Shown piece after piece: positions 1-64,000 of a stretch of DNA of 64,000 bases. Position 1 is the first letter of the stretch. The number at the start of each line of letters is the position of its first letter. The stretch lies in contig NZ_CP020042.1 of assembly GCF_002028425.1 (NCBI RefSeq), positions 3,348,001-3,412,000 of the forward strand, given 5' to 3'. The translations under genes and the position numbers were made by a program. The DNA comes from Streptomyces katrae. Lineage in GTDB: Bacteria; Actinomycetota; Actinomycetes; Streptomycetales; Streptomycetaceae. A model generated the notes under the pieces. The model saw nothing but the letters and a program-made list of their open reading frames with translations, was not told where the DNA came from and made no database searches.

Positions 1-1290
1 CGCGAGCCCGATGATCACACCGGTCAGCACGGTGGAGGGGCCGCCGATGTCCGCGTACAGGAAGTCGGTCAGCTGCCAGACGAACAGGCCGGTGGCGATC
101 AGCCCGCAGTCCCGCAGCGCCCGGTCCCGGGCGGCCGCGTACCGGCGCAGGCCCGCGACCAGGAGGGCGGCCCAGCCGCCCGCGAGCGCGAGCAGTCCGA
201 CGAGCCCCTGCTCGCCGAGGACCAGCAGGTACATGTTGTGCGGGGAGAGCAGGGGCTGCTTCACGAAGGCCTGGCCCGCCCCGGCGGTGTCGCTGCCGGA
301 GGACAGCCCGAGCGAGGAGTGCCCGTCGCGCTGGGCGGGGAAGCCCTTGAGGCCCACCCCGACGGCGGGCCGCTCGCGCCACATCGACTCGGCGGCGGCC
401 CACATCGTGTAGCGGTCGGTCACCGACTGGTCGGGGGCGCTGGAGACCTGGGTGATGGAGTTCAGCCGTTCGGCGACCATCTCGGAGCCCAGCCCGAGCC
501 CGCCGACGAGGACCACCCCGAGGGCGGTCAGCGCCAGCAGCACCGCCAGCGCGCGGCGGATCCCGGCCAGGCACATCACCAGCAGCGCGGCCGCGGCGGT
601 GGCGATCCACGCACCCCGGCTGAAGGAGAGCACCAGCGGCACCACCAGGACCAGCGCGCAGCCCCCGGCGGTCCGCCGGACCTTCGCGGGCAGTCCCGGG
701 GCGAGGGCGGCGGCGGTGGCGACGATCAGCCCGTACGCGACGACGGTGGCCATGCCCATGACGTCGCCGGGGCCGAAGGTGCCCACGGCGCGGATGTCCT
801 CGCCCTGGTAGGAGGCTCCGGTGTGGGTCGCGTACTGCACGACGCCCACGGCGCCCTGCACCAGCCCGAGCACGACGAAGCACCCGGCGGCCAGCCGGAA
901 CTCCAGGGCGTCGCGCACCAGCAGCACCACGGCCGCCGGGACCAGTACGAACACCTGGAGGTAGCGCACGAACCCGGGCAGGGCGGCGTACGGGTCCCCG
1001 GCGGTCATCGTGGCGACGGCGAGCCCGATCCCCGGCGCCCCGAGCACGAGCACGCCCAGCGGGTCGAGCCTGCGCACCCTCCCGCGCAGGGCCTGGACGG
1101 CGCAGACGAGGGCGAGCAGCAGCGAGGCGGCGTCGGCGGGGCCGACCTTCCCGGAGGCGGTGGCGTCACCGGCCGGGAGCGGGGCGAGGAGGAACAGGAC
1201 GGTCGCGGCGAGCGGCAGCAGCGGCCAGTGCCGGCGCAGCGCGGCGGCCGCGCCGGGCGGGCGCACGGGTCCGGGGACGGCGAGGGTCAT
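1..1290 (-). CDS. O-antigen ligase / Wzy-type membrane protein (3' end outside window)
   Basis: Partial gene of at least 430 codons that runs off the left edge. The translation is a polytopic membrane protein with about ten hydrophobic segments. It has a long periplasmic-type loop containing an SVTDRYTMWAAAESMWRERP stretch and a later SPHNMYL motif, both typical of the Wzy_C / O-antigen ligase family. Members polymerise or ligate undecaprenyl-linked glycans on the outer face of the membrane. The ATG lies 3 bp after the stop of the sugar-transferase gene, so it is the last visible gene of a polysaccharide operon. The family call is strong; the glycan is unknown. Confidence 0.85.
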   Translation of the reverse strand, partial: MTLAVPGPVRPPGAAAALRRHWPLLPLAATVLFLLAPLPAGDATASGKVGPADAASLLLALVCAVQALRGRVRRLDPLGVLVLGAPGIGLAVATMTAGDPYAALPGFVRYLQVFVLVPAAVVLLVRDALEFRLAAGCFVVLGLVQGAVGVVQYATHTGASYQGEDIRAVGTFGPGDVMGMATVVAYGLIVATAAALAPGLPAKVRRTAGGCALVLVVPLVLSFSRGAWIATAAAALLVMCLAGIRRALAVLLALTALGVVLVGGLGLGSEMVAERLNSITQVSSAPDQSVTDRYTMWAAAESMWRERPAVGVGLKGFPAQRDGHSSLGLSSGSDTAGAGQAFVKQPLLSPHNMYLLVLGEQGLVGLLALAGGWAALLVAGLRRYAAARDRALRDCGLIATGLFVWQLTDFLYADIGGPSTVLTGVIIGLA

Positions 1291-1293
1291 GGT

Positions 1294-2859
1294 TCAGCTC
1301 CCGCCCAGCCGGAACCGGAAGAAGGAGGCGGCGGTGCGGGCCAGGATCCACAGGTCCTGCCAGAGCGACCAGGTGTCGATGTAGTGGTTGTCGAAGCGGG
1401 CCCGGTCCTCGATGGACGTGTCCCCGCGCAGCCCGTTGATCTGGGCCAGGCCGGTGATGCCGGCCGGCATCCGGTGGCGGGCCTCGTAGCCGGGGTGGAT
1501 GCTGCTGAACTTGGCGACGAAGAAGGGGCGTTCGGGGCGCGGGCCAACCAGGCTCATGTCGCCGCGGACCACGTTCCACAGCTGCGGCAGCTCGTCCAGC
1601 GAGGACTTGCGCAGGAAGGAGCCGACGAGGCTCATCCGGCAGTCGCCGGCCACGGTCCAGCGGGTGGCGGACTCGTGCGCGTCGGCGCGCAGGGTGCGGA
1701 ACTTCAGCAGGGTGAAGGGGCGTCCGTAGAGGCCGACGCGTTCCTGACGGAAGATCACCCCGGGTCCGTCGGACAGCCGTACGGCCAGGGCGCAGGCCCC
1801 CATGACGGGGGCGGCGGCGAGCAGGGCGAGCGCGGCGAGCAGGGAGTCGATGACCCGCTTGGCGGACCGCTCCAGGGGCCGGGCGGGGCGGGGCAGCAGG
1901 GGCTGGACGGCGTGGCCCCACAGCTGGTCGGCGGGGTGGGCGAGCCGCATGCCGGTGACCTTGGCGGTGCCGGCGGGGTCGGCGAGCCAGAGCCGGCAGC
2001 CGTGGTCGTGGAAGAGGCGGACCAGTGCGGCGGTGCGCTCGTCGGCCTCGGGCGGGCGGGTGAAGACGGCGCAGCGCACGGAGTTCTGGATGACGGCGCG
2101 CCGGACGTCCTCGTGGGTGGCGAGTACGGGCAGCGGGCCGCCCTCCCCGTCGGCGGCCTCGGCGGGGTCGGCGATCCCGACGGGCCGCAGCCCGTACTCG
2201 GGGCGTCCGTGCAGCGCGGCGGCGACCGCGCCGGCGCCGTCCCCGGGGCCGACGACGAGCGTGGAGACGGGGCGGCGCACGGCCGATCGGCGCCACATCC
2301 GGTGGACGAGCCCGCGTCCCGCGCAGGCCAGGACGACGTGCAGGCAGACGGCGGTGAGCAGGGTGTTCCAGCCGAGGGCCCGCCCGGGTGCGGCGGCGGC
2401 GAGGACGGCGGCGGCCCCGCACCACAGCGCGGCGGCCCGCCCGGCCAGGGCGGGCAGTTCGAGCAGGGCGGAGGGCGCGAGGCGGGGCCGGTAGAGGCCG
2501 CCCTGCGCCTGGAGGGCGGCGTTGGCGGCGGCGAGCAGGACGGCGGCCGGTACCGCGGCCTGGGGCGGGAGCGGCGAGCCGGGCAGGGCGGTCGCGGTGA
2601 CGGCGGCGGCCAGCGCGTCGGCGGCCAGGAGCGCGGCGGGACCCCGGCCGCGGCGGACCCGGTCCGGGCGGACGGCGGGGCGGGCCCGATCGGCGCGGGG
2701 GCCGCGCGGCGGGTGGATGGCGGTCACGGCACGGCGGGGCTTGGCGGGTGACACGGCGGGTGGGGCGGCCCGCGACACGGAGGCGAAGGCGCTGCCGCCG
2801 GCGTGCCCCGTGCCGCTCTGCCCTCCGGTGTGCCGGGCGGCTGCGCTGTCCATCGTCAT
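1294..2859 (-). CDS. Polyprenyl-phosphate sugar-1-phosphate transferase (exopolysaccharide initiation)
   Basis: 521 aa. The N-terminal half has several membrane segments and a Rossmann-like CoA_binding_3 region (LVVGPGDGAGAVAAAL). The C-terminal third is the bacterial sugar transferase domain, with FRQERVGLYGRPFTLLKFRT and the signature RGDMSLVGPRPERP. Such enzymes move hexose-1-phosphate from a nucleotide sugar onto undecaprenyl phosphate, the first committed step of exopolysaccharide assembly. The start ATG overlaps the upstream GT4 stop as ATGA, so translation is probably coupled. Which sugar is transferred cannot be read from the sequence. Confidence 0.9.
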   Translation of the reverse strand: MTMDSAAARHTGGQSGTGHAGGSAFASVSRAAPPAVSPAKPRRAVTAIHPPRGPRADRARPAVRPDRVRRGRGPAALLAADALAAAVTATALPGSPLPPQAAVPAAVLLAAANAALQAQGGLYRPRLAPSALLELPALAGRAAALWCGAAAVLAAAAPGRALGWNTLLTAVCLHVVLACAGRGLVHRMWRRSAVRRPVSTLVVGPGDGAGAVAAALHGRPEYGLRPVGIADPAEAADGEGGPLPVLATHEDVRRAVIQNSVRCAVFTRPPEADERTAALVRLFHDHGCRLWLADPAGTAKVTGMRLAHPADQLWGHAVQPLLPRPARPLERSAKRVIDSLLAALALLAAAPVMGACALAVRLSDGPGVIFRQERVGLYGRPFTLLKFRTLRADAHESATRWTVAGDCRMSLVGSFLRKSSLDELPQLWNVVRGDMSLVGPRPERPFFVAKFSSIHPGYEARHRMPAGITGLAQINGLRGDTSIEDRARFDNHYIDTWSLWQDLWILARTAASFFRFRLGGS

Positions 2860-4082
2860 CGGCTGATGCGCTCCTGGTTCAAGGGCTGGGGGTCCCCCCG
2901 GTGGAGCAAGGGGGCGGGCCTGCCCAGCAGTTCGTGGTACAGGCCGGTGACCGCGTCCGTGGTCCGCCGCACGTCGAACTCGCTCCGGGCGTGCTGCTGG
3001 GCCTGCTCCCCGAGTTCGGTGAGCAGCCGCGGTTCGGCGAGCAGCCGTCCCAGCGCCTTGGCCAGCGCCGTCGGGTCCTCCGGAGGTACCAGGCAGAGCC
3101 GTCCGTGGCCGGACGGCAGGCTCTCCCGCGCACCGCTGACGTCGGAGACCAGGACCGGTCGGCCGCAGGCCATGGCTTCGAGGGGGGCGAGCGCCATGCC
3201 TTCCCACCGCGACGGCAATACAACGAGATCGGCGGCCCGAAGCCACGGTCGGATGTCGGCGGCGGCTCCGGCGAAGTGGACTCCGGGGGGTGCGGCGCGG
3301 CGCAGCCGTTCGGCGTCGGGGCCGTCGCCGACCAGGGCGAGGCGGGCGCCGGGGACGGTGGCCGCCACCTCGGGCCAGGCGCGCAGCAGGACGTCCTGGC
3401 CCTTCTGGGGGCAGAGCCGGCCGACGCAGACGGCGAGGGGTCCGTCCTGGAGGGCGGCGGGCAGCGGGAGTCCGGCGCGGGCCTCGGCGCGGTCGCGGCC
3501 GGGGTCGGGGTGGCCGGGGCGGAAGTGGGTGAGGTCGACGCCGTTGCGGATCACCGTCCAGCGGGCGTCGATCCCCTCGGACTCGCCGGCCCGGCGCTCG
3601 GCCTCGCTGACGCAGAGCACCCGGTCGGCCCAGCGGGCGCCGGCCCGTTCCCAGCGCAGCGCGAGGGCGGCGGTGGTGCCGCCGACGGCGTCGAAGGACC
3701 AGGCGTGGGGCTGGAACACCGTGGGCAGGGAGCCCCGTACGGCGATCCGCCCGGCCAGGCCGGCCTTGGCGCTGTGGGCGTGCAGCAGGTCGGGGCGGAC
3801 GCGGCGGACCAGTCGGGCGGCGGCGAGCACCTCGGCCGGCAGTCCCGGTCCGGGGGAGCGTCCGGCGCGCCAGGTCAGCACCTCGGCCCCGGCCGCGCGG
3901 GCGTCGCCGGCGAGGACGCCGCCGTCGGGGCAGCCGACGACGACGCGCAGCCCGGCGGCCGACTGGGCCCGTACGAGGTCGGTGACGACCCGTGCGACGC
4001 CGCCCTCGACGGGCTGGACGAGGTGCAGGACGGTAACGGACTGCGCGGCCGGGGAGCCGGCCGGCGAGGGGTGTTTCGGCAC
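2856..4082 (-). CDS. GT4-family glycosyltransferase
   Basis: 408 aa starting at a GTG with AGGAGA about 8 nt upstream. An N-terminal VLHLVQPVEGGVARVV glycine-rich loop and a C-terminal EGMALAPLEAMACGRPVL motif (E-x7-E, nucleotide-sugar binding) identify a GT-B fold, family 4 retaining glycosyltransferase. It is expected to act in the cytoplasm, extending the lipid-linked sugar made by the next gene, with which it overlaps by 4 bp. Upstream, 19 bp separate it from the secreted DUF3344-like gene, so all four genes are probably one transcript. No sequence feature fixes donor or acceptor. Confidence 0.9.
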   Translation of the reverse strand: MPKHPSPAGSPAAQSVTVLHLVQPVEGGVARVVTDLVRAQSAAGLRVVVGCPDGGVLAGDARAAGAEVLTWRAGRSPGPGLPAEVLAAARLVRRVRPDLLHAHSAKAGLAGRIAVRGSLPTVFQPHAWSFDAVGGTTAALALRWERAGARWADRVLCVSEAERRAGESEGIDARWTVIRNGVDLTHFRPGHPDPGRDRAEARAGLPLPAALQDGPLAVCVGRLCPQKGQDVLLRAWPEVAATVPGARLALVGDGPDAERLRRAAPPGVHFAGAAADIRPWLRAADLVVLPSRWEGMALAPLEAMACGRPVLVSDVSGARESLPSGHGRLCLVPPEDPTALAKALGRLLAEPRLLTELGEQAQQHARSEFDVRRTTDAVTGLYHELLGRPAPLLHRGDPQPLNQERISR

Positions 4083-4101
4083 GTGGAGCGGTCTCCTGCG
4101 C

Positions 4102-5205
4102 TCAGCGGCGCGCGTCTGTCTGAACGAAGAGCACACCGAGGAATTGACCCTGGCTTTCGCCCGTGAACCTGAAGTCCAGGCTGTGGGCGCCACCGGACAG
4201 AGCGGGACTCAGATCAAACACGTCCGCGTCATATCCGAGATTATTAATATTTTCAGGCTGTCGTACGGATGCAGAACGCCCGAATTCCGTGATGGTGGAA
4301 TTCATGACGTCGTTGAAGGGGTTCTCCGCGTCGCTGACGTTGATCCGGCGCCCGCTGTCCGCCGTCACCGTGAGTGAGTCCCCCAGGGCTCCGCGGTCCC
4401 CGTCGTACGCGACCACGCCGGCCTTGCCCGCGGCCCCCGGGGGCGCGTCCAGCCCGGCCACCTGCACCGTCTCCGCGGCGGCCTCGCCGGCCCCGGCGGC
4501 AAGGGACTCGAAGCCGTCCCACAGCGAGATCCGGCGCACCGGCTCCTGCGGGTGCTCGTACGCGACCACCAGCGTCCAGCCGCCCCAGGCGCCCACCTCC
4601 GAGTGCCCCATGGCCACGTTGAGCTGGGCCACGGTCCACATCCCCGCACCGCCCTTGCGCACCAGCGGGGTGACGTCGGCCGAGGCCTGGTAGGCGTCGC
4701 TGCCCGCGTCGGTGCGGTGCCCGATCACCGTGTCGGCGATCACCGCCTTGTACGCGCCCCCGGGCTCGGCGACCAGCACGCGGCCGTTGTCCTCCGGCGG
4801 CTTCTGCTCCCCGACCCGCAGGTTCCCGCCCCAGTACAGCCGGGCGTACGAGACCTTCGCGCCCTGCGGGACCTTGAGCTCGGCCCGGGTGGAGTTGTAG
4901 GTGTCGGGGTCCTTGTCGACCTCGTCGTAGAACATCTCGAAGTCGCCGTTGGTCCCGGCCGCGCCCTTCTTGACCTCCGGGCACGGCTCGGCCTGCGGGG
5001 ACTCCTCGCGGCGGCAGCTGATCGCCGAGTTCGAGGCGCGGACCAGTCCGCCGTGCTGCACCGACTGGTAACGCTGAGTGAAGGGGATCCGGGGCATTTC
5101 ACGTGCCGCGGCGGGAACGGCGGCACCCGCCGAAGGGGCGTGCGCGGAAAGCACGAGGCCGGACAGCAGACCGAGTGCGCCGAGGATTCTGCGGGAGGAA
5201 CCCAT
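4102..5205 (-). CDS. Secreted DUF3344-like protein heading the polysaccharide operon
   Basis: 367 aa. ATG 5205 has GGAG about 8 nt upstream, followed by a signal peptide (MGSSRRILGALGLLSGLVLS) ending near the first AGAAVPAAA. The mature protein is polar and beta-rich, with a VSYARLYWGGNL block and a MGHSEVGAWGGWTLVVAYEH block that resemble DUF3344-type secreted beta-sandwich proteins. I infer an extracellular or wall-associated role. It is the first gene of the predicted operon with the three glycan-assembly genes and lies next to the chaplin/rodlin cluster, so a role in the hyphal surface is plausible. Its biochemical function is unknown, and the family assignment is from memory of motif shape. 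Confidence 0.7.
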   Translation of the reverse strand: MGSSRRILGALGLLSGLVLSAHAPSAGAAVPAAAREMPRIPFTQRYQSVQHGGLVRASNSAISCRREESPQAEPCPEVKKGAAGTNGDFEMFYDEVDKDPDTYNSTRAELKVPQGAKVSYARLYWGGNLRVGEQKPPEDNGRVLVAEPGGAYKAVIADTVIGHRTDAGSDAYQASADVTPLVRKGGAGMWTVAQLNVAMGHSEVGAWGGWTLVVAYEHPQEPVRRISLWDGFESLAAGAGEAAAETVQVAGLDAPPGAAGKAGVVAYDGDRGALGDSLTVTADSGRRINVSDAENPFNDVMNSTITEFGRSASVRQPENINNLGYDADVFDLSPALSGGAHSLDFRFTGESQGQFLGVLFVQTDARR

Positions 5206-5384
5206 GACCCCGTCTCCATTTTCGATCAAGGGGACAAAACAGGAGTGAACTTTGTCAGAAATCGGGCTGGAAATCACGTCGGACTCGCTCGTACGGCCTT
5301 TCGGGCGATAGCGCGCACCCCGGCGGTGGGCGGGTCGTTATGCCGGTGCATCGTCGTTCGAGGTCCGAACCGAAAGGAATAGGG

Positions 5385-5524
5385 CGTCGCCGCGCAGTCC
5401 CCGGCGTGCCGAGCGGCAACCTCGTCAGGTCCCCGTCGGCGTGCCGGTGAACGTCTGCGGCGGCACCGCCCAGCTCATCGGGCTGCCGAACCCGGCCTTC
5501 GGCAACCACTGCGTGAACGCCTGA
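5385..5524 (+). pseudogene. Decayed chaplin: frameshifted and lacking a signal peptide
   Basis: In one frame, positions 5394-5426 encode AVPGVPSGNLV. In the next frame, from 5429, comes VPVGVPVNVCGGTAQLIGLP and then NPAFGNHCVNA with a TGA at 5522. Together these form a whole chaplin repeat with both conserved Cys. A single base is missing at about 5426/5427, where intact chaplins have GTC CAG. No start codon or signal peptide precedes it. Instead an AAAGGA ribosome-site-like string (5372-5378) runs straight into the mature domain, as if the leader had been deleted. I conclude it is a remnant rather than a functional gene. Confidence 0.8.
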
Positions 5525-5568
5525 ACGTCAACCGCGCCGCCCGAAACGGCGGCATCCGGGTGAAGGGA

Positions 5569-5597
5569 CGCAACCCGAGCCCCAGCCGGGCCGTTGA
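5569..5597 (+). promoter_or_regulatory. Putative SigBldN-type promoter of the first rodlin gene
   Basis: CGCAAC (5569-5574) and CGTTGA (5592-5597) are separated by 17 nt. This resembles the CGTAAC / CGTTGA elements that I recall for the developmental ECF sigma factor BldN, which controls rodlins and chaplins. The same arrangement with the same spacing precedes the second rodlin at 9761-9789. The regions between promoter and start also match closely: GTTGATC, GGG, GCTCCA, CGGGCA and AAAGG recur in order. No transcript data are available here. Confidence 0.55.
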
Positions 5598-5642
5598 TCC
5601 GGGTGCTCCAGTACCGGGCAATCCTGCAAAAAAGGGATGGTA

Positions 5643-6053
5643 ATGATCAAGAAGCTTGTCGCCGGCGCAGCGGTTGCCGCCTCCACCGTCGGCCTCGGCG
5701 CCGCCATGGCCCCGCAGGCGATGGCCATCGGCAACGACAACGGCATCAACACCGTCAACGGCAACAACTCCGCGCAGATCTACGGCAACCAGGCCACCTA
5801 CGGCAACATGAGCCCGCAGATGGCGCTGATCCAGGGCTCCTTCAACAAGCCCTGCATCGCCCTGCCCGCCAAGGTCAACGCCCAGTCGATCCTGTCCGCG
5901 GTCAACGTCGGCGTCCAGGACATCCCGATCCTGTCCAGCCCGCAGAACCAGCAGTGCACCGAGAACTCCACCCAGGCCAAGGGCGACGAGGCCCTCTCGC
6001 ACATCCTGGACAACATCCCGATCCTGTCCGGCAACGCCTCCGTCGGCAGCTGA
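5643..6053 (+). CDS. rdl: Rodlin (RdlA/RdlB family), first copy
   Basis: 136 aa. The second in-frame ATG (5643) is chosen because AAGGG then sits about 9 nt upstream; the ATG at 5637 would touch it. A signal peptide ends at AMA-28, before IGNDNGINTVNGN. The mature protein has the rodlin hallmarks: GNMSPQ(M/L), NKPCIALP, QNQQCTENSTQAKGDEALSH, and two Cys. Rodlins organise chaplin fibrils into the paired-rod layer on aerial hyphae and spores. It is about 75% identical by eye to the second rodlin at 9836. The letter A or B cannot be assigned. Confidence 0.95.
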   Translation: MIKKLVAGAAVAASTVGLGAAMAPQAMAIGNDNGINTVNGNNSAQIYGNQATYGNMSPQMALIQGSFNKPCIALPAKVNAQSILSAVNVGVQDIPILSSPQNQQCTENSTQAKGDEALSHILDNIPILSGNASVGS

Positions 6054-6067
6054 CCGAGGCCGCACCG

Positions 6068-6103
6068 CGAGGCCGCCGCACCCCCGGGGTCGCGGCGGCC
6101 TCG
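6068..6103 (+). terminator. Hairpin terminator after first rodlin
   Basis: A perfect 12-bp inverted repeat (6068-6079 with 6092-6103) around a 12-nt loop, 15 nt after the rodlin stop. There is no U-tract, which is usual for Streptomyces hairpin terminators. Confidence 0.7.
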
Positions 6104-6292
6104 CCGCGTATCGGGCCCCCCAATTCCCCGCCCGATAAATGCGGACCAAAATTCCCCGAACGCACCGCCGGAGCATCGGAGTGAATTGACCGGCACCCCC
6201 CGGAAATACCGTGATTCTGCGGTTTCTTTTCTCCGGCCCACTCGTTGTTGTCTATGCAGCGGACAGACCTCTGCGGGAAGGATCGAATTCAG

Positions 6293-6526
6293 ATGAAGTA
6301 CAAGAAGGCAGTGGTGATGGCCGCCGGCGTTCTCGTCGCCGCCGGTGCCGCCTCCCCCGCCATCGCCGACTCGGTCGCCGACGGCAAGGCCGTCGGCTCC
6401 CCCGGCGTGGGCTCCGGGAACCTCGTGCAGGTCCCCGTCCACATCCCCGTGAACGTCTGCGGCAACACCGTCAACGTGATCGCGCTGCTGAACCCCGCGT
6501 TCGGCAACACCTGCGTCAACAACTGA
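6293..6526 (+). CDS. chp: Short chaplin (ChpD-H type)
   Basis: 77 aa. ATG 6293 follows GAAGGA at about 10 nt. A signal peptide of about 25 residues ends at AIA before DSVADGKAVGSPGV. One chaplin domain follows, SGNLVQVPVHIPVNVCGNTV to NPAFGNTCVNN, with Cys56 and Cys74 expected to form the intradomain disulfide. Short chaplins are secreted amphipathic proteins that polymerise into amyloid-like fibrils at the air-water interface. Its position between a rodlin and a long chaplin mirrors the chpA-chpD-rdl order of S. coelicolor as I remember it, so a ChpD equivalent is likely but unproven. Confidence 0.95.
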   Translation: MKYKKAVVMAAGVLVAAGAASPAIADSVADGKAVGSPGVGSGNLVQVPVHIPVNVCGNTVNVIALLNPAFGNTCVNN

Positions 6527-6561
6527 CGAAGCGCCTGCGCCCGCAAGGGCGAACCTCCTCG

Positions 6562-6601
6562 GGTGGCCTCGGAGTGCACGGCGGTGCACTCCGAGGCCAC
6601 C
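6562..6601 (+). terminator. Strong 18-bp hairpin after short chaplin
   Basis: A perfect 18-bp inverted repeat (6562-6579 and 6584-6601) with a 4-nt GGCG loop, 35 nt after the chaplin stop and 45 nt before the next start. It should separate the short chaplin transcript from the long chaplin gene, or attenuate read-through into it. Confidence 0.75.
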
Positions 6602-6646
6602 TTCGATTCAGGACCGGCCCCCGCGCCGGTAGACAGGGAAGGACCC

Positions 6647-8002
6647 ATGCGACAGGTACTGAGCCGACAGGTACTGGGCAAGGGGGTGCTCACGGCTGCG
6701 GCCGCCTCGAGTCTGCTGTCGATCGCGACCGGCGCGGCCTACGCGCATCCCGGGGCGATGGCGGAGGCCTCGCATTCACCGGGCGTGCTGTCCGGCAACA
6801 GCGTCTCGGTACCCATCACCTTGTCGCCGAACGTGTGCGGCAACAGCGTGGACGGGGGTGCCGCGCTCAACCCCGCGATGGGCAACAACTGCGCGACCTC
6901 GACCGGCTCCGAGGGCGGCCACCACGACTACGAGCGCTACCTGAGTCCCGAGAACGCCGAGGCCTTCCGGCACTACCTGGAGGAGCGCGAGAGCGGCCGG
7001 CCCGCGCTGCCCGCGCAGCGCGGCGAGGACGAGGGCGGCTACGGGGAGCGCGGCGACGAGGCACCCCGCGCCCACACCCCCCGGCACGCGGCCCCCCGGC
7101 ACGAGGAGGCCAGCCCCGGGGCTCCCCGGCACGAGGCGCCCAAGCACGCCGCGCCCCGCCCCGAGGCACCCCGGCACGAGGCCCCGCGCCATGCGGCGCC
7201 CCGCCACGACGACAGCCGCCACGAGGACGCCTACGGCGGCTCCGGCGAGGAGGACCGCGGTCCGCGGGGCGGGCAGGAGGAGTGCGACGACCACCCGCCC
7301 GCCCCCCACGCGCAGCCCCCGGCCCCGCACCCGGCTCCCCCCGCGCCCGCGCCGCACCACCCGAAGCCCAAGCCCCGGCCGAAGCCCGCCCCCAAGCCCC
7401 GGCCCGCGCCCGCCCCGGCACCGCCCGCGGCCCCGCTCCCGGCCCCCGCACCGGCTCCGGCGCCCGCCCAGGCCCCCGTGCCCGCGCCGCCGGCCCCGCC
7501 CGCCGAGGCCCCCGTTCCGCAGGAGCACACCCAGACGCTCCCGGCCCCGGTCGAGGAGCAGCCGCACACCCTCCCCGCCCCGGTCGAGGAGCAGCCGCAC
7601 ACCCTCCCGGCGCCCGTGCCCGCCCCGGCCCCCGAGGCACAGCCGGTCCCCGCGCCGCCCGCGCAGGAGGTCCCGGCGCCCCGGCCCCCGCACGGCAGCC
7701 AGCCCCAGTGGCCGGCCCCGGCCCCCGCCCCGGTGGTCGCCCCGCCGGCCGACCAGCCCCCGGCCGCCCCGGCCGGCGACCTCCCGGTGCACCTGCCCCC
7801 GGCGCCCGCGCCCGCTCCGGCGCCCGCGCCCGTCACCGCCCCGCCGGTGACCCTGCCCGCGCCGGCCCCGGCGCCGGCGCCCGCCCACGCGGGGCCGCAG
7901 CTGGCGGCCACCGGCGCGGGTGAGCTGGGCGCCATGGCGGCCCTCGCCTCGGCGCTCGTCCTCGGCGGCGCGATTCTCTACCGGAGGTCCGCGGCCGCCT
8001 GA
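6647..8002 (+). CDS. chp: Long cell-wall-anchored chaplin with a single chaplin domain
   Basis: 451 aa. ATG 6647 is preceded by GGAAGGA. The signal peptide ends near AYA-33. One divergent chaplin domain spans about residues 43-84 (SPGVLSGNSVSVPI, PNVCGNSV, NPAMGNNCATS), with two Cys. Residues of about 90-415 are a low-complexity His/Pro/Ala/Glu region containing PRHEAP-type repeats and three LPAPVEEQPHT-type repeats. The C-terminus has LAATG (about 419-423), a hydrophobic helix and YRRSAAA, which is a class E sortase signal. Classical long chaplins (ChpA-C) carry two chaplin domains and a short linker; this one has a single domain on a long stalk. It probably anchors the fibril layer to peptidoglycan. 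Confidence 0.93.
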   Translation: MRQVLSRQVLGKGVLTAAAASSLLSIATGAAYAHPGAMAEASHSPGVLSGNSVSVPITLSPNVCGNSVDGGAALNPAMGNNCATSTGSEGGHHDYERYLSPENAEAFRHYLEERESGRPALPAQRGEDEGGYGERGDEAPRAHTPRHAAPRHEEASPGAPRHEAPKHAAPRPEAPRHEAPRHAAPRHDDSRHEDAYGGSGEEDRGPRGGQEECDDHPPAPHAQPPAPHPAPPAPAPHHPKPKPRPKPAPKPRPAPAPAPPAAPLPAPAPAPAPAQAPVPAPPAPPAEAPVPQEHTQTLPAPVEEQPHTLPAPVEEQPHTLPAPVPAPAPEAQPVPAPPAQEVPAPRPPHGSQPQWPAPAPAPVVAPPADQPPAAPAGDLPVHLPPAPAPAPAPAPVTAPPVTLPAPAPAPAPAHAGPQLAATGAGELGAMAALASALVLGGAILYRRSAAA

Positions 8003-8182
8003 CCGGGAATACCGGTAATCGGAAGAAATATCGGCCGGAGAATCCACCGTCGGATTCTCCGGCCGCTGCCGCGCGTCCGCCGGCCGGCGTTTCCGGAACG
8101 GCCGGGAATCGTTACGCAGGGCGAAAGCGGCGAGCCGGTCGCCGCTGACGCCTCGGTCCACGAAAAGAAGAGGATTTCGACA

Positions 8183-8524
8183 ATGAAGCTCTCACAGGTC
8201 GCCGCCGTCGTCGTCGGGTCCGTCGCCGCTCTCGGCGCCACGGCCCCCGCCTTCGCGGCCGACGCCCCCGCGATGCCCCCCATGAGCGCGACGGGCGGAG
8301 TGACCGAGGTGCTGAACGCCGTGAACCCCGTCTCCGAGGCCCTCCCCCAGACGGCGGGCAACGCGCTGGCCGAGCAGGGCGACACCGTCGGCAAGGTGGT
8401 CGGCACCGCGCAGAGCGTCAACAAGATCCGCAACGACGTTCCCGGCACGGCCCTGGGCCTGGCGAACGGTGCGACCAAGGTCTCCCCGCTGCTCGGCGGA
8501 GTGGAGCTCAACGGCGGCAAGTGA
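8183..8524 (+). CDS. Small secreted protein of unknown function
   Basis: 113 aa. ATG 8183 has GAGGAT about 10 nt upstream. A clear signal peptide (MKLSQVAAVVVGSVAALGA, then APAFA) is followed by a mature part of about 87 aa without Cys, rich in Ala, Val and Gly, with segments TEVLNAVNPVSEALPQTAGN and NDVPGTALGLANGATKVSPL. It is not a chaplin or rodlin: the NPAFGN and GNDNG motifs are absent. It lies within the chaplin/rodlin cluster and has a strong hairpin after it. I do not recognise a named family. Confidence 0.8.
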   Translation: MKLSQVAAVVVGSVAALGATAPAFAADAPAMPPMSATGGVTEVLNAVNPVSEALPQTAGNALAEQGDTVGKVVGTAQSVNKIRNDVPGTALGLANGATKVSPLLGGVELNGGK

Positions 8525-8556
8525 CGCCGGGGGGCCTGCCGTCAAGGCTCCCGACA

Positions 8557-8599
8557 CGACCGTGGGCGCCACCGGCGAGGCCGGTGGCGCCCACGGTCG
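8557..8599. terminator. Bidirectional 20-bp hairpin between convergent genes
   Basis: A perfect 20-bp stem (8557-8576 with 8580-8599) and a GAG loop, between the end of the small secreted protein gene and the oppositely oriented chaplin ending at 8623. Confidence 0.8.
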
Positions 8600-8622
8600 C
8601 GTGGTGCCGACTGCGACGTACG

Positions 8623-8865
8623 TCAGTCGTTGACGCAGATGTTGCCGAACGCCGGGTTCAGCGCGCCGATGACGTTCACGGAGTTGCCGCAGATGTTGAC
8701 CGGGATGTGAACCGGCACCTGGACCAGGTTGCCCGAGAGGACACCCGGGGAGCCCACGGCCGCGCCCTCGGCCTGGGCGTCGGCGGAAGCGGCACCGGCG
8801 GCACCGGCCACGGCGAGACCAGCGGAGGCCAGGGCCACGGCGGCCTTCTTGGCAGCAGAGTTCAT
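8623..8865 (-). CDS. chp: Short chaplin, second intact copy
   Basis: 80 aa from ATG 8865 (GAAGG about 9 nt upstream). The signal peptide ends around ASA-28 before DAQAEGAAVGSPGVLSGN. The chaplin domain has VPVHIPVNICGNSVNVIGAL and NPAFGNICVND, with Cys59 and Cys77. It is closely related to the chaplin at 6293 but on the opposite strand and ending in ICVND. It should be secreted and join the amyloid-like surface fibrils with the rodlins. The exact paralogue (ChpD, F, G or H) cannot be decided. Confidence 0.95.
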   Translation of the reverse strand: MNSAAKKAAVALASAGLAVAGAAGAASADAQAEGAAVGSPGVLSGNLVQVPVHIPVNICGNSVNVIGALNPAFGNICVND

Positions 8866-9026
8866 GGGAAGTGCACCTTCTCGTTCGAATGTCCTGCCCC
8901 GGTACCGGGGCTCACACCGAGCGAAACGGTCCACCTTCCCCAACGACACGGCCGAGGGCCAGATCTGACCTGTTCAGCCCAATAGTCGTAACCATCCTGC
9001 CCGCCCGGGTCCGCCGCGGCCGGCCG

Positions 9027-9554
9027 CTAGTTGCTGATCGGGATGTCGGGGATCTGGACGTCGGGGACGCTCGGAACGGCCGGGACGGCCGGTACCGCTC
9101 CGGGCACCGCCGGGACCGCCGGGACCGAGGGCACGGTCACCGGGAGGTCGGGCAGCTTGGGGACGGTCACCGGGAGGTCGGGCAGCTTGGGGACGGTGAC
9201 CGGGAGGTCCGGCAGCTTGACGTCGGGGATCTTGATCTCGGGGAGCTTCGGCAGCTCGATCGGTGGGAGCTTGATCCCCCCGACCAGGCCCGTGAGCGAG
9301 GCCAGCAGGTCCGAGAGGGTCTTCGAGAGGCCGGCCAGGAGGTCGTCGATCGGGCCGGCCGCGACCCGCTCCCGGGATTCCGCCGCCTCCTCCAGCCGTT
9401 CGATCTGCTGCTGCACGGCCGCCGCCTTCCTCTCAACGGCGGCGGGGCCCTGGCCGTCCGCGGCGCCTGCGGGGGCGGCCGCGCCGGACAGTATGACGAC
9501 GGCGAGGGCCGACGGGACGAGGACGCGGAGACGGGACGCCTTGGTGGAGTGCAT
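9027..9554 (-). CDS. Secreted coiled-coil / Leu-Pro repeat protein
   Basis: 175 aa with a signal peptide (to about residue 32). A charged amphipathic helix follows (VERKAAAVQQQIERLEEAAE, probably coiled coil), then a hydrophobic LLAGLSKTLSDLLASL helix. The C-terminal 80 residues are a low-complexity sheet of Pro-spaced repeats: three copies of LPDLPVTVPK-type decamers, then VPAVPAVPG units and PDVQIPDIPISN. The DNA at 9138-9221 consists of three near-identical 30-bp units. No known family is recognised. The regular x-L-P-x-L-P spacing suggests an extended, possibly polymerising or wall-spanning segment. Confidence 0.85.
   Translation of the reverse strand: MHSTKASRLRVLVPSALAVVILSGAAAPAGAADGQGPAAVERKAAAVQQQIERLEEAAESRERVAAGPIDDLLAGLSKTLSDLLASLTGLVGGIKLPPIELPKLPEIKIPDVKLPDLPVTVPKLPDLPVTVPKLPDLPVTVPSVPAVPAVPGAVPAVPAVPSVPDVQIPDIPISN
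9138..9221. repeat. Three near-identical 30-bp tandem units within the secreted repeat protein
   Basis: Each unit reads through GGTCACCGGGAGGTCGGGCA and GCTTGGGGAC; the third copy has two or three substitutions. The repeats are in frame (10 codons) with the gene on the minus strand, so copy-number change would alter protein length without a frameshift. Confidence 0.85.
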
Positions 9555-9760
9555 GAGGAATCCTTACGGGGTGGTCGCGCAAGCGGACCGGAGTAGTCCA
9601 CTTACTCACCCACCGTGCGAACACCCTCCACGGGGCGCAACCGGAACCCCGGGCGCCCCCGCGCGCATGGGGCTGCGTACGGGCTTCGCGCAGGTGTCCG
9701 CAGCGGCCTCACCCGCCCCGGGGAAAACCCGGGCCCGCACGAGCCGTTCGAGTGAAGCAG

Positions 9761-9789
9761 CGCAACCATGCCCCGCGGCGGCCGGTTGA
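9761..9789 (+). promoter_or_regulatory. Putative SigBldN-type promoter of the second rodlin gene
   Basis: CGCAAC (9761-9766), a 17-nt spacer and GGTTGA (9784-9789), aligned with the element before the first rodlin. Downstream, GTTGATC, GGG, GCTCCA, CGGGCA and AAAGG occur in the same order and spacing as at 5593-5635, indicating duplicated promoter-plus-leader segments. Confidence 0.5.
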
Positions 9790-9835
9790 TCAGGGCGCTC
9801 CACTAGCGGGCACTCGTGCGACAAAAGGATCAATG

Positions 9836-10249
9836 ATGCTCAAGAAGATCATGACCGCCGCCGCGGTCTCCGCCGTTGCCGTCGGCGCCGGCGCCGCGGT
9901 TGCCTCCCCCGCCATGGCCATCGGCAACGACAACGGGGTCAACACCGTCAACGGCAACGGTTCCCAGCAGATCTACGGCAACCAGAAGACCGCCGGCGAC
10001 ATGAGCCCCCAGCTCTCCGTGGTCCAGGGCACCCTCAACAAGCCCTGCATCGCCCTGCCGGCGAAGGTCAACGCCCAGTCCGTGGTCGCCCTCGTGGCCA
10101 ACATCGGTGTCCAGGACATCAACATCCTGTCCAACCCGCAGAACCAGCAGTGCACCGAGAACTCCACCCAGGCCAAGGGCGACGAGCCGCTCTCGCACAT
10201 CCTGGACAACATCCCGGTCCTGTCCGGCAACGTCTCCTCGGGCAGCTGA
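9836..10249 (+). CDS. rdl: Rodlin, second copy
   Basis: 137 aa. Of two adjacent ATGs, the second (9836) is preferred because AAAGGA then lies 6 nt upstream. The signal peptide ends at AMA-28. The mature sequence IGNDNGVNTVNGNGSQQIYGN, DMSPQLSVVQGTLNKPCIAL and QNQQCTENSTQAKGDEPL is the rodlin pattern, with two conserved Cys. It shares promoter and signal sequence with the rodlin at 5643, so the pair is a dispersed duplication with chaplins between. In S. coelicolor the two rodlin genes are adjacent, so this spacing is different. Confidence 0.95.
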   Translation: MLKKIMTAAAVSAVAVGAGAAVASPAMAIGNDNGVNTVNGNGSQQIYGNQKTAGDMSPQLSVVQGTLNKPCIALPAKVNAQSVVALVANIGVQDINILSNPQNQQCTENSTQAKGDEPLSHILDNIPVLSGNVSSGS

Positions 10250-10300
10250 CCCCAGCCCCACCCTTCCTGGTCCAGGGCCGCAGCCCGCGGAGCGAAGTGA

Positions 10301-10337
10301 CGAGGGCCCCGGCGGCGTCCAGCCGCCGGGGCCCTCG
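10301..10337. terminator. Hairpin between second rodlin and VKOR gene
   Basis: A perfect 16-bp stem (10301-10316 with 10322-10337) and a 5-nt loop, between two convergent genes. It can serve both directions. Confidence 0.8.
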
Positions 10338-10357
10338 TACGCGTGGGGCCACCCGGG

Positions 10358-10996
10358 CTACCCCGTCCAGAAGTCCCACCACCGGGTCAGGACCAGCATC
10401 CCGATCACCCCGAGGTGCAGGGCGGGCGGCGCCCAGGCGAAGTCGGTGAAGAACCCCCGCAGCGGGGCGGGCGCGGGCAGCCGGCCGGTGCGGACGTTGT
10501 GGGCCGTGACCGCCCAGAACATCAGCAGGGTCGCCGTCCAGGCCAGGCAGCACCACAGGCACAGGGCGTTGATCTCGTAGAGCGACTGGACCATCAGCCA
10601 GGCGCAGAAGCCGGTGCCGAAGGCCGTGCCGGCGTTCAGTCCCAGCCAGAACCAGCGCCGGTGGCGGGCCCCGGCGAGCAGTCCGGCGCCGACGCAGACC
10701 ACGACCCCGTAGGCGGCCAGCCCGAGCATCGGGTTGGGGAAGCCGAAGACGGCCGCCTGGGCGCTCTTCATGACGCTGCCGCAGGAGACGACGGGGTTGA
10801 GGCTGCACGCGGGCTTGAAGTCCGGGTCCTCCAGCAGGAGGAACTTGTCGAGGGTGATCACCCACGAGGCCAGCAGTCCGGCGGCCCCGGTGACCACCAG
10901 CAGCCAGGCCAGGGACCTGGGGGCGTCCGGTTCGTCCTCGGAGCGGGTACGGGGGCGCCGCCGCTGGCGGGGGACGTCCACTGTGTTCGTTGCCAT
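10358..10996 (-). CDS. Vitamin K epoxide reductase (VKOR) family protein
   Basis: 212 aa from ATG 10996 (an alternative ATG lies at 11005; neither has a strong ribosome site). There is an Arg-rich cytoplasmic N-terminus, then four to five membrane helices. Cys64 and Cys72 (CSLNPVVSC) form the loop pair, and Cys146-x-x-Cys149 (CLWC) is the active-site pair near the quinone. Bacterial VKORs reoxidise DsbA-like thiol oxidases using menaquinone, so they drive disulfide formation in exported proteins. Its position beside Cys-paired rodlins and chaplins is suggestive, and menaquinone genes occur later in the window. Confidence 0.9.
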   Translation of the reverse strand: MATNTVDVPRQRRRPRTRSEDEPDAPRSLAWLLVVTGAAGLLASWVITLDKFLLLEDPDFKPACSLNPVVSCGSVMKSAQAAVFGFPNPMLGLAAYGVVVCVGAGLLAGARHRRWFWLGLNAGTAFGTGFCAWLMVQSLYEINALCLWCCLAWTATLLMFWAVTAHNVRTGRLPAPAPLRGFFTDFAWAPPALHLGVIGMLVLTRWWDFWTG

Positions 10997-11187
10997 GCCG
11001 GCCATAGTCCCGCGCACCACCGCAAACCCTGACGAACGCGGGCCATTCCCGGGCAAGTTGACCTGAAGGTGTGGCGGGAACCCCTGATGCTTCCCGGACG
11101 TTTTACCGAATCCCGGACGTGATGTCAGAGCCAGGGGCTACGTTGTGCTTCCGCGAAGTGACAAGCTGCGATGGCCTGGAGCCCACC

Positions 11188-11988
11188 TTGAGCGATCCGT
11201 ACGAGACAACCGAGGCGCACCTCGAGCGACTCCTCGGCCGCGCCCTCAACTCCTTCGACCTTCCCGACGCGTTGGTCGAGCGCCTCGGTACCGCGCTCGC
11301 CCACAGCTCCTCCCTCTACACGACGCACCACAGCCCGTCGGCGGGACTGTGGCGGGAGACCCACCGGCACACCTACCTGCTCTCCGATGGCGAGACGGCG
11401 TCCCTGTGGGAGCTGGCGTACCGGATGAGGGGTGACCGCAGCAGCCGGCACGAGGTGTTCGCCGGCCGGGACGAACTCGCCCTGGCGGGGGCCCGGCTGT
11501 TCGGCGAGGCCGCGGCGGAGCCGGTCCTGTCGCCCGCTCCCGGGCCGGACGGGGCCGAGGAGGAGGCGCAAGGCTGGGGCGCGGAGGTGGCGGAGGAGGA
11601 TCTGGCGCTGCTGAGCGCCCTGTTCGCCGCCCCGGATCCGCGGGAGCGGCACCGCGAGTACACGGTGGAGGACTCCGCCGACCACGCCCGCCGGGTGCTG
11701 CGGCGCGCGGAGAACACCGACCGCCCCGGGCAGGAGGTGGCGGAGCTGCTGCAGTCGGCTTACGCGCACCAGATCACCCAGGCCTTCGGCGGCCGCCACT
11801 GCCTGGCCGACGGGCGGGACGCGGGCTTCAGCCTGTACGAGCACGCGTTCGTCCTGCTGGACGGGACCGAAGTCAGCCTGTGGGAGGTCGAGCACACGGC
11901 CACGCCGGACGGCCGGCACATGTGCGAGGTCTACGGGACCGAGGCCGCCGCGCGCGGGGCGATGGAACTGCGCACGCGGGTGCGGTAG
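11188..11988 (+). CDS. DUF6227-family protein
   Basis: 266 aa if it starts at TTG 11188, which has GGAG 6 nt upstream; the frame is open further up to an ATG at 11122 with no good ribosome site. The sequence SDPYETTEAHLERLLGRALN and two similar halves (a WRETHRHTYLLSDGETASLWEL block and a LYEHAFVLLDGTEVSLWEVE block) match a Streptomyces-restricted family I know as DUF6227. It is soluble, acidic, and has no signal peptide or catalytic motif I can name. The internal duplication suggests two related alpha/beta domains. Function unknown. Confidence 0.75.
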   Translation: MSDPYETTEAHLERLLGRALNSFDLPDALVERLGTALAHSSSLYTTHHSPSAGLWRETHRHTYLLSDGETASLWELAYRMRGDRSSRHEVFAGRDELALAGARLFGEAAAEPVLSPAPGPDGAEEEAQGWGAEVAEEDLALLSALFAAPDPRERHREYTVEDSADHARRVLRRAENTDRPGQEVAELLQSAYAHQITQAFGGRHCLADGRDAGFSLYEHAFVLLDGTEVSLWEVEHTATPDGRHMCEVYGTEAAARGAMELRTRVR

Positions 11989-12022
11989 CGCCGGCCGCGC
12001 GGGGTCAGGGGGACCAAGAAGA

Positions 12023-12057
12023 ACGGACATGCCCGCCCACAGGGCGGACATGTCCGT
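12023..12057. terminator. Hairpin between convergent DUF6227 and MFS genes
   Basis: A 15-bp imperfect stem (one mismatch) formed by 12023-12037 and 12043-12057, between the DUF6227 stop and the MFS stop at 12077. Confidence 0.65.
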
Positions 12058-12076
12058 GAGGGTACGGCCCGGGGGC

Positions 12077-13645
12077 TCAGGCCTGGGCGGCCTGTTCCAC
12101 GGCGCCCTCGCGCTCTGCGAGGGGGACCTGCTTGCGCGGCAGGACGAACATCACCGCGAAGATCACGACGAGCACCGCCACGACCCACCACAGCGCGCCG
12201 CGGAAGGCCTCGACGTAGGGCGCGCCGAGGATCCGGTCGTCGTCGATCGACCCGAAGAAGACCACGGAGGTCAGGGCGAGGCCGAGGGCATTGCCCATCT
12301 GGCCGGTGGTGTTGATCAGGCCGGAGGCCGACCCGGCGTGCTCGCGCGGCACCTGGGACAGGATGGTGTCGTTCAGCGGGGCGACGATCAGGCCCATGCC
12401 GATGCCCATGACGACCAGCGGGGCGGCCATCTGCCAGGAGGCGATCTCCATGCCGTAGCGCTGGGACTCCCAGATGTAGAGGAGCAGGCCCGCGGCCATG
12501 ACCAGCGCACCGGCCTGGAGCACCTTGCGGCCGAAGCGGGGGACGAGCTTCTCGACGGAGAGGCCGGCGGCGACGGAGACGGCGATGGAGAAGGGGATGC
12601 CGGTGCAGCCGGCGCGCAGCGGGGTCCAGCCGAGGCCCATCTGCATGTAGAGCGTCCAGACCAGGAAGAAGATGCCGGTTGCCAGGCCGAAGGCCAGCTG
12701 GACGGTGATGCCGCCGGCGAAGCTCTTGACCTGGAAGAGGGAGAGCTCGACGAGCGGGGAGCCATCCTTCTTGATCTTGTACTTCTCGTACGCGATGAAG
12801 ACGGCGAAGACGACCGGCGACGCGATCATGCAGGCGAAGCCCCACAGCGGCCAGTCGTTCTCCCGGCCCTGGGTGAGCGGGTAGATCAGCAGGACCAGGG
12901 CGAGGGTCGCGAGGACGACGCCGACCAGGTCGAGGCGCAGGGCCTTGGGGGCCTTGGACTCGGAGATGAACTTGCGGCCGAGGATGACGGCGGCGATACC
13001 GACGGGCAGGTTGATCAGGAAGATCGTGCGCCATTCGAGGCCGAAGAGGTTCCACTCGGTGAGCAGCGCGCCGAGCAGCGGGCCGGAGACCGCGCCGAGG
13101 CCGACGATCGCGCCGAACATGCCGAAGACCTTGCCGCGCTCGTGCGGCGGGAAGGTGACGTGGATGATCGCCAGGACCTGCGGGACCATCATCGCGGCCA
13201 TGCCGCCCTGGAGGAGGCGGGAGGCGACGAGCATGCCCGGGTCGGGTGCGATGCCGCAGAGCAGCGAGGCGGCGGTGAAGCCGGCGACGCCGACGAGGAA
13301 GAGGCGCTTGCGGCCGTAGATGTCACCGAGACGGCCGCCGGTGATCAGGCCGGCGGCGAAGGCGAGCGCGTAGCCCGCCGTGATCCACTGGATCGCACTG
13401 GTCGTGGCGCCGAAGTCCTGGCGCATGCTGGGTATCGCGATGTTGACGATCGTGACGTCGACCAGGTCCATGAAGGACGCGGTCATCACGATGGCCAGCG
13501 CCAGCCAGCGCAGACGGTCGGCCGGTGCGTCGGGGGTGGCGGGTTCGGCGATGGTGTCGGGTGCCGCCGCGGCGGCCGCGTTCCCCTCTTCTCGTACGGG
13601 CCCGTTCTCTCTTTCGGGCGATGCTGTGGGCGTCTCGGTGCTCAT
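12077..13645 (-). CDS. DHA2-type MFS drug/metabolite exporter
   Basis: 522 aa, about 14 membrane helices. MFS motif A appears as GGRLGDIYGRKRLF, and the antiporter motif C region as LGAVSGPLLGALLTE. Proton-driven exporters of this EmrB/QacA size class expel hydrophobic drugs, dyes or own metabolites. ATG 13645 is used. It is divergent from a WYL-domain regulator across 62 bp that carries an inverted repeat, so local regulation is likely. The substrate cannot be read from the sequence. Confidence 0.88.
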   Translation of the reverse strand: MSTETPTASPERENGPVREEGNAAAAAAPDTIAEPATPDAPADRLRWLALAIVMTASFMDLVDVTIVNIAIPSMRQDFGATTSAIQWITAGYALAFAAGLITGGRLGDIYGRKRLFLVGVAGFTAASLLCGIAPDPGMLVASRLLQGGMAAMMVPQVLAIIHVTFPPHERGKVFGMFGAIVGLGAVSGPLLGALLTEWNLFGLEWRTIFLINLPVGIAAVILGRKFISESKAPKALRLDLVGVVLATLALVLLIYPLTQGRENDWPLWGFACMIASPVVFAVFIAYEKYKIKKDGSPLVELSLFQVKSFAGGITVQLAFGLATGIFFLVWTLYMQMGLGWTPLRAGCTGIPFSIAVSVAAGLSVEKLVPRFGRKVLQAGALVMAAGLLLYIWESQRYGMEIASWQMAAPLVVMGIGMGLIVAPLNDTILSQVPREHAGSASGLINTTGQMGNALGLALTSVVFFGSIDDDRILGAPYVEAFRGALWWVVAVLVVIFAVMFVLPRKQVPLAEREGAVEQAAQA

Positions 13646-13670
13646 GGGGAGAAACGTAGACCGCATCTAG

Positions 13671-13696
13671 GCCAGGCTGTGTCCTATTTACCTGGC
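13671..13696. promoter_or_regulatory. Inverted repeat in the MFS/WYL divergent promoter
   Basis: GCCAGG (13671-13676) and CCTGGC (13691-13696) with a 14-nt spacer, lying between the MFS start (13645) and the WYL regulator start (13708). This is the expected place for an operator controlling both genes. The assignment is inference. Confidence 0.45.
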
Positions 13697-13707
13697 AATC
13701 TTGAAAC

Positions 13708-14685
13708 ATGAACGACACCCCCGCCCGGCTGCTCACCCTGCTGTCCCTGCTCCAGACTCCGCGCGAGTGGCCGGGCAGCGAGCTGGCGGAGCGGCTGGGC
13801 GTGAGCGCGCGGACGATCCGGCGGGACATCGAGCGGCTGCGGGACCTGGGGTACCCGGTGGAGGCCACGCTGGGGGCGGTCGGCGGGTACCGCCTGGTGG
13901 CGGGCGCGGCCATGCCGCCGCTGCTGCTGGACGACGAGGAGGCCGTGGCCATCGCGGTGGGGCTGCGGGCGGGGGCCGGGCACGCGATCGAGGGGGTCGA
14001 GGAGGCCTCCGTGCGGGCGCTGGCGAAGCTGGAGCAGGTGCTGCCGGCCAGGCTGCGCCGCCGGGTGGGGGCGCTGCAGTCCGCCACGGTGGCAGTGACC
14101 CGGGGCGACGGGCCGAGCGTGGATCCGCGGACGCTGACGGCGATGGCCGCGGCGGTGGCGGGGCCGGAGCGGCTGCGGTTCGCGTACCGGGCGCGGGACG
14201 GGGTGGACTCGCGGCGGCTGGTGGAGCCGTACCGGCTGGTCAGCACGGGCAGCCGGTGGTACCTGGTGGCCTTCGACCTGGAGCGGGAGGACTGGCGCAC
14301 GTTCCGGGTGGACCGGGTGAGCGAGCCGTTCCCGACGGGGGCGCGCTTCAGCCCGCGGCCGCTGCCGATGGAGGCGGCCGAGTTCGTGCGGCGCGGGCTG
14401 CGGGGCGCGGAGACCTACCCGGCGGACGTGTCCTTCGCGGCGCCGCCGCAGGAGCTGCCGGGGTGGCTGCGGGAGTGGGCGGTGGCCGAGGGGCCGGGGT
14501 CGCGGGTGCGCTTCGAGAGCGGCGACGGGCCGGAGTGGCTGGCGGCGCGGATGGCGCTGACGGGGCTGGAGTTCACGGTGAGGGGGCCGGAGTTCCTGGT
14601 CCGTGCGGCCGCGGCCCTGGCGACCCGGCTGGCCGGGGCGGCATCGGCGCCGTCCGGCGGTACGGGGCCGGCCGGGCCGGCGTAA
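13708..14685 (+). CDS. HTH / WYL-domain transcriptional regulator (YafY type)
   Basis: 325 aa. An N-terminal DeoR-like winged helix (LLTLLSLLQTPREWPGSELA and SARTIRRDIERLRDLGYPVE) is followed by GGYRL and a WYL ligand-sensing domain (SRRLVEPYRLVSTGSRWYLV, FRVDRVSE). Such proteins repress or activate neighbouring genes in response to unknown small ligands. It is divergent from the MFS exporter, its likely target. No ribosome site precedes the ATG, so the message may be leaderless. The C-terminus is a low-complexity Gly/Pro/Ala tail. Confidence 0.88.
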   Translation: MNDTPARLLTLLSLLQTPREWPGSELAERLGVSARTIRRDIERLRDLGYPVEATLGAVGGYRLVAGAAMPPLLLDDEEAVAIAVGLRAGAGHAIEGVEEASVRALAKLEQVLPARLRRRVGALQSATVAVTRGDGPSVDPRTLTAMAAAVAGPERLRFAYRARDGVDSRRLVEPYRLVSTGSRWYLVAFDLEREDWRTFRVDRVSEPFPTGARFSPRPLPMEAAEFVRRGLRGAETYPADVSFAAPPQELPGWLREWAVAEGPGSRVRFESGDGPEWLAARMALTGLEFTVRGPEFLVRAAAALATRLAGAASAPSGGTGPAGPA

Positions 14686-14751
14686 GGGGGCGCGGGAGGT
14701 GCCGTGCGCGGCGCGGCGGCAGGGGGCCGGCGGCCGGGCCGGGGCAGGGGG

Positions 14752-14788
14752 GAGCCCCGGCACCCGGGGGGGATGGGTGCCGGGGCTC
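14752..14788. terminator. Hairpin between WYL regulator and hrdD
   Basis: A perfect 14-bp stem (14752-14765 with 14775-14788) between two convergent genes. Confidence 0.75.
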
Positions 14789-14834
14789 GTCTCGGGGGCT
14801 TCGGCCGGGCGTCAGGCCGCGGGCCTCACGCGCC

Positions 14835-15812
14835 TCAGGCCACGGCGTCGAAACCGGTGTCGCGGGCCATCCGCTTCAGCTCCAGCAGGGCGTGCTTCTC
14901 GATCTGGCGGATCCGCTCGCGGGTCAGCCCGTGCTGCTTGCCGACCTCCGTCAGGGTCCGCTCGCGGCCGTCCTCGATGCCGTAACGCATCTTGATGATC
15001 GACGCGGTGCGCTGGTCGAGCTTGCCGAGCAGGTCCTCCAGTTCCTCGCTGCGCAGCAGCGCGAGCACGGACTGCTCGGGGGAGATCGCGCCGGTGTCCT
15101 CCAGCAGGTCGCCGAACTGGGTGTCGCCCTCGTCGTCCACGGACATGTTGAGGCTGACCGGGTCGCGCGCCCAGTCCAGCACGTCGCCGACGCGCTTCTC
15201 GGTGGAGTCGAGCTCGGCGGCGATCTCGGCGTGCTCCGGGTCGCGGCCGTTCTCGCGGTTGAACTCGCGCTGGATGCGGCGGATCCGGCCGAGCTCCTCC
15301 ACCAGGTGGACGGGGAGGCGGATGGTGCGGGACTGGTCGGCGATGGAGCGGGTGATGGCCTGGCGGATCCACCACGTGGCGTACGTGGAGAACTTGAAGC
15401 CCTTGGTGTAGTCGAACTTCTCCACCGCGCGGACCAGGCCCGCGTTGCCCTCCTGGATCAGGTCGAGGAGGGGCAGTCCGCTGCGCGGGTAGCGCCGGGC
15501 GACGGCGACGACGAGGCGGAGGTTGGAGCGGATGAAGACCTCCTTGGCGCGCTCCCCCTCGGCGGCCAGGACCTCCAGCTCCTCGCGCGCTGGGGTCTCC
15601 CCGTCGCGCTCGACCTCTCCGTCGAGGATCTGCCGGGCGTAGACGCCCGCCTCGATGATCTGCGAGAGCTCCACTTCCCGGGCGGCGTCGAGCAGCGGGG
15701 TGCGCGCGATCTCGTCCAGGTACATGCCGACCAGGTCGCGGTCGACGATTTCCCCGCCCGCGGCGCGGGCGCTGCTCGTGGACTGACGACGGGCGACGGC
15801 GCGGGTTGCCAT
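14835..15812 (-). CDS. hrdD: HrdD-type group 2 sigma-70 factor
   Basis: 325 aa from ATG 15812, with AAGGGAG about 8 nt upstream. There is a short region 1.2 (DLVGMYLDEIARTPLL) and no long acidic region 1.1. Region 2 has SNLRLVVAVARRYPRSGLPL and KFSTYATWWIRQAITRSIAD; region 4 has TLTEVGKQHGLTRERIRQIE. Length and the MATRAVARRQST start match HrdD as I remember it, rather than the essential, much longer HrdB. It would direct RNA polymerase to housekeeping-like promoters and is dispensable in S. coelicolor. A SigR-type promoter lies upstream. Confidence 0.88.
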   Translation of the reverse strand: MATRAVARRQSTSSARAAGGEIVDRDLVGMYLDEIARTPLLDAAREVELSQIIEAGVYARQILDGEVERDGETPAREELEVLAAEGERAKEVFIRSNLRLVVAVARRYPRSGLPLLDLIQEGNAGLVRAVEKFDYTKGFKFSTYATWWIRQAITRSIADQSRTIRLPVHLVEELGRIRRIQREFNRENGRDPEHAEIAAELDSTEKRVGDVLDWARDPVSLNMSVDDEGDTQFGDLLEDTGAISPEQSVLALLRSEELEDLLGKLDQRTASIIKMRYGIEDGRERTLTEVGKQHGLTRERIRQIEKHALLELKRMARDTGFDAVA

Positions 15813-15891
15813 GCGGTGCTCCCTTGCGATGCGATGAACGGTCGCGGTGCGTCTTCGGACACTCTCCCGAGTGCCCGCTTCCGAGGGAAAC

Positions 15892-15918
15892 AACGACTGG
15901 AATCGGGACAGAATTCCC
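15892..15918 (-). promoter_or_regulatory. SigR (thiol-stress) consensus promoter upstream of hrdD
   Basis: On the minus strand, GGGAAT (15918-15913) is followed by exactly 18 nt and GTT (15894-15892). This is a perfect match to the GGGAAT-N18-GTT SigR consensus of Streptomyces. It lies 80 nt before the hrdD start. hrdD is a known SigR target in S. coelicolor, so the site also supports the gene identification. Confidence 0.75.
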
Positions 15919-16288
15919 ACATGCCTCCCTCTTTTCCGGGATCTTGCAGTATCCTGCCCCGCCGCCGCCCTGGCCGGGCGGTTCGGGCGGGCTGCCAGAA
16001 CCAGAAGAGGTGCAGGTCAGACCCGCTCCGGGCACACCCGGGCGGTCCGCGCGGTCCCGGCACCGATGAGACGGCCGTCACACGCGGCACATCGGCCCCG
16101 GCACCGCTCACGGGCTGCACTCCCACCCCCCAAGACGGCCCGCGCGGGCTTCTGGTTGCCTGCCGGTCACCCGTTCGGGCGAGGCCTGGGCATATCCCTC
16201 CGGCACACCCCGGACCCGCCCCAGCGTCGTGGAGTCGCTTGTACCGCCCGGCCGACGACGCCCACACTGGAGGAGGAGGTGCTGCACC
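15919..16288. other. Intergenic region between hrdD promoter and Uma2 gene
   Basis: About 370 bp between divergent genes. I see no convincing ORF, RNA fold or repeat beyond the SigR site at its left edge. AGGAGGAGG at 16270-16278 serves the Uma2 start. Further hrdD promoters could lie here but are not evident. Confidence 0.5.
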
Positions 16289-16927
16289 ATGACCGCTCTG
16301 GCCCACGAGCCCACCGAGGCCGCCATGCCCCACTCAGAGCTGGACGAGGCCCTGTGGTCCGCATGGCGAGCCACGGTCGAGACACTCCCCGAGGGCTTCC
16401 ACGCCGAGATCATCGAGGGGTCCATCGAGGTGTCGCCCACCGGTCGCTACTCACACGCCCGGGTGGCCAACCGCCTACGCCGTGCCCTGGACACATTCCT
16501 GGACGCCGGCGAATTCGCGGCCTACCAGGACATCAACGTCGTCCATGGGCGCAAGGTCTGGATCCCCGACGTCGTCGTAGCCCCCGAGGAGGCCGAGGAG
16601 CACGTCACCGAGGACGGCATCGGCCTCAAGGCCTCGGCCGTGGAAGTCGTCGTCGAGGTCGTCTCCCCGGGATACGACGGCACCGCACGCGACCGGGTGC
16701 GCAAGCGCCGGTCGTACGCCCGCGCCGGGATCCCCGTGTACGTCATCGTCGACGACTACGACGACGGGGGAAAGATCACCGTACTCACCTCACCCAACCC
16801 CCAGCGGGCCGACTACGCCGCAATGATCCGCGTCCCCTACGGCCGGGAGGCCACCATCCCGGACGGGCCGGCCAAGGGGTTCGTCATCGGAGAGGCGATC
16901 ACCGGACCCGCCCGCGACGCCTCCTAG
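16289..16927 (+). CDS. Uma2-family (DUF820) PD-(D/E)xK nuclease-like protein
   Basis: 212 aa. ATG 16289 follows a strong AGGAGGAGG. The Uma2 core is intact: EIIEGSIEVSPTGRYSH, WIPDVVV, VEVVVEVVSPGYDGTARDRV, then RKRRSYARAGIPVYVIVD, giving the D...E...K pattern of the restriction-endonuclease-like fold. Members are abundant in Streptomyces and cyanobacteria, and their biological role is unknown. The stop TAG overlaps the stop of the convergent dioxygenase gene within one CTAG. A second Uma2 gene is at 35265 and a remnant at 60060. Confidence 0.88.
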   Translation: MTALAHEPTEAAMPHSELDEALWSAWRATVETLPEGFHAEIIEGSIEVSPTGRYSHARVANRLRRALDTFLDAGEFAAYQDINVVHGRKVWIPDVVVAPEEAEEHVTEDGIGLKASAVEVVVEVVSPGYDGTARDRVRKRRSYARAGIPVYVIVDDYDDGGKITVLTSPNPQRADYAAMIRVPYGREATIPDGPAKGFVIGEAITGPARDAS

Positions 16928-17712
16928 CCGAACTGCACCGACCGCTTCGACAGCCCCATCCAGAACCCGTCCACCGGGGTGGACTGGGCCGTGAGGTCGG
17001 AGCCGGCGGCGCCGAGGGTGACGAACAGCGGGGCGAAGTGTTCCGTGCGGGGGTGGGCCAGGCGGCCCGCCGGGGACTTGGCCTCGAAGTCGAGCAGGGC
17101 GTCCACGTCGTGGGCGGCCAGGGCCTCGCGGCCCCAGGCGTCGAACTCCGCCGACCAGCCGGGCACGCCGGGGCCGGTGTGCCGCAGGGCGGCCAGGTTG
17201 TGAGTGAAGAAGCCGCTGCCGACGATCAGCACGCCTTCGTCGCGCAGCGGGGCGAGCTTGCGGCCGATGTCCATCAGGCGGGCGGGGTCCAGGGTGGGCA
17301 GGGAGATCTGCAGGACCGGTATGTCGGCCTCGGGGTACATCTCGACGAGGGGGACGTACGCGCCGTGGTCGAGGCCGCGGTCCGGGACGTCCTGGACCGG
17401 GGTGCCGGGGGCCTTCAGCAGGGCGCGGACCGAGGCGGCGAGCTCCGGGGCGCCGGGGGCGTCGTAGCGGACGCGGTAGTAGTGCTCGGGAAAGCCCCAG
17501 AAGTCGTACACAAGGGGGGCCGGCTCGGTGGCGGCGAGGGCCAGGGGGGCCTCCTCCCAGTGGGCGGAGACCATCAGGATCGCGCGCGGCCGGGGCAGGC
17601 CCGCCGACCAGGCGGCGAGCTCGGAGGGCCACAGCGGGTCGTCGGCGAGCGGGGGCGCGCCGTGGCTGAGGTAGAGCGCCGGCATGCGGGCGGGGGCCGG
17701 GGCTGTGGTCAT
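16924..17712 (-). CDS. DODA-type extradiol ring-cleavage dioxygenase (LigB fold)
   Basis: 262 aa from ATG 17712, with GAGGAG 7 nt upstream. Conserved metal-ligand contexts are present: LYLSHGAPPL, MVSAHWEE, DHGAYVPL and GSGFFTHNL, as in class III dioxygenases of the 4,5-DOPA type (YgiD). The usual metal is Zn(II) or Fe(II), and the reaction is oxidative cleavage of catecholic rings. The natural substrate in Streptomyces is not known. Upstream lies a perfect 36-bp palindrome that separates it from the MFS gene on the same strand. Confidence 0.88.
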   Translation of the reverse strand: MTTAPAPARMPALYLSHGAPPLADDPLWPSELAAWSAGLPRPRAILMVSAHWEEAPLALAATEPAPLVYDFWGFPEHYYRVRYDAPGAPELAASVRALLKAPGTPVQDVPDRGLDHGAYVPLVEMYPEADIPVLQISLPTLDPARLMDIGRKLAPLRDEGVLIVGSGFFTHNLAALRHTGPGVPGWSAEFDAWGREALAAHDVDALLDFEAKSPAGRLAHPRTEHFAPLFVTLGAAGSDLTAQSTPVDGFWMGLSKRSVQFG

Positions 17713-17794
17713 CGGGCGCTCCTCGGGCCGTCGGGCCGGTCGTACGGCGTACGTCGTCCGCGGGGAGGGCGTACTCGGTTCACCCGAAAAGACT

Positions 17795-17830
17795 AACCCC
17801 GCTTCGTTCAAATTTGAACGAAGCGGGGTT
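17795..17830. promoter_or_regulatory. Perfect 36-bp palindrome
   Basis: The two 18-bp halves (17795-17812 and 17813-17830) are exact reverse complements with no spacer, centred on TTCAAATTTGAA. It sits 28 bp after the MFS stop and 82 bp before the dioxygenase start, both on the minus strand. It could be the MFS terminator or an operator for the dioxygenase. The A/T-rich centre is more like a protein-binding site than a typical tetraloop terminator. Confidence 0.6.
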
Positions 17831-17858
17831 CTCAGTCATTCCCGCGCACGCGCCCCCG

Positions 17859-19412
17859 TCAGTGGGCGATCACCGGGACGAGGAGCTCGGCGTCCTCGGA
17901 GGCCGCGCCGGAGCCGGCGGCCACCGGGCCGCCCTGGCCCGGACGGCCGGTGTTGATCAGGGTGAACGCGATGGCCGCGCTGACCGCGAGGATGCCGACG
18001 GCCCACCAGATCGCCGAGGAGTAGCCCTCGACCATGGCCTGCGCCTGGACCAGCTGCCCCACGGCACCGCCCGCCGCGGCCTGGGCGGCGTGGTCGGTCA
18101 GGTAGGCGGTGGTCGCCGAGGCGGCGATGGTGTTCAGCAGGGCGGTGCCGATCGCGCCGCCGACCTGCTGCGAGGTGTTGACCATGGCCGAGGCCACACC
18201 GGCGTCGGCCGGGTTCACCCCGTACGTGGCCAGGGACATGGCCGGCATGAACGCGGTGCCCATGCCCAGACCCAGCAGCAGCTGCGCCGGCAGGATCAGC
18301 GCCGGGTAGGAGGATCCGACCTCCAGCTGGGTCAGCAGCAGCATGCCGGTGGCGGCGAGCAGGAAGCCCGGGCCCATCAGCAGCCGCGGCGCGACCCGGG
18401 TCATGAGGCGGGCGCCGATCTGGGTGGAGCCCGTGATCATGCCCGCGATCATCGGCAGGAAGGCGAAGCCGGTCTTGACGGGCGAGAAGCCCTTCACGAC
18501 CTGGAGGTAGTAGGTCAGGAAGAGGAACAGGCCGAACATCGCGATGACGGCGAGGCCGAGCGAGAGGTAGACACCGCCGCGGTTGCGCTCCAGCAGGACG
18601 CGCAGCGGCAGCAGCGGGGACTTGACCTTGGACTCGACGCCCACGAAGGCCGCGAGCAGCACGACGGAGGCGATGAACAGGCCCACGGTGACCGGGTCCG
18701 TCCAGCCGGCGGACTCGGCGCGGGTGAACCCGTAGACGAGCGAGACCAGACCGAGGGTCGAGAGGACCACGCCGGGGATGTCGAGGCGGGCGCTGTTGCG
18801 GGAGCCGGCCGGCTCGCGGATGACCATCCACGCACCCGCGGCCGCGACGACCGCGAAGGGGATGTTGACGAAGAACGTCCAGCGCCAGTTGAGGTACTCG
18901 GTCAGGAAGCCGCCGAGGATCAGGCCGACGGCGCCGCCGCCGCCCGCGATCGCGCCGTAGATGCCGAAGGCCTTGGCGCGCTCCCTGGCGTCGGTGAAGG
19001 TGACCGCCAGCAGCGACAGCGCGGCCGGGGCGAGCAGCGCGCCGAAGGCGCCCTGGAGGGCGCGGGCCCCCAGCATCATCGCCTCGCCGTTCGCGGCGCC
19101 GCCGAGGGCGGAGGCCAGGGCGAAACCGGCGAGACCGGTGATGAAGGCGTTCTTGCGGCCCCACTTGTCGGCGATGCGGCCGCCGAAGAGGAGCAGACCG
19201 CCGAAGGCCAGCGCGTAGGCGGTGATGACCCACTGGCGGTTGCCGTCGGAGATGCCGAGGTCGGTCTGCGCGGAGGGCAGGGCGATGTTCACGATGGTCG
19301 CGTCGAGCACGACCATCAGCTGCGCCAGCGCGATGAAGACCAGGGCCTTCCAGCGACTGGGATCGGCGGCGGCAGCGGCAGCCGGCGAGGCGGACGCGGC
19401 TGTTTTGGACAT
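17859..19412 (-). CDS. DHA2-type MFS exporter, TetR-linked
   Basis: 517 aa from ATG 19412; an in-frame GTG at 19424 is the alternative. About 14 membrane helices. Motif D1 is LDATIVNIALPSAQ, motif A is GGRIADKWGRKNAF, and the motif C region is IAGGGGAVGLILGGFLTEY. This makes it a proton-coupled exporter of the EmrB/QacA group. It lies 119 bp downstream of a TetR gene on the same strand, a common arrangement for a self-regulated resistance or metabolite-export unit. Two 11-bp direct repeats sit just upstream of the start. It is only moderately similar to the MFS gene at 12077. Confidence 0.88.
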   Translation of the reverse strand: MSKTAASASPAAAAAADPSRWKALVFIALAQLMVVLDATIVNIALPSAQTDLGISDGNRQWVITAYALAFGGLLLFGGRIADKWGRKNAFITGLAGFALASALGGAANGEAMMLGARALQGAFGALLAPAALSLLAVTFTDARERAKAFGIYGAIAGGGGAVGLILGGFLTEYLNWRWTFFVNIPFAVVAAAGAWMVIREPAGSRNSARLDIPGVVLSTLGLVSLVYGFTRAESAGWTDPVTVGLFIASVVLLAAFVGVESKVKSPLLPLRVLLERNRGGVYLSLGLAVIAMFGLFLFLTYYLQVVKGFSPVKTGFAFLPMIAGMITGSTQIGARLMTRVAPRLLMGPGFLLAATGMLLLTQLEVGSSYPALILPAQLLLGLGMGTAFMPAMSLATYGVNPADAGVASAMVNTSQQVGGAIGTALLNTIAASATTAYLTDHAAQAAAGGAVGQLVQAQAMVEGYSSAIWWAVGILAVSAAIAFTLINTGRPGQGGPVAAGSGAASEDAELLVPVIAH

Positions 19413-19424
19413 GGGGGTACCCAC

Positions 19425-19446
19425 TTCACTGTGCGTTCACTGTGCG
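19425..19446. repeat. Two 11-bp direct repeats upstream of the MFS start
   Basis: TTCACTGTGCG occurs twice back to back (19425-19435, 19436-19446), immediately before the MFS gene on the minus strand. It may be a regulator site, although it is not palindromic. Confidence 0.5.
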
Positions 19447-19531
19447 GAACGAACGAACGGAATGACTGGAAAAGAAAGGAATGAAACGAAAAGAGGCAGT
19501 TTTCGAGACTACGGAAGGAGGAGGCTCCGCG

Positions 19532-20248
19532 TCACATGGTTTTCCGGCTGAGGTCCTGCAACGTGAGGGCCGTACCGGGGAGTTGGGAGCGGGCCGGGGC
19601 CCGCAGCCCGTCGAGGAAAAGCTGGAGGTGGCGGTGGACGAAGCCGCCCACCATCGTGCAGTCGGTCCCGGGGAGGGGACGGGCGAGCTGGGACAGGGCG
19701 AGCATCAGATCACCGGTGCCGATGTCGGCGCGGAGCAGGCCCGCGCTCTGGCCGGCGGCGACCAGGGCGTCCACGGCGGCCCCCAACGCCTCGCGCGCGG
19801 CGAGGAGTTCGGGGTGGTCGTGGTCGAAGCCGGATGTGAGCATCGTGCACAGGGCGCCGATCCGCTCGTCGGCCGCGGCGTGCGTGAAGCGGCAGAGCGC
19901 GGCGAAGGCGTCGGGCTCCTCCGCGAGGGCGTCCTCGGCCTGGGCGGTGACCCGGTCCATCACGTAGAGCACCACGTGGTGGACGAGGTCGGCCCGGTCG
20001 GGGAAGTGCCGGTACAGGGTGGCGTTGCCGATCCCGGCCCGGCGGGCGATCTCGTCGAGGGGGGCGTCCGCGCCGAACTCCACGAACATCTCGCGGGCCG
20101 CACCGAGGATCCGCTCCCGGTTGCGCACCGCGTCGGCGCGCGGCTTGGGCACCCGGGTGGCGGCGGCCGGAGCGGTGGCGGCGGCCGGAGCGGTGGCGGC
20201 GGCCGGAGCGGTGGCGGCGGCCGGGGCGGTGGCGGTGACGCTCTGCAT
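19532..20248 (-). CDS. TetR-family regulator with repetitive N-terminus
   Basis: 238 aa from ATG 20248 (GGGAGG 6 nt upstream). Residues of about 5-25 are tandem ATAPAA repeats coded by four near-identical 18-bp units. The TetR HTH follows: RILGAAREMFVEFGADAPLD, EIARRAGIGNATLYRHFPDR. The rest is the helical ligand-binding domain. It probably represses the MFS exporter downstream. A near-perfect inverted repeat at 20333-20355 in its promoter is the likely operator. The Ala/Pro repeat has no obvious function and may be a simple expansion. Confidence 0.9.
   Translation of the reverse strand: MQSVTATAPAAATAPAAATAPAAATAPAAATRVPKPRADAVRNRERILGAAREMFVEFGADAPLDEIARRAGIGNATLYRHFPDRADLVHHVVLYVMDRVTAQAEDALAEEPDAFAALCRFTHAAADERIGALCTMLTSGFDHDHPELLAAREALGAAVDALVAAGQSAGLLRADIGTGDLMLALSQLARPLPGTDCTMVGGFVHRHLQLFLDGLRAPARSQLPGTALTLQDLSRKTM
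20160..20231. repeat. Four 18-bp tandem units in the TetR gene
   Basis: GCGGCCGGAGCGGTGGCG repeats four times in frame, encoding the ATAPAA array near the N-terminus; the last copy has one change. It lies before the DNA-binding domain. Confidence 0.85.
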
Positions 20249-20332
20249 TCCGGGCCTCCCTGGGCTGGAACTCGTACGGACGGACACTCCCCGAACCGGG
20301 GACTCGCTCCCCGCTTGCGGGAGCTCTCTTGT

Positions 20333-20355
20333 AAACGGGGAACCAGTCCCCGGTT
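20333..20355. promoter_or_regulatory. Likely TetR operator
   Basis: AAACGGGGA, a 5-nt spacer and TCCCCGGTT form an inverted repeat with one mismatch (9-bp half-sites), 85 bp upstream of the TetR start. Size and symmetry fit TetR-family operators. Confidence 0.6.
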
Positions 20356-20512
20356 ATTTCACTCCTCCGTGTGACCCGCATCACGCCCGAATCCTGGGCT
20401 TCCGTCCCGTTTGGCCGCTTTCGACGCGCGGGCGTGTCGCAGCGGACGGAGGGTGAGCGCACAGAGAGCAGTCCGGACCCGGCCGGCTGCCGCGCACCCG
20501 AAGGCGATCTCC

Positions 20513-21790
20513 ATGCCGCAGACCCGCCCCCGGATACGCAGACCCTGCCGCACCGGCGCGTTCATCGGCCTCACCGCCCTGGCCCTGGGCGTCACCGCCA
20601 CCGCCAGCGGGGGCATCCACGGCCGCGGGCACGCCACCTCGGGCCCCAAGGCCGCCAGTGCCGAATCCGCCCTGGCGCCCTGCCGGATCTCCGCGACCAT
20701 GGGCGTCCAGATGTCGGAGGGCCTGCCGACCGCGCCCGGGTACGCCCGCTCGACGGGCGAGGTACGCGCCCTCAACCTGATGATCGACTTCCCCGACGCC
20801 AAGGGAGAGGGCTCGGCGATGGACCGGCTGGCGGAGTTCTTCCCCCAGACCTCCGACTGGTTCCGCACCAGTTCCTACGGCCGGCTGACCTACCGGGCCG
20901 AGGCCCCGATACGGAACTGGCTGCGGATGCCGATGCCCTTCGCGGCGTACGGGATCGAGCGCGGCTCCCCCTACGAGCCGGGCTACCGCCAGCTGGTCGA
21001 GCACATCGCGCGGGCCGCCGACGCCGAGGTGGACTTCAGCCGCTACGACCTGATCAACATCCTGGTCACCCCGAACGCCGGACCGTCCGCGCTGGACACC
21101 GTCCTGTCGGTCACCTTCTCCGGCAACGGGGAGGCGCCCATGGCCGACGGGGTGCCGCTCGCGAACACGTCCTTCGTCTACAGCCGGCAGGACGACGGCT
21201 CCGGCTCCTACCGGGAGACCGGCTACCGGGTGCTGCCGCACGAGAACGGGCACGTCTTCGGACTGCCCGACCTCTACACCACCGACGGCGGCGGCACGGT
21301 CGGGCACTGGGACATCATGAGCGAGGACTGGGGCGCCAACAACGACCTCCTCGGCTGGCACAAGTGGAAGCTGGGCTGGCTCGACGCGTCCCAGATCAGC
21401 TGCGCCTCCAAGCCGGGCGCCAGCGAGCACCTGCTGACCCCGCTGGCCGCGGCGGGCGGCACGAAGCTGGCCTTCGTCCCCCTCTCGGAGAGCGCCGGCT
21501 ACGCCATCGAGGTGCGCACCCGGGCCGGGAACGACGAGGCCGTCTGCAAACCCGGGGTGCTGATCTACAAGGTGGACTCGGAGGTGGACACCGGGCGCGG
21601 GCCGGTGACGGTCTCGGACAGCGCGAACGGCAGCGGCGGGTGCACGCGCCGCCCCAACGTGCACGCCGAGCTGTCGGACGCGCCGTTTCGGCCGGGCGAG
21701 ACCTTCACCGACGACAAGGCGCACATCAGCATCGCGGTGCTGGCGGCCCTCCCGGACGGCGGCTTCCGGGTCCGCGTCACCCGCCCCTGA
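20513..21790 (+). CDS. Secreted M6-family (immune inhibitor A-like) zinc metalloprotease
   Basis: 425 aa. ATG 20513 is followed by an Arg-rich n-region and a hydrophobic signal segment (FIGLTALALGVTATASGG). The zinc motif HENGHVFGLPD places H243, E244, H247 and D253 as the metal and catalytic set of the gluzincin/metzincin-like M6 family. HWDIMSEDWG downstream is the Met-turn-like region. The protein should be exported and act on extracellular proteins. A RidA gene follows after 26 bp and may be co-transcribed. Asn replaces nothing essential in the motif, so activity is expected. Confidence 0.87.
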   Translation: MPQTRPRIRRPCRTGAFIGLTALALGVTATASGGIHGRGHATSGPKAASAESALAPCRISATMGVQMSEGLPTAPGYARSTGEVRALNLMIDFPDAKGEGSAMDRLAEFFPQTSDWFRTSSYGRLTYRAEAPIRNWLRMPMPFAAYGIERGSPYEPGYRQLVEHIARAADAEVDFSRYDLINILVTPNAGPSALDTVLSVTFSGNGEAPMADGVPLANTSFVYSRQDDGSGSYRETGYRVLPHENGHVFGLPDLYTTDGGGTVGHWDIMSEDWGANNDLLGWHKWKLGWLDASQISCASKPGASEHLLTPLAAAGGTKLAFVPLSESAGYAIEVRTRAGNDEAVCKPGVLIYKVDSEVDTGRGPVTVSDSANGSGGCTRRPNVHAELSDAPFRPGETFTDDKAHISIAVLAALPDGGFRVRVTRP

Positions 21791-21816
21791 CCCCTTCCAC
21801 ACGAGGAGCGCTCCCC

Positions 21817-22296
21817 ATGAACACCACCCCCGAAGAACGCCTGGCGGCCGCCGGGCTGAAACTCCCGCCGGTCGCCCCGCCCGTCGCCGTGTACGTGCCG
21901 GCGGTGGTGAGCGGCCACTACGTGTACACCTCCGGCCAGCTGCCCATGGTGGACGGGGCACTGCAGCGCACCGGGAAGGTGGGCGGCGAGGTCACCCCGG
22001 AGGAGGGCGCCGAACTGGCCCGGCAGTGCGCGCTGAACGCCCTCGCCGCCGTGGCCTCGGTGGCCGGGGACCTGTCCGCCGTGAAACGGGTGGTGAAGGT
22101 CGTCGGCTTCGTGGCCTCCACCCCCGACTTCACCGGCCAGCCGGGCGTGGTCAACGGCGCGAGCGAACTGCTGGGCACCGCCTTCGGCGACGCGGGCATC
22201 CACGCACGCAGCGCGGTCGGGGTGGCCGTACTGCCGCTGGACGCGCCGGTGGAGGTCGAACTCACCGTGGAACTCCACACCCCGATGGGGGTCTGA
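21817..22296 (+). CDS. RidA-family (YjgF/Rid) protein
   Basis: 159 aa. ATG 21817 has GAGGAG about 9 nt upstream. The Rid fold is visible in VVSGHYVYTSGQLPMVDGAL, ALNALAAVASVAGDL, KVVGFVASTPDF and ARSAVGVAVLPLDAPVEVEL. Here the deaminase Arg of RidA-proper is in HARSAVGV. The family hydrolyses reactive enamine/imine intermediates from PLP enzymes; longer members such as this belong to sub-groups with less defined substrates. It follows the metalloprotease gene by 26 bp. Any functional link between them is unclear. Confidence 0.88.
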   Translation: MNTTPEERLAAAGLKLPPVAPPVAVYVPAVVSGHYVYTSGQLPMVDGALQRTGKVGGEVTPEEGAELARQCALNALAAVASVAGDLSAVKRVVKVVGFVASTPDFTGQPGVVNGASELLGTAFGDAGIHARSAVGVAVLPLDAPVEVELTVELHTPMGV

Positions 22297-22314
22297 ACAG
22301 ACCGTCCAGGGCGT

Positions 22315-23514
22315 TCAGGCGGTGACGGGCAGCGCGCGCAGCGCACGGAACCTGAACGTGGTGCTCCACTCCAGCTCCCGTACGGGCACCGCCGGCCGCA
22401 GCCCCGGCAGCCGCCGCAGCAGGGTCCCGAGGGCGAGCGTGACCTGCGTACGGGCCAGCGGTGCGCCGAGGCAGTAGTGCACCCCGTGCCCGAGGGCCAG
22501 GTGGGCCTTGTCGGCCCGGCCGGGATCGAAGCGGTCCGGGTCGGGGTAGCGGGCCGGGTCCCGGTGGGCGGAGGCGATCGAGAAGAGCACCGTGTCGCCC
22601 GCGGGGATCCGTACGCCGCCGATCTCGACCGGCTCGGTCGGGAAGCGGCGGATGGCGGTGTGGTTGGGGACCGCGTACCGGAAGAGCTCCTCGACGGCCT
22701 CCGGCAGCAGCTCCGGGCGCTCCAGCCCGTGCGTCAGGAGGGTGAGCAGACCGCCGCTGATCAGGTGCTGGACGTTCTCGCTTCCCGCCATGAGGATCAG
22801 GAAGGCGAGGGAGACCAGCTCGTCCTCGCCGAGCCGGTCGCCGGAGTCCCGGGCGGCGATCAGCCCCGACAGGATGTCGTCGCCGGGGGCGGCGCGCCGC
22901 GCGGCGACGAGCTCCACCAGGTACCCGTGGACGCTGCGCACCGCCCCGGCGAGCTCCTCGCCGCTGCCGGGCAGGAGCATCGACCCGATCCACCCGGCGA
23001 ACCGCCCGTACTCCTCCTCCGGCACGGCCAGCAGGTCCCCGATGACCTTCAACGGCAGCGGCCTGGCGAACTCGGCGACCACCTCGGCGGTCCCCTCGGC
23101 CTCCAGCCGCGCGACGAGCCGGTCCGCGAACGCGTCGACCGCCGCCTGGATCGCCGTGCGCATCCCCTCGACGTGCCGGGGCGTGAACCCCTGCGCCACC
23201 AGGCGGCGCAGCCTCAGGTGGTCCTCGGGGCCGATGTTCAGCAGGTTCGCGTCCAGCGCGGGAGGCAGCGAGAAGCCCTTGAACCCGCCCCGGGAGTGCC
23301 GCTTGTCCACCGAGAACCTGCCGTCGGCCAGCCCCGCGCGCACATCGGCCTCGTGCGTCACGAGCCACACCGGCGCCCCGTCGGGCAGCGCGACCCGGTG
23401 CACGGACCCCTCGGCGCGCAGCCGCGCGTACACGGCATAGGGGTCCGCCGCGAACCCCTCCCCGAACGGCTGCGGCAACACGGCGGTCTCGGCGCTCGCG
23501 ACGGCTTCGGTCAT
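22315..23514 (-). CDS. Cytochrome P450 with atypical I-helix
   Basis: 399 aa from ATG 23514 (GGGGGAG 6 nt upstream). The heme-binding loop is LGHGVHYCLGAPLAR and the K-helix is EELFR. The I-helix reads MAGSENVQH: the acidic residue is present, but the usual Thr that follows it is Asn. Bacterial class I P450s accept electrons from ferredoxins; no ferredoxin gene is adjacent. In other families, loss of this Thr marks substrate-assisted or altered oxygen activation. There are no biosynthetic partners nearby, so the substrate is unknown. Confidence 0.92.
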   Translation of the reverse strand: MTEAVASAETAVLPQPFGEGFAADPYAVYARLRAEGSVHRVALPDGAPVWLVTHEADVRAGLADGRFSVDKRHSRGGFKGFSLPPALDANLLNIGPEDHLRLRRLVAQGFTPRHVEGMRTAIQAAVDAFADRLVARLEAEGTAEVVAEFARPLPLKVIGDLLAVPEEEYGRFAGWIGSMLLPGSGEELAGAVRSVHGYLVELVAARRAAPGDDILSGLIAARDSGDRLGEDELVSLAFLILMAGSENVQHLISGGLLTLLTHGLERPELLPEAVEELFRYAVPNHTAIRRFPTEPVEIGGVRIPAGDTVLFSIASAHRDPARYPDPDRFDPGRADKAHLALGHGVHYCLGAPLARTQVTLALGTLLRRLPGLRPAVPVRELEWSTTFRFRALRALPVTA

Positions 23515-23712
23515 GTTTCTCCCCCTGGATACGACAATGCCCCTGCGACGATTATGCGGGGCCACGGCCACCGACGTGATCTTGCACGGAGGCCCCGGGG
23601 CGGGCGCCCTCCAGCAGGCCCGGGCGGGAAACCGGCCCACGGAGCCACTACCTGATCCGCTACGCTGTGCCTGGGCCGCTTCACGGCGACCCCGGGCCTC
23701 CTTCGAGGCCCC

Positions 23713-23785
23713 GCCTTCGTAGCTCAGGGGATAGAGCACCGCTCTCCTAAAGCGGGTGTCGCAGGTTCGAATCCTGCCGGGGGCA
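23713..23785 (+). tRNA. tRNA-Arg (anticodon CCT)
   Basis: A 73-nt cloverleaf. The acceptor stem pairs GCCTTCG with CGGGGGC (including two G-T pairs), the D arm contains AGCTCAGGGGATAGAGC, and the anticodon stem is CCGCT/AGCGG with loop CTCCTAA (CCT at 23746-23748). The T arm is GCAGG-TTCGAAT-CCTGC and the discriminator base is A. CCA is not encoded. It reads AGG codons. Confidence 0.96.
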
Positions 23786-23850
23786 CAGTGACGGGAGGCC
23801 CTCAGCCGGGATCGGCTGGGGGCCTTCGTCGTGGCCGGGGGCGGGCGGCG

Positions 23851-24539
23851 TCAGGCGACCAGGTCCGCGTAGAGGATCACGTTGTTGGTGCGGTGGCCGT
23901 TCTCGATGTCGCCGCCGCAGGTCAGGAGGCGGAGCTCCGGGCGGGCGGTGTCCGCGTAGACCTTCTGGGTGGGGAAGTCCTTCTTGTTGACGTCCTCGAT
24001 CTCGTTCTTGTTGACGTCCTCGATCTCGCGGATCTTGAACCTCGCCGTGCTGCCGTCCTCGCGCGGGACCTCCACCAGGTCGCCGAGTCCGATCTTCGCG
24101 ACGTCCTTCATCAGGGCCGGGCCGTGCTTCGTGTCGAAGTGGGCCACGAGGACCGAGACGCCCTTTTCGCCCGGGGTCGCGCCTAGGGTCCACCAGCCGG
24201 GGGTGTCCGCCTCCGTGTCGGGGCCGGGGACGTTCAGCTCGCCGGTGGTGGGGTCGGTCTTGAGGGCGAGCATCCGGTGGGCGTCCACCCCCGCCGCCTC
24301 GATCCTCAGGCCCGTGGGCCGGGAGCGCTCCAGGGCGGGGGCCGGGGACGGGGCCGGGGCGGCGGCGGGGGTGATCTTCGGGGCCGGCGGGAGCTTTGTC
24401 GCCGAGGCGGTGCCGCAGGCCGTGAGGGCGAGGGCGGCGGCCGTGAGGGTCAGGGCGGTGGCGGCCAGGGTGCGCGGGATCGGGGCGGAGGTGCGGGTGG
24501 GGGTGCGGGTGGGCGTGGGGGGCGTGGGCGTGGGGGCAT
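23851..24539 (-). CDS. Class F sortase with lipoprotein-like N-terminus; frame interrupted near its start
   Basis: The catalytic domain is intact: LVAHFDTKHGPAL (His), LRLLTCGGDIE (Cys) and GHRTNNVILYADLV (Arg), the sortase triad of class F. An in-frame GTG at 24288 would give only 145 aa. The same frame continues upstream without any ATG, GTG or TTG through RIPRTLAATALTLT and ALTAC, a lipobox-like signal. The plausible ATG (24539, with a TAGCGT -10-like box 5 nt before it) is one base out of frame. Adding one C to a run between 24518 and 24536 would join them. A sequence error or a real frameshift is possible. EDVNKNEIEDVNKK is a small internal duplication. Confidence 0.7.
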
Positions 24540-24650
24540 GGGGGACGCTATGCGGGGCGTGTACGGGGGGGTGCGTCGGTGAGGTAACAGCTGCCCGGAG
24601 GGTCGGGCGCGGAGTCGTAAAGAGCCCTCCCGGGGAGGGGAGGGCTGACG

Positions 24651-24872
24651 TCAGCTGAGGCCCCTGCTGCGTTCGCCGATGCGGTCGCCCTGGGGGGTGC
24701 CGGACCGCTTGAGGGCGGCCTTGGTGTGTGCCCCGCCCTTCACCTTGGTGCGGAGGGGGCCTTCGAAACCGTGCTCGGGGCCGTGGCCCTGCGCGCGCCG
24801 CGTCTGGAGCTGGAGCTGCTCGACCGCCTTGGCGACCGCGGCCTGCACGTCCTGCTTCTGCTCTTTGCTCAT
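24651..24872 (-). CDS. Small basic protein of unknown function
   Basis: 73 aa from ATG 24872, with AGGAG about 11 nt upstream. The N-terminal 25 residues (MSKEQKQDVQAAVAKAVEQL) form an amphipathic helix. The rest is hydrophilic, Gly- and Lys/Arg-rich (RTKVKGGAHTKAALKRSGTP) and probably disordered. There are no Cys and no signal peptide. It lies between the sortase and the large membrane protein on the same strand. I do not recognise the family; the composition suggests nucleic-acid or membrane contact, but this is a guess. Confidence 0.6.
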   Translation of the reverse strand: MSKEQKQDVQAAVAKAVEQLQLQTRRAQGHGPEHGFEGPLRTKVKGGAHTKAALKRSGTPQGDRIGERSRGLS

Positions 24873-24962
24873 CCCGTCGTCAACTCCTTCGGGAAGCGAA
24901 GCGACCAATCGGATTAATGGGATGGTATGCGGATGTGTGGCGTCGTGCACCCGGGCCGTTCG

Positions 24963-26792
24963 TCACGGGCGGCCCGCCGTCCCCCGGACGGTGCGCAGCA
25001 GCTCCTCCGGGCAGGGCGTCCCCCGCGGGAGCTGGTACTTCGCCGCGATCCGGTACTCCCCGGGCGCCGGGGCCAGCAGCTCCGTCCACGCGTCGCCCAT
25101 GCCGTCGGGGGCGGCCTTGAACAGGCACCCGGCGGTGTTGGCGTACTCCTTCGGTGCCCCTGCCCCCGCCGCGCCCCGCGCCTTCGACGCCGGGGTCTCC
25201 TGAGGCGGCTCCACGGCCTTGCCCGTGGCGTCCACCAGGCCCAGCCACGGCGAGTGCGGGATCCGCACCAGCACCCGGCCCGGCGCCGAGACGTCCACGA
25301 CCAGCTGGTCCGCTCCCGCCCGGACCACCCGTGCCGGCCCGCTCACCAGGCTCGTCGGATCCTCCACCTGGAACAGCCGCCAGTTCTCGTCGCCCCAGAT
25401 CTGCCGCAGGTACGGCAGCCCCCCGCGCAGCAGCTCCGCCTCCGCCTCCCCGCCCGAGTCGGGCTTGTCGGCGGGCAGCACCACGTAGTGCACGGCCCAG
25501 CGCTCCAGCCAGCCCCGGTAGCTCTCGGCGGTGAGGGTGTCGTCGTAGAAGAGCGGGTTGCGCTCCAGGTCGGCCTGGCGGTTCCAGCCGCGCGCGAGGT
25601 TCACGTACGCCGGGAAGGCCGAGGACTCGCGGTGGCTGCTGGCCGGGACCACCTCCACGCGGCCCCGGTCGGCGCCGGCCTTCTGCAGCTGGTCGACCAG
25701 CGGGGCCAGCTCGCGGTTCCAGGCGGCCACCGGGGTGGTGCGGACGATGTCGGTGATGCTGTTGGTGGTGATCCAGGCGTTGAGGCCGACGAACGCCAGC
25801 AGTACGGCGTACCGGCGCCGGGTGCGGGGGGCCTCGTAGGGCAGGGCCGCGAGCAGGACCGCCCCGCCGAAGAGCATGACCAGGCGGGTGGCGTTCGAGC
25901 CGATCTGGGAGTCGATCACCCAGGTCAGGAACACCCCGAGGGCGTACACCGCCGCGGCGATCCGGACCGTCTTCCACCGCTTGGGCACGAGGAAGGCGAT
26001 GGCCAGCCCGAAGACGAACGGCAGCCAGGCCGAGCCGATCTTCATCGGCTGGGTCCCGGAGAACGGGAACAGCCAGGCCGACAGCCCGACCACCGCCGCC
26101 GGGGCCAGCCCCAGGGCGTACGCGCCCGGGCGCCGCCGGCTCAGGAACAGCGCGGCCGCGACCACCCCGAGGAACAGCCCCGCGACCGGACTCGCGGCGG
26201 TCGCCAGCCCGGCCAGCGGCGCGGCGACGGCGGCCTTGGCCCAGCGCCGCCGGGCCCACTTGCGGGGCCAGCAGAAGACGGCGGCGACGGCCCCCAGCGC
26301 GAACAGGGTCCCGAGCCCGAAGGTGACGCGGCCCGAGAGGGCGTTGCAGAACAGGCCGTAGACCCCGGCCAGGGCCGGCCACAGCGGGCGCCGGACGGCA
26401 CCCCGGCAGCGGGTCAGGACCAGGGCGAGCAGGGCCGCCGAGCAGGTCCCGGCGATCATCATCGTGGTGCGGACCCCGAGCACGTGCATGACGTACGGGG
26501 ACACCACGCTGTACGAGACCGGGTGCATACCGCCGTACCAGGCGAGGTTGTACGCCGTGTCCGGGTGCCGGCCGACGAACTCCGCCCACGCGTCCTGCGC
26601 GGCCAGGTCCCCGCCGCTGTTGGCGAAGCAGAAGAACCAGACGACGTGCAGGACGGCCGCCACGGCGGCGGCCACCGGCACCGGGTGGCGGTGCGCCCAG
26701 CCCAGGACGCCGCCCGCCGGATCCGCGGCGGGCGGTTGCCGTCTCTGGCCGGGTACCCGGCCTCCGGGCTTGTGCTGCTCAGCTGTGGTCAC
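24963..26792 (-). CDS. Large integral membrane protein with extracellular C-terminal domain (GT-C-like topology)
   Basis: 609 aa from GTG 26792. About 10-11 membrane helices span residues of roughly 35-370. A first loop contains YNLAWYGGMHPVSYSVVSPY, resembling the acidic/aromatic first loop of GT-C glycosyltransferases. The last 230 residues are soluble (ASSHRESSAFPAYVNLARGW, then a beta-rich region up to LLAPAPGEYRIAAKYQLPRG) and should lie outside. No catalytic motif is certain. It may be a polyprenyl-dependent glycosyltransferase or an uncharacterised surface protein. It follows the carboxypeptidase gene after a strong terminator. Confidence 0.75.
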   Translation of the reverse strand: MTTAEQHKPGGRVPGQRRQPPAADPAGGVLGWAHRHPVPVAAAVAAVLHVVWFFCFANSGGDLAAQDAWAEFVGRHPDTAYNLAWYGGMHPVSYSVVSPYVMHVLGVRTTMMIAGTCSAALLALVLTRCRGAVRRPLWPALAGVYGLFCNALSGRVTFGLGTLFALGAVAAVFCWPRKWARRRWAKAAVAAPLAGLATAASPVAGLFLGVVAAALFLSRRRPGAYALGLAPAAVVGLSAWLFPFSGTQPMKIGSAWLPFVFGLAIAFLVPKRWKTVRIAAAVYALGVFLTWVIDSQIGSNATRLVMLFGGAVLLAALPYEAPRTRRRYAVLLAFVGLNAWITTNSITDIVRTTPVAAWNRELAPLVDQLQKAGADRGRVEVVPASSHRESSAFPAYVNLARGWNRQADLERNPLFYDDTLTAESYRGWLERWAVHYVVLPADKPDSGGEAEAELLRGGLPYLRQIWGDENWRLFQVEDPTSLVSGPARVVRAGADQLVVDVSAPGRVLVRIPHSPWLGLVDATGKAVEPPQETPASKARGAAGAGAPKEYANTAGCLFKAAPDGMGDAWTELLAPAPGEYRIAAKYQLPRGTPCPEELLRTVRGTAGRP

Positions 26793-26860
26793 GACCGATG
26801 CTCTCTTCCCGACACCGGCACGGCACGTTCGTTCGTCCCGTCCCGGCTCCCTGGACGCGC

Positions 26861-26892
26861 CACGGCGCCCCGGGGTTGCCCGGGGCGCCGTG
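26861..26892 (-). terminator. Hairpin terminator after the carboxypeptidase gene
   Basis: A perfect 14-bp stem (26861-26874 with 26879-26892) and a GTTG loop, 20 nt beyond the carboxypeptidase stop. Confidence 0.8.
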
Positions 26893-26911
26893 CCGCGCCC
26901 GCCGACCCGTA

Positions 26912-29900
26912 TCAGCCGATACGGGTCAGCTTGCTGGCGATGCCCGGCGAGGTCAGCTCCGACTGGAGCGCCACCGGCACCTTCACCTGACTGGCCCCGT
27001 CGCCGACGGTCAGCACGCCGACCGCCGTGCCGGCCTTCGCCGTCTCGGGGATCTTGGTACCGCCGTCACCGAGCTTGATGTCGACGGTCAGCGAGGACCA
27101 GCCGACCGCCTGCACGTCGGCGGTGGCGACGACCTTGGTCCGGCCGCCCACGCCGTCGTCCACGTACCCGACGACATCGCCCTTCTTCACGACGGGCGCG
27201 CCCTCCAGGGACTTCTGGGTGGCGACGAGGAGGTTCTTGCTCGCCGCGATGACCGTGTCGATGATCGGCGGCTTGTGCTGCCCGAGGACCGCGCCGACGA
27301 TCAGCTGGTTGGTCTCGCCGACCTTCTTGTAGGCGGCGAAGAGGAGGTTTCCGCCGGCCTTGGTGGTCGTACCGGTCTTGATGCCGAGGGAGTCGTTGTA
27401 CGGCACCAGGCGGTTCCAGTTCGGCCAGTTCTTGCCGGTCTGGTCGGTCCAGGAGGGCTTGCGGGTGATGTCCACCAGCGCGTCCAGCTCGACGATCTTC
27501 AGCCCGAGCTTGACCTGGTCCTCGGCGGTGCTGACGGTGGTCGCGTCCAGGCCCGAGGGGTCGGTGTAGGTCGTGTTCGTCATGCCGAGCTGCTTGGCGG
27601 TGTCGTTCATCTTCTTGACGAACGCCTCCTGGGAGCCGGAGTCCCAGCGGGCCAGCAGCCGCGCGATGTTGTTGGCCGACGGGATCATGAGGGCGGCGAT
27701 CGCGTCGTACTCGGAGATCTTGTCGCCCTCCTTGACCGTGTTGAGGGTGGACTCGTTGTCCGACTTGTCCTTCTGGCCCTCGGTCTCGGCGGTCTTGTCG
27801 ACGTCGATCATCGCGCCCTTCTCCCCCTTCTTGAAGGGGTGGTCACGCATGATGATGTACGCCGTCATCGACTTGGTGACACTGGCGATCGGCACGGGCT
27901 TCTGCTCGCCGGACGAGCCGATCGTGCCGAGGCCGGCGGCGGCCATGGAGGCCTGGCCCTCGGTGGGCCAGGGCAGGTCGGGCGCCCCGCCGGGGAAGGT
28001 GTACTGGGACTTCGCCGTCAGGACGAGCTTCGGCGCGGGCAGCGGGCGCACCAGCTGCACGACGGCCAGGATGACGGCCAGCAGCACCACGATCGGCGCG
28101 TAGATCTTGACCCTCCGCACCACCGTCCGCATCGGGCTGGGCGGCGGGGGCGGGTTGTTGGTGAGGTCCGCCAGCATGTCGAGCGGCGGCCTGGGCGGCA
28201 GCGGCTGCTGCGTGGTGCGCTCGCTGGGGTCCAGCCGCCGCGCCGTGGGGGCGGGGGCGGGGGCGGGCTTCGGGGCGGCGGGCTTCGGCCCTTCGTCGCC
28301 CAACGGCACGAACGTGCTGACCCGCGCCTCGGGTGCGGGGGCCGGGCCGGCCTTCGGCGCGGGCGCGCCGGGCTTCCCGGGCGCGTCCTTGCCGGCGCCG
28401 GCCGGGGCGGAACCCGGCTTGACGGCACGGAAGACGGCGGTCCGCTCGGAGTCCTCGGCGGGCTTCCCCGACCCGGACGAAGCCGCGTCGGCGGAGCCGT
28501 CGGCCGGGGCGGAGCCGGGCTTGACCTTGCCGAAGACGGCCGTGCGCTCGTCGGACGCGGCCGGCCCGCCGGACTTTCCGGACTCGCCGGGCTTTCCGGC
28601 CCCGGCAGCCCCACCGGGCGCTGCCGCGGCCGCCTTGCCGGCGTCGTCCGCCGGGGCGGAACCCGGCTTGGCCTTGCCGAAGACGGCCGTGCGCTCGTCG
28701 GACGCGGAGGGCCCGGCCGCACGCGGGTCCTGCCCGGCGGGCTTGCCGGGCCCGGCCGGAGCCGCCTTGCGGGCGGGGTCCGCCGGGCGGGTGCCCGGCT
28801 TGACCGTACGGAAGACGGCCGTGCGCTCCGACGGCTCGGCCGGGGCCTTCTTCTCCGCAGGCGCCGAAGCCGCGGCGTCCGCCACGTCCTCCCGGTCCGT
28901 CGCGTCCTTCGGGCCGGCGGCGTCCGAACCCGGCTTCACGGCACGGAAGACGGCCGTCCGCTCGGAGTCCTCGGACGGCGCGGCGGCACGCGGGTCCCGC
29001 GCGGTGGACTTGGCGGGCTCGGCGGGAGCCGCCTTGCCGGAGTCCGCCGCGGCGGAGCCGGGCTTGACGGCGCGGAAGACGGCCGTGCGCTCGTCGGACG
29101 GGGCCGCGGACCCGGCGGAACCCCGCCCGGAAGCGGCCTCAGAGCCCTTGGAGGAGTCCGCCGCGGCCGAACCCGGCTTCACGGCGCGGAAGACGGCCGT
29201 GCGCTCGTCGGACGGGGCCGCGGACCCGGCGGAACCCCGCTCGGAACCGGCCTCAGACCCCTTGGAGGAGTCCGCCGGGGCCGAACCCGGCTTGACCGTA
29301 CGGAAGACGGCCGTGCGCTCGGAGGGCTCGGCGGTACGCGGGTCCCGCGAGCCGGCCGCCGCGGAACCCGGCTTCGCGGTACGCGGGTCGGCGGAGCCGG
29401 AGCGGGCGTCCGCGTCCTGGGGGGCGGGGTCCGAGGTCACCACGCCGAAGGCGGTGGTCCGCAGAGCGCCGGAACCGGAACCCGGCTTGGCGGACGCCGC
29501 ACGGTCCGCGTCCTCGTCCTTCGCGGAGTCGGCCGCAGCAGACGCCGACTTGCCGGCGCGGAAGGCGGCCGTGCGCCCGGAGTCGGCCGGCGCCCCGTCG
29601 GAATCCGGCTCGGCGGAGGGCTTCGCGGCGTCGGCGGAAGCGGGCCGGTCCGCCGCCGGGGCCTTGTCGGCGCGGCCGGAAGCGGAGTCGCGGCCGGGGG
29701 CCTGCTCGGGCCGGGTGTCCTCAGGGGCGGGGTCCGAGGCCGCCACCCCGAACGCGGTGGTGCGCGAGCCCGCGCCGGACTTCCCGGCACCGGCCGAACC
29801 GGAACCGGAATCCGACGTGCCGGACGCCGGACGGTCCGCGTCTTCGTCCCGCCCTGAGTCCGCCGGAGCGGAACCGGGCCTGACGGTGCGGAAGACGGCG

Positions 29901-30436
29901 GTCCGCTCGGAGGCGGGCGCGGCGGTCCCGGTCGGCTTCCCTCCGTCACCCTCAGAGGCGGATGCGCCGTCCGCCGGGCCGGCGGTGGCTGCGGCGTCCT
30001 TGCCGGAGTCCCCGGAAGCGGAACCCTGCCGGGGCTCCCCGGACTTCGCCGGGGACGCCTCACGTTCCACCCGTCCGGGGGACCTCTCGGCACCCTCCGC
30101 GCCATCAAGGTCGCGAGCGCCCGCGCCGGTGCCGGCGCCCGGACCGCTGTAGGAGTCCAGGCCGTCGTCGGTAGCCGGGCCGTCGTCGGAAGCCGGGCCG
30201 TCGTCGGTAGCCGGGCCGTCGTCGGAGTCCGGGTCCGCGCCCGGCGCCTGCTCGGAGGCCGCGTCCGGGCCCCGGCCCGCCGCCCGGTCCGCAACCGCCC
30301 GGGCCGCCACGGCGTCCTTCACCGGAACGCGGGGCTGGAACACCGAGACCCTCGGGTCCTGCTCCCCGGCCCCGGAGGACTTCGCCGCCCCCGACGCTCC
30401 TTCACTTACCGACTTGTCGGGGGACTCGCCCGCCAC
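26912..30436 (-). CDS. S11 D-alanyl-D-alanine carboxypeptidase with very long repetitive cytoplasmic region
   Basis: 1174 aa from GTG 30436 (GAGGAGG upstream). The C-terminal 370 residues are a peptidase S11 (PBP5-like) domain with S852-V-T-K855, S920-A-N922 and K1020-T-G intact, so it should trim pentapeptides of peptidoglycan. A single membrane helix at about 775-800 (IVVLLAVILAVVQLV) puts the catalytic domain outside. The 770 preceding residues are disordered Ala/Pro/Ser/Asp-rich sequence, with twelve R-T-(A/T)-(V/A)-F repeats between about residues 176 and 670, usually ERTAVFRxVKPGSAxAD. Typical S11 enzymes have about 400 aa. The repeats look like docking or phosphorylation sites. Confidence 0.9.
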   Translation of the reverse strand: MAGESPDKSVSEGASGAAKSSGAGEQDPRVSVFQPRVPVKDAVAARAVADRAAGRGPDAASEQAPGADPDSDDGPATDDGPASDDGPATDDGLDSYSGPGAGTGAGARDLDGAEGAERSPGRVEREASPAKSGEPRQGSASGDSGKDAAATAGPADGASASEGDGGKPTGTAAPASERTAVFRTVRPGSAPADSGRDEDADRPASGTSDSGSGSAGAGKSGAGSRTTAFGVAASDPAPEDTRPEQAPGRDSASGRADKAPAADRPASADAAKPSAEPDSDGAPADSGRTAAFRAGKSASAAADSAKDEDADRAASAKPGSGSGALRTTAFGVVTSDPAPQDADARSGSADPRTAKPGSAAAGSRDPRTAEPSERTAVFRTVKPGSAPADSSKGSEAGSERGSAGSAAPSDERTAVFRAVKPGSAAADSSKGSEAASGRGSAGSAAPSDERTAVFRAVKPGSAAADSGKAAPAEPAKSTARDPRAAAPSEDSERTAVFRAVKPGSDAAGPKDATDREDVADAAASAPAEKKAPAEPSERTAVFRTVKPGTRPADPARKAAPAGPGKPAGQDPRAAGPSASDERTAVFGKAKPGSAPADDAGKAAAAAPGGAAGAGKPGESGKSGGPAASDERTAVFGKVKPGSAPADGSADAASSGSGKPAEDSERTAVFRAVKPGSAPAGAGKDAPGKPGAPAPKAGPAPAPEARVSTFVPLGDEGPKPAAPKPAPAPAPTARRLDPSERTTQQPLPPRPPLDMLADLTNNPPPPPSPMRTVVRRVKIYAPIVVLLAVILAVVQLVRPLPAPKLVLTAKSQYTFPGGAPDLPWPTEGQASMAAAGLGTIGSSGEQKPVPIASVTKSMTAYIIMRDHPFKKGEKGAMIDVDKTAETEGQKDKSDNESTLNTVKEGDKISEYDAIAALMIPSANNIARLLARWDSGSQEAFVKKMNDTAKQLGMTNTTYTDPSGLDATTVSTAEDQVKLGLKIVELDALVDITRKPSWTDQTGKNWPNWNRLVPYNDSLGIKTGTTTKAGGNLLFAAYKKVGETNQLIVGAVLGQHKPPIIDTVIAASKNLLVATQKSLEGAPVVKKGDVVGYVDDGVGGRTKVVATADVQAVGWSSLTVDIKLGDGGTKIPETAKAGTAVGVLTVGDGASQVKVPVALQSELTSPGIASKLTRIG
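28400..29910. repeat. Dispersed coding repeats (12 copies) in the carboxypeptidase N-terminal region
   Basis: Each copy carries GGAAGACGGC(C/G)GT(G/C)CGCTC-like DNA on the plus strand, equivalent to ERTAVF on the coding strand, spaced by about 25-50 codons. Two neighbouring copies near 29060-29290 are nearly identical over more than 100 bp, indicating recent tandem duplication. Confidence 0.85.
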
Positions 30437-30621
30437 CGTTCCTCCTCGATCGCCGTCCGGTCACTGTCCGAACCGTCTAACAGTGTCCCGTCTCGGGGGC
30501 CTCGCCCACGTGCTAGACGAGAACGACATAGCTACTGGTTCCCCCACAAAGCGATCAGGCGCTCTCGACAGATGAATGTGAGAGGCGTCACCCTGTCACT
30601 CATCCACGCGGGGAGGCATGG

Positions 30622-31362
30622 ATGGGCAGGAGCCGCAGAACAATTCCAGAGGAGCTTCTGCTGCTCGCCCTGGACCCGGCCACGGGTACCACGGCGCAGC
30701 CGCAGTCGCTCGACCTCGGCCTGGCCGGGGCACAGCTAGTGGAGCTGGCTCTGGCAGGACGGATAGCCCCTGACGGGGATCGTATCGCCGTGGTGATGCC
30801 ACGGCCGACAGGAGATCCGACTCTGGACTCCGCACTGGAACTGCTGCGCAGGCGCGGCAGCCCGGTACGGGCCGTCCACTGGATCGGCGGACCCCGGCTG
30901 GGGCTCCGCCAGATTTACCTCGCCCACCTGGAGCGCTGCGGCATGGTGCATGCCGTCGCGGGACAGATGTGCGGGGTGCTGCCGACGACTCGCTACCAGG
31001 CGACGGACACGGCCATCAGCCGGGAGATCCGTGCCCGGCTCGACAGTGCGATCCGCACCGGCGTACCGCCGGACCCGCGGACCGCGGCGCTCGCCGCACT
31101 GGCCCACGCGGTCGGACTCGGCAAGCACCTGTACCCCGGCAACGAGGGTCGGTCGTCCAGGTCCCGGCTGCGGGACCTGATCCGGCACGACCCGATGGGC
31201 GGTCTCGTGGCGCACGCCGTCATGGACGTCCAGAACGGCGTGGCCGCACAGCCGCGCCGCGACCGCGCCCCGGCACCGCAGCCGGCCGCCCGGGCCACGG
31301 CGGGCGGCGTGCCGCTCCAGCCGCGCCGGACGGGTGCGATGGCCCGCGCGGCCGCGCACTGA
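30622..31362 (+). CDS. GPP34 (GOLPH3/Vps74-like) family phosphoprotein
   Basis: 246 aa. ATG 30622 has GGGAGG 5 nt upstream. The GPP34 fold is suggested by the TIPEELLLLALDPATG start, LDLGLAGAQLVELALAGRI, and LLRRRGSPVRAVHWI; it is all-helical with no signal peptide. In eukaryotes the family binds PI4P at the Golgi. Streptomyces has many paralogues of unknown role, probably binding membrane anionic lipids from the cytoplasm. The Arg/Pro-rich C-terminal 40 residues are likely disordered. It is divergent from the carboxypeptidase gene. Confidence 0.85.
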   Translation: MGRSRRTIPEELLLLALDPATGTTAQPQSLDLGLAGAQLVELALAGRIAPDGDRIAVVMPRPTGDPTLDSALELLRRRGSPVRAVHWIGGPRLGLRQIYLAHLERCGMVHAVAGQMCGVLPTTRYQATDTAISREIRARLDSAIRTGVPPDPRTAALAALAHAVGLGKHLYPGNEGRSSRSRLRDLIRHDPMGGLVAHAVMDVQNGVAAQPRRDRAPAPQPAARATAGGVPLQPRRTGAMARAAAH

Positions 31363-31517
31363 GCGCACGGCAGGCACGGCAGGCACGGCACAGCAAGTAC
31401 CGCACGCACGTCCGGTACCACCGCACGACCCGCGACACCCCTAGCTCCACCAGCGGGAAAACGATCCAACTCCGCAACCGGTCATCCCCCAGAGGCCCGG
31501 TACGGGAGCCCCCGGCA

Positions 31518-31571
31518 CGCGGGGTGGCGGGACCGACGCATCGGCCCCCGCCACCCCGCGCGTCTGTTTTT
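31518..31571 (+). terminator. Rho-independent terminator with U-tract after the GPP34 gene
   Basis: A 14-bp perfect stem (31518-31531 with 31547-31560) followed by CGTCTGTTTTT, so this one has a classical T-run. The surrounding 31363-31671 gap otherwise contains only a short GGCACGGCA direct repeat at its left end and the HTH gene's ribosome site. Confidence 0.8.
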
Positions 31572-31671
31572 CCGCGCCGTTCCCCAGCGGCGCCGCACCC
31601 TTCGGTGGCAGTCTGCTGAACATCAGACACGTAGAGAGACAGCTACCGAAGAAGGCGGAGGTGCCGATCCC

Positions 31672-32556
31672 GTGGCGTCCAATGTCAATCCCACCGTCCG
31701 ACGCCGCCGACTGGGCATGGAGTTGCGCAAGCTCCGCGAGGACAAGGGCATGACGGCCGAACAGGTCGCCGAACGCCTCCTCGTCTCCCAGTCGAAGATC
31801 AGCCGGCTGGAGAACGGCCGCCGTTCCATCAGCCAGCGCGACGTCCGCGACCTGTGCGAGGTGTACGAGGTGGAGGACCCCCGGCTGGTGGACTCGCTCA
31901 TGCAGATGGCCAAGGACTCCCGCCAGCAGGGCTGGTGGCACGCCTTCGGCGACATCCCGTACAGCGTCTACATCGGCCTGGAGACCGACGCGGCCAGCCT
32001 GCGCACGTACGAGCCCCAGATGGTCCCGGGCCTGCTCCAGACCCCCGAGTACGCCCAGGCCCTGATCCGCGGCGCGCTGCCGGAGACGGCGCCCGCCGAC
32101 GTGGAGAAGCGCGTCCAGGTCCGGATGCACCGCCAGAAGCGGCTGTCCGAGACGGACAACAACAACGCGGAAGTCGGGCCGCTGCGGCTGTGGGCGGTGA
32201 TCGACGAGGCGGTGCTGCGCCGGCACGTGGGCGATCCCCAGTTGATGATCCGGCAGCTGCAGTTCCTGATAGAGCAGTCGCACCAGCCGTACATCACCGT
32301 GCAGGTGATGCCGTTCACGATGGGCGCCCATCCCGGGGTGAACGGCCAGTACGCGATTCTGGAATTCCCGGACGCCTCGGACTCGACGGTGGTCTACATC
32401 GAGGGCGTCACGAGCGATTTGTACCTGGAGAAGGCGAACGACGTCCAGAAATACAGCGTGATGTACGAACACCTGAGGGCCCAGGCCCTCAATGTGGAAC
32501 AGACCCGGCAGTTCATCTCCGAGGTGATCGACCACTACGCGGCCCTGGACAAGTAG
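31672..32556 (+). CDS. HTH-XRE / DUF5753 regulator (WhiJ-like family)
   Basis: 294 aa from GTG 31672 (GGAGG about 10 nt upstream). The N-terminal XRE helix-turn-helix has KLREDKGMTAEQVAERLLVS and QSKISRLENGRRSISQRDVR. The rest is DUF5753: YIGLETDAASLRTYEPQMVP, GLLQTPEYAQALIR, then VQVMPFTMGAHPGVNGQYAI and a VVYIEGVTSDLYLE block. Streptomyces carry dozens of such regulators, usually next to a small DUF397 gene, and some (WhiJ, AbaA cluster) affect sporulation and antibiotics. Here the DUF397 partner follows at 32755. Confidence 0.92.
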   Translation: MASNVNPTVRRRRLGMELRKLREDKGMTAEQVAERLLVSQSKISRLENGRRSISQRDVRDLCEVYEVEDPRLVDSLMQMAKDSRQQGWWHAFGDIPYSVYIGLETDAASLRTYEPQMVPGLLQTPEYAQALIRGALPETAPADVEKRVQVRMHRQKRLSETDNNNAEVGPLRLWAVIDEAVLRRHVGDPQLMIRQLQFLIEQSHQPYITVQVMPFTMGAHPGVNGQYAILEFPDASDSTVVYIEGVTSDLYLEKANDVQKYSVMYEHLRAQALNVEQTRQFISEVIDHYAALDK

Positions 32557-32754
32557 GGAGGTGGCAGGGGGTCCGGCACGGTACACCGTCGGTCCCCGGC
32601 CGGAAAAGGCCTGACTGGAATATGCCACCCGGTCGAGTGAATGCCTGCTTCGCCCATCGGGAAGTGCCGGTAGCGTCGATCACGTCGGCCCGGGGAATGG
32701 AGCCGGCGCACAGCCGGGAACTCCCGGAACCACTCTCTGAACCGGAGAAGAACC

Positions 32755-32958
32755 ATGGGCATTCGTCAGGGCGGCACCGAAAACTGGACCAAGTCTTCCT
32801 ACTCCGGCGGAAACGGCGCCTGCGTCGAGGTCAAGTCCCCCGTCACCGAGGCGATCGCGGTCCGCGACTCCAAGGTGCAGGACGGCCCGTCGATCACCTT
32901 CGCCCCCGGCTCCTGGACCTCCTTCGTGACCGGCGTCGTCGAGGACCGGCTCGTCTGA
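32755..32958 (+). CDS. DUF397 small protein, partner of the HTH regulator
   Basis: 67 aa. ATG 32755 with GGAGAAG upstream. The sequence has the DUF397 signature: WTKSSYSGGNGACVEV, AVRDSKVQDGPSITFAPGSW and a terminal WTSFVTGVV. DUF397 proteins are encoded beside HTH/DUF5753 regulators and are thought to antagonise or modulate them, in a toxin-antitoxin-like or switch pairing. The gap to the regulator is 198 bp, so it probably has its own promoter. A hairpin follows. Confidence 0.92.
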   Translation: MGIRQGGTENWTKSSYSGGNGACVEVKSPVTEAIAVRDSKVQDGPSITFAPGSWTSFVTGVVEDRLV

Positions 32959-33014
32959 GCACCTCGGCCCGCACCCCTGACTGGAGCCCTCTCGACCGGT
33001 CCGCCGTCCTGGCC

Positions 33015-33061
33015 GAGGGGGCTCGGCCATGTCCGCGCACGGACGTGCGGCCGGCCCCCTC
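33015..33061. terminator. Hairpin between DUF397 and the convergent hypothetical gene
   Basis: GAGGGGGC (33015-33022) pairs with GCCCCCTC (33054-33061). Nested CGGCC/GGCCG and GTCCG/CGGAC stems lie inside. Confidence 0.65.
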
Positions 33062-33073
33062 CCCGACCGGCGG

Positions 33074-33937
33074 TCAGCGCAGCTGGTCCACGTACCGGTC
33101 GGTCCCCGGCACCGTCGGGACGAACGGCGCCACCAGCTCCACCCGCCCCAGCCCCGACTCCGCGACCTCCGCGTCCAGCCCCTGGAAGCGGTCCCAGCAG
33201 CCGCGCGGGTCGGCCTCCAGGAACCACAGCAGGGTGAGGCGGCTGTCGACCCCCTCCACCTGCTTGACGTAGGTCATCCGGTCCCCCGGCAGCGGCGTCG
33301 GCCGGAAGACGGTGACCATCGCCGCCGGTGAGCCGTGCAGCCGGCGCGGCAGCGCCCGGGAGCGCAGCCACTCCAGCAGCTCGGCGCGCCGCCCGGGGCC
33401 CTCGGCGTCGACGACCTGGAGGACCAGCCCGGAGTACGGGTGGTCCAGGGCGTGGTAGTCGCGGGGGCCGGCGGCCCCGTCGCGGTAGACGGTGGCCTCG
33501 TGGTCCTGGAAGGCCGTGAAGACGTGCGTACGGTCCTGGTAGACGCGGCCGTCGCGGTTGAGGCGCTTGTTGATGCCGACGGTCCACTTCATGTGCTCGT
33601 CGTAGCGGCCCTCGGTCACCCAGTACGTCGACAGGTAGCAGCCGGCCGTCACCGGCTGGGCCACCGCCGACTTCTCCGGGTAGCGCAGCTCCTGGAGTTC
33701 GCGGGTGGCCACCCAGCGGCGGCCCGCGTACATCCAGGGCATGGCCATCGCGCCCGCGTAGTAGTGGTCGTCCTCGTACCAGCGGTTGTACGCGTACTCG
33801 TGGCCCGGGTGGGGTTCGACCATGGTGATCAGCGCGTGGCCGGGGCGGACCCCGTACGGGCCGACGGCCGCGAGTCGGGCGTAGTCCTCGGCCCGGGTGT
33901 CCTGCGGCCCCCGCTCCTGCTCTTGTCTGCTCGTCAT
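33074..33937 (-). CDS. Uncharacterised protein with dimeric alpha/beta-barrel-like features
   Basis: 287 aa, soluble, no signal peptide. The N-terminal half has HEYAYNRWYEDDHYYAGAMA and MPWMYAGRRWVATRELQEL, reminiscent of EthD/ABM-type alpha/beta barrels, which often begin NxWYdxEH. The C-terminal half repeats the theme with TYVKQVEGVDSRLTLLWFLE. Two such halves would make a pseudo-dimer. No catalytic residue is evident. ATG 33937 is used and no strong ribosome site is seen. It is isolated from obvious pathway genes, so I propose no function. Confidence 0.7.
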   Translation of the reverse strand: MTSRQEQERGPQDTRAEDYARLAAVGPYGVRPGHALITMVEPHPGHEYAYNRWYEDDHYYAGAMAMPWMYAGRRWVATRELQELRYPEKSAVAQPVTAGCYLSTYWVTEGRYDEHMKWTVGINKRLNRDGRVYQDRTHVFTAFQDHEATVYRDGAAGPRDYHALDHPYSGLVLQVVDAEGPGRRAELLEWLRSRALPRRLHGSPAAMVTVFRPTPLPGDRMTYVKQVEGVDSRLTLLWFLEADPRGCWDRFQGLDAEVAESGLGRVELVAPFVPTVPGTDRYVDQLR

Positions 33938-34065
33938 GGCACCGGTGTAGCTGATGTCCCGTCAGTTCGCGAGAGGGCGGGTGCTGTTCAGCCCTCGAAA
34001 TGGTAGGTGCCGTCTGCATCTTTCCTGGCTAGGCTCACGATCACCCGCCACCCGAAGGAGCCCCC

Positions 34066-35286
34066 ATGCCCCCCGCCGGTCCCGCTCCCCTGCCCGCCTT
34101 CGCCTCCCGTGCCCGCGCCGTGGGCGGCTCCCCCGTACGGGAGATCCTGGCGCTCACCGAACGCCCCGGGGTGATCTCCTTCGCCGGCGGTCTGCCCGCC
34201 CCCGAGCTCTTCGACACGGCCGGGCTCCGCGCCGCCTACGACAGTGCCCTCGCCGGGGCCGCCTCCGCCTCCCGCGCCCTGCAGTACTCCACCACCGAGG
34301 GCGCCCCCGAACTGCGCGCGGCCGTCGCCGCCCGGGCGGGCGCGCGCGGGCTGCCGACGACGGCGGACGACATCCTGATCACCACCGGCTCCCAGCAGGC
34401 CCTGACCCTGATCACCGCCACCCTCGTGGAACCCGGCGACACCGTCCTCGTGGAGAACCCCACCTACCTCGCGGCCCTCCAGTGCTTCGGGATGGCCGGG
34501 GCCCGTGTCATACCCGTGCCCTGCGACGAGGAGGGCCTGCTCCCCGACGCCCTCGCCGAGATCACCGCCCGCGAGCGCCCCAAGCTGCTCTACTCCGTCC
34601 CCACCTTCCAGAACCCCACCGGGCGCACCCTGCCCGGGGAGCGCCGCGCGGAGGTGGCGCGGACCGCGGCCCGCGCCGGGCTGTGGCTGGTGGAGGACGA
34701 CCCGTACGGGGACCTGCGCTACGAGGGCGCCCACGAGCCCTGGCTCGCCGCCCACCCGGGCGCCGAGGACCGCACCGCCCTGATCGGCAGCTTCTCCAAG
34801 GTCATGGCCCCCGGGATGCGCCTGGGCTGGCTGCGCGCCCCGGCTGGCCTGCGGCGGGCGGCGGTGGTCGCGAAGCAGGCGGCCGACCTGCACACCTCGA
34901 CGGTGGACCAGCTGGCGGCCGCCCACTACCTGGCCGCGCACGACCTCGACGCCCACGTCGCCCGCGTCCGCCGGGCCTACCGCACCCGCCGCGACGCCCT
35001 CCTGGCGGGCCTCGGCGCGGCCCTGCCCCCGGGCTCGGAGTGGAACCGCCCCCGGGGCGGCATGTTCGTCTGGGCCCGCCTCCCCGAGGGCCACGACGCG
35101 ACGGCCCTCCTGAAGTCGGCCGTCGCCCACGACGTGGCGTACGTCCCCGGCGCCCCCTTCTTCACCGGCACCCCGGACCCGCGCACGCTGCGGCTGTCCT
35201 TCACGACGCACACCCCGGAGGAGATCGCGGTCGGCCTGGACCGCCTGGGCTCGGCGGTGGACTCCTACTCCCCGGCGTCCTCGTAG
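34066..35286 (+). CDS. PLP-dependent aminotransferase (class I/II, LysN/MocR-like)
   Basis: 406 aa. ATG 34066 with GAAGGAG upstream. Fold type I landmarks: SFAGGLPAPELFD near the N-terminus, LQYSTTEGAPELRAAVA, TTGSQQALTLI, FQNPTGRTLP, EDDPYGDLRY, and the PLP lysine in GSFSKVMAPGMRLGW. The SFAGGxP start and DPYGDLRY are typical of 2-aminoadipate (LysN) and related broad aminotransferases. There is no MocR DNA-binding domain. The exact amino donor and acceptor are not determined. Its 3' end overlaps the convergent Uma2 gene by 22 bp. Confidence 0.92.
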   Translation: MPPAGPAPLPAFASRARAVGGSPVREILALTERPGVISFAGGLPAPELFDTAGLRAAYDSALAGAASASRALQYSTTEGAPELRAAVAARAGARGLPTTADDILITTGSQQALTLITATLVEPGDTVLVENPTYLAALQCFGMAGARVIPVPCDEEGLLPDALAEITARERPKLLYSVPTFQNPTGRTLPGERRAEVARTAARAGLWLVEDDPYGDLRYEGAHEPWLAAHPGAEDRTALIGSFSKVMAPGMRLGWLRAPAGLRRAAVVAKQAADLHTSTVDQLAAAHYLAAHDLDAHVARVRRAYRTRRDALLAGLGAALPPGSEWNRPRGGMFVWARLPEGHDATALLKSAVAHDVAYVPGAPFFTGTPDPRTLRLSFTTHTPEEIAVGLDRLGSAVDSYSPASS

Positions 35287-35864
35287 CGGGGCAGCCCGTC
35301 CGTGGAGATCGTCCAATGGGCGATGGTCACGTCCTCGCCGTAGAGGAAGTCCCGGCGGGTCGCGTAGCGGGGCCCGCCGGGCGTCCGGTGGATGTCGGAC
35401 ATGACGGCCCCCGTGCCGGTGCGGGGGTCGAACACGGCATAGACGGGGATGCCGAGGAGCGGGTAGTCCCGCATCTTGCCGACCCAGTCGTTGTCGGGGT
35501 TGGACCGGGAGACGACCTCGATGACGGCGAGGAGGGTGCGGGGGTCGAAGGGGCCCTCACCCTCCATGTCCGCGAGCGCCACGACCACGACGTCCGGATG
35601 CCGCATGACGCCCTCGGGCGCGTCCTCGACGTCCGGGGTGCCCGTGTGCGCCAGGAGGTCATCGGGCATGACCTTCTCCATACGGCGGCTGATGAGGGCG
35701 GCCGTCAGCTCGTGGGGACGGCCCGGGGACATCATGTCGTGGACGATTCCTTCCCGCGTGATCTCGAATTTGCCGGGAGCGGTGTCGTCCAGGGACTCCA
35801 GGGCCTCGCGCATGGCCTTGTACTGCGCCGGTTCCCGGCGGGCTGTGTCCGGGGCGATGGTCAT
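35265..35864 (-). CDS. Uma2-family nuclease-like protein, second copy
   Basis: 199 aa from ATG 35864 (GAGGAG about 9 nt upstream). Conserved elements: EITREGIVHDMMSPG, HPDVVVVA, LLAVIEVVSRSNPDNDWVGK, then RDYPLLGIPVYAVFDPRTG. The D-E-K core of the PD-(D/E)xK fold is kept. It is quite divergent from the Uma2 at 16289, so not a recent local duplication. Function unknown, as for the whole family. It overlaps the aminotransferase 3' end by 22 bp in opposite orientation. Confidence 0.88.
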   Translation of the reverse strand: MTIAPDTARREPAQYKAMREALESLDDTAPGKFEITREGIVHDMMSPGRPHELTAALISRRMEKVMPDDLLAHTGTPDVEDAPEGVMRHPDVVVVALADMEGEGPFDPRTLLAVIEVVSRSNPDNDWVGKMRDYPLLGIPVYAVFDPRTGTGAVMSDIHRTPGGPRYATRRDFLYGEDVTIAHWTISTDGLPRYEDAGE

Positions 35865-35913
35865 GGCGGTGGCTCCTCGTCTGTGCCCAGGGGGCCGAGT
35901 CATCACCTTCATG

Positions 35914-36972
35914 CTAGGCAGCCTTGCCGCTGTGGGAGCGGCAGTCGCCGCAGGGGCCGGGTGCCGGGGCGCGGAAGGCGCGCTCGCAGCCGTCGCAGGT
36001 CTGCCAGGGGTGGATGGCGCGGTCCCCGGGCAGCGGGACGGTGGACAGGGGCGGGTGCCGGGGCGCGGGCAGCGGGACGGGGTAGGCGGCCTTCAGGCGG
36101 TAGGCGAGGAGGCCCGCCGGGTTGCGGAGGTCGTCCGGGACGTCGGCCGTCAGGGTGCGGCGCACGGCCTCGGGCGGGGCCGTCTCCAGCCAGCGCACCA
36201 CGTCGGGGACGAGGCGTTCGACGTCCTTCTCGGAGAGGAGGAGGCGGGGGTCACGGGCCCGCAGGCCTGCCAGGAGGTGGGCGGCTTCGCGGTGCAGGAG
36301 GGTCGGGAAGCCCGCCGGGTGCGGGCGCTCGGGCGGGGACTGGTCGCACTGTTCCCCGGCCGGAGCGGAACCGGGGGCGGGGTCCCGGCGCTGCCGGGGC
36401 TGCTCCGCGCCCGGGGCGGGCGCGGGCGGCTCGGGCTCCGGGGCAGGTGTGGGGTCCGGGGCGGGTGTGGGGTCCGGGCCGGGTGTGGGGTCCGAGCCGG
36501 GGCCGGGGTCCGGGTCGGGGTCGGGGGCCGGGTCCGGGTCGGGGGCGGGGGCTGCGGGGCGGCCCGGTGGGTGTGGTGGCTGCGGGGGGACGGGGAACGG
36601 CGGGACGTTGTAGGCGACCGTGCGGGTGACGACCTGGCCGGCGGGGAGGCGGATGCGGCTGCGGCACAGGTAGCCGGCCTGTTCCAGTTCCCTCAGGGCG
36701 CGCCCGAGGCGGTACTCGCTCTCGGGGTAGCGGTCGGCGAGGGCGCGGATGCCGACCGGGGTGCCCTCGGGGAGCGACTGGATGTGCACCGCCACGCCGA
36801 TCGCGAGCAGCGACAGGGTCGCGTGCTGGGCGAGCTCGTTGGCAACGACCGTGAAGTCGCGCGTAAGGGCGACTTTCGCGTGCGTGACGCCGGAGAAGCC
36901 ACCGGATCGGGCGGTTCGGGCCGGAACACGGCGCGGCGCGGGCAGGCCCGCGTTAGGCTGCTGGAAGACCAT
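35914..36972 (-). CDS. Winged-helix DNA-binding protein with Pro/Asp linker and C-terminal zinc-ribbon-like motif
   Basis: 352 aa if it starts at ATG 36972. The frame is open to 37107, but the upstream codons are rich in A/T-ending triplets, so they look non-coding. The N-terminal part has ALTRDFTVVANELAQHATLS, LLAIGVAVHIQSLPEGTPVG and a RYPESEYRLGRALRELEQAG helix pair, a replication-initiator or MarR-like winged helix. A 70-residue PDPDPxP linker follows, then a helical domain, and finally CDGCERAFRAPAPGPCGDC, a CxxC-CxxC zinc-binding motif. It resembles Streptomyces HTH proteins of unknown target. Start uncertain. Confidence 0.75.
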   Translation of the reverse strand: MVFQQPNAGLPAPRRVPARTARSGGFSGVTHAKVALTRDFTVVANELAQHATLSLLAIGVAVHIQSLPEGTPVGIRALADRYPESEYRLGRALRELEQAGYLCRSRIRLPAGQVVTRTVAYNVPPFPVPPQPPHPPGRPAAPAPDPDPAPDPDPDPGPGSDPTPGPDPTPAPDPTPAPEPEPPAPAPGAEQPRQRRDPAPGSAPAGEQCDQSPPERPHPAGFPTLLHREAAHLLAGLRARDPRLLLSEKDVERLVPDVVRWLETAPPEAVRRTLTADVPDDLRNPAGLLAYRLKAAYPVPLPAPRHPPLSTVPLPGDRAIHPWQTCDGCERAFRAPAPGPCGDCRSHSGKAA

Positions 36973-37259
36973 AGGGAAGGCGCTTACTTCCTCGTGGATC
37001 AGGCCCTCGGCCGGGATTCGCACTCCCGCCGGGGGCCGTCTCATGTCTGGGGTTGTCGGCGCGAGCATATGCCCGGCAACCACCTCCAACTCCAGCCGAG
37101 TTGGCATAGTTCACCCGTCCGAGCGACCAGGTCCGCGCGGGGAGGCTGGTGGGGTTGGTCTGGTTCTTTCCCCCGGTTCTTTGGTCTTTTGACGTGCGGG
37201 GCGACCGTCCGGCGGGCCGCCGTGGCGTAGGTTTTCGCGACCCGGTTCGAACGCATGGG

Positions 37260-39041
37260 CTAGGCGTAGAGGGCCTCTATTTCGGCCGCGTAGCGGTCCG
37301 CCACGGCCGCGCGGCGGAGTTTGAGGGTGGGGGTCAAGGTGCCCGCCTCGACCGAGAGTTCCTCGGTCAGGACGTGGAAGGCGCGGATGCGGGCCGGGCG
37401 GGAGACGGTGGCGTTGGCGGCGGTCACGGCCCGTTCGAGGTGGGCGCGCAGCGCCGGGTGGGCGGTCGGGGCGGGGCCGAGGTCCAGGGATTCGCGGGCC
37501 GCCCAGGCGGCGAGCTCCCCGGAGTCCAGGGCCAGCAGGGCCACCGGGTGCGGGCGCCGGTCGCCGATCAGCACCGCCCGGGCGACGAGCGGGGAGGCCT
37601 GCTGGACGGCGAACTCCACCTCCGTCGGGGTGATGTTCTTGCCGGCCGAGGTGATGATCAGCTCCTTCTTGCGGCCGGTGATGGTGAGGAACCCGTCGGC
37701 GTCGAGGGCGCCCAGGTCCCCGGTGTGCAGCCAGCCGTCCGCGTCCAGGGCCTGCGCCGTCGCGGCGGGGTTCGCGTGGTAGCCGGGGAAGACCATCGGG
37801 CCCCGGGCCAGCACCTCCCCGTCCCCGGCGATGCGCACCTCGCAGCCCGCCAGGGGCCGCCCCACCGTGCCGGGGCGGGCGGCGCCGGGGTGGTTGAGGC
37901 TGATCGCCCCGCCGGACTCGGTCATCCCGTAGCCCTCGAACACCCGGATCCCGCAGGCCCGCAGGAAGTCCAGGGCGGCCGGGGCGATCGGGGCCCCGCC
38001 GGTCAGGGCCCAGCGGAGACGACCGCCGAAGGCCTGCCTGACCGGGGCATAGAGGGAACGTTCCGCCTCCTCGTACGCCGGGCCGTCCTCGGGAGGGAGG
38101 CGGTCATCGGCCGCGAGCACGCCCAGCCGTACGGCCTCCTCGAACCGCTCCCGGCCGCCCTCGCTCCCCTCGGCCAGCGCCAGCACCACCGCGTGGACCT
38201 TCTCGAACAGCCGCGGCACCGACGGCAGGTGCGTGGGCCGGGCCTGCGCCAGTTCGGCGAGCACGTCCTCCACCCGGCCCCCGAAGTAGCACAGCTCCCC
38301 GCCCTGCAGCAGGGTGGTGAACTGGATGAGCTGCGCCAGCAGATGGGCCAGCGGCAGGTACAGGTACGTGGAGTCGCCGGGGCCGCCCTCGACCAGCGGG
38401 AGGGTGGCGTCCTGGACGGCCCCGAGGTTGCCGTGGGTGAGCCGGCAGCCCTTCGGCAGGCCGGTGGTGCCCGAGGTGTAGACGATGGCGGCGTCGTCCC
38501 CGGGGGCCACGGAGGCGGCCCGCGCAGCGAGTTCGGCCTCCGGGGCCAGGGGCAGGGCTGCGGTCCCGTCCATCGTCACGACCGCCCGCAGCGCGGGCAG
38601 CTCCGGCCGCAGCGCCTCCACCCGGGCCGCCTGCGCGGCGTTCTCGCAGACGGCCGCCACCGCCGCGGAGTCGGCCAGCACCCAGGCCAGCTCCTCCTCC
38701 CCCGCCGTCGGGTACACCGGCACCAGCACGGCGCCCGCCGCCAGCACCCCGAAGTGCGCGTACGTCCACTCCGGCCGGGTCTCCGCGAGCACCGCCACCC
38801 GCTCCCCGGGCCCGACGCCCAGCCCCATCAGGCCGCGCCCCGCCTCCCGTACCGACGCGGCGAGTTCGGCGTACGTCCGGGTCCGCCAGCCGCCGTCCGG
38901 GCCGTCTGCGTCTTCCGGGCCGTCGGGGCTGTCGGCGCCGTCCGGGCCGTCCGGTGCGCGGAACCTGAGGGCCGTCAGCGGCCCGTACCGCTCCTCGGTC
39001 CACTGGGTGAACACCGCCAGTGTGTCCGGCCGACCGTCCAT
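37260..39041 (-). CDS. Long-chain acyl-CoA synthetase (FadD-like), first copy
   Basis: 593 aa from ATG 39041 (GGGGAGGG about 8 nt upstream). It belongs to the ANL superfamily, with P-loop IVYTSGTTGLPKGCRLTH, A5 motif FEGYGMTESGG, A7/A8 LHTGDLGALDADGFLTITGR and KKELIITSAGKNITP. The C-terminal catalytic Lys region is TPTLKLRRAAV. It activates fatty acids to acyl-AMP and then acyl-CoA. It is divergent from an AraC-type gene. A second paralogue at 43420 is about 40% identical by eye. An Asp/Gly/Pro repeat (DGPDGADSPDGPEDADGPDG) forms an odd insertion at residues of about 30-50. Confidence 0.92.
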   Translation of the reverse strand: MDGRPDTLAVFTQWTEERYGPLTALRFRAPDGPDGADSPDGPEDADGPDGGWRTRTYAELAASVREAGRGLMGLGVGPGERVAVLAETRPEWTYAHFGVLAAGAVLVPVYPTAGEEELAWVLADSAAVAAVCENAAQAARVEALRPELPALRAVVTMDGTAALPLAPEAELAARAASVAPGDDAAIVYTSGTTGLPKGCRLTHGNLGAVQDATLPLVEGGPGDSTYLYLPLAHLLAQLIQFTTLLQGGELCYFGGRVEDVLAELAQARPTHLPSVPRLFEKVHAVVLALAEGSEGGRERFEEAVRLGVLAADDRLPPEDGPAYEEAERSLYAPVRQAFGGRLRWALTGGAPIAPAALDFLRACGIRVFEGYGMTESGGAISLNHPGAARPGTVGRPLAGCEVRIAGDGEVLARGPMVFPGYHANPAATAQALDADGWLHTGDLGALDADGFLTITGRKKELIITSAGKNITPTEVEFAVQQASPLVARAVLIGDRRPHPVALLALDSGELAAWAARESLDLGPAPTAHPALRAHLERAVTAANATVSRPARIRAFHVLTEELSVEAGTLTPTLKLRRAAVADRYAAEIEALYA

Positions 39042-39159
39042 CGCACGCCCTCCCCGGATAGGTGACCCCCCGATGGTGGGCGCGCGCGGCGCCCCGGCGG
39101 CATGACCGGAAGCGTCAGCCCCGCTGACCCCAGCGCTCACGGGGGCTACCGTCGGAGCC

Positions 39160-40170
39160 ATGGGGAGGCGGACGGTCAGCGTGCACCACGTGCGCGCCGT
39201 GCTCGCGGGTGCGCGGGGCGACGGCGTGGACCTCGTACCGCTGCTCCAGGAGGCGCAGATCCCGCCGCTGCTGCTGGGCGACGACCGGGCACGGGTCACG
39301 CCCGCGCAGTTCGCGCGCCTGTTCCGGGCGCTGTACCGGACCACGCGGGACGAGTTCCTGGGCCTGGCGGCGGTGCCGAGCAGGCCGGGGACCTTCGCGA
39401 TGATGTGCTACGCCTGCGCGGGCTGCCCGGACCTGGGCGCGGCCGTGGAGCGGGCCGCCGCCTTCTACGGGCTGTTCCCGGGCGGCCCGGAGCTGGCGCT
39501 CGAAGTGGAGGGCGGCCAGGCCCTGTTCACGGTACGCGGGGAGCTAGGGCGGGACGGGGAGAGGTTCCTGTCGGAGTGCGTGCTGGCGATCTGGCACCGG
39601 CTCAGCAGCTGGATGGTAGGCCGGCGCATCCCCCTGACCGGCGCCTCGTTCGCCTATCCCGCGCCGCCGCACCGGGAGGAGTACGCGGTGCTGTTCGACT
39701 GCCCGGTGCGGTTCGGGGCCGAGCGTACGGCCGCCGCGTTCGACGCGCACTGGCTGACCGCCCCGCTGGTGCGCGACGAGCCCGCGCTGGACGCGATGCT
39801 GCGCCGGGCCCCGTTCGACCTGCTCTCGCGCCCCGAGTACGGGACCACGGTCGCCGAACAGGTACGCCGCTCCCTGGCCCGGGGGCTGCGCGGGGCGCCG
39901 GGGCTGCCGGAGCTCGGGGAGGTCGCGTCCCGCCTGGCGGTCTCCCCGGCGACCCTGCGGCGCCGGCTCCAGCAGGAGGGCACCTCCTTCCAGCGGCTGA
40001 AGGACCAGGTCAGACGGGACGCGGCGATCGCGGGCCTGGCCGAGAGCGGGGAGCCGATCGCGGAACTCGCGGCCCGCCTGGGCTTCTCGGAGGACACCGC
40101 CTTCCACCGCGCCTTCCGCCGCTGGACGGGCACGACGCCGGGCGCGTACCGGATCGCCTCCGGCGGCTAG
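39160..40170 (+). CDS. AraC-family regulator with arabinose-binding-like N-domain
   Basis: 336 aa. The first 190 residues match the Arabinose_bd (PF12625) type sensor (LQEAQIPPLLLGDDRARVTP, FGAERTAAAFDAHWL). The C-terminal HTH_18 domain has ASRLAVSPATLRRRLQQEGT, SFQRLKDQVRRDAAIAGLAE and ELAARLGFSEDTAFHRAFRR. Such regulators often control fatty-acid or lipid genes. Divergence from the acyl-CoA ligase at 37260 (118 bp apart) makes that gene the natural target. ATG 39160 has GGAG unusually close, so the start may be slightly off. Confidence 0.9.
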   Translation: MGRRTVSVHHVRAVLAGARGDGVDLVPLLQEAQIPPLLLGDDRARVTPAQFARLFRALYRTTRDEFLGLAAVPSRPGTFAMMCYACAGCPDLGAAVERAAAFYGLFPGGPELALEVEGGQALFTVRGELGRDGERFLSECVLAIWHRLSSWMVGRRIPLTGASFAYPAPPHREEYAVLFDCPVRFGAERTAAAFDAHWLTAPLVRDEPALDAMLRRAPFDLLSRPEYGTTVAEQVRRSLARGLRGAPGLPELGEVASRLAVSPATLRRRLQQEGTSFQRLKDQVRRDAAIAGLAESGEPIAELAARLGFSEDTAFHRAFRRWTGTTPGAYRIASGG

Positions 40171-40325
40171 GAGGTGCCGGGGGTCGCGCGGGCGGGGCGG
40201 GCGTCACTCGGGCGGGGGTGTGAGGGGCGGTCAGGAAAGGTGAGCTGCGCGGTCAGCGACATGCCGAGCGGTCGGTCACTACCGTCGCCTCACCTACCCC
40301 CACACGGACGTTGGGAGATCCGCCC

Positions 40326-41486
40326 ATGCGTTTGCGAACCTCCGCCCTGGTCGCCGCCGTCACCGCCCTGGTCCTGTCGGCCTGGGTGCCGGCCACCGCC
40401 GCACAGGGCGCCGAGGAGGGCTCCGCCGCCCGGCCCGGTGACATCGTCGACAGCGCCCCGTCCGCCTTCCACCCGCTGCCCGGCCAGCCGACCGGTACCC
40501 GGGCCTGGAAGGTCCACTACCGCTCGACCACCGCCGACGGCGCCCCGAACGTGGTCTCGGGGACCGTCATCGTCCCGCAGGACGGCCGCACTGGGCCGCG
40601 CCCGCTCATCACGTACGCCGTCGGGACGGTCGGCCTGGGCGACTCCTGCGCGCCGAGCAACAACCTCCCGTACGGCACCGCCATGGAGGCCAACCTCATC
40701 CAGCAGCTGACCCTGCGCGGCTGGGCGGTGGTGGTCACGGACTACGAGGGCCTCGGCACCCCGGGCCTGCACACCTACACCGTCGGCCCGTCGGCCGGGC
40801 ACGCCGTCCTGGACGCCGCCCGGGCCGCGATCCGGCTGCCGGAGGCGGGGCTGGGCGCGGACACCCCGGTCGGGATCATGGGGTACTCCCAGGGCGGGCA
40901 GGCCAGCAGCTGGGCCGCCGAGCTACAGGGGTCGTACGCGCCGGAGCTGAAGGTCAAGGGCACGGCCACGGGCGGGGTCCCGGCGGACCTGATGAAGGTG
41001 GCCGCGTTCAACAACGGCTCCTACGGCTCCGGCCTGATCTTCATGGCGGCGGCCGGGCAGGACGCGGCCTTCCCCGAGCTGAAGCTGGACTCCTACCTCA
41101 ACCCGGCGGGCCGGGCCCTGGTCGAGGGGATGAAGGAGAACTGCGTGGCCATCGACTCGATCGCCGGCTCCTTCAAGCGGATCTCCGACCTGACCACCCG
41201 CGACCCGCTCGCCCAGCCCGACTGGCAGGCCCGGCTGGACCAGAGCCGGCTCGGCCGCACGGCCCCGGCAGCGCCGGTGCTCCAGTACCACGCGCTGGGC
41301 GACGAGCTGATCCCGTACGCGGTGGGGCGGCAGCTGCGGGCGGACTGGTGCGCGCGGGGCGCCGACCTCCAGTTCGACACCGTCCTGCTCGGCGAGCACG
41401 TCAGCGGGGTGATCACCCACTCCCCGGCGGCCGCGAACTGGCTGGCGGACCGCTTCGCGGGCCGCGCCACGCACCCCGACTGCTGA
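40326..41486 (+). CDS. Secreted LIP-family triacylglycerol lipase/esterase
   Basis: 386 aa from ATG 40326 (GGGAG about 9 nt upstream). The signal peptide MRLRTSALVAAVTALVLSAW ends near ATAA. The alpha/beta-hydrolase fold has the nucleophile elbow GYSQGGQ. The acid is probably in YHALGDELIPY, and the base His in GEHVSG or THSPAA. The overall pattern matches fungal/actinobacterial secretory lipases (PF03583). It is expected outside the cell hydrolysing acylglycerols, fitting the acyl-CoA ligases and AraC gene around it. A hairpin separates it from the convergent peptidase. Confidence 0.88.
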   Translation: MRLRTSALVAAVTALVLSAWVPATAAQGAEEGSAARPGDIVDSAPSAFHPLPGQPTGTRAWKVHYRSTTADGAPNVVSGTVIVPQDGRTGPRPLITYAVGTVGLGDSCAPSNNLPYGTAMEANLIQQLTLRGWAVVVTDYEGLGTPGLHTYTVGPSAGHAVLDAARAAIRLPEAGLGADTPVGIMGYSQGGQASSWAAELQGSYAPELKVKGTATGGVPADLMKVAAFNNGSYGSGLIFMAAAGQDAAFPELKLDSYLNPAGRALVEGMKENCVAIDSIAGSFKRISDLTTRDPLAQPDWQARLDQSRLGRTAPAAPVLQYHALGDELIPYAVGRQLRADWCARGADLQFDTVLLGEHVSGVITHSPAAANWLADRFAGRATHPDC

Positions 41487-41506
41487 CCGGACCCGGTCCG
41501 TCCGCG

Positions 41507-41540
41507 CCTGCCCCGCCGGTTCACTCGCCGGCGGGGCAGG
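41507..41540. terminator. Hairpin between convergent lipase and TAP-type hydrolase
   Basis: A perfect 13-bp stem (41507-41519 with 41528-41540). The right arm lies within the last codons of the minus-strand gene. Confidence 0.7.
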
Positions 41541-43236
41541 CGCGCGTCCCGGCGGGAAGGCGGCCGTCGATCAGGAAGCCGTCCACGTAGCCGCGCACGC
41601 AGGCGGAGGAGGGGTAGCCGGTGTGCCCCTCGCCCTTGTGGTCGACGACCACCGCCGATCCGAGGCGCCGGGCGGTCTCCTCCGTCCACTCGTACGGGGT
41701 CGCCGGGTCGCCCCGGGTGCCGACGAGGAGCATGCGCGGGGCGCCGGGGTGGTCGATGCGGCGGATGAAGTCGGTGCCGGCGGGGCGTCCGTAGCAGGCC
41801 AGCACGGTCATCAGCTGGCGCGGGCCGAAGATCTCGGAGACCTCGCGGAACCGTGGGCCGAGGTCCCCGACCTCCTTCGCGATCACCGACGGGTCGGCCT
41901 TGTCATTGCTCCGGTCCGGGTCGTCGGCGCAGTTCACGGCGGTGATGGCGGCCGAGGCGTTGTCGGCGGGCACCTGGGAGGGGGTGCCCGTGGCGGCCGG
42001 CTCGGCGGGGGCCGGCTCGGCGGGGGCCAGGAGCCCTTCGAGGCCGGCAGGGTCGCCCTCGCGCTCGGCCCGGCCCAGGGCGGCGGCCAGGTCCGGCCAA
42101 GAGGCCTTGTCGTAGAGGGCGCTGCCGATGGCGAGGACCGCGTCGTCGCCGGTGAACGGGGTTCCTCCGGTACCGGTCATCGGGTGCTCGTCGAGACGGG
42201 CGACGAGGGCGTTGACCCTCTCCTTGGCGGTACGGGTGTTCGTGCCGTAGACGCAGTCCTGCTGGTGGGCGCACCAGGTCAGGAAGTGGTCGAGGGCGCG
42301 CTGCTGGCCGCGTGCGGAGGCGAGGGCCTGCTCGGTGAGGGAGTCGGCGAGGCTGTCGACGCCGTCGAGGACCATCCGGCCGGTGTTCTCCGGGTACAGG
42401 GCGGCGTACACGGCGCCGAGCCGGGTGCCGTAGGAGAAGCCGAGGTAGTCCAGCTTCTCCTCGCCGAGGGCCCGGCGGATGTCGTCCAGGTCGTGGGCGA
42501 CGTGGACGGTGCCGATGTACTGGAGGACGCGTCCGGAGTGCCGCTCGCACTGGCGGACCTCGGCGCGCAGGGCGGCCAGCTGGGTGGCGGGGTCGCCGGG
42601 ATCGCCGGTGCCGGCCCCGGAGTCGGCGGCCTGGACGCCGCCGCAGGAGACGGGGTCGCTGAGGCCGACGCCGCGCGGGTCGAAGGCGATCAGGTCGTAG
42701 CGCTCGTTGAGCTTGGCGAAGAGGGCGGGATCGGCGGCGAGGTAGGCGATCCCGGGGGCGCCGGGGCCGCCGTAGTTCAGCAGGAGGGACCCGGCGCGGC
42801 GGCCGCGCGCGGGGGCGGTGGCGGGCAGTTTGGCCAGGGCCACGCGGGTGGTGCCCTTGGCGGGGTGGTCGTGGTCGAGGGGGACGGTCAGCGTGGCACA
42901 CCGCATCCCGTCGGGCACGGGCTTCTCGGCGCAGTCACCCCACCGCAGGCCCTGGCGAGCGGGGCCGGGTCCGGTGCGTATGCCCTGGGCGGGCGCGGGG
43001 CCGGTGCGTATGCCCTGGGCCGGAGCGGGGCCGGTGCGTATGCCCTGGGCCGGAGCGGGGGCCAGGCCGGTACGCATGCCCTCCCCGGGCGCAGCGACCG
43101 TGCGCACGCCCTCCCCGGGCGCGGGGGTCGTGGGGGCGGTGGCGGCTGCGGGGGCGGTGGAGAGGGCGGCGGCCAGGGCGGCGGCGCAGGTGGCGGCACG
43201 TATGCGGGCGCGGGTACGGGCACGGGCAGGGCGCAC
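41521..43236 (-). CDS. Secreted tripeptidyl aminopeptidase (TAP-like) alpha/beta-hydrolase
   Basis: 571 aa. GTG 43236 is preferred because GAGGAG lies 7 nt upstream, although the frame opens to 43350. The signal peptide is AATCAAALAAALSTAPAAAT. Residues of about 35-95 are low-complexity, with three APAQGIRTGP decapeptides. The catalytic set is serine in GFSYGTRLG, Asp in GTRGDPATPYEW and His in GEGHTGY; a C-terminal TAP-like domain (PF08386) is present. Family members (SlpD/SlpE, Tap) release N-terminal tripeptides or dipeptides from secreted proteins. Oxyanion region NYGGPGAPG is intact. Confidence 0.9.
   Translation of the reverse strand: MRPARARTRARIRAATCAAALAAALSTAPAAATAPTTPAPGEGVRTVAAPGEGMRTGLAPAPAQGIRTGPAPAQGIRTGPAPAQGIRTGPGPARQGLRWGDCAEKPVPDGMRCATLTVPLDHDHPAKGTTRVALAKLPATAPARGRRAGSLLLNYGGPGAPGIAYLAADPALFAKLNERYDLIAFDPRGVGLSDPVSCGGVQAADSGAGTGDPGDPATQLAALRAEVRQCERHSGRVLQYIGTVHVAHDLDDIRRALGEEKLDYLGFSYGTRLGAVYAALYPENTGRMVLDGVDSLADSLTEQALASARGQQRALDHFLTWCAHQQDCVYGTNTRTAKERVNALVARLDEHPMTGTGGTPFTGDDAVLAIGSALYDKASWPDLAAALGRAEREGDPAGLEGLLAPAEPAPAEPAATGTPSQVPADNASAAITAVNCADDPDRSNDKADPSVIAKEVGDLGPRFREVSEIFGPRQLMTVLACYGRPAGTDFIRRIDHPGAPRMLLVGTRGDPATPYEWTEETARRLGSAVVVDHKGEGHTGYPSSACVRGYVDGFLIDGRLPAGTRACPAGE
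42957..43058. repeat. Tandem 30-bp coding repeats in the TAP-like gene
   Basis: Three consecutive units of GGGGCCGGTGCGTATGCCCT plus a GGGCCGGAGC-type segment encode the AQGIRTGPAP repeats just after the signal peptide; a diverged fourth copy lies to the right. Confidence 0.8.
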
Positions 43237-43419
43237 GGCACGCTCCTCGGCTGGCCCCCCGGAACCGGTCAGCCCACGATAAGCGGCCCGCGCCGCCCCC
43301 GCCCGCCGGGCGGCGGGTCGCCGCCGCGCGGGGCCGCCCTCCTCCCCCACCCCCTCTGGGGCTCCGATACCGTGCCGCGCCCCGCACGCCGGCGGGGGAC
43401 GGCTCCGCGCAGCGGCCCC

Positions 43420-45288
43420 TCAGGAGCCGCGGGGTGCCCGGTACAGGGCCTCGATGTCGGCCTCGTAGTCCCGGGCGACCGCACCCCGCTTCAGCTTCAT
43501 CGACGGGGTGAGGTGCCCCCGTTCCTCCGTGAACTCCCCCGCCAGCACCGCGAACCGCCGTATCGACTCGGCCCGCGACACCAGCTTGTTCGCCTCGTCC
43601 ACCGCCCGCTGGAGCTCCTCCAGCAGCTCCGGGTCCGTGACCAGTTCGCGCACCGGCACGTCCTGCTTCTTGTGCATCTGCCGCCAGTGCGCCAGCCCCT
43701 CCGGCTCCAGGGTGATCAGGGCCGCGATGTAGGGCCGGTTGTCGCCGATGACCATGCACTGGCCGACCAGCGGGTGCGCCCGCAGCCAGTCCTCCAGCGG
43801 GGCGGGGGCGACGTTCTTGCCGCCGGAGGTGATGATCAGGTCCTTCTTGCGGCCGGTGATGGTGAGGTAGCCGTCGGCGTCGAGCTCGCCGATGTCGCCC
43901 GTGGCCAGCCACTCCCCCGCCGGCTGCGCGGACACGTTCCAGTACCCGGCGAACACGTGCCCGCCGCGCAACAGCACCTCCCCGTCGTCGGCGATGCGCA
44001 CCGCCGTGCCGGGCAGCGGCCAGCCGACCGTGCCCAGGCGGGGCCGCAGCGGCGGGGTGACGGTCGCGGCGGCCGTCGTCTCGGTGAGCCCGTACCCCTC
44101 GAAGACCTCGATGCCCGCGCCCGTGTAGAAGGCGGCGAGCCGCCGGCCGAGGGGGGAGCCTCCGCTGAGGATGTAGCGGACGCGGCCGCCGAGCGCGGCC
44201 CGGATGCGCCGGTAGACCAGCGGGTCGTACAGGGCGCGGGCGGCCCGCAGCGCCAGCCCCGGCGGGGCGCCCGCGGCCGTCGCCTCCCCGAAGCGCTGGG
44301 CGATGCGGGCGGCGCGGTCGAAGGAGGCGGCGCGGCCCATGCGTTCGGCGGTGGCACGGGCGGTGTTGTGGACCTTCTCCAGGACGTAGGGGATGGCGAG
44401 CAGGAAGGTCGGGCGGAAGCCCGCGAGGTCGGCGAGGAGGTCTTCGGTCTTGATGCTGGGGGCGTGGGCGAGCTTGACGCGGGCGCGCAGGCAGCCGACG
44501 GCGACCATCCGGCCGAAGACGTGCGACAACGGCAGGAAGAGCAGCGTGGAGGCGGGGTCCTTGCTGACGGAATCGAAGACGGGGTGGAGCAGCGCCACCG
44601 CGTTGTCGACCTCGGCGAAGAAGTTGCCGTGGGTCAGCGTGCAGCCCTTGGGCTGTCCGGTGGTGCCGGAGGTGTAGACGAGGGTGGCGTAGGACTCGGG
44701 CGTACGGGCGGCCCGGCGCGCCTGCACGATCGCGTCGGGGAGGTGTTCGCCGGCCTTGACCAGGCGGGCGATGGCGCCCGTGTCGAACTCCCACAGGTGG
44801 GCGAGGCCGGGCAGGTGGGCGCGTTCGGCGCTGATGAGCCGGGCCTGGACGGTGTCCTCGACGGCGCAGGCCACGGCCCCGGAGTCGTGGATGATCCAGC
44901 GGGCCTGGAGCGCGGAGGAGGTCGGGTAGATGGGGACGGTGACCAGCCCCGCCGCCCATCCCGCGAAGTCCAGCAGGGTCCACTCGTAGGTGGTCCGGGC
45001 CATGATGGCGAGCCGGTCGCCCTCCGCGAGGCCTTCGGCGATCAGGCCCTTGGCGACGGCTAGCACCTCGGCGGCGAACTCCGCGGCGGTGACGTCCCGC
45101 CAGGTGCCGTCGCGCTCCTTGCGGGCGAGTACGGGCTCGCCCGGGGCCTCCAGGGCGTTGAGGAAGGGCAGGTCCCCGAGCGATCCGCCGGCCGGCGCCA
45201 CGGCGAGGGCGGGCACCGCCACCTCGCGCACCACTCCGGCGACGATCGTCTTGACGGGCTCGACCAGCTCCGGCTCGGCAGCGTCCAC
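43420..45288 (-). CDS. Long-chain acyl-CoA synthetase (FadD15-like), second copy
   Basis: 622 aa from GTG 45288 (GAGGAG 8 nt upstream). ANL motifs: LVYTSGTTGQPKGCTLTH, FEGYGLTETTAAATV, LATGDIGELDADGYLTITGR, KKDLIITSGGKNVAP and a C-terminal TPSMKLKRGAV carrying the adenylation Lys. It should convert long-chain fatty acids to CoA esters at the cytoplasmic membrane. It shares architecture with the paralogue at 37260. The two flank a secreted lipase and an AraC regulator, suggesting a lipid-use neighbourhood. The C-terminal YRAPRGS tail is a small extension. Confidence 0.92.
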   Translation of the reverse strand: MDAAEPELVEPVKTIVAGVVREVAVPALAVAPAGGSLGDLPFLNALEAPGEPVLARKERDGTWRDVTAAEFAAEVLAVAKGLIAEGLAEGDRLAIMARTTYEWTLLDFAGWAAGLVTVPIYPTSSALQARWIIHDSGAVACAVEDTVQARLISAERAHLPGLAHLWEFDTGAIARLVKAGEHLPDAIVQARRAARTPESYATLVYTSGTTGQPKGCTLTHGNFFAEVDNAVALLHPVFDSVSKDPASTLLFLPLSHVFGRMVAVGCLRARVKLAHAPSIKTEDLLADLAGFRPTFLLAIPYVLEKVHNTARATAERMGRAASFDRAARIAQRFGEATAAGAPPGLALRAARALYDPLVYRRIRAALGGRVRYILSGGSPLGRRLAAFYTGAGIEVFEGYGLTETTAAATVTPPLRPRLGTVGWPLPGTAVRIADDGEVLLRGGHVFAGYWNVSAQPAGEWLATGDIGELDADGYLTITGRKKDLIITSGGKNVAPAPLEDWLRAHPLVGQCMVIGDNRPYIAALITLEPEGLAHWRQMHKKQDVPVRELVTDPELLEELQRAVDEANKLVSRAESIRRFAVLAGEFTEERGHLTPSMKLKRGAVARDYEADIEALYRAPRGS

Positions 45289-45526
45289 GGCTCGTTCTCC
45301 TCGGTCGATCGGAGTTACCGCCGGTAATCTACGCACGCGCGCACCCCGGGGAACACCCCTCGAACGAGCCCTCCCCCACAGCTCCACACCCCGCGAACGA
45401 TCTCCACCCCTGGTCCGCACAACCTCACGGACCGGTCCCGACGAGCCGGAACGGCTGCGTCAGCCAGGGCGGAGGGGGAAGAATTCCGGACGTCCGCCAG
45501 GGCGCCGCCACCTTGAGGAGCAGCCG

Positions 45527-46317
45527 GTGTCGTCAGAGGAAGTCCAGTTAACGCTCACCCCCGCGCAGGCCGCCGCCGGAGCGACCGTCGACGCCCCCCT
45601 CCCCTCCGGGACCGTGCGGCTCCGGATACCGCCGGCCCGGGACGGCGACCTCGTCCGGGCCCGCATCGGCGACGAGGAGGTACTGCTGCGCATACGGGTG
45701 CCGGGCCCGGCCGCGACCCAGCCCGTACCGCCGCCACCACCCCCGCCCACGTCGGGGCCCACCCCCGCTCCCGCTCCCGCCGGGAAGTCCGGCGCCCTCG
45801 GCTGCCTGCTGGCGCTCGGCGTCGTCGCCGCGCTGGTCATCGGCATCGTGGTGGCGAGCGGCAGCGACGACGACTCCCGCCCCACCGCCACCGCCTCCGC
45901 CACGCCCTCCTCGGCCTACAGCCCGTACAGCCCGTACACCCCGCCCACGCCGACGCCGACGTACACCGACACCGGCACCCCGGCCACCGACCCGGCGGCC
46001 GCCCCGACGTTCTCGCTCCCCCTGCCCGGGCAGACCTCCGAGGCCCCCGCCCCTTCGACGAAGGGACCTGCCTCAACGGCCAGTTGCCGGACTCCACGAC
46101 GGCGACGCGCGTCACCGGCGTCCACGAGGTCTCCTGCGGGGCCGACGACGCGCACTACCGGGTGATCCAGCGCTTCCCCGGAACCTCGGACATGAGCCGC
46201 TGCGACGAGAACTCCGATACGGAGTACGGCTTCTCGTACCGCTACACGATCAACGGCAGCGTCATCAACGAGTACGTGTACTGCCTGGTCGGCCTGGGCT
46301 CCTACGCCCGCAGCTAA
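45527..46317 (+). pseudogene. Membrane-anchored DnaJ-C-like / LppU-like protein, frameshifted
   Basis: GTG 45527 (GAGGAG 6 nt upstream) opens a frame with an N-terminal beta domain (LTLTPAQAAAGATVDAPLPS, VRLRIPPARDGDLVRARIGD) like the DnaJ C-terminal fold. A proline stretch and a membrane helix (LLALGVVAALVIGIVVASG) follow, then a Ser/Thr/Pro-rich stalk. At 46049-46053 (GCCCC) one base seems missing. In the next frame the protein continues FDEGTCLNGQLPDSTTATRV, VHEVSCGADDAHYRVIQRF and ends YCLVGLGSYARS, an LppU-type Cys-containing extracellular domain. Without the lost base the product would end about 37 codons later with unrelated sequence. It may be a sequencing error. Confidence 0.75.
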
Positions 46318-47261
46318 CCCTTTCCCACGCGAAGGGAGTTGAGCAGGGCGGCGCCGCGCGCGGCGTCGTCCACGCTCACCGCGAAGTCGCGCCCCTTCGC
46401 CCGTACGACCAGGCATTCGCCGCCGCGCAGCATCACCGTCGTGCCCAGCCCGTTGATCCGGTAGCCCCAGCCGCCGGCCCGGGCGGCCGTACGCACCTCC
46501 ATGCGGGCCGACTCGATGTCCTCGGCGGCCCAGCGCCGCACCGGGTACCCGAGCGGGCCGAAGGCCACCTCCAGCCCCCGCCGCGTCACCCTCGCCCGGA
46601 CCGAGGAGCAGGCCAGCACCGCGAGGGCGGCGAGCGCGAGGGTCCCGGCCGTCAGCCACGGGTCCGCGGCCAGGCCCGCCAGCCCGGCGAGCAGGGCGCC
46701 CAGCGCGGCGAGCGCGAACAGGCCGGCCAGCAGTTGCAGCCAGGGGTTGGCGGCGCTCGACAGCCAGACGAGCCGTTCCCCGTCCGGGATCTCCATCCGG
46801 GGCCCTTCCGCGGCCGGCGGCTCCGCCGCCCCTGCCCGTCGCCCGGGCAGCGCCACCCCGGCCCCGGCCAGCAGGGCCACCCCGGCCATCACCGCCACGC
46901 CCCACCCCGTCACGTCCCCGGCCTGACGCCAGTCGGCGACGTCCAGGTTGGCCCGTACGACCGAGGCCTGCGCCCCCGCGAGCATCACCCCGCCGAAGGC
47001 CAGCGCCGCCCGGCCCCAGGCGCGCCGGGGCCCGCGCCGGGCCCCGAACACCACCGCGGCCACCACGACCACCCACACCAGCGCCGGGAACACCACGGCC
47101 GCCCACAGCGGCATCGACCCGTCGGGCGCGTCGGAGCCCGCGCCCCAGTGGGTGGCCACCGGGTCCGGCAGCCGCCCGGCCGCCGCGAGCGGCAGCCCCA
47201 CCAGCAGGACCAGCACCCCGGCCCCCCAGCCGACCGCTCCCCACATCCCACGGCCCTTCAC
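46314..47261 (-). CDS. DUF1648-domain membrane protein linked to a GntR regulator
   Basis: 315 aa from GTG 47261, overlapping the GntR stop as GTGA. The N-terminal DUF1648 block is LPDPVATHWGAGSDAPDGSM, which follows the first helix. Six or so membrane segments come next, then a C-terminal bPH2-like soluble portion (ITRRGLEV-type sequence RVTRRGLEVAFGPLGYPVRR). DUF1648 proteins with YtrA-type GntR regulators are common in Gram-positives and are cell-envelope stress-linked. Its stop overlaps that of the LppU-like gene by 4 bp. Function unknown. Confidence 0.85.
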   Translation of the reverse strand: MKGRGMWGAVGWGAGVLVLLVGLPLAAAGRLPDPVATHWGAGSDAPDGSMPLWAAVVFPALVWVVVVAAVVFGARRGPRRAWGRAALAFGGVMLAGAQASVVRANLDVADWRQAGDVTGWGVAVMAGVALLAGAGVALPGRRAGAAEPPAAEGPRMEIPDGERLVWLSSAANPWLQLLAGLFALAALGALLAGLAGLAADPWLTAGTLALAALAVLACSSVRARVTRRGLEVAFGPLGYPVRRWAAEDIESARMEVRTAARAGGWGYRINGLGTTVMLRGGECLVVRAKGRDFAVSVDDAARGAALLNSLRVGKG

Positions 47262-47605
47262 GGCATCCCCCTGATCATCTCGATGAGCTCGGCCCTGCCG
47301 TACCCCAGCCGCGCCCCGTCGGCGACCAGGGCGCGCACCCGCTCCAGCAGCTGCGAGCGTCCGTCGGCGCCACCGGCGACGGTCACCCCGCGGCCGCGCC
47401 GGAACTCCAGCAACCCCTCGTCGCGCAGGGCGCGCAGGGCGCGCAGCACGGTGTTGGCGTTGACCCCCAGCACCTGCCCGAGCTCGCGCGCGGGCGGGAT
47501 CCGGTCCCCGGGCGCGCACTCGCCGTCGGCGATGGCGCGCCGGATGGCACCGGCCACCTGCTCGTGCAGGGGGCGGGTGTCGGCGGTGTTCAGCCTCAGC
47601 AACAT
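47258..47605 (-). CDS. GntR-family regulator (YtrA subfamily)
   Basis: 115 aa from ATG 47605. A single winged helix with RPLHEQVAGAIRRAIADGEC, PGDRIPPARELGQVLGVNAN and TVLRALRALRDEGLLEFRRG, then a short helical tail. This short architecture is the YtrA type, which usually represses its own operon. A 25-bp near-palindrome overlaps its start codon and is the obvious operator. The downstream DUF1648 gene is translationally coupled. The first codon lies inside the operator, so the mRNA is probably leaderless or nearly so. Confidence 0.9.
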   Translation of the reverse strand: MLLRLNTADTRPLHEQVAGAIRRAIADGECAPGDRIPPARELGQVLGVNANTVLRALRALRDEGLLEFRRGRGVTVAGGADGRSQLLERVRALVADGARLGYGRAELIEMIRGMP

Positions 47606-47628
47606 GGTGCTAATGACGCTAGCACCAT
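47604..47628. promoter_or_regulatory. GntR autoregulatory operator overlapping the start codon
   Basis: ATGGTGCTA (47604-47612), a 7-nt spacer and TAGCACCAT (47620-47628) are exact reverse complements. The left arm contains the complement of the GntR ATG, so binding would block both promoter clearance and the start region. Confidence 0.75.
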
Positions 47629-47784
47629 CGGACGGAGGGGGCCACCGTCGGCGGGGAGCCGCCCGGCGGCCACGGAAGCGTGAAGCGGCCCGCGTCCACA
47701 GCCCGCCGTCAGCGGGGTGTTGCACAATGACCCCTGCCCCGGCGGCGGTTGACCGGGATCCGGCGGCGGCGGGCAGGGGGAGCG

Positions 47785-49851
47785 ATGCGGGCGGGAGAGG
47801 AGCTGGCCGGGCGGTACCGGCTCGACGTGCGGCTCGGGCAGGGCGGCGTCGGCGAGGTGTGGCGGGCCCAGGACCTGGAGCTCGGGCGGGCCGTGGCCGT
47901 GAAGGTGCTGCTGGAGTTCGACGCCTCCGAGGAACAGCTGGGCCGGTTCCGGCGGGAGGCGGAGATCGGGGCGCGGCTACGGCACCCGGGGATCACGGTC
48001 GTCCACGACACCGGGCGGCACGGGAAGCGGCTGTTCATCGTGATGGAGCTGCTGGAGGGCATGGACCTCGCCCAGCGCCTCGCCGCGCACCCCGGGGGCG
48101 GGCTGCCGCTGCCCGAGGTGCTGGACCTGGGCCTGCAGGCGGCGGAGGCCCTCGCGGCGGCGCACGCGCAACAGGTGGTGCACCGGGACCTGAAGCCCGC
48201 GAACCTGTTCCTGCTCACCGAAGGCCGCCTGAAGATCTGCGACTTCGGCATCGCCCGCACCGCCCATGCCACGGCCTCCCTGACCGCCACCGGCCATGTC
48301 TTCGGCACCCCCGCCTATATGGCGCCCGAGCAGTGGCGCGGCGAACGGGTCGGGGCGAGCTGCGACATGTACGCACTGGGGGGCGTGCTGCACGCGCTGT
48401 CGACGGGTGCGCCGCCGTTCCCGGTCACCGAGACCCCATGGGTGCTGATGCGCCGCCACCTGGACGAGACCGCGCCCGCCCTGGACACCGTACGGGCGGA
48501 CGTGCCGGCTCCGCTGGCGGAGCTGGTCGCCGGCCTGCTGGCCAAGGACCCGCGGGCCCGCCCCGACGCCCCGTCCGCCGCAGGGCGGCTGCGCGCCCTG
48601 CTGGCGACGACGGACGCACGGGTGCCGACCCGGGACACGGGGGCACCGCCCCCGGACGCACGGCCGCTGACCCGCGACACGCAGGCACCGCCCCCGGACG
48701 CGCAGGTGCCGCCGCCCGGGCCCGGCGCCGCGGCCCCGGACGGCCCGGCACTGCCGCCCGGCCCCCCGGGCGCGGACACCGCCGGGCCCACGCACCACGC
48801 CGGCCCCCCGGACCGGCCCGGCCCCCGCCCCGAACGCCGGGGCGGCGGTGGGCCGACGCGGCGCACGGTGCTGCTCGGGGGCCTGGGCGCCGCCGGGGCC
48901 GCGGGCGGGGCCTACGCGGCGCTGCGGCTGACCCGCTGGAGCGGCGGCGGCGCGGGCGCTGGGGGCGGGACGGCCGGCCCCCGGGCGGGGGTGGTCATCA
49001 CCCATCACACCGACTCCGTCGGGTCGGTGGCGTTCAGCCCGGACGGCCGGTTCCTCGCGAGCGGGAGCAGCGACCGCACGGTCCGGCTGTGGAACATGGC
49101 GGCCGCCTCCGGCTCCTCCCCCTTCCGGGCCCGGTCCGCGACGGTGACGTGCGTGGCGTTCAGCCCCGACGGGAAGGTCCTCGCGAGCGCCGGGCTGGAC
49201 CGGGCCATCGCCCTGTCGGACGTCGAACGCCGCAGTGACAAGGCCGAGCTGAAGGCGTCGGCCGGTGTGCTGGCGGCCGTCTTCAGCCCGGACGGCACGC
49301 TGCTCGCCGACGCCGACGACCGCACCGTCCGCCTCTGGGACCTCGCCGCCGGCACGGTGACCGCCACCCTCGACGCCCACGGCGGCACCGTCCGCTCGGT
49401 CGCGTTCAGCCCCGACGGCCGCACCCTGGCCAGCGGCGGTGAGGACGGCGCCGTCCGACTGTGGGACGTCACGGCCCGCTCCAACACCGCGACCCTCACC
49501 GGCCACACCGCGCACGTGGCCTCGGTGGCGTTCAGCCCGGACGGCCGCACCCTGGCCAGCGGCGGCGGCGACACCACCATCCGCCTCTGGGACCCGGCCA
49601 CCGCCGCCGCAACCGCCACCCTCACCGGCAGCAACAGCACCGTCCGGTCGGTGGCCTTCAGCCCCGACGGCCGCACCCTCGCGGGCGGCGGCGGGCGGAC
49701 GGTCCGGCTGTGGGACGTGGCCACGCGCACCGCCGCCACCAAGCTCAACGGGCACACCGGCGCCGTCACCGCCGTGGCCTTCAGCCCGGACGGCGTGCAC
49801 CTGGCGAGCGGCAGCGAGGATTCCACCGTCCGCATCTGGCGGATCTCCTGA
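47785..49851 (+). CDS. Membrane Ser/Thr protein kinase fused to a seven-bladed WD40 propeller
   Basis: 688 aa. The Hanks-type kinase domain spans residues of about 9-270, with LGQGGVGEVW, VAVK40V, HRD135LKPAN and D153FG all intact, so it should be active. A Pro/Asp-rich linker and one membrane helix (about 361-382, preceded by TRRTVLLGG) follow. From about 405 there are seven WD40 repeats, most with VAFSPDGRTLASGG and VRLWD, closing one propeller that should be extracytoplasmic. Such fusions are recurrent in Streptomyces and cyanobacteria. Targets and ligand are unknown. A small membrane protein follows. Confidence 0.93.
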   Translation: MRAGEELAGRYRLDVRLGQGGVGEVWRAQDLELGRAVAVKVLLEFDASEEQLGRFRREAEIGARLRHPGITVVHDTGRHGKRLFIVMELLEGMDLAQRLAAHPGGGLPLPEVLDLGLQAAEALAAAHAQQVVHRDLKPANLFLLTEGRLKICDFGIARTAHATASLTATGHVFGTPAYMAPEQWRGERVGASCDMYALGGVLHALSTGAPPFPVTETPWVLMRRHLDETAPALDTVRADVPAPLAELVAGLLAKDPRARPDAPSAAGRLRALLATTDARVPTRDTGAPPPDARPLTRDTQAPPPDAQVPPPGPGAAAPDGPALPPGPPGADTAGPTHHAGPPDRPGPRPERRGGGGPTRRTVLLGGLGAAGAAGGAYAALRLTRWSGGGAGAGGGTAGPRAGVVITHHTDSVGSVAFSPDGRFLASGSSDRTVRLWNMAAASGSSPFRARSATVTCVAFSPDGKVLASAGLDRAIALSDVERRSDKAELKASAGVLAAVFSPDGTLLADADDRTVRLWDLAAGTVTATLDAHGGTVRSVAFSPDGRTLASGGEDGAVRLWDVTARSNTATLTGHTAHVASVAFSPDGRTLASGGGDTTIRLWDPATAAATATLTGSNSTVRSVAFSPDGRTLAGGGGRTVRLWDVATRTAATKLNGHTGAVTAVAFSPDGVHLASGSEDSTVRIWRIS

Positions 49852-49880
49852 AAACCGCCGAGACCCCCGGGAATGTGCGC

Positions 49881-50207
49881 ATGACCTACCGCCGCCACCC
49901 CCACGACAGCATCGACCTGCCCCAGGACCGGGGCTGCCTGCGGTGGGTGCTGGGCGCCCCCCTGGCCGTCCTCGTCTACCTGCCGGCCGCCTGTCTCTGC
50001 TACGTCTCCCTGGCCCTGCACCCGGACGGCCCGTACGACCGGATCCGCGACGACGCCCTGTTCACGGCCCACGCCTGCGTCGCCCTGTGCTTCGCCGGGC
50101 TGCTGCTGACCGCCGTGCCCGTCTTCCACCGCACCCTGGGCCGCTGGTGGTACGCGGCGCCCTTCGCCCTGGCCTCGATCGCCTTCCTGCGCGGCCAGAC
50201 CCTCTGA
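49881..50207 (+). CDS. Small membrane protein downstream of the kinase
   Basis: 108 aa from ATG 49881 (GGGAA about 8 nt upstream), 29 bp after the kinase stop and likely co-transcribed. Three hydrophobic segments: VLGAPLAVLVYLPAACLCYV, ACVALCFAGLLLTAVPVF and WYAAPFALASIAFL. The N-terminus MTYRRHPHDSIDLPQDRG is polar. It has no recognised domain. It could be an accessory to the kinase or simply an unlinked gene sharing its transcript. Confidence 0.7.
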   Translation: MTYRRHPHDSIDLPQDRGCLRWVLGAPLAVLVYLPAACLCYVSLALHPDGPYDRIRDDALFTAHACVALCFAGLLLTAVPVFHRTLGRWWYAAPFALASIAFLRGQTL

Positions 50208-50221
50208 CGCCCGGCCGCCCG

Positions 50222-50656
50222 TCAGGAACCGGTGACGGCCCGCTCCAGCAGGTCGCGCAGCACCCGCTGCTCCTCCGGCGCGAGGCCCGCCACCGGCGAA
50301 TCGACGTGGAGGAGGTCGAGCAGCCGGATCCGCAGCCCCGTGCCCTCGTCCGTCAGGACGAGGAGCTTGGCGCGCCGGTCCGTGGGGTGGCAACGACGCT
50401 CGACCAGGCCCTGCCTCTCCAGCCGGTCCACGACGAAGGTGGCGTTGGAGGGCTCGCAGTTCATCCGCTCGGCGAGCTCCCGCATGGTCATCGGCCCGGT
50501 CAGCTCCCGCAGGGCGGTCGCCTGCGCGGCGGTCAGGCCCAGGGCGGTGGCCCGCTTCCGCACGTGTTCGGCGATCCGCTGGGCGAGCCCGTCGACCAGG
50601 CCGCACAGCTGCCGTTCGGCGACGGCCTGCGACTGCGGCTCCGGGGACTTCGTCAT
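50222..50656 (-). CDS. MarR-family regulator
   Basis: 144 aa from ATG 50656 (AGGG about 8 nt upstream; GTG 50665 is an alternative). The MarR winged helix has LGLTAAQATALRELTGPMTM, RELAERMNCEPSNATFVVDR and LERQGLVERRCHPTDRRAKL, including the wing DxR. It is divergent from an MBL-fold hydrolase with a 19-bp palindrome between, the classic layout of a MarR repressor and its target. The Cys in the recognition helix region (MNCEPSN) could in principle sense oxidants. Confidence 0.9.
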   Translation of the reverse strand: MTKSPEPQSQAVAERQLCGLVDGLAQRIAEHVRKRATALGLTAAQATALRELTGPMTMRELAERMNCEPSNATFVVDRLERQGLVERRCHPTDRRAKLLVLTDEGTGLRIRLLDLLHVDSPVAGLAPEEQRVLRDLLERAVTGS

Positions 50657-50696
50657 GCCGCCCACCCTAACAACCCCATCAAGCCAATATATTTAC

Positions 50697-50715
50697 AGCT
50701 TGAATGATTCAAGCT
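50697..50715. promoter_or_regulatory. Likely MarR operator
   Basis: AGCTTGAA-TGA-TTCAAGCT, a perfect 8-bp inverted repeat with a 3-nt spacer, in an A/T-rich patch between the MarR and MBL starts. A partial third half-site (TCAAGC) follows at 50680-50685. Confidence 0.7.
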
Positions 50716-50767
50716 TGATGTTTATGGTGATCACCGTCGCGCACCGGCACCTCACCAGGGAGAAGAA

Positions 50768-51628
50768 ATGCCCGACTTGACCGCATCCACCCACCGAGAC
50801 GACGCCCGCCTCCGCCGCCCCTCGGGCGTCCGCTCCCTCCAGCTGGGCGAGACGAAGGTGTCCTACGTCCCGGACGGCGCCGTACGCCTGCGCCCCCTGA
50901 GCCTGCTCCCCGGCACCACCGACGCGACCTGGGCCGCGCACCCGGAGTACCTGGACGAGACGGGCCACCTGGCCGGCAGCGTCGGCGCCCTCCTCGTGGA
51001 GCACGGCGGCCGCGCCCTGCTCATCGACGCCGGTATCGGCCCGCACGCCTTCGAGAGCCCGGACGGCCCCCTGCACTCGGCCCACGGCGGCGCCCTCCCC
51101 GACAGCCTGGCCGCCCTCGGCCGCCGGCCCGAGGACATCGAGGCGGTGGCCTTCACCCACCTCCACCCCGACCACCTCGGCTGGGCCTGCGAACCCCTCC
51201 TCGGCCACGCCGAGTTCCTGATCTCCGAGCCGGAGTGGGAAGGCCGCGACGCCCTGGAGGCCCATGTGGCAGCGGCCCTCTCGAAGAACGTCCGCACGAT
51301 CACCCACGACGAGGAGGTCTTCCCCGGCGTCCGCGTCCGCATCACCCCGGGCCACACGGTCGGGCACGCCGAGTACGTCATCACCGGCGGCGGCCGCCGC
51401 CTGATCGCCTTCGGCGACGCGATGCACTCGCCGATCCAGGCCTCCCACCCCTCCTGGTCCGCGGGCTTCGACCACGACCTCCCCGCCACGGCCGTCCACC
51501 GCCACCGCCTGGCGGCGGAGCTCGCCGAGCCGGACACGATCGGCTTCGGCGTCCACTTCGCGGACGTCGTCTTCGGCCGGATCGACCAGGACCCCGCCGG
51601 CCCGGCCTGGCACCCGGTGGACGCCTAG
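50768..51628 (+). CDS. MBL-fold metallo-hydrolase (AHL-lactonase-like)
   Basis: 286 aa. ATG 50768 with GGGAGAAG upstream. The metal motif is THLHPDHLGW (H-x-H-x-D-H), later ligands are in TPGHTVGHAEY, FGDAMHSP and FGVHFAD. The subgroup resembles AttM/AiiA-type quorum-quenching lactonases and related esterases. The substrate may be a lactone or ester; streptomycete gamma-butyrolactones are one possibility but nothing here proves it. It is divergent from and probably repressed by the MarR gene. Confidence 0.9.
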   Translation: MPDLTASTHRDDARLRRPSGVRSLQLGETKVSYVPDGAVRLRPLSLLPGTTDATWAAHPEYLDETGHLAGSVGALLVEHGGRALLIDAGIGPHAFESPDGPLHSAHGGALPDSLAALGRRPEDIEAVAFTHLHPDHLGWACEPLLGHAEFLISEPEWEGRDALEAHVAAALSKNVRTITHDEEVFPGVRVRITPGHTVGHAEYVITGGGRRLIAFGDAMHSPIQASHPSWSAGFDHDLPATAVHRHRLAAELAEPDTIGFGVHFADVVFGRIDQDPAGPAWHPVDA

Positions 51629-51715
51629 CCGCCGCCTAGCCAGCGCCTAGCCGGTGAGCCGTCCGGCGGCCTTCCGGGTGCGGGGCGGTGGGGCCTTGGC
51701 CAGACTAGCGGGGAG

Positions 51716-52936
51716 ATGACCGAATCCCCCCTGGCCGGCCGGACGGACGGCCGGCTCCGCGGGCGGCTGCTGCTGCCGCCGGTCGTCGCCTGGCTGGTCT
51801 CCAACCTGGTCACCTGGGCGGTGGCGCGCGCCTCCGTCGCCGCGGACGGATCACGGGTGGCCTACTGGTCCACCGACAGCCGCCGCCGCTGGGACTCCGA
51901 GCACTACCTCTCCATCGCCCGCGGCGGCTACGAGATGTTCCGCTGCCAGGACCGGTACGCGAACTTCCCCGACGTCATGTGCGGGAACGTGGCCTGGTTC
52001 CCCGGGTACCCCATGGCGGTACGGGCGGTGTCCGGGACCGGGCTCTCCTACGAGCTCTCCGCCGCCGTCGTCACCGAGGCGGCGCTGCTCGGGATGTTCG
52101 CGGTGCTGTGGTGGCTGCTCGGCGCCCGGCTCAGCCGGGCCACCGCGCTGACCCTCGCCGTCGGCACCGTCTTCCCGGGCGGCGTCTACTTCCACGCCGT
52201 GTTCCCGATCGCCCTCGCGACACTGGCCCTGCTCGTCTGCGTCGCCGGCGTGGGGCGCGGGTCCTGGTGGGCCGCCACGGCGGGCGGCTTCGTGGCGGTC
52301 GCCTGTCACCCGGTCGGCGCCGTCGCCGTCGTGATGCTGCTGTCGAGCGCCCTGTTCGCATGGCGCGGGGACACCCGGCCGCGCCGGTGGGCCAAGGCCG
52401 GGCTGTCGGCGGCGGCCGCCGGGTGCGGGGCGCTGTGGGCCGCCTGGCAGATGTGGCAGGCGACGGGCCGCTGGGACGCGTACCGGACCATCCAGCGGAT
52501 CAGCTACGGGCAGGGGGACCTCCGCGAGCCCTTCGCCGAGATGGTCCGGGCCTACCGGGTCCCGTTCCGCGACTGGTACACCCCCAAGGGCGACCTGCCC
52601 TGGCTGCTGGAGCACGCCCTCGCCGCGCACCGTCCACAGCTGTGGGTGAACGCCGCCTTCGTGCTGCTGGTGGTGGCGACGGCGGCCGTCCTGCTGCTGC
52701 GGCGCCGGCGGCTCGCGGCCGAGGAGTGGGCCGCGCTGGTCCTGACGGTGGCGGTGTTCCTGGTGCCGTTCGTCGCGGGGGCGCAGATGTCCTGGTACCG
52801 GGTCCACGCGCAGATGTTCGTCGGGCTGCTCCTGGTCCGGCGGACGCCCGTGTGGGTGCAGGTCCCGCTCCTGGCGGCCTGCGCGGCCCAGTACGCCCTT
52901 CTGGCGGCCATGTTCTTCGCCGGGGTGCTGGTCTGA
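51716..52936 (+). CDS. PIG-V-like GT-C mannosyltransferase (predicted)
   Basis: 406 aa, about nine to ten membrane helices. The first extracytoplasmic loop contains RRWDSEHYLSIARGGYE and later VAWFPGYPMAVRAV, the W-D-s-x-x-Y and FPxYP signatures of PIG-V-type mannosyltransferases; the Asp is the likely catalytic residue. Bacterial members use polyprenyl-phosphate-mannose on the outer face of the membrane. The convergent neighbour at 52942 is a polyprenyl-P sugar synthase-like GT2 that could supply the donor. The acceptor is unknown. GGGGAG precedes ATG 51716 closely. Confidence 0.82.
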   Translation: MTESPLAGRTDGRLRGRLLLPPVVAWLVSNLVTWAVARASVAADGSRVAYWSTDSRRRWDSEHYLSIARGGYEMFRCQDRYANFPDVMCGNVAWFPGYPMAVRAVSGTGLSYELSAAVVTEAALLGMFAVLWWLLGARLSRATALTLAVGTVFPGGVYFHAVFPIALATLALLVCVAGVGRGSWWAATAGGFVAVACHPVGAVAVVMLLSSALFAWRGDTRPRRWAKAGLSAAAAGCGALWAAWQMWQATGRWDAYRTIQRISYGQGDLREPFAEMVRAYRVPFRDWYTPKGDLPWLLEHALAAHRPQLWVNAAFVLLVVATAAVLLLRRRRLAAEEWAALVLTVAVFLVPFVAGAQMSWYRVHAQMFVGLLLVRRTPVWVQVPLLAACAAQYALLAAMFFAGVLV

Positions 52937-52941
52937 GGGGC

Positions 52942-53910
52942 CTACCGCCCCTCCTCCCCGGTGTCGCGGGCCACGACGTACGTCGGCCGGGCCTGGACCG
53001 CCGTGTGGATGCGGGCCACGTACTCGCCGAGCATGCCCAGGCAGAACAGCTGGACGGCGCCGAAGAACAGCATGGTGATGATCAGGGAGGTCCAGCCGGG
53101 CAGCGTGTCGCCCGTGGCGTGGACGACGAGGGCCCACACCAGGAACCCCAGGCAGACCAGGGAGCTCAGCGCGCCGATCGCGGTGGCCAGCCGCAGCGGG
53201 ACGGCGGAGAAGCTGGTGATGCTGTCGAAGGCCAGCAGGACCATCTTGTGCAAGGGGTACTTGGAGGTGCCCGCCGCCCGCTCCGCGCGCCGGTAGGCGA
53301 TCTGCCCGCTGGGGAAGCCCAGCCAGGGGATGAGCAGGCGGTAGATCTGCTGCTGGTCGGGGAGGGTCTTGAGGGTGTCCACGACGGCACGGGACAGCAG
53401 CCGGAAGTCCCCGGCCTGGTCGGGTACGAAGGAGCCGGCGAGGCGGCGCATGAGCCGGTAGTAGACGCCGGCCGTGCGGCGTTTGAAGCCGCTGTCCGTG
53501 GAGCGGTCGGTGCGGACGCCGTAGACGATGTCGAGGCGTTCGGCCCGGGCGAGGGCGAGCATGTCGGGGATGACCTCCGGCGGGTCCTGGAGGTCCGCGT
53601 CGATGCTGACCACGTACGCGCCGCGGGCGCGGCGCAGTCCGGCGGTGAGGGCGGCCTGGTGGCCGCTGTTGCGCCTGAGGGTCACCACGCGCAGCTGCGG
53701 CCAGCCCGCGCGCAGGTCCTCCAGCAGGAGGGGGGTCCGGTCGGTGGAGCCGTCGTCGACGGCGATGACCTCGTACGGTTCGCCGCACCCGTCCAGGACC
53801 GGCCTGAGCCGTGCCGCCAGGACGGGCAGCACTTCCTCCTCGTTGAAGACGGGGACGGCGACCGACACGGCCGGCGCGTCCCCGCGCTCGTCGTCCACAG
53901 CCCTCATCAT
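52942..53910 (-). CDS. GT2 polyprenyl-phosphate glycosyltransferase (DPM1/GtrB-like)
   Basis: 322 aa from ATG 53910 (ATG 53907 and an upstream GTG are alternatives). An N-terminal GT-A domain has VSVAVPVFNEEEVLPVLAAR, VDDGSTDRT, RRNSGHQAALTAGL and SIDADLQDPPEV (DxD metal site). Two C-terminal membrane helices (LVCLGFLVWALVVHA and SLIITMLFFGAVQLFCLGML) are typical of GtrB/ArnC-type enzymes, which load a sugar onto undecaprenyl or other polyprenyl phosphate. It probably supports the neighbouring GT-C enzyme. 5 bp separate the two convergent stops. Confidence 0.9.
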   Translation of the reverse strand: MMRAVDDERGDAPAVSVAVPVFNEEEVLPVLAARLRPVLDGCGEPYEVIAVDDGSTDRTPLLLEDLRAGWPQLRVVTLRRNSGHQAALTAGLRRARGAYVVSIDADLQDPPEVIPDMLALARAERLDIVYGVRTDRSTDSGFKRRTAGVYYRLMRRLAGSFVPDQAGDFRLLSRAVVDTLKTLPDQQQIYRLLIPWLGFPSGQIAYRRAERAAGTSKYPLHKMVLLAFDSITSFSAVPLRLATAIGALSSLVCLGFLVWALVVHATGDTLPGWTSLIITMLFFGAVQLFCLGMLGEYVARIHTAVQARPTYVVARDTGEEGR

Positions 53911-53946
53911 GCGCGAAGCCCCCGCCACCGGCACGCGGAGGAGGAA

Positions 53947-53988
53947 ACGCCGCGGCCCCCGCCCGGACGGGGGCGGGGGCCGCGGCGT
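53947..53988. terminator. Strong 18-bp hairpin after the symporter gene
   Basis: A perfect 18-bp stem (53947-53964 with 53971-53988), 15 bp beyond the symporter stop on the minus strand. Confidence 0.8.
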
Positions 53989-54003
53989 GCGGGTGCCGGC
54001 GCG

Positions 54004-55323
54004 TCAGGCGGCGACGGCGACCGGGGCCGGGGCGGCGGCGGGCTCGTCCAGCGGGGAGGACGAGGCGGCGGCGTAGGCCTCCTTGTCGAGGATGCCCTCT
54101 CGCGCGGCCACCAGGACAGGTGTTACAACTTGGCCGGCGACGTTGGTGGCCGTGCGCATCATGTCGAGGATCGGGTCGATCGCCATCAGCAGGCCGACGC
54201 CGGCGAGCGGCAGGCCCAGGGTGGAGAGGGTCAGGGTGAGCATGACCGTCGCACCGGTGAGACCGGCCGTGGCGGCGGAGCCGACGACCGAGACGAACGC
54301 GATGAGCAGGTACTCCTTGATGCCCAGCTGCACGTCGAAGATGTTGGCGATGAAGATCGCGGCAAGGGCCGGGTAGATCGCGGCGCAGCCGTCCATCTTG
54401 GTGGTGGCGCCGAACGGGACGGAGAAGGAGGCGTACTCCTTCGGGACGCCCAGGCGCTCGGTGACCTTCTGGGTGACCGGCATGGTGCCGACCGAGGAGC
54501 GGGAGACGAAGGCCAGCTGGATGGCGGGCCAGGCGCCCTTGAAGAACTGGACCGGGTTGACCTTGGCGACCGTGGCGAGGAGCAGCGGGTAGACGCCGAA
54601 CATGACCAGGGCGCAGCCGATGTAGATGTCGGCGGTGAAGGTGGCGTACTTGCCGATCAGGTCCCAGCCGTAGCTGGCGATGGCGGTGCCGATGAGGCCG
54701 ACGGTACCGATCGGTGCGAGCCGGATGACCCACCACAGGGCCTTCTGGAGGAGCTCCAGGACGGACTCGGCGAGGTTCAGGACGGGCTGGGCCTTGGCGC
54801 CGAGCTGGAGGGCGGCGATGCCGGCGACGGCGGCGAGGAAGACGATCTGCAGGACGTTCAGCTCGGTGAACGGGGTGACGATGTCCTTCGGCACGATGCC
54901 GGTCAGGAAGTCGATCCAGGAGCCGTGCCGCTTGGGCTCCTTGCCGTCGGCCGGGGTGAGGCCGGTGCCGGCGCCCGGGTCGGTCAGCAGGCCGATCGCG
55001 AGGCCGATGCCCACCGCGATCAGCGAGGTGATCATGAACCAGAGCAGGGTGCGGGAGGCGAGGCGGGCGGCGTTGTTCACCTTCCGCAGGTTGGTGATCG
55101 ACACCAGGATCGCGAAGAAGACGAGCGGGGCGACGGCCAGCTTGAGCAGCTGGATGAAGATGTCACCGACCTGCTCCAGGGTGGTCTTCAGCCAGCTGAC
55201 GTCCTGGCTGCGGGCTATCCAGCCGAAGAGGACGCCGAGCGCGAGACCGGCGACGATCTGGGCCCAGAAGGGGAACGTGAAGGAGGCCTTGGCGGGAGCC
55301 TGGGCCTGGGGGGACGTGGACAC
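54004..55323 (-). CDS. DAACS-family dicarboxylate/amino acid:cation symporter, possibly a cystine transporter
   Basis: 439 aa from GTG 55323 (GGAG 7 nt upstream). Glutamate-transporter fold: eight helices, the LAVAPLVFFAILVSITNL segment, the SRSSVGTMPVTQ serine-rich hairpin, and PFGATTKMDGCAAIYPALAA for the NMDGT-like motif. The GCAxIYPA variant reminds me of the TcyP/YdjN cystine carriers more than of DctA. A poly-Cys leader peptide ORF lies 112 bp upstream on the same strand, suggesting control by cysteine. The C-terminus is an Ala/Pro tail. Substrate unproven; a C4-dicarboxylate remains possible. Confidence 0.85.
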   Translation of the reverse strand: MSTSPQAQAPAKASFTFPFWAQIVAGLALGVLFGWIARSQDVSWLKTTLEQVGDIFIQLLKLAVAPLVFFAILVSITNLRKVNNAARLASRTLLWFMITSLIAVGIGLAIGLLTDPGAGTGLTPADGKEPKRHGSWIDFLTGIVPKDIVTPFTELNVLQIVFLAAVAGIAALQLGAKAQPVLNLAESVLELLQKALWWVIRLAPIGTVGLIGTAIASYGWDLIGKYATFTADIYIGCALVMFGVYPLLLATVAKVNPVQFFKGAWPAIQLAFVSRSSVGTMPVTQKVTERLGVPKEYASFSVPFGATTKMDGCAAIYPALAAIFIANIFDVQLGIKEYLLIAFVSVVGSAATAGLTGATVMLTLTLSTLGLPLAGVGLLMAIDPILDMMRTATNVAGQVVTPVLVAAREGILDKEAYAAASSSPLDEPAAAPAPVAVAA

Positions 55324-55434
55324 GGCAATCTCCGGGGGACGCACGGACGTACGGCGGAAGGTTTCTGCGGGGGGTGCGGTACGGCGGCAGCCGGAAAGGG
55401 GCCGGGCCGGCCGGCGACCGCTGCTGCGGGCGCT

Positions 55435-55542
55435 TCAGCGGCAACAGCAACAGGCCGCTGACACGCGGCGGCAGAGGTCGACGTGCAGGCGCGCCACGAG
55501 CGGGAGGCTCGGGCTCATCGGGTGCGCTGCGACGGTCAACAT
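55435..55542 (-). CDS. Poly-cysteine leader peptide (putative cysteine attenuator)
   Basis: 35 codons. ATG 55542 is preceded by TAGCGT (a good -10 box) with 7 nt between, and by TTGGGT 18 nt further up, so the mRNA is probably leaderless. The peptide ends ARLHVDLCRRVSAACCCCR, with Cys at 24 and 31-34, and stops with TGA at 55437-55435. The RLHVDLCRR-type core recurs in actinobacterial leader peptides before sulfur genes, and runs of Cys codons are known in mycobacteria as ribosome-stalling cysteine sensors. The downstream gene, 112 bp away, is the DAACS symporter. Too short for standard gene finders. Confidence 0.82.
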   Translation of the reverse strand: MLTVAAHPMSPSLPLVARLHVDLCRRVSAACCCCR

Positions 55543-55554
55543 GCCGCACACGCT

Positions 55555-55584
55555 AACACTTCTGCTTTGAGAAACCCAAAGGGT
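55555..55584 (-). promoter_or_regulatory. Putative promoter of the poly-Cys leader/symporter transcript
   Basis: Minus strand: TTGGGT, an 18-nt spacer, then TAGCGT ending 7 nt before the leader ATG. This spacing fits a vegetative promoter whose transcript begins at or next to the ATG. The positions given are approximate to a few bases. Confidence 0.5.
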
Positions 55585-55647
55585 TGCTTTGAGAACTGAT
55601 CACGGACGCCTCGGTCCATGGCGCCCGCACACCCCCGGAAACGCCGA

Positions 55648-55686
55648 AGCCCCAGCGCGGCGGGGGGTGTTCCCGGCGCTGGGGCT
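55648..55686 (-). terminator. Hairpin after the DUF4229 gene
   Basis: A perfect 11-bp stem (55648-55658 with 55676-55686), 28 bp after the DUF4229 stop and upstream of the leader-peptide promoter. It insulates the symporter transcript. Confidence 0.7.
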
Positions 55687-55713
55687 CGTCGGTGGAGCGT
55701 TCGTATCAGCAGC

Positions 55714-56019
55714 TCACGCGCGGGCGGCGTCGTCGGCCGCGTCCTCCTGGCTGCGGTTCGCGGCGAGCTTCTGCTTCGCATCCGCGACGCGTCCGGAAAT
55801 CTGCTGGGACATCTCCTCGCGCTGCTTGCGCAGCAGGACGAAGGAGAGCGGCGCGGAGAGCACCAGCGCGAGCAGCACGACCCAGGCGGGGTTGGCGGCG
55901 CCCAGCCCCTTGGGCACGACGCCGAAGTGGACGAGGAGGGCGACGAAGACCAGGCATCCGACGAAGATGCCCAGGCGCATCGCGGTGTAGCGGATCGTCG
56001 CACTCGGCTTGAGGGACAC
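55714..56019 (-). CDS. DUF4229 small membrane protein
   Basis: 101 aa from GTG 56019 (GAAGGGG about 5 nt upstream). Two hydrophobic helices (LGIFVGCLVFVALLVHFGVV and AWVVLLALVLSAPLSFVLL) are followed by a charged cytoplasmic helix (RKQREEMSQQISGRVADAKQ). This two-helix plus amphipathic tail pattern is the actinobacterial DUF4229 family. It commonly sits near the menaquinone genes in Streptomyces. The function is unknown. It is separated from the GNAT gene upstream by 95 bp. Confidence 0.85.
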   Translation of the reverse strand: MSLKPSATIRYTAMRLGIFVGCLVFVALLVHFGVVPKGLGAANPAWVVLLALVLSAPLSFVLLRKQREEMSQQISGRVADAKQKLAANRSQEDAADDAARA

Positions 56020-56114
56020 GATGACCCCTTCTTTCTCATCGGAAACGTCGGACGCGTCGGCACGTACCCGTCCAGTGAAGCACGCCGGGCCTGGGCACAC
56101 GGCCGTCGGGGGCC

Positions 56115-56648
56115 TCAGTGCAGGGGGAGCAGCATCGTGATGCCGTCGCGGTCGTCGCCGGGGGCGACGCGGATGGCGCCGGGGATCCGGCCGACCTCCT
56201 TGTAGCCGCAGGCCGCGTAGAAGTGCTCCAGGCCCATGCCGCCCCGGCACTCCAGGACGACGGCCTCGATGCCGTCCAGCGTGCGCGCGGCGTCGGCGAG
56301 GGCGGCCATCAGCGCGCGGCCGGCGCCGCGGCCCTGGAGGGAGGGGCGGACCATGACGGTGTACGCGTACACCCAGTGCGTCATCAGGCGGTGCGGGTTG
56401 AAGGCGAGGAAGGCCACGGCGGCCACGGTCCCGTCCGCGTCGCGCCCGATCAGCAGCCGGTGGCGGCCCTCGGCCATCGCGACGAGGTGCTTGACCAGGG
56501 CGGGCCGGATGTCCTCGAGGGTGACGGGCGGGACGAACCCGACGGCGCCCCCGGCATTGGAGACCTCGGTCCACAGCTCCGCGATGCCGTCGCGGAGGGC
56601 GGGGTCGACGACGGGATCGAAGGTGAAGGCAAGGGTCGTAAGGGTCAC
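56115..56648 (-). CDS. GNAT-family N-acetyltransferase
   Basis: 177 aa from GTG 56648, which lacks a ribosome site and may be leaderless (TAGATA lies 10-11 nt upstream). GNAT landmarks: VYAYTVMVRPSLQGRGAGRA (motif A, acetyl-CoA pyrophosphate loop, Q-G-R-G-A-G) and LECRGGMGLEHFYAACGYKE (motif B). The substrate amine is unknown; small molecules or protein N-termini are both possible. It precedes mqnE's terminator on the same strand but is transcribed separately. Confidence 0.88.
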   Translation of the reverse strand: MTLTTLAFTFDPVVDPALRDGIAELWTEVSNAGGAVGFVPPVTLEDIRPALVKHLVAMAEGRHRLLIGRDADGTVAAVAFLAFNPHRLMTHWVYAYTVMVRPSLQGRGAGRALMAALADAARTLDGIEAVVLECRGGMGLEHFYAACGYKEVGRIPGAIRVAPGDDRDGITMLLPLH

Positions 56649-56701
56649 AGTGGAAAGGTATCTATTACCTGCCCGCCCCGGCAACGGGTTTCCGGCATGC
56701 G

Positions 56702-56734
56702 GCAGGCCCCGGTCCGCCGGGGACCGGGGCCTGC
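56702..56734 (-). terminator. Hairpin terminator after mqnE
   Basis: A perfect 14-bp stem (56702-56715 with 56721-56734) and a 5-nt loop, 20 bp beyond the mqnE stop. Confidence 0.8.
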
Positions 56735-56753
56735 GCACGGGCCGGACGGGGCG

Positions 56754-57917
56754 TCAGACGCGCATCGCCTGCGGGGTCTCGCGCAGCGAGGCGTCCGGGC
56801 CGGGGTACTCGCGGATGATCTCGTAGCGCGTGTTGCGCTCGACGGGGCGGAAACCCGCCTCGCGGATCAGCTCGAGGAGGTCGTCGCGGGTCAGCTTGTT
56901 CGGGGTGCCGTAGTTGTCCGCGTCGTGCGTGATCTTGTACTCGACCACCGAGCCGTCCATGTCGTCCGCCCCGTGCTGGAGCGCGAGCTGGGCGGTCTGC
57001 ACGCCGTGCATCACCCAGAACACCTTGACGTGCGGCACGTTGTCGAACAGCAGGCGCGAGACCGCGAAGGTCTTGAGCGCCTCGGCGCCCGTCGCCATCG
57101 TCGTGCGCGCCTGGAGCTTGTTGCGGACCTTGCCGTCCTTCATGTCCACGAAGTCGTGCTGGTAGCGCAGCGGGATGAAGACCTGGAAGCCGCCGGTCTC
57201 GTCCTGGAGCTCGCGCAGGCGGAGCACGTGGTCCACGCGGTGGCGCGGCTCCTCGATGTGCCCGTAGAGCATGGTGCTCGGGGTCTTGAGCCCCTTCTCG
57301 TGCGCGAGGCGGTGGATGCGCGACCAGTCCTCCCAGTGGGTGCGGTGGTCGACGATGTGCTGACGCACCTCCCAGTCGAAGATCTCCGCGCCGCCGCCGG
57401 TCAGGGACTCCAGCCCCGCCTCGATCAGCTCGTCGAGGATCTCGGAGGCCGACAGGCCCGAGATGGTCTCGAAGTGGTGGATCTCCGTCGCCGTGAACGC
57501 CTTCAGCGAGACGTTCGGCAGCGCCTCCTTGAGGGCGGAGAGCGAGCGCGGGTAGTAGCGCCACGGGAGGGAGGGGTGCAGGCCGTTGACGATGTGCAGC
57601 TCGGTGAGGTTCTCGTTCTCCATGGCCTTGGCCAGGCGGACGGCCTCCTCGATGCGCATCGTGTACGCGTCCTTCTCGCCCGGCTTGCGCTGGAACGAGC
57701 AGTACGCGCAGGAGGCGGTGCACACGTTCGTCATGTTGAGGTGGCGGTTGACGTTGAAGTGGACCACGTCGCCGTTCTTGCGGGTGCGCACCTCGTGGGC
57801 GAGACCGCCCAGCCACGCCAGGTCGTCCGACTCGTAGAGGGCGATGCCGTCCTCACGCGTCAGCCGCTCGCCGGAGCGGACCTTCTCCTCCAGCTCGCGC
57901 TTGAGCCCAGCGTCCAT
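56754..57917 (-). CDS. mqnE: Aminofutalosine synthase MqnE (radical SAM)
   Basis: 387 aa from ATG 57917 (GGGAGA about 9 nt upstream). The radical-SAM cluster motif is C66-TAS-C70-AY-C73, with HFNVNRHLNMTNVC before it and LTELHIVNGLHPSLPWRYYP after it. The enzyme joins 3-(1-carboxyvinyloxy)benzoate with SAM to give 6-amino-6-deoxyfutalosine, the second step of the futalosine menaquinone pathway. Length equals the Streptomyces MqnE. An Lrp-type regulator gene follows upstream at 57978 on the same strand, with 60 bp between. Confidence 0.95.
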   Translation of the reverse strand: MDAGLKRELEEKVRSGERLTREDGIALYESDDLAWLGGLAHEVRTRKNGDVVHFNVNRHLNMTNVCTASCAYCSFQRKPGEKDAYTMRIEEAVRLAKAMENENLTELHIVNGLHPSLPWRYYPRSLSALKEALPNVSLKAFTATEIHHFETISGLSASEILDELIEAGLESLTGGGAEIFDWEVRQHIVDHRTHWEDWSRIHRLAHEKGLKTPSTMLYGHIEEPRHRVDHVLRLRELQDETGGFQVFIPLRYQHDFVDMKDGKVRNKLQARTTMATGAEALKTFAVSRLLFDNVPHVKVFWVMHGVQTAQLALQHGADDMDGSVVEYKITHDADNYGTPNKLTRDDLLELIREAGFRPVERNTRYEIIREYPGPDASLRETPQAMRV

Positions 57918-57977
57918 GCCGGTGTCTCCCTGTCTTTTCCTGTCCCAGCCTGTGTGCAACCGCCACCCACCGTACTC

Positions 57978-58433
57978 TCAGGCGTCCTCGGGCAGCTCGC
58001 CGACCCGGTTCTCCCACTTGGTGGAGAGGACGATCGTGGTGCGGGTGCGGGAGACGCCCTTGGTGCCGGAGAGCTTGCGGATGATCTTCTCCAGGCCGTC
58101 GACGTCGCTGGCGCGGACCTTGAGCATGAAGGAGTCGTCGCCGGCGATGAACCAGCAGTCCTCGATCTCGGCGAGGTCGCGCAGCCGGCGGGCCACGTCC
58201 TCGTGGTCGGCGGCGTCGGAGAGGGAGATGCCGATCAGCGCGGTGACGCCGAGGCCGAGCTCGGCGGCGGCGACGGTCGCGCGGTAACCGGTGATGACGC
58301 CGGCCGTCTCCAGACGGTTGATCCGGTCGGTGACGCTGGGGCCGGAGAGGCCCACGAGACGGCCCAGCTCCGCGTACGAGGCACGACCGTTCTCCCGGAG
58401 TGCCTGGATGAGCTGCCTGTCCACCGTGTCCAT
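57978..58433 (-). CDS. Lrp/AsnC-family regulator
   Basis: 151 aa from ATG 58433 (GGAAGG about 9 nt upstream). The HTH has MDTVDRQLIQALRENGRASY, AELGRLVGLSGPSVTDRINR and LETAGVITGYRATV; the C-terminal RAM domain has VTALIGISLSDAADHEDVAR and GDDSFMLKVRASDVDGLEKI. Such regulators sense amino acids as octamers or dimers. It is in the menaquinone gene group and 61 bp upstream of mqnE, so it may control that gene or its own synthesis. The effector is unknown. Confidence 0.92.
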   Translation of the reverse strand: MDTVDRQLIQALRENGRASYAELGRLVGLSGPSVTDRINRLETAGVITGYRATVAAAELGLGVTALIGISLSDAADHEDVARRLRDLAEIEDCWFIAGDDSFMLKVRASDVDGLEKIIRKLSGTKGVSRTRTTIVLSTKWENRVGELPEDA

Positions 58434-58554
58434 TACGTGGAGCCTTCCATTATTCGGCGATCCTGCAAGTTTAGGTATAGAATCAAAGGCACACAGGGTC
58501 AACACCCTGTGAATCTTTCAACAGATCAATGACGATCTTCAGGAGTGGTTCACC

Positions 58555-58689
58555 GTGTACACGATCGAGATGGCCTACGCGCACATGCGACAGCTCCAGG
58601 AGCTGGCCAACCGATCCCGCACCGACCAGCCCGCAGCCGCCTACCGCAACGACAGGACCCGCAGGCCGCTCCGCGCCAAGAAGCGCTAG
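58555..58689 (+). CDS. Small basic 44-aa protein
   Basis: GTG 58555 has AGGAG about 9 nt upstream. The first half is an amphipathic helix (VYTIEMAYAHMRQLQELANR) and the second is strongly basic (YRNDRTRRPLRAKKR). It ends at TAG 58689 and overlaps the convergent ubiX stop by 4 bp. Codon usage is Streptomyces-like. Similar tiny ORFs beside the Lrp gene exist in other streptomycetes as I remember, but I cannot verify this. Function unknown; nucleic-acid or membrane binding is conceivable. Confidence 0.65.
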   Translation: MYTIEMAYAHMRQLQELANRSRTDQPAAAYRNDRTRRPLRAKKR

Positions 58690-59357
58690 TCACGGGGGCG
58701 GGCGCTGCCAAGCTCCCCCTCCCAACGGCGGTACAGACCGTGCGGCACTCCCGCCGCGTCGAGCACCCGCCCGGCGACGAAGTCCACGAGGTCCTGGATG
58801 TGCGTCGCACCCGCATAGAACGCCGGAGAGGCGGGCAGCACGATCGCGCCCGCCTCGTCCAGCGCCACCAGATGCCTGAGCGTCTGCCCGTTCAGCGGGG
58901 TCTCCCGCACCGCGACCACCAGCCTGCGCCGCTCCTTCAGCGTCACGCTCGCGACCCGCTGGAGCAGGTCCTTCGACAGTCCGAGCGCCACGCCGGCCAC
59001 ACAGGCCGTGGACGCCGGGACGATCAGCATCCCCTTGACCGGGTACGAACCCGAGCTCGGCCCGGCCGCCAGGTCCCCGGCCGCCCAGTACCGCACGTCG
59101 TCGAGCGCCGGCACCGCGAAGGTCCCCGGCTTGCCGTCGGCGCCCCGCGCCAGCCACTCGGCCAGATCGTCGCGCCAGTGCGCGTCCCGGAAGGCGATCC
59201 CGGTCTCGTCCAGCAGGGTCAGCCGCGAGGCCCGGCTGACCACCAGGTCCACCGCCTCGCCCGCCGCGAGCAGCCCTCGGACCACCGAGGCCGCGTACGG
59301 CGTCCCGGACGCCCCGGAAACCCCCACCACCCAGGGGGTGCGCTTGCGCTCAGTCAT
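58686..59357 (-). CDS. ubiX: Flavin prenyltransferase UbiX (MqnM role)
   Basis: 223 aa from ATG 59357, with GGAGGT unusually close (1 nt), so start or leader is atypical. UbiX motifs: VVGVSGASGTPYAASVVRGL for FMN binding, VVSRASRLTL, STACVAGVALGLSKDLLQR and RRLVVAVRETPL. The enzyme adds a dimethylallyl group to FMN to make prenyl-FMN, the cofactor of UbiD-type decarboxylases, here the MqnL-like protein encoded at 61684. It therefore serves the late futalosine pathway. A longer size than E. coli UbiX comes from a mid-protein insertion (GADGKPGTFAVPALD). Confidence 0.93.
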   Translation of the reverse strand: MTERKRTPWVVGVSGASGTPYAASVVRGLLAAGEAVDLVVSRASRLTLLDETGIAFRDAHWRDDLAEWLARGADGKPGTFAVPALDDVRYWAAGDLAAGPSSGSYPVKGMLIVPASTACVAGVALGLSKDLLQRVASVTLKERRRLVVAVRETPLNGQTLRHLVALDEAGAIVLPASPAFYAGATHIQDLVDFVAGRVLDAAGVPHGLYRRWEGELGSARPRD

Positions 59358-59464
59358 ACCTCCGAGACTATCCGGCCACACCGGGAGGACACTCGTTAAG
59401 GTGTGCCGGGCGCTCCCCGGACCGGACCGGCAGCGCGCACGACACGCCTCGGGGGGCACGGCAC

Positions 59465-60058
59465 ATGAGTACGAACACGACGGGCACGGTCGTTCCGGAC
59501 TGGTCGCAGAAGGACCGCGCGCTCGCGGCCGCCAAGCTGATGCTGGGCTGGGTGGCCCTGCTGTGGCTGATCGAGGCGGTCGACTACGCCACCGGCCACG
59601 CCCTCGACCCGTACGGCATAAAGCCGCGCGAGACCGACGGCCTCACCGGCATACCCCTGGCGCCCTTCCTCCACTTCGGCTTCGGCCACGTCGCGGGCAA
59701 CAGCCTTCCGCTGCTGGTCCTCGGCTTCGTCACCGCCCTCAGCGGCATCCGCCGCTTCCTGGCCGTCTGCCTGCTGGTCATCGCCGCCGACGGGCTCGGC
59801 GTCTGGCTGATCTCCCCCGCCCACAGCCTCACCGTGGGCGCCTCCGGCCTGATCTACGGCCTCTTCGGCTACCTGCTGGTGCGGGGCTTCGTCGAACGCA
59901 AGGTCCTGGGCGTCGTGGTGGGGGTGGTGGTCGCCGCGTACTACGGCGGCACGATGTTCCTGGGGCTCCTGCCCCTCGACCCGTTCATCAGCTGGCAGGC
60001 CCACCTCTGCGGGCTGGCCGGGGGCGTGGCGACGGCCCTCTGCTACCGCCGCCCGTGA
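59465..60058 (+). CDS. Rhomboid-family intramembrane protease
   Basis: 197 aa from ATG 59465. Six predicted helices. The serine is in TVGASGLIYGLFG (GxSG) and the histidine in ISWQAHLCGLAGG; the earlier HFGFGHVAGNSLPLL holds the conserved H-x-x-x-N region. All catalytic elements are present, so it should cleave membrane proteins within the bilayer. It is divergent from ubiX and sits inside the menaquinone gene group, though no link to that pathway is known. Confidence 0.92.
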   Translation: MSTNTTGTVVPDWSQKDRALAAAKLMLGWVALLWLIEAVDYATGHALDPYGIKPRETDGLTGIPLAPFLHFGFGHVAGNSLPLLVLGFVTALSGIRRFLAVCLLVIAADGLGVWLISPAHSLTVGASGLIYGLFGYLLVRGFVERKVLGVVVGVVVAAYYGGTMFLGLLPLDPFISWQAHLCGLAGGVATALCYRRP

Positions 60059-60059
60059 C

Positions 60060-60236
60060 CTACGCCCCGGCGCCGGGGTCCACCGGCAGCCCGGACGTGT
60101 CGACCGTGAGCTTGCCGACACCGCTCTCCACGACGACCGTCCCGCCGTACGGGATCACGTCCCGGCCCCGGTAGCCGTCGGGGCCCGGGTTCCAGAGGGT
60201 CGTGCAGACGTCCCCGCGGTCGCGGGGAGCAGTGCC
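60060..60236 (-). pseudogene. C-terminal remnant of a Uma2-family gene
   Basis: An open frame of 58 codons reads PRDRGDVCTTLWNPGPDGYR, then GRDVIPYGGTVVVESG and ends LTVDTSGLPVDPGAGA. This matches the final strands of Uma2 proteins (D-x-x-x-G ... VPYG ... ldTs.lp), but the nuclease core is absent. An in-frame TGA lies at 60239-60237 and there is no start codon. It also contains the CCCCGCG-AC-CGCGGGG hairpin (60212-60227). Likely a 5'-deleted relic between the rhomboid and mqnP genes. Confidence 0.6.
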
Positions 60237-60296
60237 TCAAACCAAGCAGGACAAGCACGATCCGCGGCGTGTCCGGGCGTCCTCCACCCCTTCGGG

Positions 60297-61217
60297 CTAC
60301 AGCGTGAAGCCTCGGGTGAGGAGGTCGGCGAGGGCCGCCACGAACAGGCAGATCCCGATCAGGCCGTTGACCGTGAAGAACGCCCGGTTCAGCCGGGACA
60401 AGTCGTGCGGCTTGACGATCGTGTGCTCGTACAGGAACGCCGCCGCGACGATCAGCAGGCCCAGCCACAGGAACGCGCCGCCGTCCGTGAGGAGCGCGTA
60501 CCAGGCCAGCAGGGCCGTGGTGAGGGCGTGGCAGGCGCGGGCGCCCCACAGGGCGCCCGGGACGCCGAAGCGGGCCGGGACCGACTTGACGCCCTCGGCG
60601 CGGTCGGACTCCACGTCCTGGCAGGCGTAGATCAGGTCGAAGCCGCCGATCCACACGCCGATCGCCAGACCGAGGACGACGGCCTCCCACGACCACTCCC
60701 CCGTGACCGCCAGCCAGGCGCCCACCGGGCCCATCGCCTGGGCCAGGCCCAGGATGGCCTGCGGGAAGTTCGTGAACCGCTTGCCGTACGGGTAGACCAC
60801 CATCGGGACCACCGCGACCGGCGCCAGCGCCAGGCACAGCGGGTTGAGGAGGGCGGCGGCCCCCAGGAAGACCACGAGGGCTATCCCCGCGCCCGTCCAG
60901 GCCGACCGCACCGACACCGCGCCGGTGACCAGCTCGCGCCCGGCCGTGCGCGGGTTGCGGGCGTCGAGCTCGCGGTCGATGATCCGGTTCGCGGCCATCG
61001 CGAAGGTCCGCAGGCCCACCATGCACACGGTGACCAGCAGCAGCTCCCGCCAGTGCATCCGCCCGTCCAGGCGGAACATGGCGGTGAGCGCGGCGATGTA
61101 CGCGAACGGCAGCGCGAAGACCGAGTGCTCGATCATCACCAGCCGCAGGAACGCCTTGACCTTGCCGGCCGGCTGCGGCGCCTGTCCGGGGCCGAGCACG
61201 CCTTCGGCGGTGGCCAT
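60297..61217 (-). CDS. mqnP: Menaquinone pathway prenyltransferase MqnP (UbiA family)
   Basis: 306 aa from ATG 61217 (GGGAG about 9 nt upstream). UbiA superfamily: two Asp-rich motifs, NRIIDRELDARNPRTAGREL and YACQDVESDRAEGVKSVPAR, which bind Mg-diphosphate, and eight to nine membrane helices. It attaches the polyprenyl chain to the futalosine-pathway naphthoate (MqnP role, SCO4491 type) rather than ubiquinone precursor. Its start overlaps the previous stop as TGATG, so it is coupled to the 156-aa protein and to the decarboxylase in one operon. Confidence 0.92.
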   Translation of the reverse strand: MATAEGVLGPGQAPQPAGKVKAFLRLVMIEHSVFALPFAYIAALTAMFRLDGRMHWRELLLVTVCMVGLRTFAMAANRIIDRELDARNPRTAGRELVTGAVSVRSAWTGAGIALVVFLGAAALLNPLCLALAPVAVVPMVVYPYGKRFTNFPQAILGLAQAMGPVGAWLAVTGEWSWEAVVLGLAIGVWIGGFDLIYACQDVESDRAEGVKSVPARFGVPGALWGARACHALTTALLAWYALLTDGGAFLWLGLLIVAAAFLYEHTIVKPHDLSRLNRAFFTVNGLIGICLFVAALADLLTRGFTL

Positions 61218-61687
61218 CACGCGAGGCTCCCGCGGAAGTCGGCGAGGTCGGCGCGGAGCGCGTCGGCGTCCACTTCCGGGATCTCCAGGGTGACCGGGCC
61301 GGGCTCCTCGCCCTCCGGCGGGGTGACGACGGCCGTGAACCGGCAGCCCTCGCCCTCTGGGTAGGCCTGGATGCGCAGCACCTCGCCCGCGCCGACGGTG
61401 AACGGCCCCGTCTCGAAGGACAGTTCCGCCAGCAGCCGGTCGGCGAAGTCCTCCGCCTCCGCGTCCCGCAGACCCGGCAGCTCGAAGCCGCCGCCGTCCA
61501 CCCCGTCCTGCTCCCACATCAGCGCCCACACCGTGCCGGGCCCCGCGAACTCCTCCGGGCTCACGCCCGCCTGCTCCGCGGCCTGCCGGACCTCCGGGTC
61601 GGCCGGGTCCAGGCGCGGGCGCACGAGGGCCACGTAGGTCGTGTCGGTGCCGATGAAGAGGGCGGGGCCGCCCATCGCCGTGCTCAC
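61217..61687 (-). CDS. Uncharacterised protein coupled to the menaquinone decarboxylase and prenyltransferase
   Basis: 156 aa from GTG 61687, chosen because AAGGAG lies 8 nt upstream and the GTGA overlap with the decarboxylase stop is a clear coupling signal. It is acidic and soluble: ALFIGTDTTYVALVRPRLDP, FETGPFTVGAGEVLRIQAYP and LEIPEVDADALRADLADFRG. No Cys, no signal peptide, no known domain. The tight 1-4 bp overlaps on both sides with menaquinone genes suggest it may be an accessory to them, though no enzyme step obviously lacks a gene. Confidence 0.8.
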   Translation of the reverse strand: MSTAMGGPALFIGTDTTYVALVRPRLDPADPEVRQAAEQAGVSPEEFAGPGTVWALMWEQDGVDGGGFELPGLRDAEAEDFADRLLAELSFETGPFTVGAGEVLRIQAYPEGEGCRFTAVVTPPEGEEPGPVTLEIPEVDADALRADLADFRGSLA

Positions 61688-63141
61688 AGGCCGTACTCCT
61701 TCCAGCGGCGGTCCACCAGGGCCGCCGTCGCCGGGTCGGACTCGACCATGTCGGGCCAGCCGCCGTCGCGGGTGTAGCCCTCCTCCGGCAGCTTCTTGGT
61801 CGCGTCGATGCCCGCCTTGCCGCCCCAGAACTGCTGGTACGAGGCGTGGTCCAGGTGGTCCACCGGCCCCTCGACCACGGTGAGGTCGCGGGAGTAGTCG
61901 GTGTTGCCGAGGGCCCGCCAGGACACCTCGTGCAGGTCGTGGACGTCGCAGTCCTTGTCCACCACGATGATCAGCTTGGTCAGCGACATCATGTGCGCGC
62001 CCCAGATGGCGTGCATGACCTTCTGGGCGTGCTTGGGGTACTTCTTGTCGATCGAGACGATCGCGCAGTTGTGGAAGCCGCCGGACTCGGGCAGGTGGTA
62101 GTCCACGATGTCCGGGACGATGATCTTCAGCAGCGGCAGGAAGAAGCGTTCCGTCGCGCGGCCCAGCGGGCCGTCCTCCGTCGGCGGGCGGCCCACCACG
62201 ATCGACTGGAGCAGCGGACGCTTGCGCATCGTCACGCAGTCGATCTTCAGCGCGGGGAACGGCTCCTGCGGGGTGTAGAAACCGGTGTGGTCGCCGAAGG
62301 GGCCTTCGGGGAGCATCTCCCCGGGCTCCAGCCAGCCCTCGATCACGACCTCGGCGTTGGCCGGCACCTGGAGCGGGACGGTCTTGCAGTCGACCATCTC
62401 GATCCGCTTGCCCGCCACGAACCCGGCGAACAGGTACTCGTCGATGTCGCCCGGCAGCGGCGCGGTCGAGGCGTAGGTGACGGCCGGCGGGCAGCCGAAG
62501 GCGATCGCGACCGGCAGCCGCTCGCCGCGCGCGGCGGCCACGGCGTAGTGGTTGCGGCTGTCCTTGTGGATCTGCCAGTGCATGCCGATGGTGCGCTTGT
62601 CGTGCCGCTGGAGCCGGTAGAGGCCGAGGTTGCGCACGCCCGTCTCGGGGTGCTTGGTGTGGGTCAGGCCCAGGTTGAAGAAGGAGCCGCCGTCCTTGGG
62701 CCAGGTGAACAGGGCCGGGAGGGCGTCCAGGTCCACGTCGTCGCCGGTGAGGACGACCTCCTGGACGGGCGCGGACTCGCCCTTCACCTTCTTCGGCGGC
62801 ACGTGCACCATCGAGCCGAGCTTGCCGAAGGCCTCGCGGACCCCGATGAAGCCCTGCGGCAGCTCGGGCTTGAGCAGGCCGCCGATCTTCTCGCTGATCT
62901 CGCCGTACGACTTCAGGCCCAGGGCCTTCAGCAGCCGGCGGTCCGTGCCGAAGACGTTCATGGCCAGCGGCATCGCCGAGCCCTTGACGTTCTCGAAGAG
63001 CAGCGCCGGGCCGCCCGCCTTGTTCACTCTGTCGACGATCTCCCCGACCTCCAGGTACGGGTCGACTTCGGCCTTGATGCGCTTGAGGTCGCCCTCCCGC
63101 TCCAGGGCCCGGAGCAGCGAGCGGAGATCGTCGTAAGCCAT
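61684..63141 (-). CDS. mqnL: Menaquinone biosynthesis decarboxylase (UbiD family, MqnL)
   Basis: 485 aa from ATG 63141; no ribosome site, and GATACT lies 7 nt upstream, so probably leaderless. UbiD features: LRSLLRALEREGDLKRI, KIEMVDCKTVPLQVPANAEV, IEGWLEPGEMLPEGPFGDHT (prenyl-FMN and Mn site residues) and DKDCDVHDLHEVSWRALGNT. It should decarboxylate the futalosine-derived naphthoate using prenyl-FMN made by UbiX (58686). It heads a three-gene coupled operon with the 156-aa protein and mqnP. Confidence 0.93.
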   Translation of the reverse strand: MAYDDLRSLLRALEREGDLKRIKAEVDPYLEVGEIVDRVNKAGGPALLFENVKGSAMPLAMNVFGTDRRLLKALGLKSYGEISEKIGGLLKPELPQGFIGVREAFGKLGSMVHVPPKKVKGESAPVQEVVLTGDDVDLDALPALFTWPKDGGSFFNLGLTHTKHPETGVRNLGLYRLQRHDKRTIGMHWQIHKDSRNHYAVAAARGERLPVAIAFGCPPAVTYASTAPLPGDIDEYLFAGFVAGKRIEMVDCKTVPLQVPANAEVVIEGWLEPGEMLPEGPFGDHTGFYTPQEPFPALKIDCVTMRKRPLLQSIVVGRPPTEDGPLGRATERFFLPLLKIIVPDIVDYHLPESGGFHNCAIVSIDKKYPKHAQKVMHAIWGAHMMSLTKLIIVVDKDCDVHDLHEVSWRALGNTDYSRDLTVVEGPVDHLDHASYQQFWGGKAGIDATKKLPEEGYTRDGGWPDMVESDPATAALVDRRWKEYGL

Positions 63142-63231
63142 GGGCCCCAGTATCCGTCACCGAATACCCTGGGGACGTCACCGGGGCCCCGTGCGGGCCC
63201 GCCGCCACTGCCCGGGAGTCGGTCCCACACC

Positions 63232-63570
63232 GTGCTGCGCTATCTGCCGTTCCTGCTGATCATCGCGCTGACCATCTACGCCTTCATCGACTGCCTGAAC
63301 ACCCCGGAGGAGGAGGTCAAGAGCCTCCCCAAGGGGGTGTGGGTGCTGATCATCCTGCTGTTCTCGATCGTCGGCCCGGTGGTGTGGCTGCTCGCCGGCA
63401 AGAAGCGCGCGGCGGCCGGCGGCGCGGGCGCCTTCGGCGGCGGCTTCGGCGGGAGCGGCCGGGGGCGCCGTACGCAGTGGGTGGCGCCCGACGACAACCC
63501 GGAGTTCCTGCGCTCGCTGCGCAAGGACGAGCAGAAGGACACGGACAAGGACAAGGACGACCAGGGCTAG
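63232..63570 (+). CDS. PLDc_N-domain membrane protein
   Basis: 112 aa from GTG 63232. Two membrane helices, LRYLPFLLIIALTIYAFIDC and LPKGVWVLIILLFSIVGPVV with WLLAGKK after, form the PLDc_N domain (cardiolipin-synthase N-terminal type). A Gly-rich stretch and a charged C-terminal tail (FLRSLRKDEQKDTDKDKDDQ) follow. There is no phospholipase domain. Such proteins are common near mqn genes in Streptomyces; function unknown. GGGAG is farther than usual (13 nt), so the start is tentative. Confidence 0.82.
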   Translation: MLRYLPFLLIIALTIYAFIDCLNTPEEEVKSLPKGVWVLIILLFSIVGPVVWLLAGKKRAAAGGAGAFGGGFGGSGRGRRTQWVAPDDNPEFLRSLRKDEQKDTDKDKDDQG

Positions 63571-63573
63571 GGG

Positions 63574-64000
63574 CTAGGAGGCGTACGAGGCCCGTAGCTC
63601 GGCCCAGCGGGCGTCGGTCCACGACGGCCAGTCCGCCGGGTGCCCGGCGAGGGCGGCCTCCAGCATCTCGAAGTGGTCGTGCCAGCCGGCCAGGCAGTCC
63701 AGGCGGTCCGCGTCGCTGCCCTCGCGCTCGTTCAGGAAGCGGATCACCGTCGAGTCGGTGCCGACGGGCTCCAGGTGGAAGCGGATCCGGCCGTGCTCGG
63801 AGACCGTGTACTCCACGACCCGCTCGGTGTCCCAGGCCGTGACCTCCCCCGACACCGTGGTGCCGGTGTTCAGCCAGCGCAGGGTGACGGCACCGCCGAG
63901 ACGGCGTTCCAGCACGTCGGCGGCCGCCAGCCAGGTGCGCAGCCCGTCACCCGTGGTCAGTACGGGCCACAGGGCCTCGTAGGCGTACGGGACGTGCAGC
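63574..64000 (-). CDS. SRPBCC / AHSA1-like protein (5' end outside window)
   Basis: Partial gene of at least 141 codons, with the start beyond position 64000. The visible translation LHVPYAYEALWPVLTTGDGL, RTWLAAADVLERRLGGAVTL, VEYTVSEHGRIRFHLEPVGT, and a C-terminal CLAGWHDHFEMLEAALAGHP with WTDARWAEL matches the START-like ligand-binding fold of AHSA1/SRPBCC proteins. The helix W-x-x-H-x-x-x-L near the C-terminus is typical. Small-molecule binding is likely, the ligand unknown. It is convergent with the PLDc_N gene, with 3 bp between stops. Confidence 0.85.
   Translation of the reverse strand, partial: LHVPYAYEALWPVLTTGDGLRTWLAAADVLERRLGGAVTLRWLNTGTTVSGEVTAWDTERVVEYTVSEHGRIRFHLEPVGTDSTVIRFLNEREGSDADRLDCLAGWHDHFEMLEAALAGHPADWPSWTDARWAELRASYAS

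Follow-up and report, generated by a model that had tools for sequence, protein, structure and literature searches.

A conserved leader peptide with a near-invariant TGT cysteine codon before a TcyP-like symporter gene of Streptomyces, a proposed cysteine-responsive attenuator

What does a 35-codon reading frame that ends in a run of cysteine codons do in front of a symporter gene that carries only a general family name? A preliminary description of this locus, in a 64,000-nt stretch of Streptomyces katrae DNA (the window, meaning the whole stretch that was analysed), had read the frame as a cysteine-sensing leader of a cystine-type carrier. The ORF is real, and the -10 box described 7 nt before its ATG was confirmed as TAGCGT. 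The leader does lie upstream of the symporter; only the distance, given as 112 bp, had to be corrected, as it measures 111 nt. The features of the locus are listed in Table 1. At the gathering threshold, Rfam had no match at the leader. Elsewhere in the window, the Rfam Streptomyces sRNA scr4677 was found at 36973-37211 (-) with 102 bits, and a tRNA gene at 23713-23785 (+) with 65 bits.

Table 1. Features of the leader and symporter locus, in window positions
Feature	Position	Strand	Basis
Leader ORF, 35 codons; 35-aa peptide MLTVAAHPMSPSLPLVARLHVDLCRRVSAACCCCR	55435..55542	-	ORF call; leader present at 138/139 orthologous loci
Conserved core of leader, RLHVDLCRRVSAAC	55450..55491	-	Codon table, 117 distinct leaders; core common to NF042934/NF042933 leaders
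TGT codon of near-invariant Cys, inferred sensing codon	55450..55452	-	TGT in 115/117 symporter leaders and 49/49 other leaders
-10 element TAGCGT	55550..55555	-	7 nt 5' of leader ATG
Gap between leader and symporter, C-rich, G-poor, without a T-run	55324..55434	-	111 nt
Symporter, DAACS (SDF, PF00375), cystine-carrier type, GTG start	54004..55323	-	Pfam PF00375, 354 bits; GCAxxYPA insertion; tree
Symporter GTG start codon	55321..55323	-	
Symporter Shine-Dalgarno GGAG	55330..55333	-	Sequence; GGAG conserved at that place across aligned loci
TTTCCGG, able to pair with CCGGAGA over the Shine-Dalgarno	55391..55397	-	Predicted fold only (minimum-energy and centroid)
CAAAG-N5-CTTTG-N7-CAAAG element near the -35 region, possible operator	55565..55591	-	Alignment of 43 loci

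We searched for the leader at 139 orthologous symporter loci, comprising 30 loci from a genus search (150 genomes, with the symporter gene in 102 at E <= 1e-100), 80 from a scan of named genomes and 29 from a class search (197 genomes, with the symporter gene in 49). Some strains occur twice among these loci; counts out of 117 refer to distinct leaders, and a paralogue (L002) was left out of the orthologue counts. A leader was present at 138 of the 139 loci, 135 being recognised by pattern and three (L159, L160 and L173) by eye, and its presence reached down to symporter identities of ~55%. Streptomyces and more distantly related actinobacteria alike retain both the leader and its position. 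The one exception, in Streptomyces sp. NRRL S-87 (L057), has lost the leader and kept the promoter and the symporter, and this strain could serve for comparison. In two further loci (L021 and L070) the leader is altered after RLHVDL; both were retained in the counts. Among seven additional far orthologues, a leader was present in four, in one of them at the very edge of the available sequence, and absent from the 242-500 nt searched in the other three. The 222-500 nt upstream of 14 DctA/GltP-type paralogues contained no leader in any case (0/14).

The region upstream of the leader is also conserved, and together with the recurrence of the leader this goes beyond chance. A -10-like motif, GTGTTA[ACG]NGT, precedes the leader in 115/117 Streptomyces loci, and the distance from its hexamer to the leader start codon is 7 nt in 99 of these 115, 6 nt in 7 and 1 nt in 9. 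This spacing fits transcription beginning at the leader start codon, suggesting that the leader ORF probably begins at the transcription start and is leaderless. In S. lividans, the -10 consensus is given as TAnnnT and 17% of transcripts as leaderless (PMC8079986). A simple sigma-70 scan, of a kind that covers Streptomyces promoters poorly, returned no promoter-like site in 53900-55760. The CAAAG-N5-CTTTG-N7-CAAAG element occurs once in the window genome (G000). Of 60 genomes of the order that were scanned, 22 have it, always as exactly one copy, and the reversed control occurs in none. In the 7 of these 22 genomes with a known symporter position, the element lies just upstream of the symporter. 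It may serve a dedicated regulator as its operator.

Across the 117 distinct leaders, the conserved pattern is R-x-H-V-D-L-x-R-x-x-S-x-x-C, with R, D, L, R and the last Cys near-constant. The last Cys is kept in 16/16 distinct far leaders, which look like MVNIWGLTERLHVDLRRQASAACPA, though other residues differ. The four-Cys run of the window leader, taken by the preliminary description as the key feature, did not prove to be one. Counted from the sensing position on, there is a single Cys in 48 leaders, runs of two, three and exactly four occur in 51, 6 and 11, and one leader has none, so that runs of at least three make up 17/117. The run in the window is thus a variant of its clade. The codons at the constant residues vary (among 101 Streptomyces leaders, His is CAC in 59 and CAT in 42, and Asp is GAT in 60 and GAC in 41), and such synonymous variation at R, H, V, D and L shows selection on the peptide. 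The last Cys is encoded by TGT in all of the 117 leaders except the two altered ones, L021 and L070. TGT makes up 3/98 Cys codons in the genes of the window (30 ORFs), or 5/123 with a looser gene set.

The resemblance to RLHVDLCRR leaders before sulfur genes, which had also been pointed out, is borne out by a core common to the leaders of the NCBIfam models NF042934 ('putative leader peptide', cis_reg_atten) and NF042933 (Ms5788A). The window leader has the core R-x-x-[VIM]-D-L-x-R with a Cys 10 residues past V, and scores 14.8 bits against NF042934, or 14.5 bits when the whole genome was searched. This protein model, which is blind to the TGT codon, has a cut-off of 27 bits, which the window leader does not reach; its score of 9.3 bits against NF042933 is likewise under the cut-off of 45. 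The symporter leaders of two genomes (G188 and G205) exceed the NF042934 cut-off with 30.4 bits. NF042933 matches the leader beside the symporter in two others (G263 and G277), with 26.9 and 24.5 bits, below the cut-off of 45.

We then read 49 leaders other than those of the symporter. Nine are the best of 19 NF042934 matches in the window genome (6 over the cut-off; the window's own was read as well), and 40 were taken from the 105 matches listed for a class search across 60 genomes, chosen mostly for their better scores and not as a random sample. R, D, R and C are each present in 49/49 and L in 46/49. The last Cys is TGT in all 49, compared with 11/58 for the remaining Cys codons of the same leaders (Fisher 5e-20, kinship ignored). 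At the NF042933 loci it is TGT in 24/24 of those that could be anchored, leaders with long Cys runs included; 6 of the 30 loci were not anchorable, and 5 of the 24 overlap with the set of 49. Since a protein profile is blind to codons, the profile search did not select for TGT. We have not seen this codon rule for sulfur leaders described, and it is directly and sharply testable, because a swap of UGU to UGC keeps the peptide.

The best 9 of the 19 leaders in the window genome precede genes for two sulfatases, a cysteine synthase, a cysteine dioxygenase, an SsuA-type binding protein, a sulfite/nitrite reductase-type protein, a rhodanese, a flavin reductase and a 2OG oxygenase. The other 9 matches, at 10.4-15.3 bits with one above the window leader, went through a pattern screen only. 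The leaders before a sulfatase, the flavin reductase and the 2OG oxygenase (L142, L143 and L144) are under the NF042934 cut-off, and each has TGT. The flavin reductase and 2OG oxygenase genes may be unrecognised sulfur genes, and leaders of this type offer a route to further ones. The leader before the cysteine dioxygenase gene (PF05995) is of the same type (L138, G000:C1:5701245-5701301 -). This gene fits poorly with a starvation response, as the enzyme degrades cysteine.

The symporter shares 30% identity with E. coli TcyP, 29% with DctA and 28% with GltP, values so nearly equal that identity does not decide the carrier type. The GCAAIYPA motif, which had been likened to cystine carriers, is present in the symporter. 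The motif has a one-residue insertion (GCAxxYPA) found in 17/17 aligned orthologues and in E. coli TcyP (YdjN, annotated as a cystine/sulfocysteine symporter), and in 0/17 other members; the aligned chains of solved structures of the GltPh type and of 9bgz are also without it. The orthologues had been selected for their similarity to the window protein, so that the weight lies on the presence of the insertion in TcyP. In a phylogenetic tree, the orthologues form a clade (100/99) separate from the DctA clade (100/99). With SstT left out, the orthologues and TcyP (one sequence) form a single clade (98/89), a grouping that hinges on this omission, since with SstT the TcyP branch is long and its position is not settled. 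An assignment to DctA is ruled out by the separate clades and the motif, and a tree constrained to place the orthologues with DctA was rejected (p-AU 0.0025). The window genome has a separate DctA-like gene, the paralogue L002, with 47% identity to E. coli DctA. By motif and tree, the symporter is a TcyP-like carrier and not DctA, in keeping with the earlier likening to cystine carriers.

Ribosome-mediated attenuation fits the parts of the locus: the probable leaderless start, a Cys codon close to where the leader ends, and a sulfur-type gene that follows it. We propose, with a probability of roughly 0.7, that the leader is leaderless and, read by ribosomes, senses cysteine and acts as a cysteine-responsive attenuator of a cystine- or cysteine-type carrier. 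Ribosomes would translate the leaderless leader at once and, when Cys-tRNA is short, would halt at the conserved UGU near its end; the window leader would present three more Cys codons after that UGU. The RxHVDLxR segment, at a fixed distance before the UGU, probably contributes to holding the ribosome there. The halted ribosome would allow expression of the downstream symporter, and the carrier would then import cystine, cysteine or a closely related sulfur amino acid; when cysteine is sufficient, the ribosome would run off and expression would be attenuated. We infer cysteine as the signal, the halting, the direction of control and the substrate. On this proposal, a transporter with a general family name would be tied to cysteine supply in Streptomyces.

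The same leader could be read in other ways. The loss of the leader at L057, where promoter and symporter remain, and the changed ends at L021 and L070 would suit a leftover, or a small protein with no role in control. The retention of a leader at the other 138 of the 139 loci, the near-invariant TGT codon and the similar leaders before several sulfur genes make this very improbable. An arrest peptide deserves more weight, and it overlaps with the attenuator proposed here: the RxHVDLxR nascent chain would halt the ribosome from within the exit tunnel and would sense free cysteine or a sulfur metabolite, not Cys-tRNA charging. Such a peptide would account for the fixed spacing of R, D, R and C in the 49 leaders, residues that the protein-model search itself favours, and for the synonymous variation that marks the peptide as selected. 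It also agrees with the 0 to 11 codons between C and the stop in those leaders, and with the 99/117 symporter leaders that have only one or two Cys at the sensing position. However, every intact core that we saw ends in a Cys codon, uORFs with Cys runs are reported to be cysteine-responsive (PMC9031893, PMC13236596), and a nascent-chain sensor alone leaves the choice of TGT unexplained. We hold an arrest peptide to be on the unlikely side.

How a ribosome halted at the UGU would change symporter expression is a separate matter. An attenuator with an intrinsic terminator was rejected, as 0/135 gaps contain at least 5 T in a row and there is no terminator-like site in 53900-55760. The gaps are rich in C relative to G, with a mean difference (C minus G) of 0.209 in 118 gaps of related loci compared with 0.020 in 23 upstream stretches of one window. 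This composition suits Rho entry, without showing it. The output that we favour is a C-rich Rho entry region that would be masked by the halted ribosome. RBS unmasking, reportedly the output step proposed for mycobacterial polycysteine uORFs, received little support in folding models. When a ribosome was modelled as held at the UGU, the mean unpaired probability of the Shine-Dalgarno was 0.16 free and 0.18 held in 109 Streptomyces loci (p 0.15); 47 Streptomyces loci of neither main clade showed a small rise, from 0.13 to 0.16 (p 0.017), and 14 far loci went from 0.24 to 0.23.

A further possibility, which also overlaps with the proposed attenuator, is an output at the RNA level, in which, as put forward for mycobacterial leaders, alternative pairings between the leader mRNA and the gap would hide or free the Shine-Dalgarno. 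A strong leader-gap duplex as a general feature was ruled out, the duplexes being weak on average (mean z -0.76 in 117 Streptomyces loci and +0.17 in 17 far loci), and the stability of the window's own leader-gap RNA is ordinary (z -1.23). Single helices stand out more clearly. The longest leader-gap helix was matched by at most 5/100 shuffles in 48/108 Streptomyces loci. The far loci bring the number of such helices to 51, and in 45 of these the leader side is the same segment around GCCGCTG. The consensus RNA fold of 25 main-clade loci returned the leader-gap helix. In the predicted fold of the window, TTTCCGG pairs with the Shine-Dalgarno. On the other side, only 3/18 far loci have a stand-out helix, a ribosome held at the UGU barely alters access to the Shine-Dalgarno, and by our own reading the clade of the window is without that helix in the same form. 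The uneven occurrence of the helix and the nearly unchanged access suggest that the RNA step, if there is one, differs between clades, and we consider an output of this kind unlikely.

The leader probably belongs to a known class of cysteine leaders. In mycobacteria, Cys-rich uORFs precede cysA2 and nirA (PMC4633059); according to PMC9031893 and PMC13236596, uORFs of this kind attenuate in a cysteine-dependent manner. These polycysteine leaderless uORFs (cysA2/Msmeg_5788, NF042933 Ms5788A; nirA/Msmeg_4527, NF042936 Ms4527A) resemble the symporter leaders in being short ORFs with an RRxVDLxR core, a Cys near the end and a sulfur gene next to them. Among the NF042933 matches, those with Cys runs included, TGT encodes the Cys at the corresponding position. 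The symporter leaders differ in that they precede a carrier, that the Cys run is not conserved and that RBS unmasking is little supported by folding. Our results suggest that the known cysteine leaders depend on a fixed peptide and one rare codon, not on a Cys run. A broader reading, which we put forward tentatively and hold to be possible but short of probable, is that the sulfur leaders of actinobacteria form a single class of ribosome-arrest sensors with codon specificity. The fixed nascent peptide RxHVDLxR would place the ribosome on one UGU, selected in preference to UGC. Through that codon, rather than through a poly-Cys run, the supply of Cys-tRNA would be read for a dispersed sulfur regulon with the cystine-type carrier among its members.

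Our literature search, outside which most subscription papers lay, found no paper on the link between symporter and leader or on the fixed UGU. Related cases have been described in other settings. The uORFC-8-2 motif before cysS in Rhodobacterales contains a uORF with conserved Cys codons for which attenuation has been proposed; it differs from the symporter leaders in that UGC dominates, that the model ends in a U run and that it comes from another phylum (PMC8632094). In C. glutamicum, cg2810 encodes a symporter of the same family in the McbR/CysR regulon and is suggested to be a cysteine/cystine carrier (PMC2580772). Going by the published description alone, it is alike in family and in sulfur control, and differs in being controlled by transcription factors (PMC2580772). 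For S. lividans, Table 4 of PMC8079986 gives 8 attenuators, none of them assigned to cysteine. The metL 'methionine' leader described in that paper, MSTTSDRTPATEATTTPGARCMCRRMCAF, has three Cys near its end (PMC8079986), and this leader might sense cysteine.
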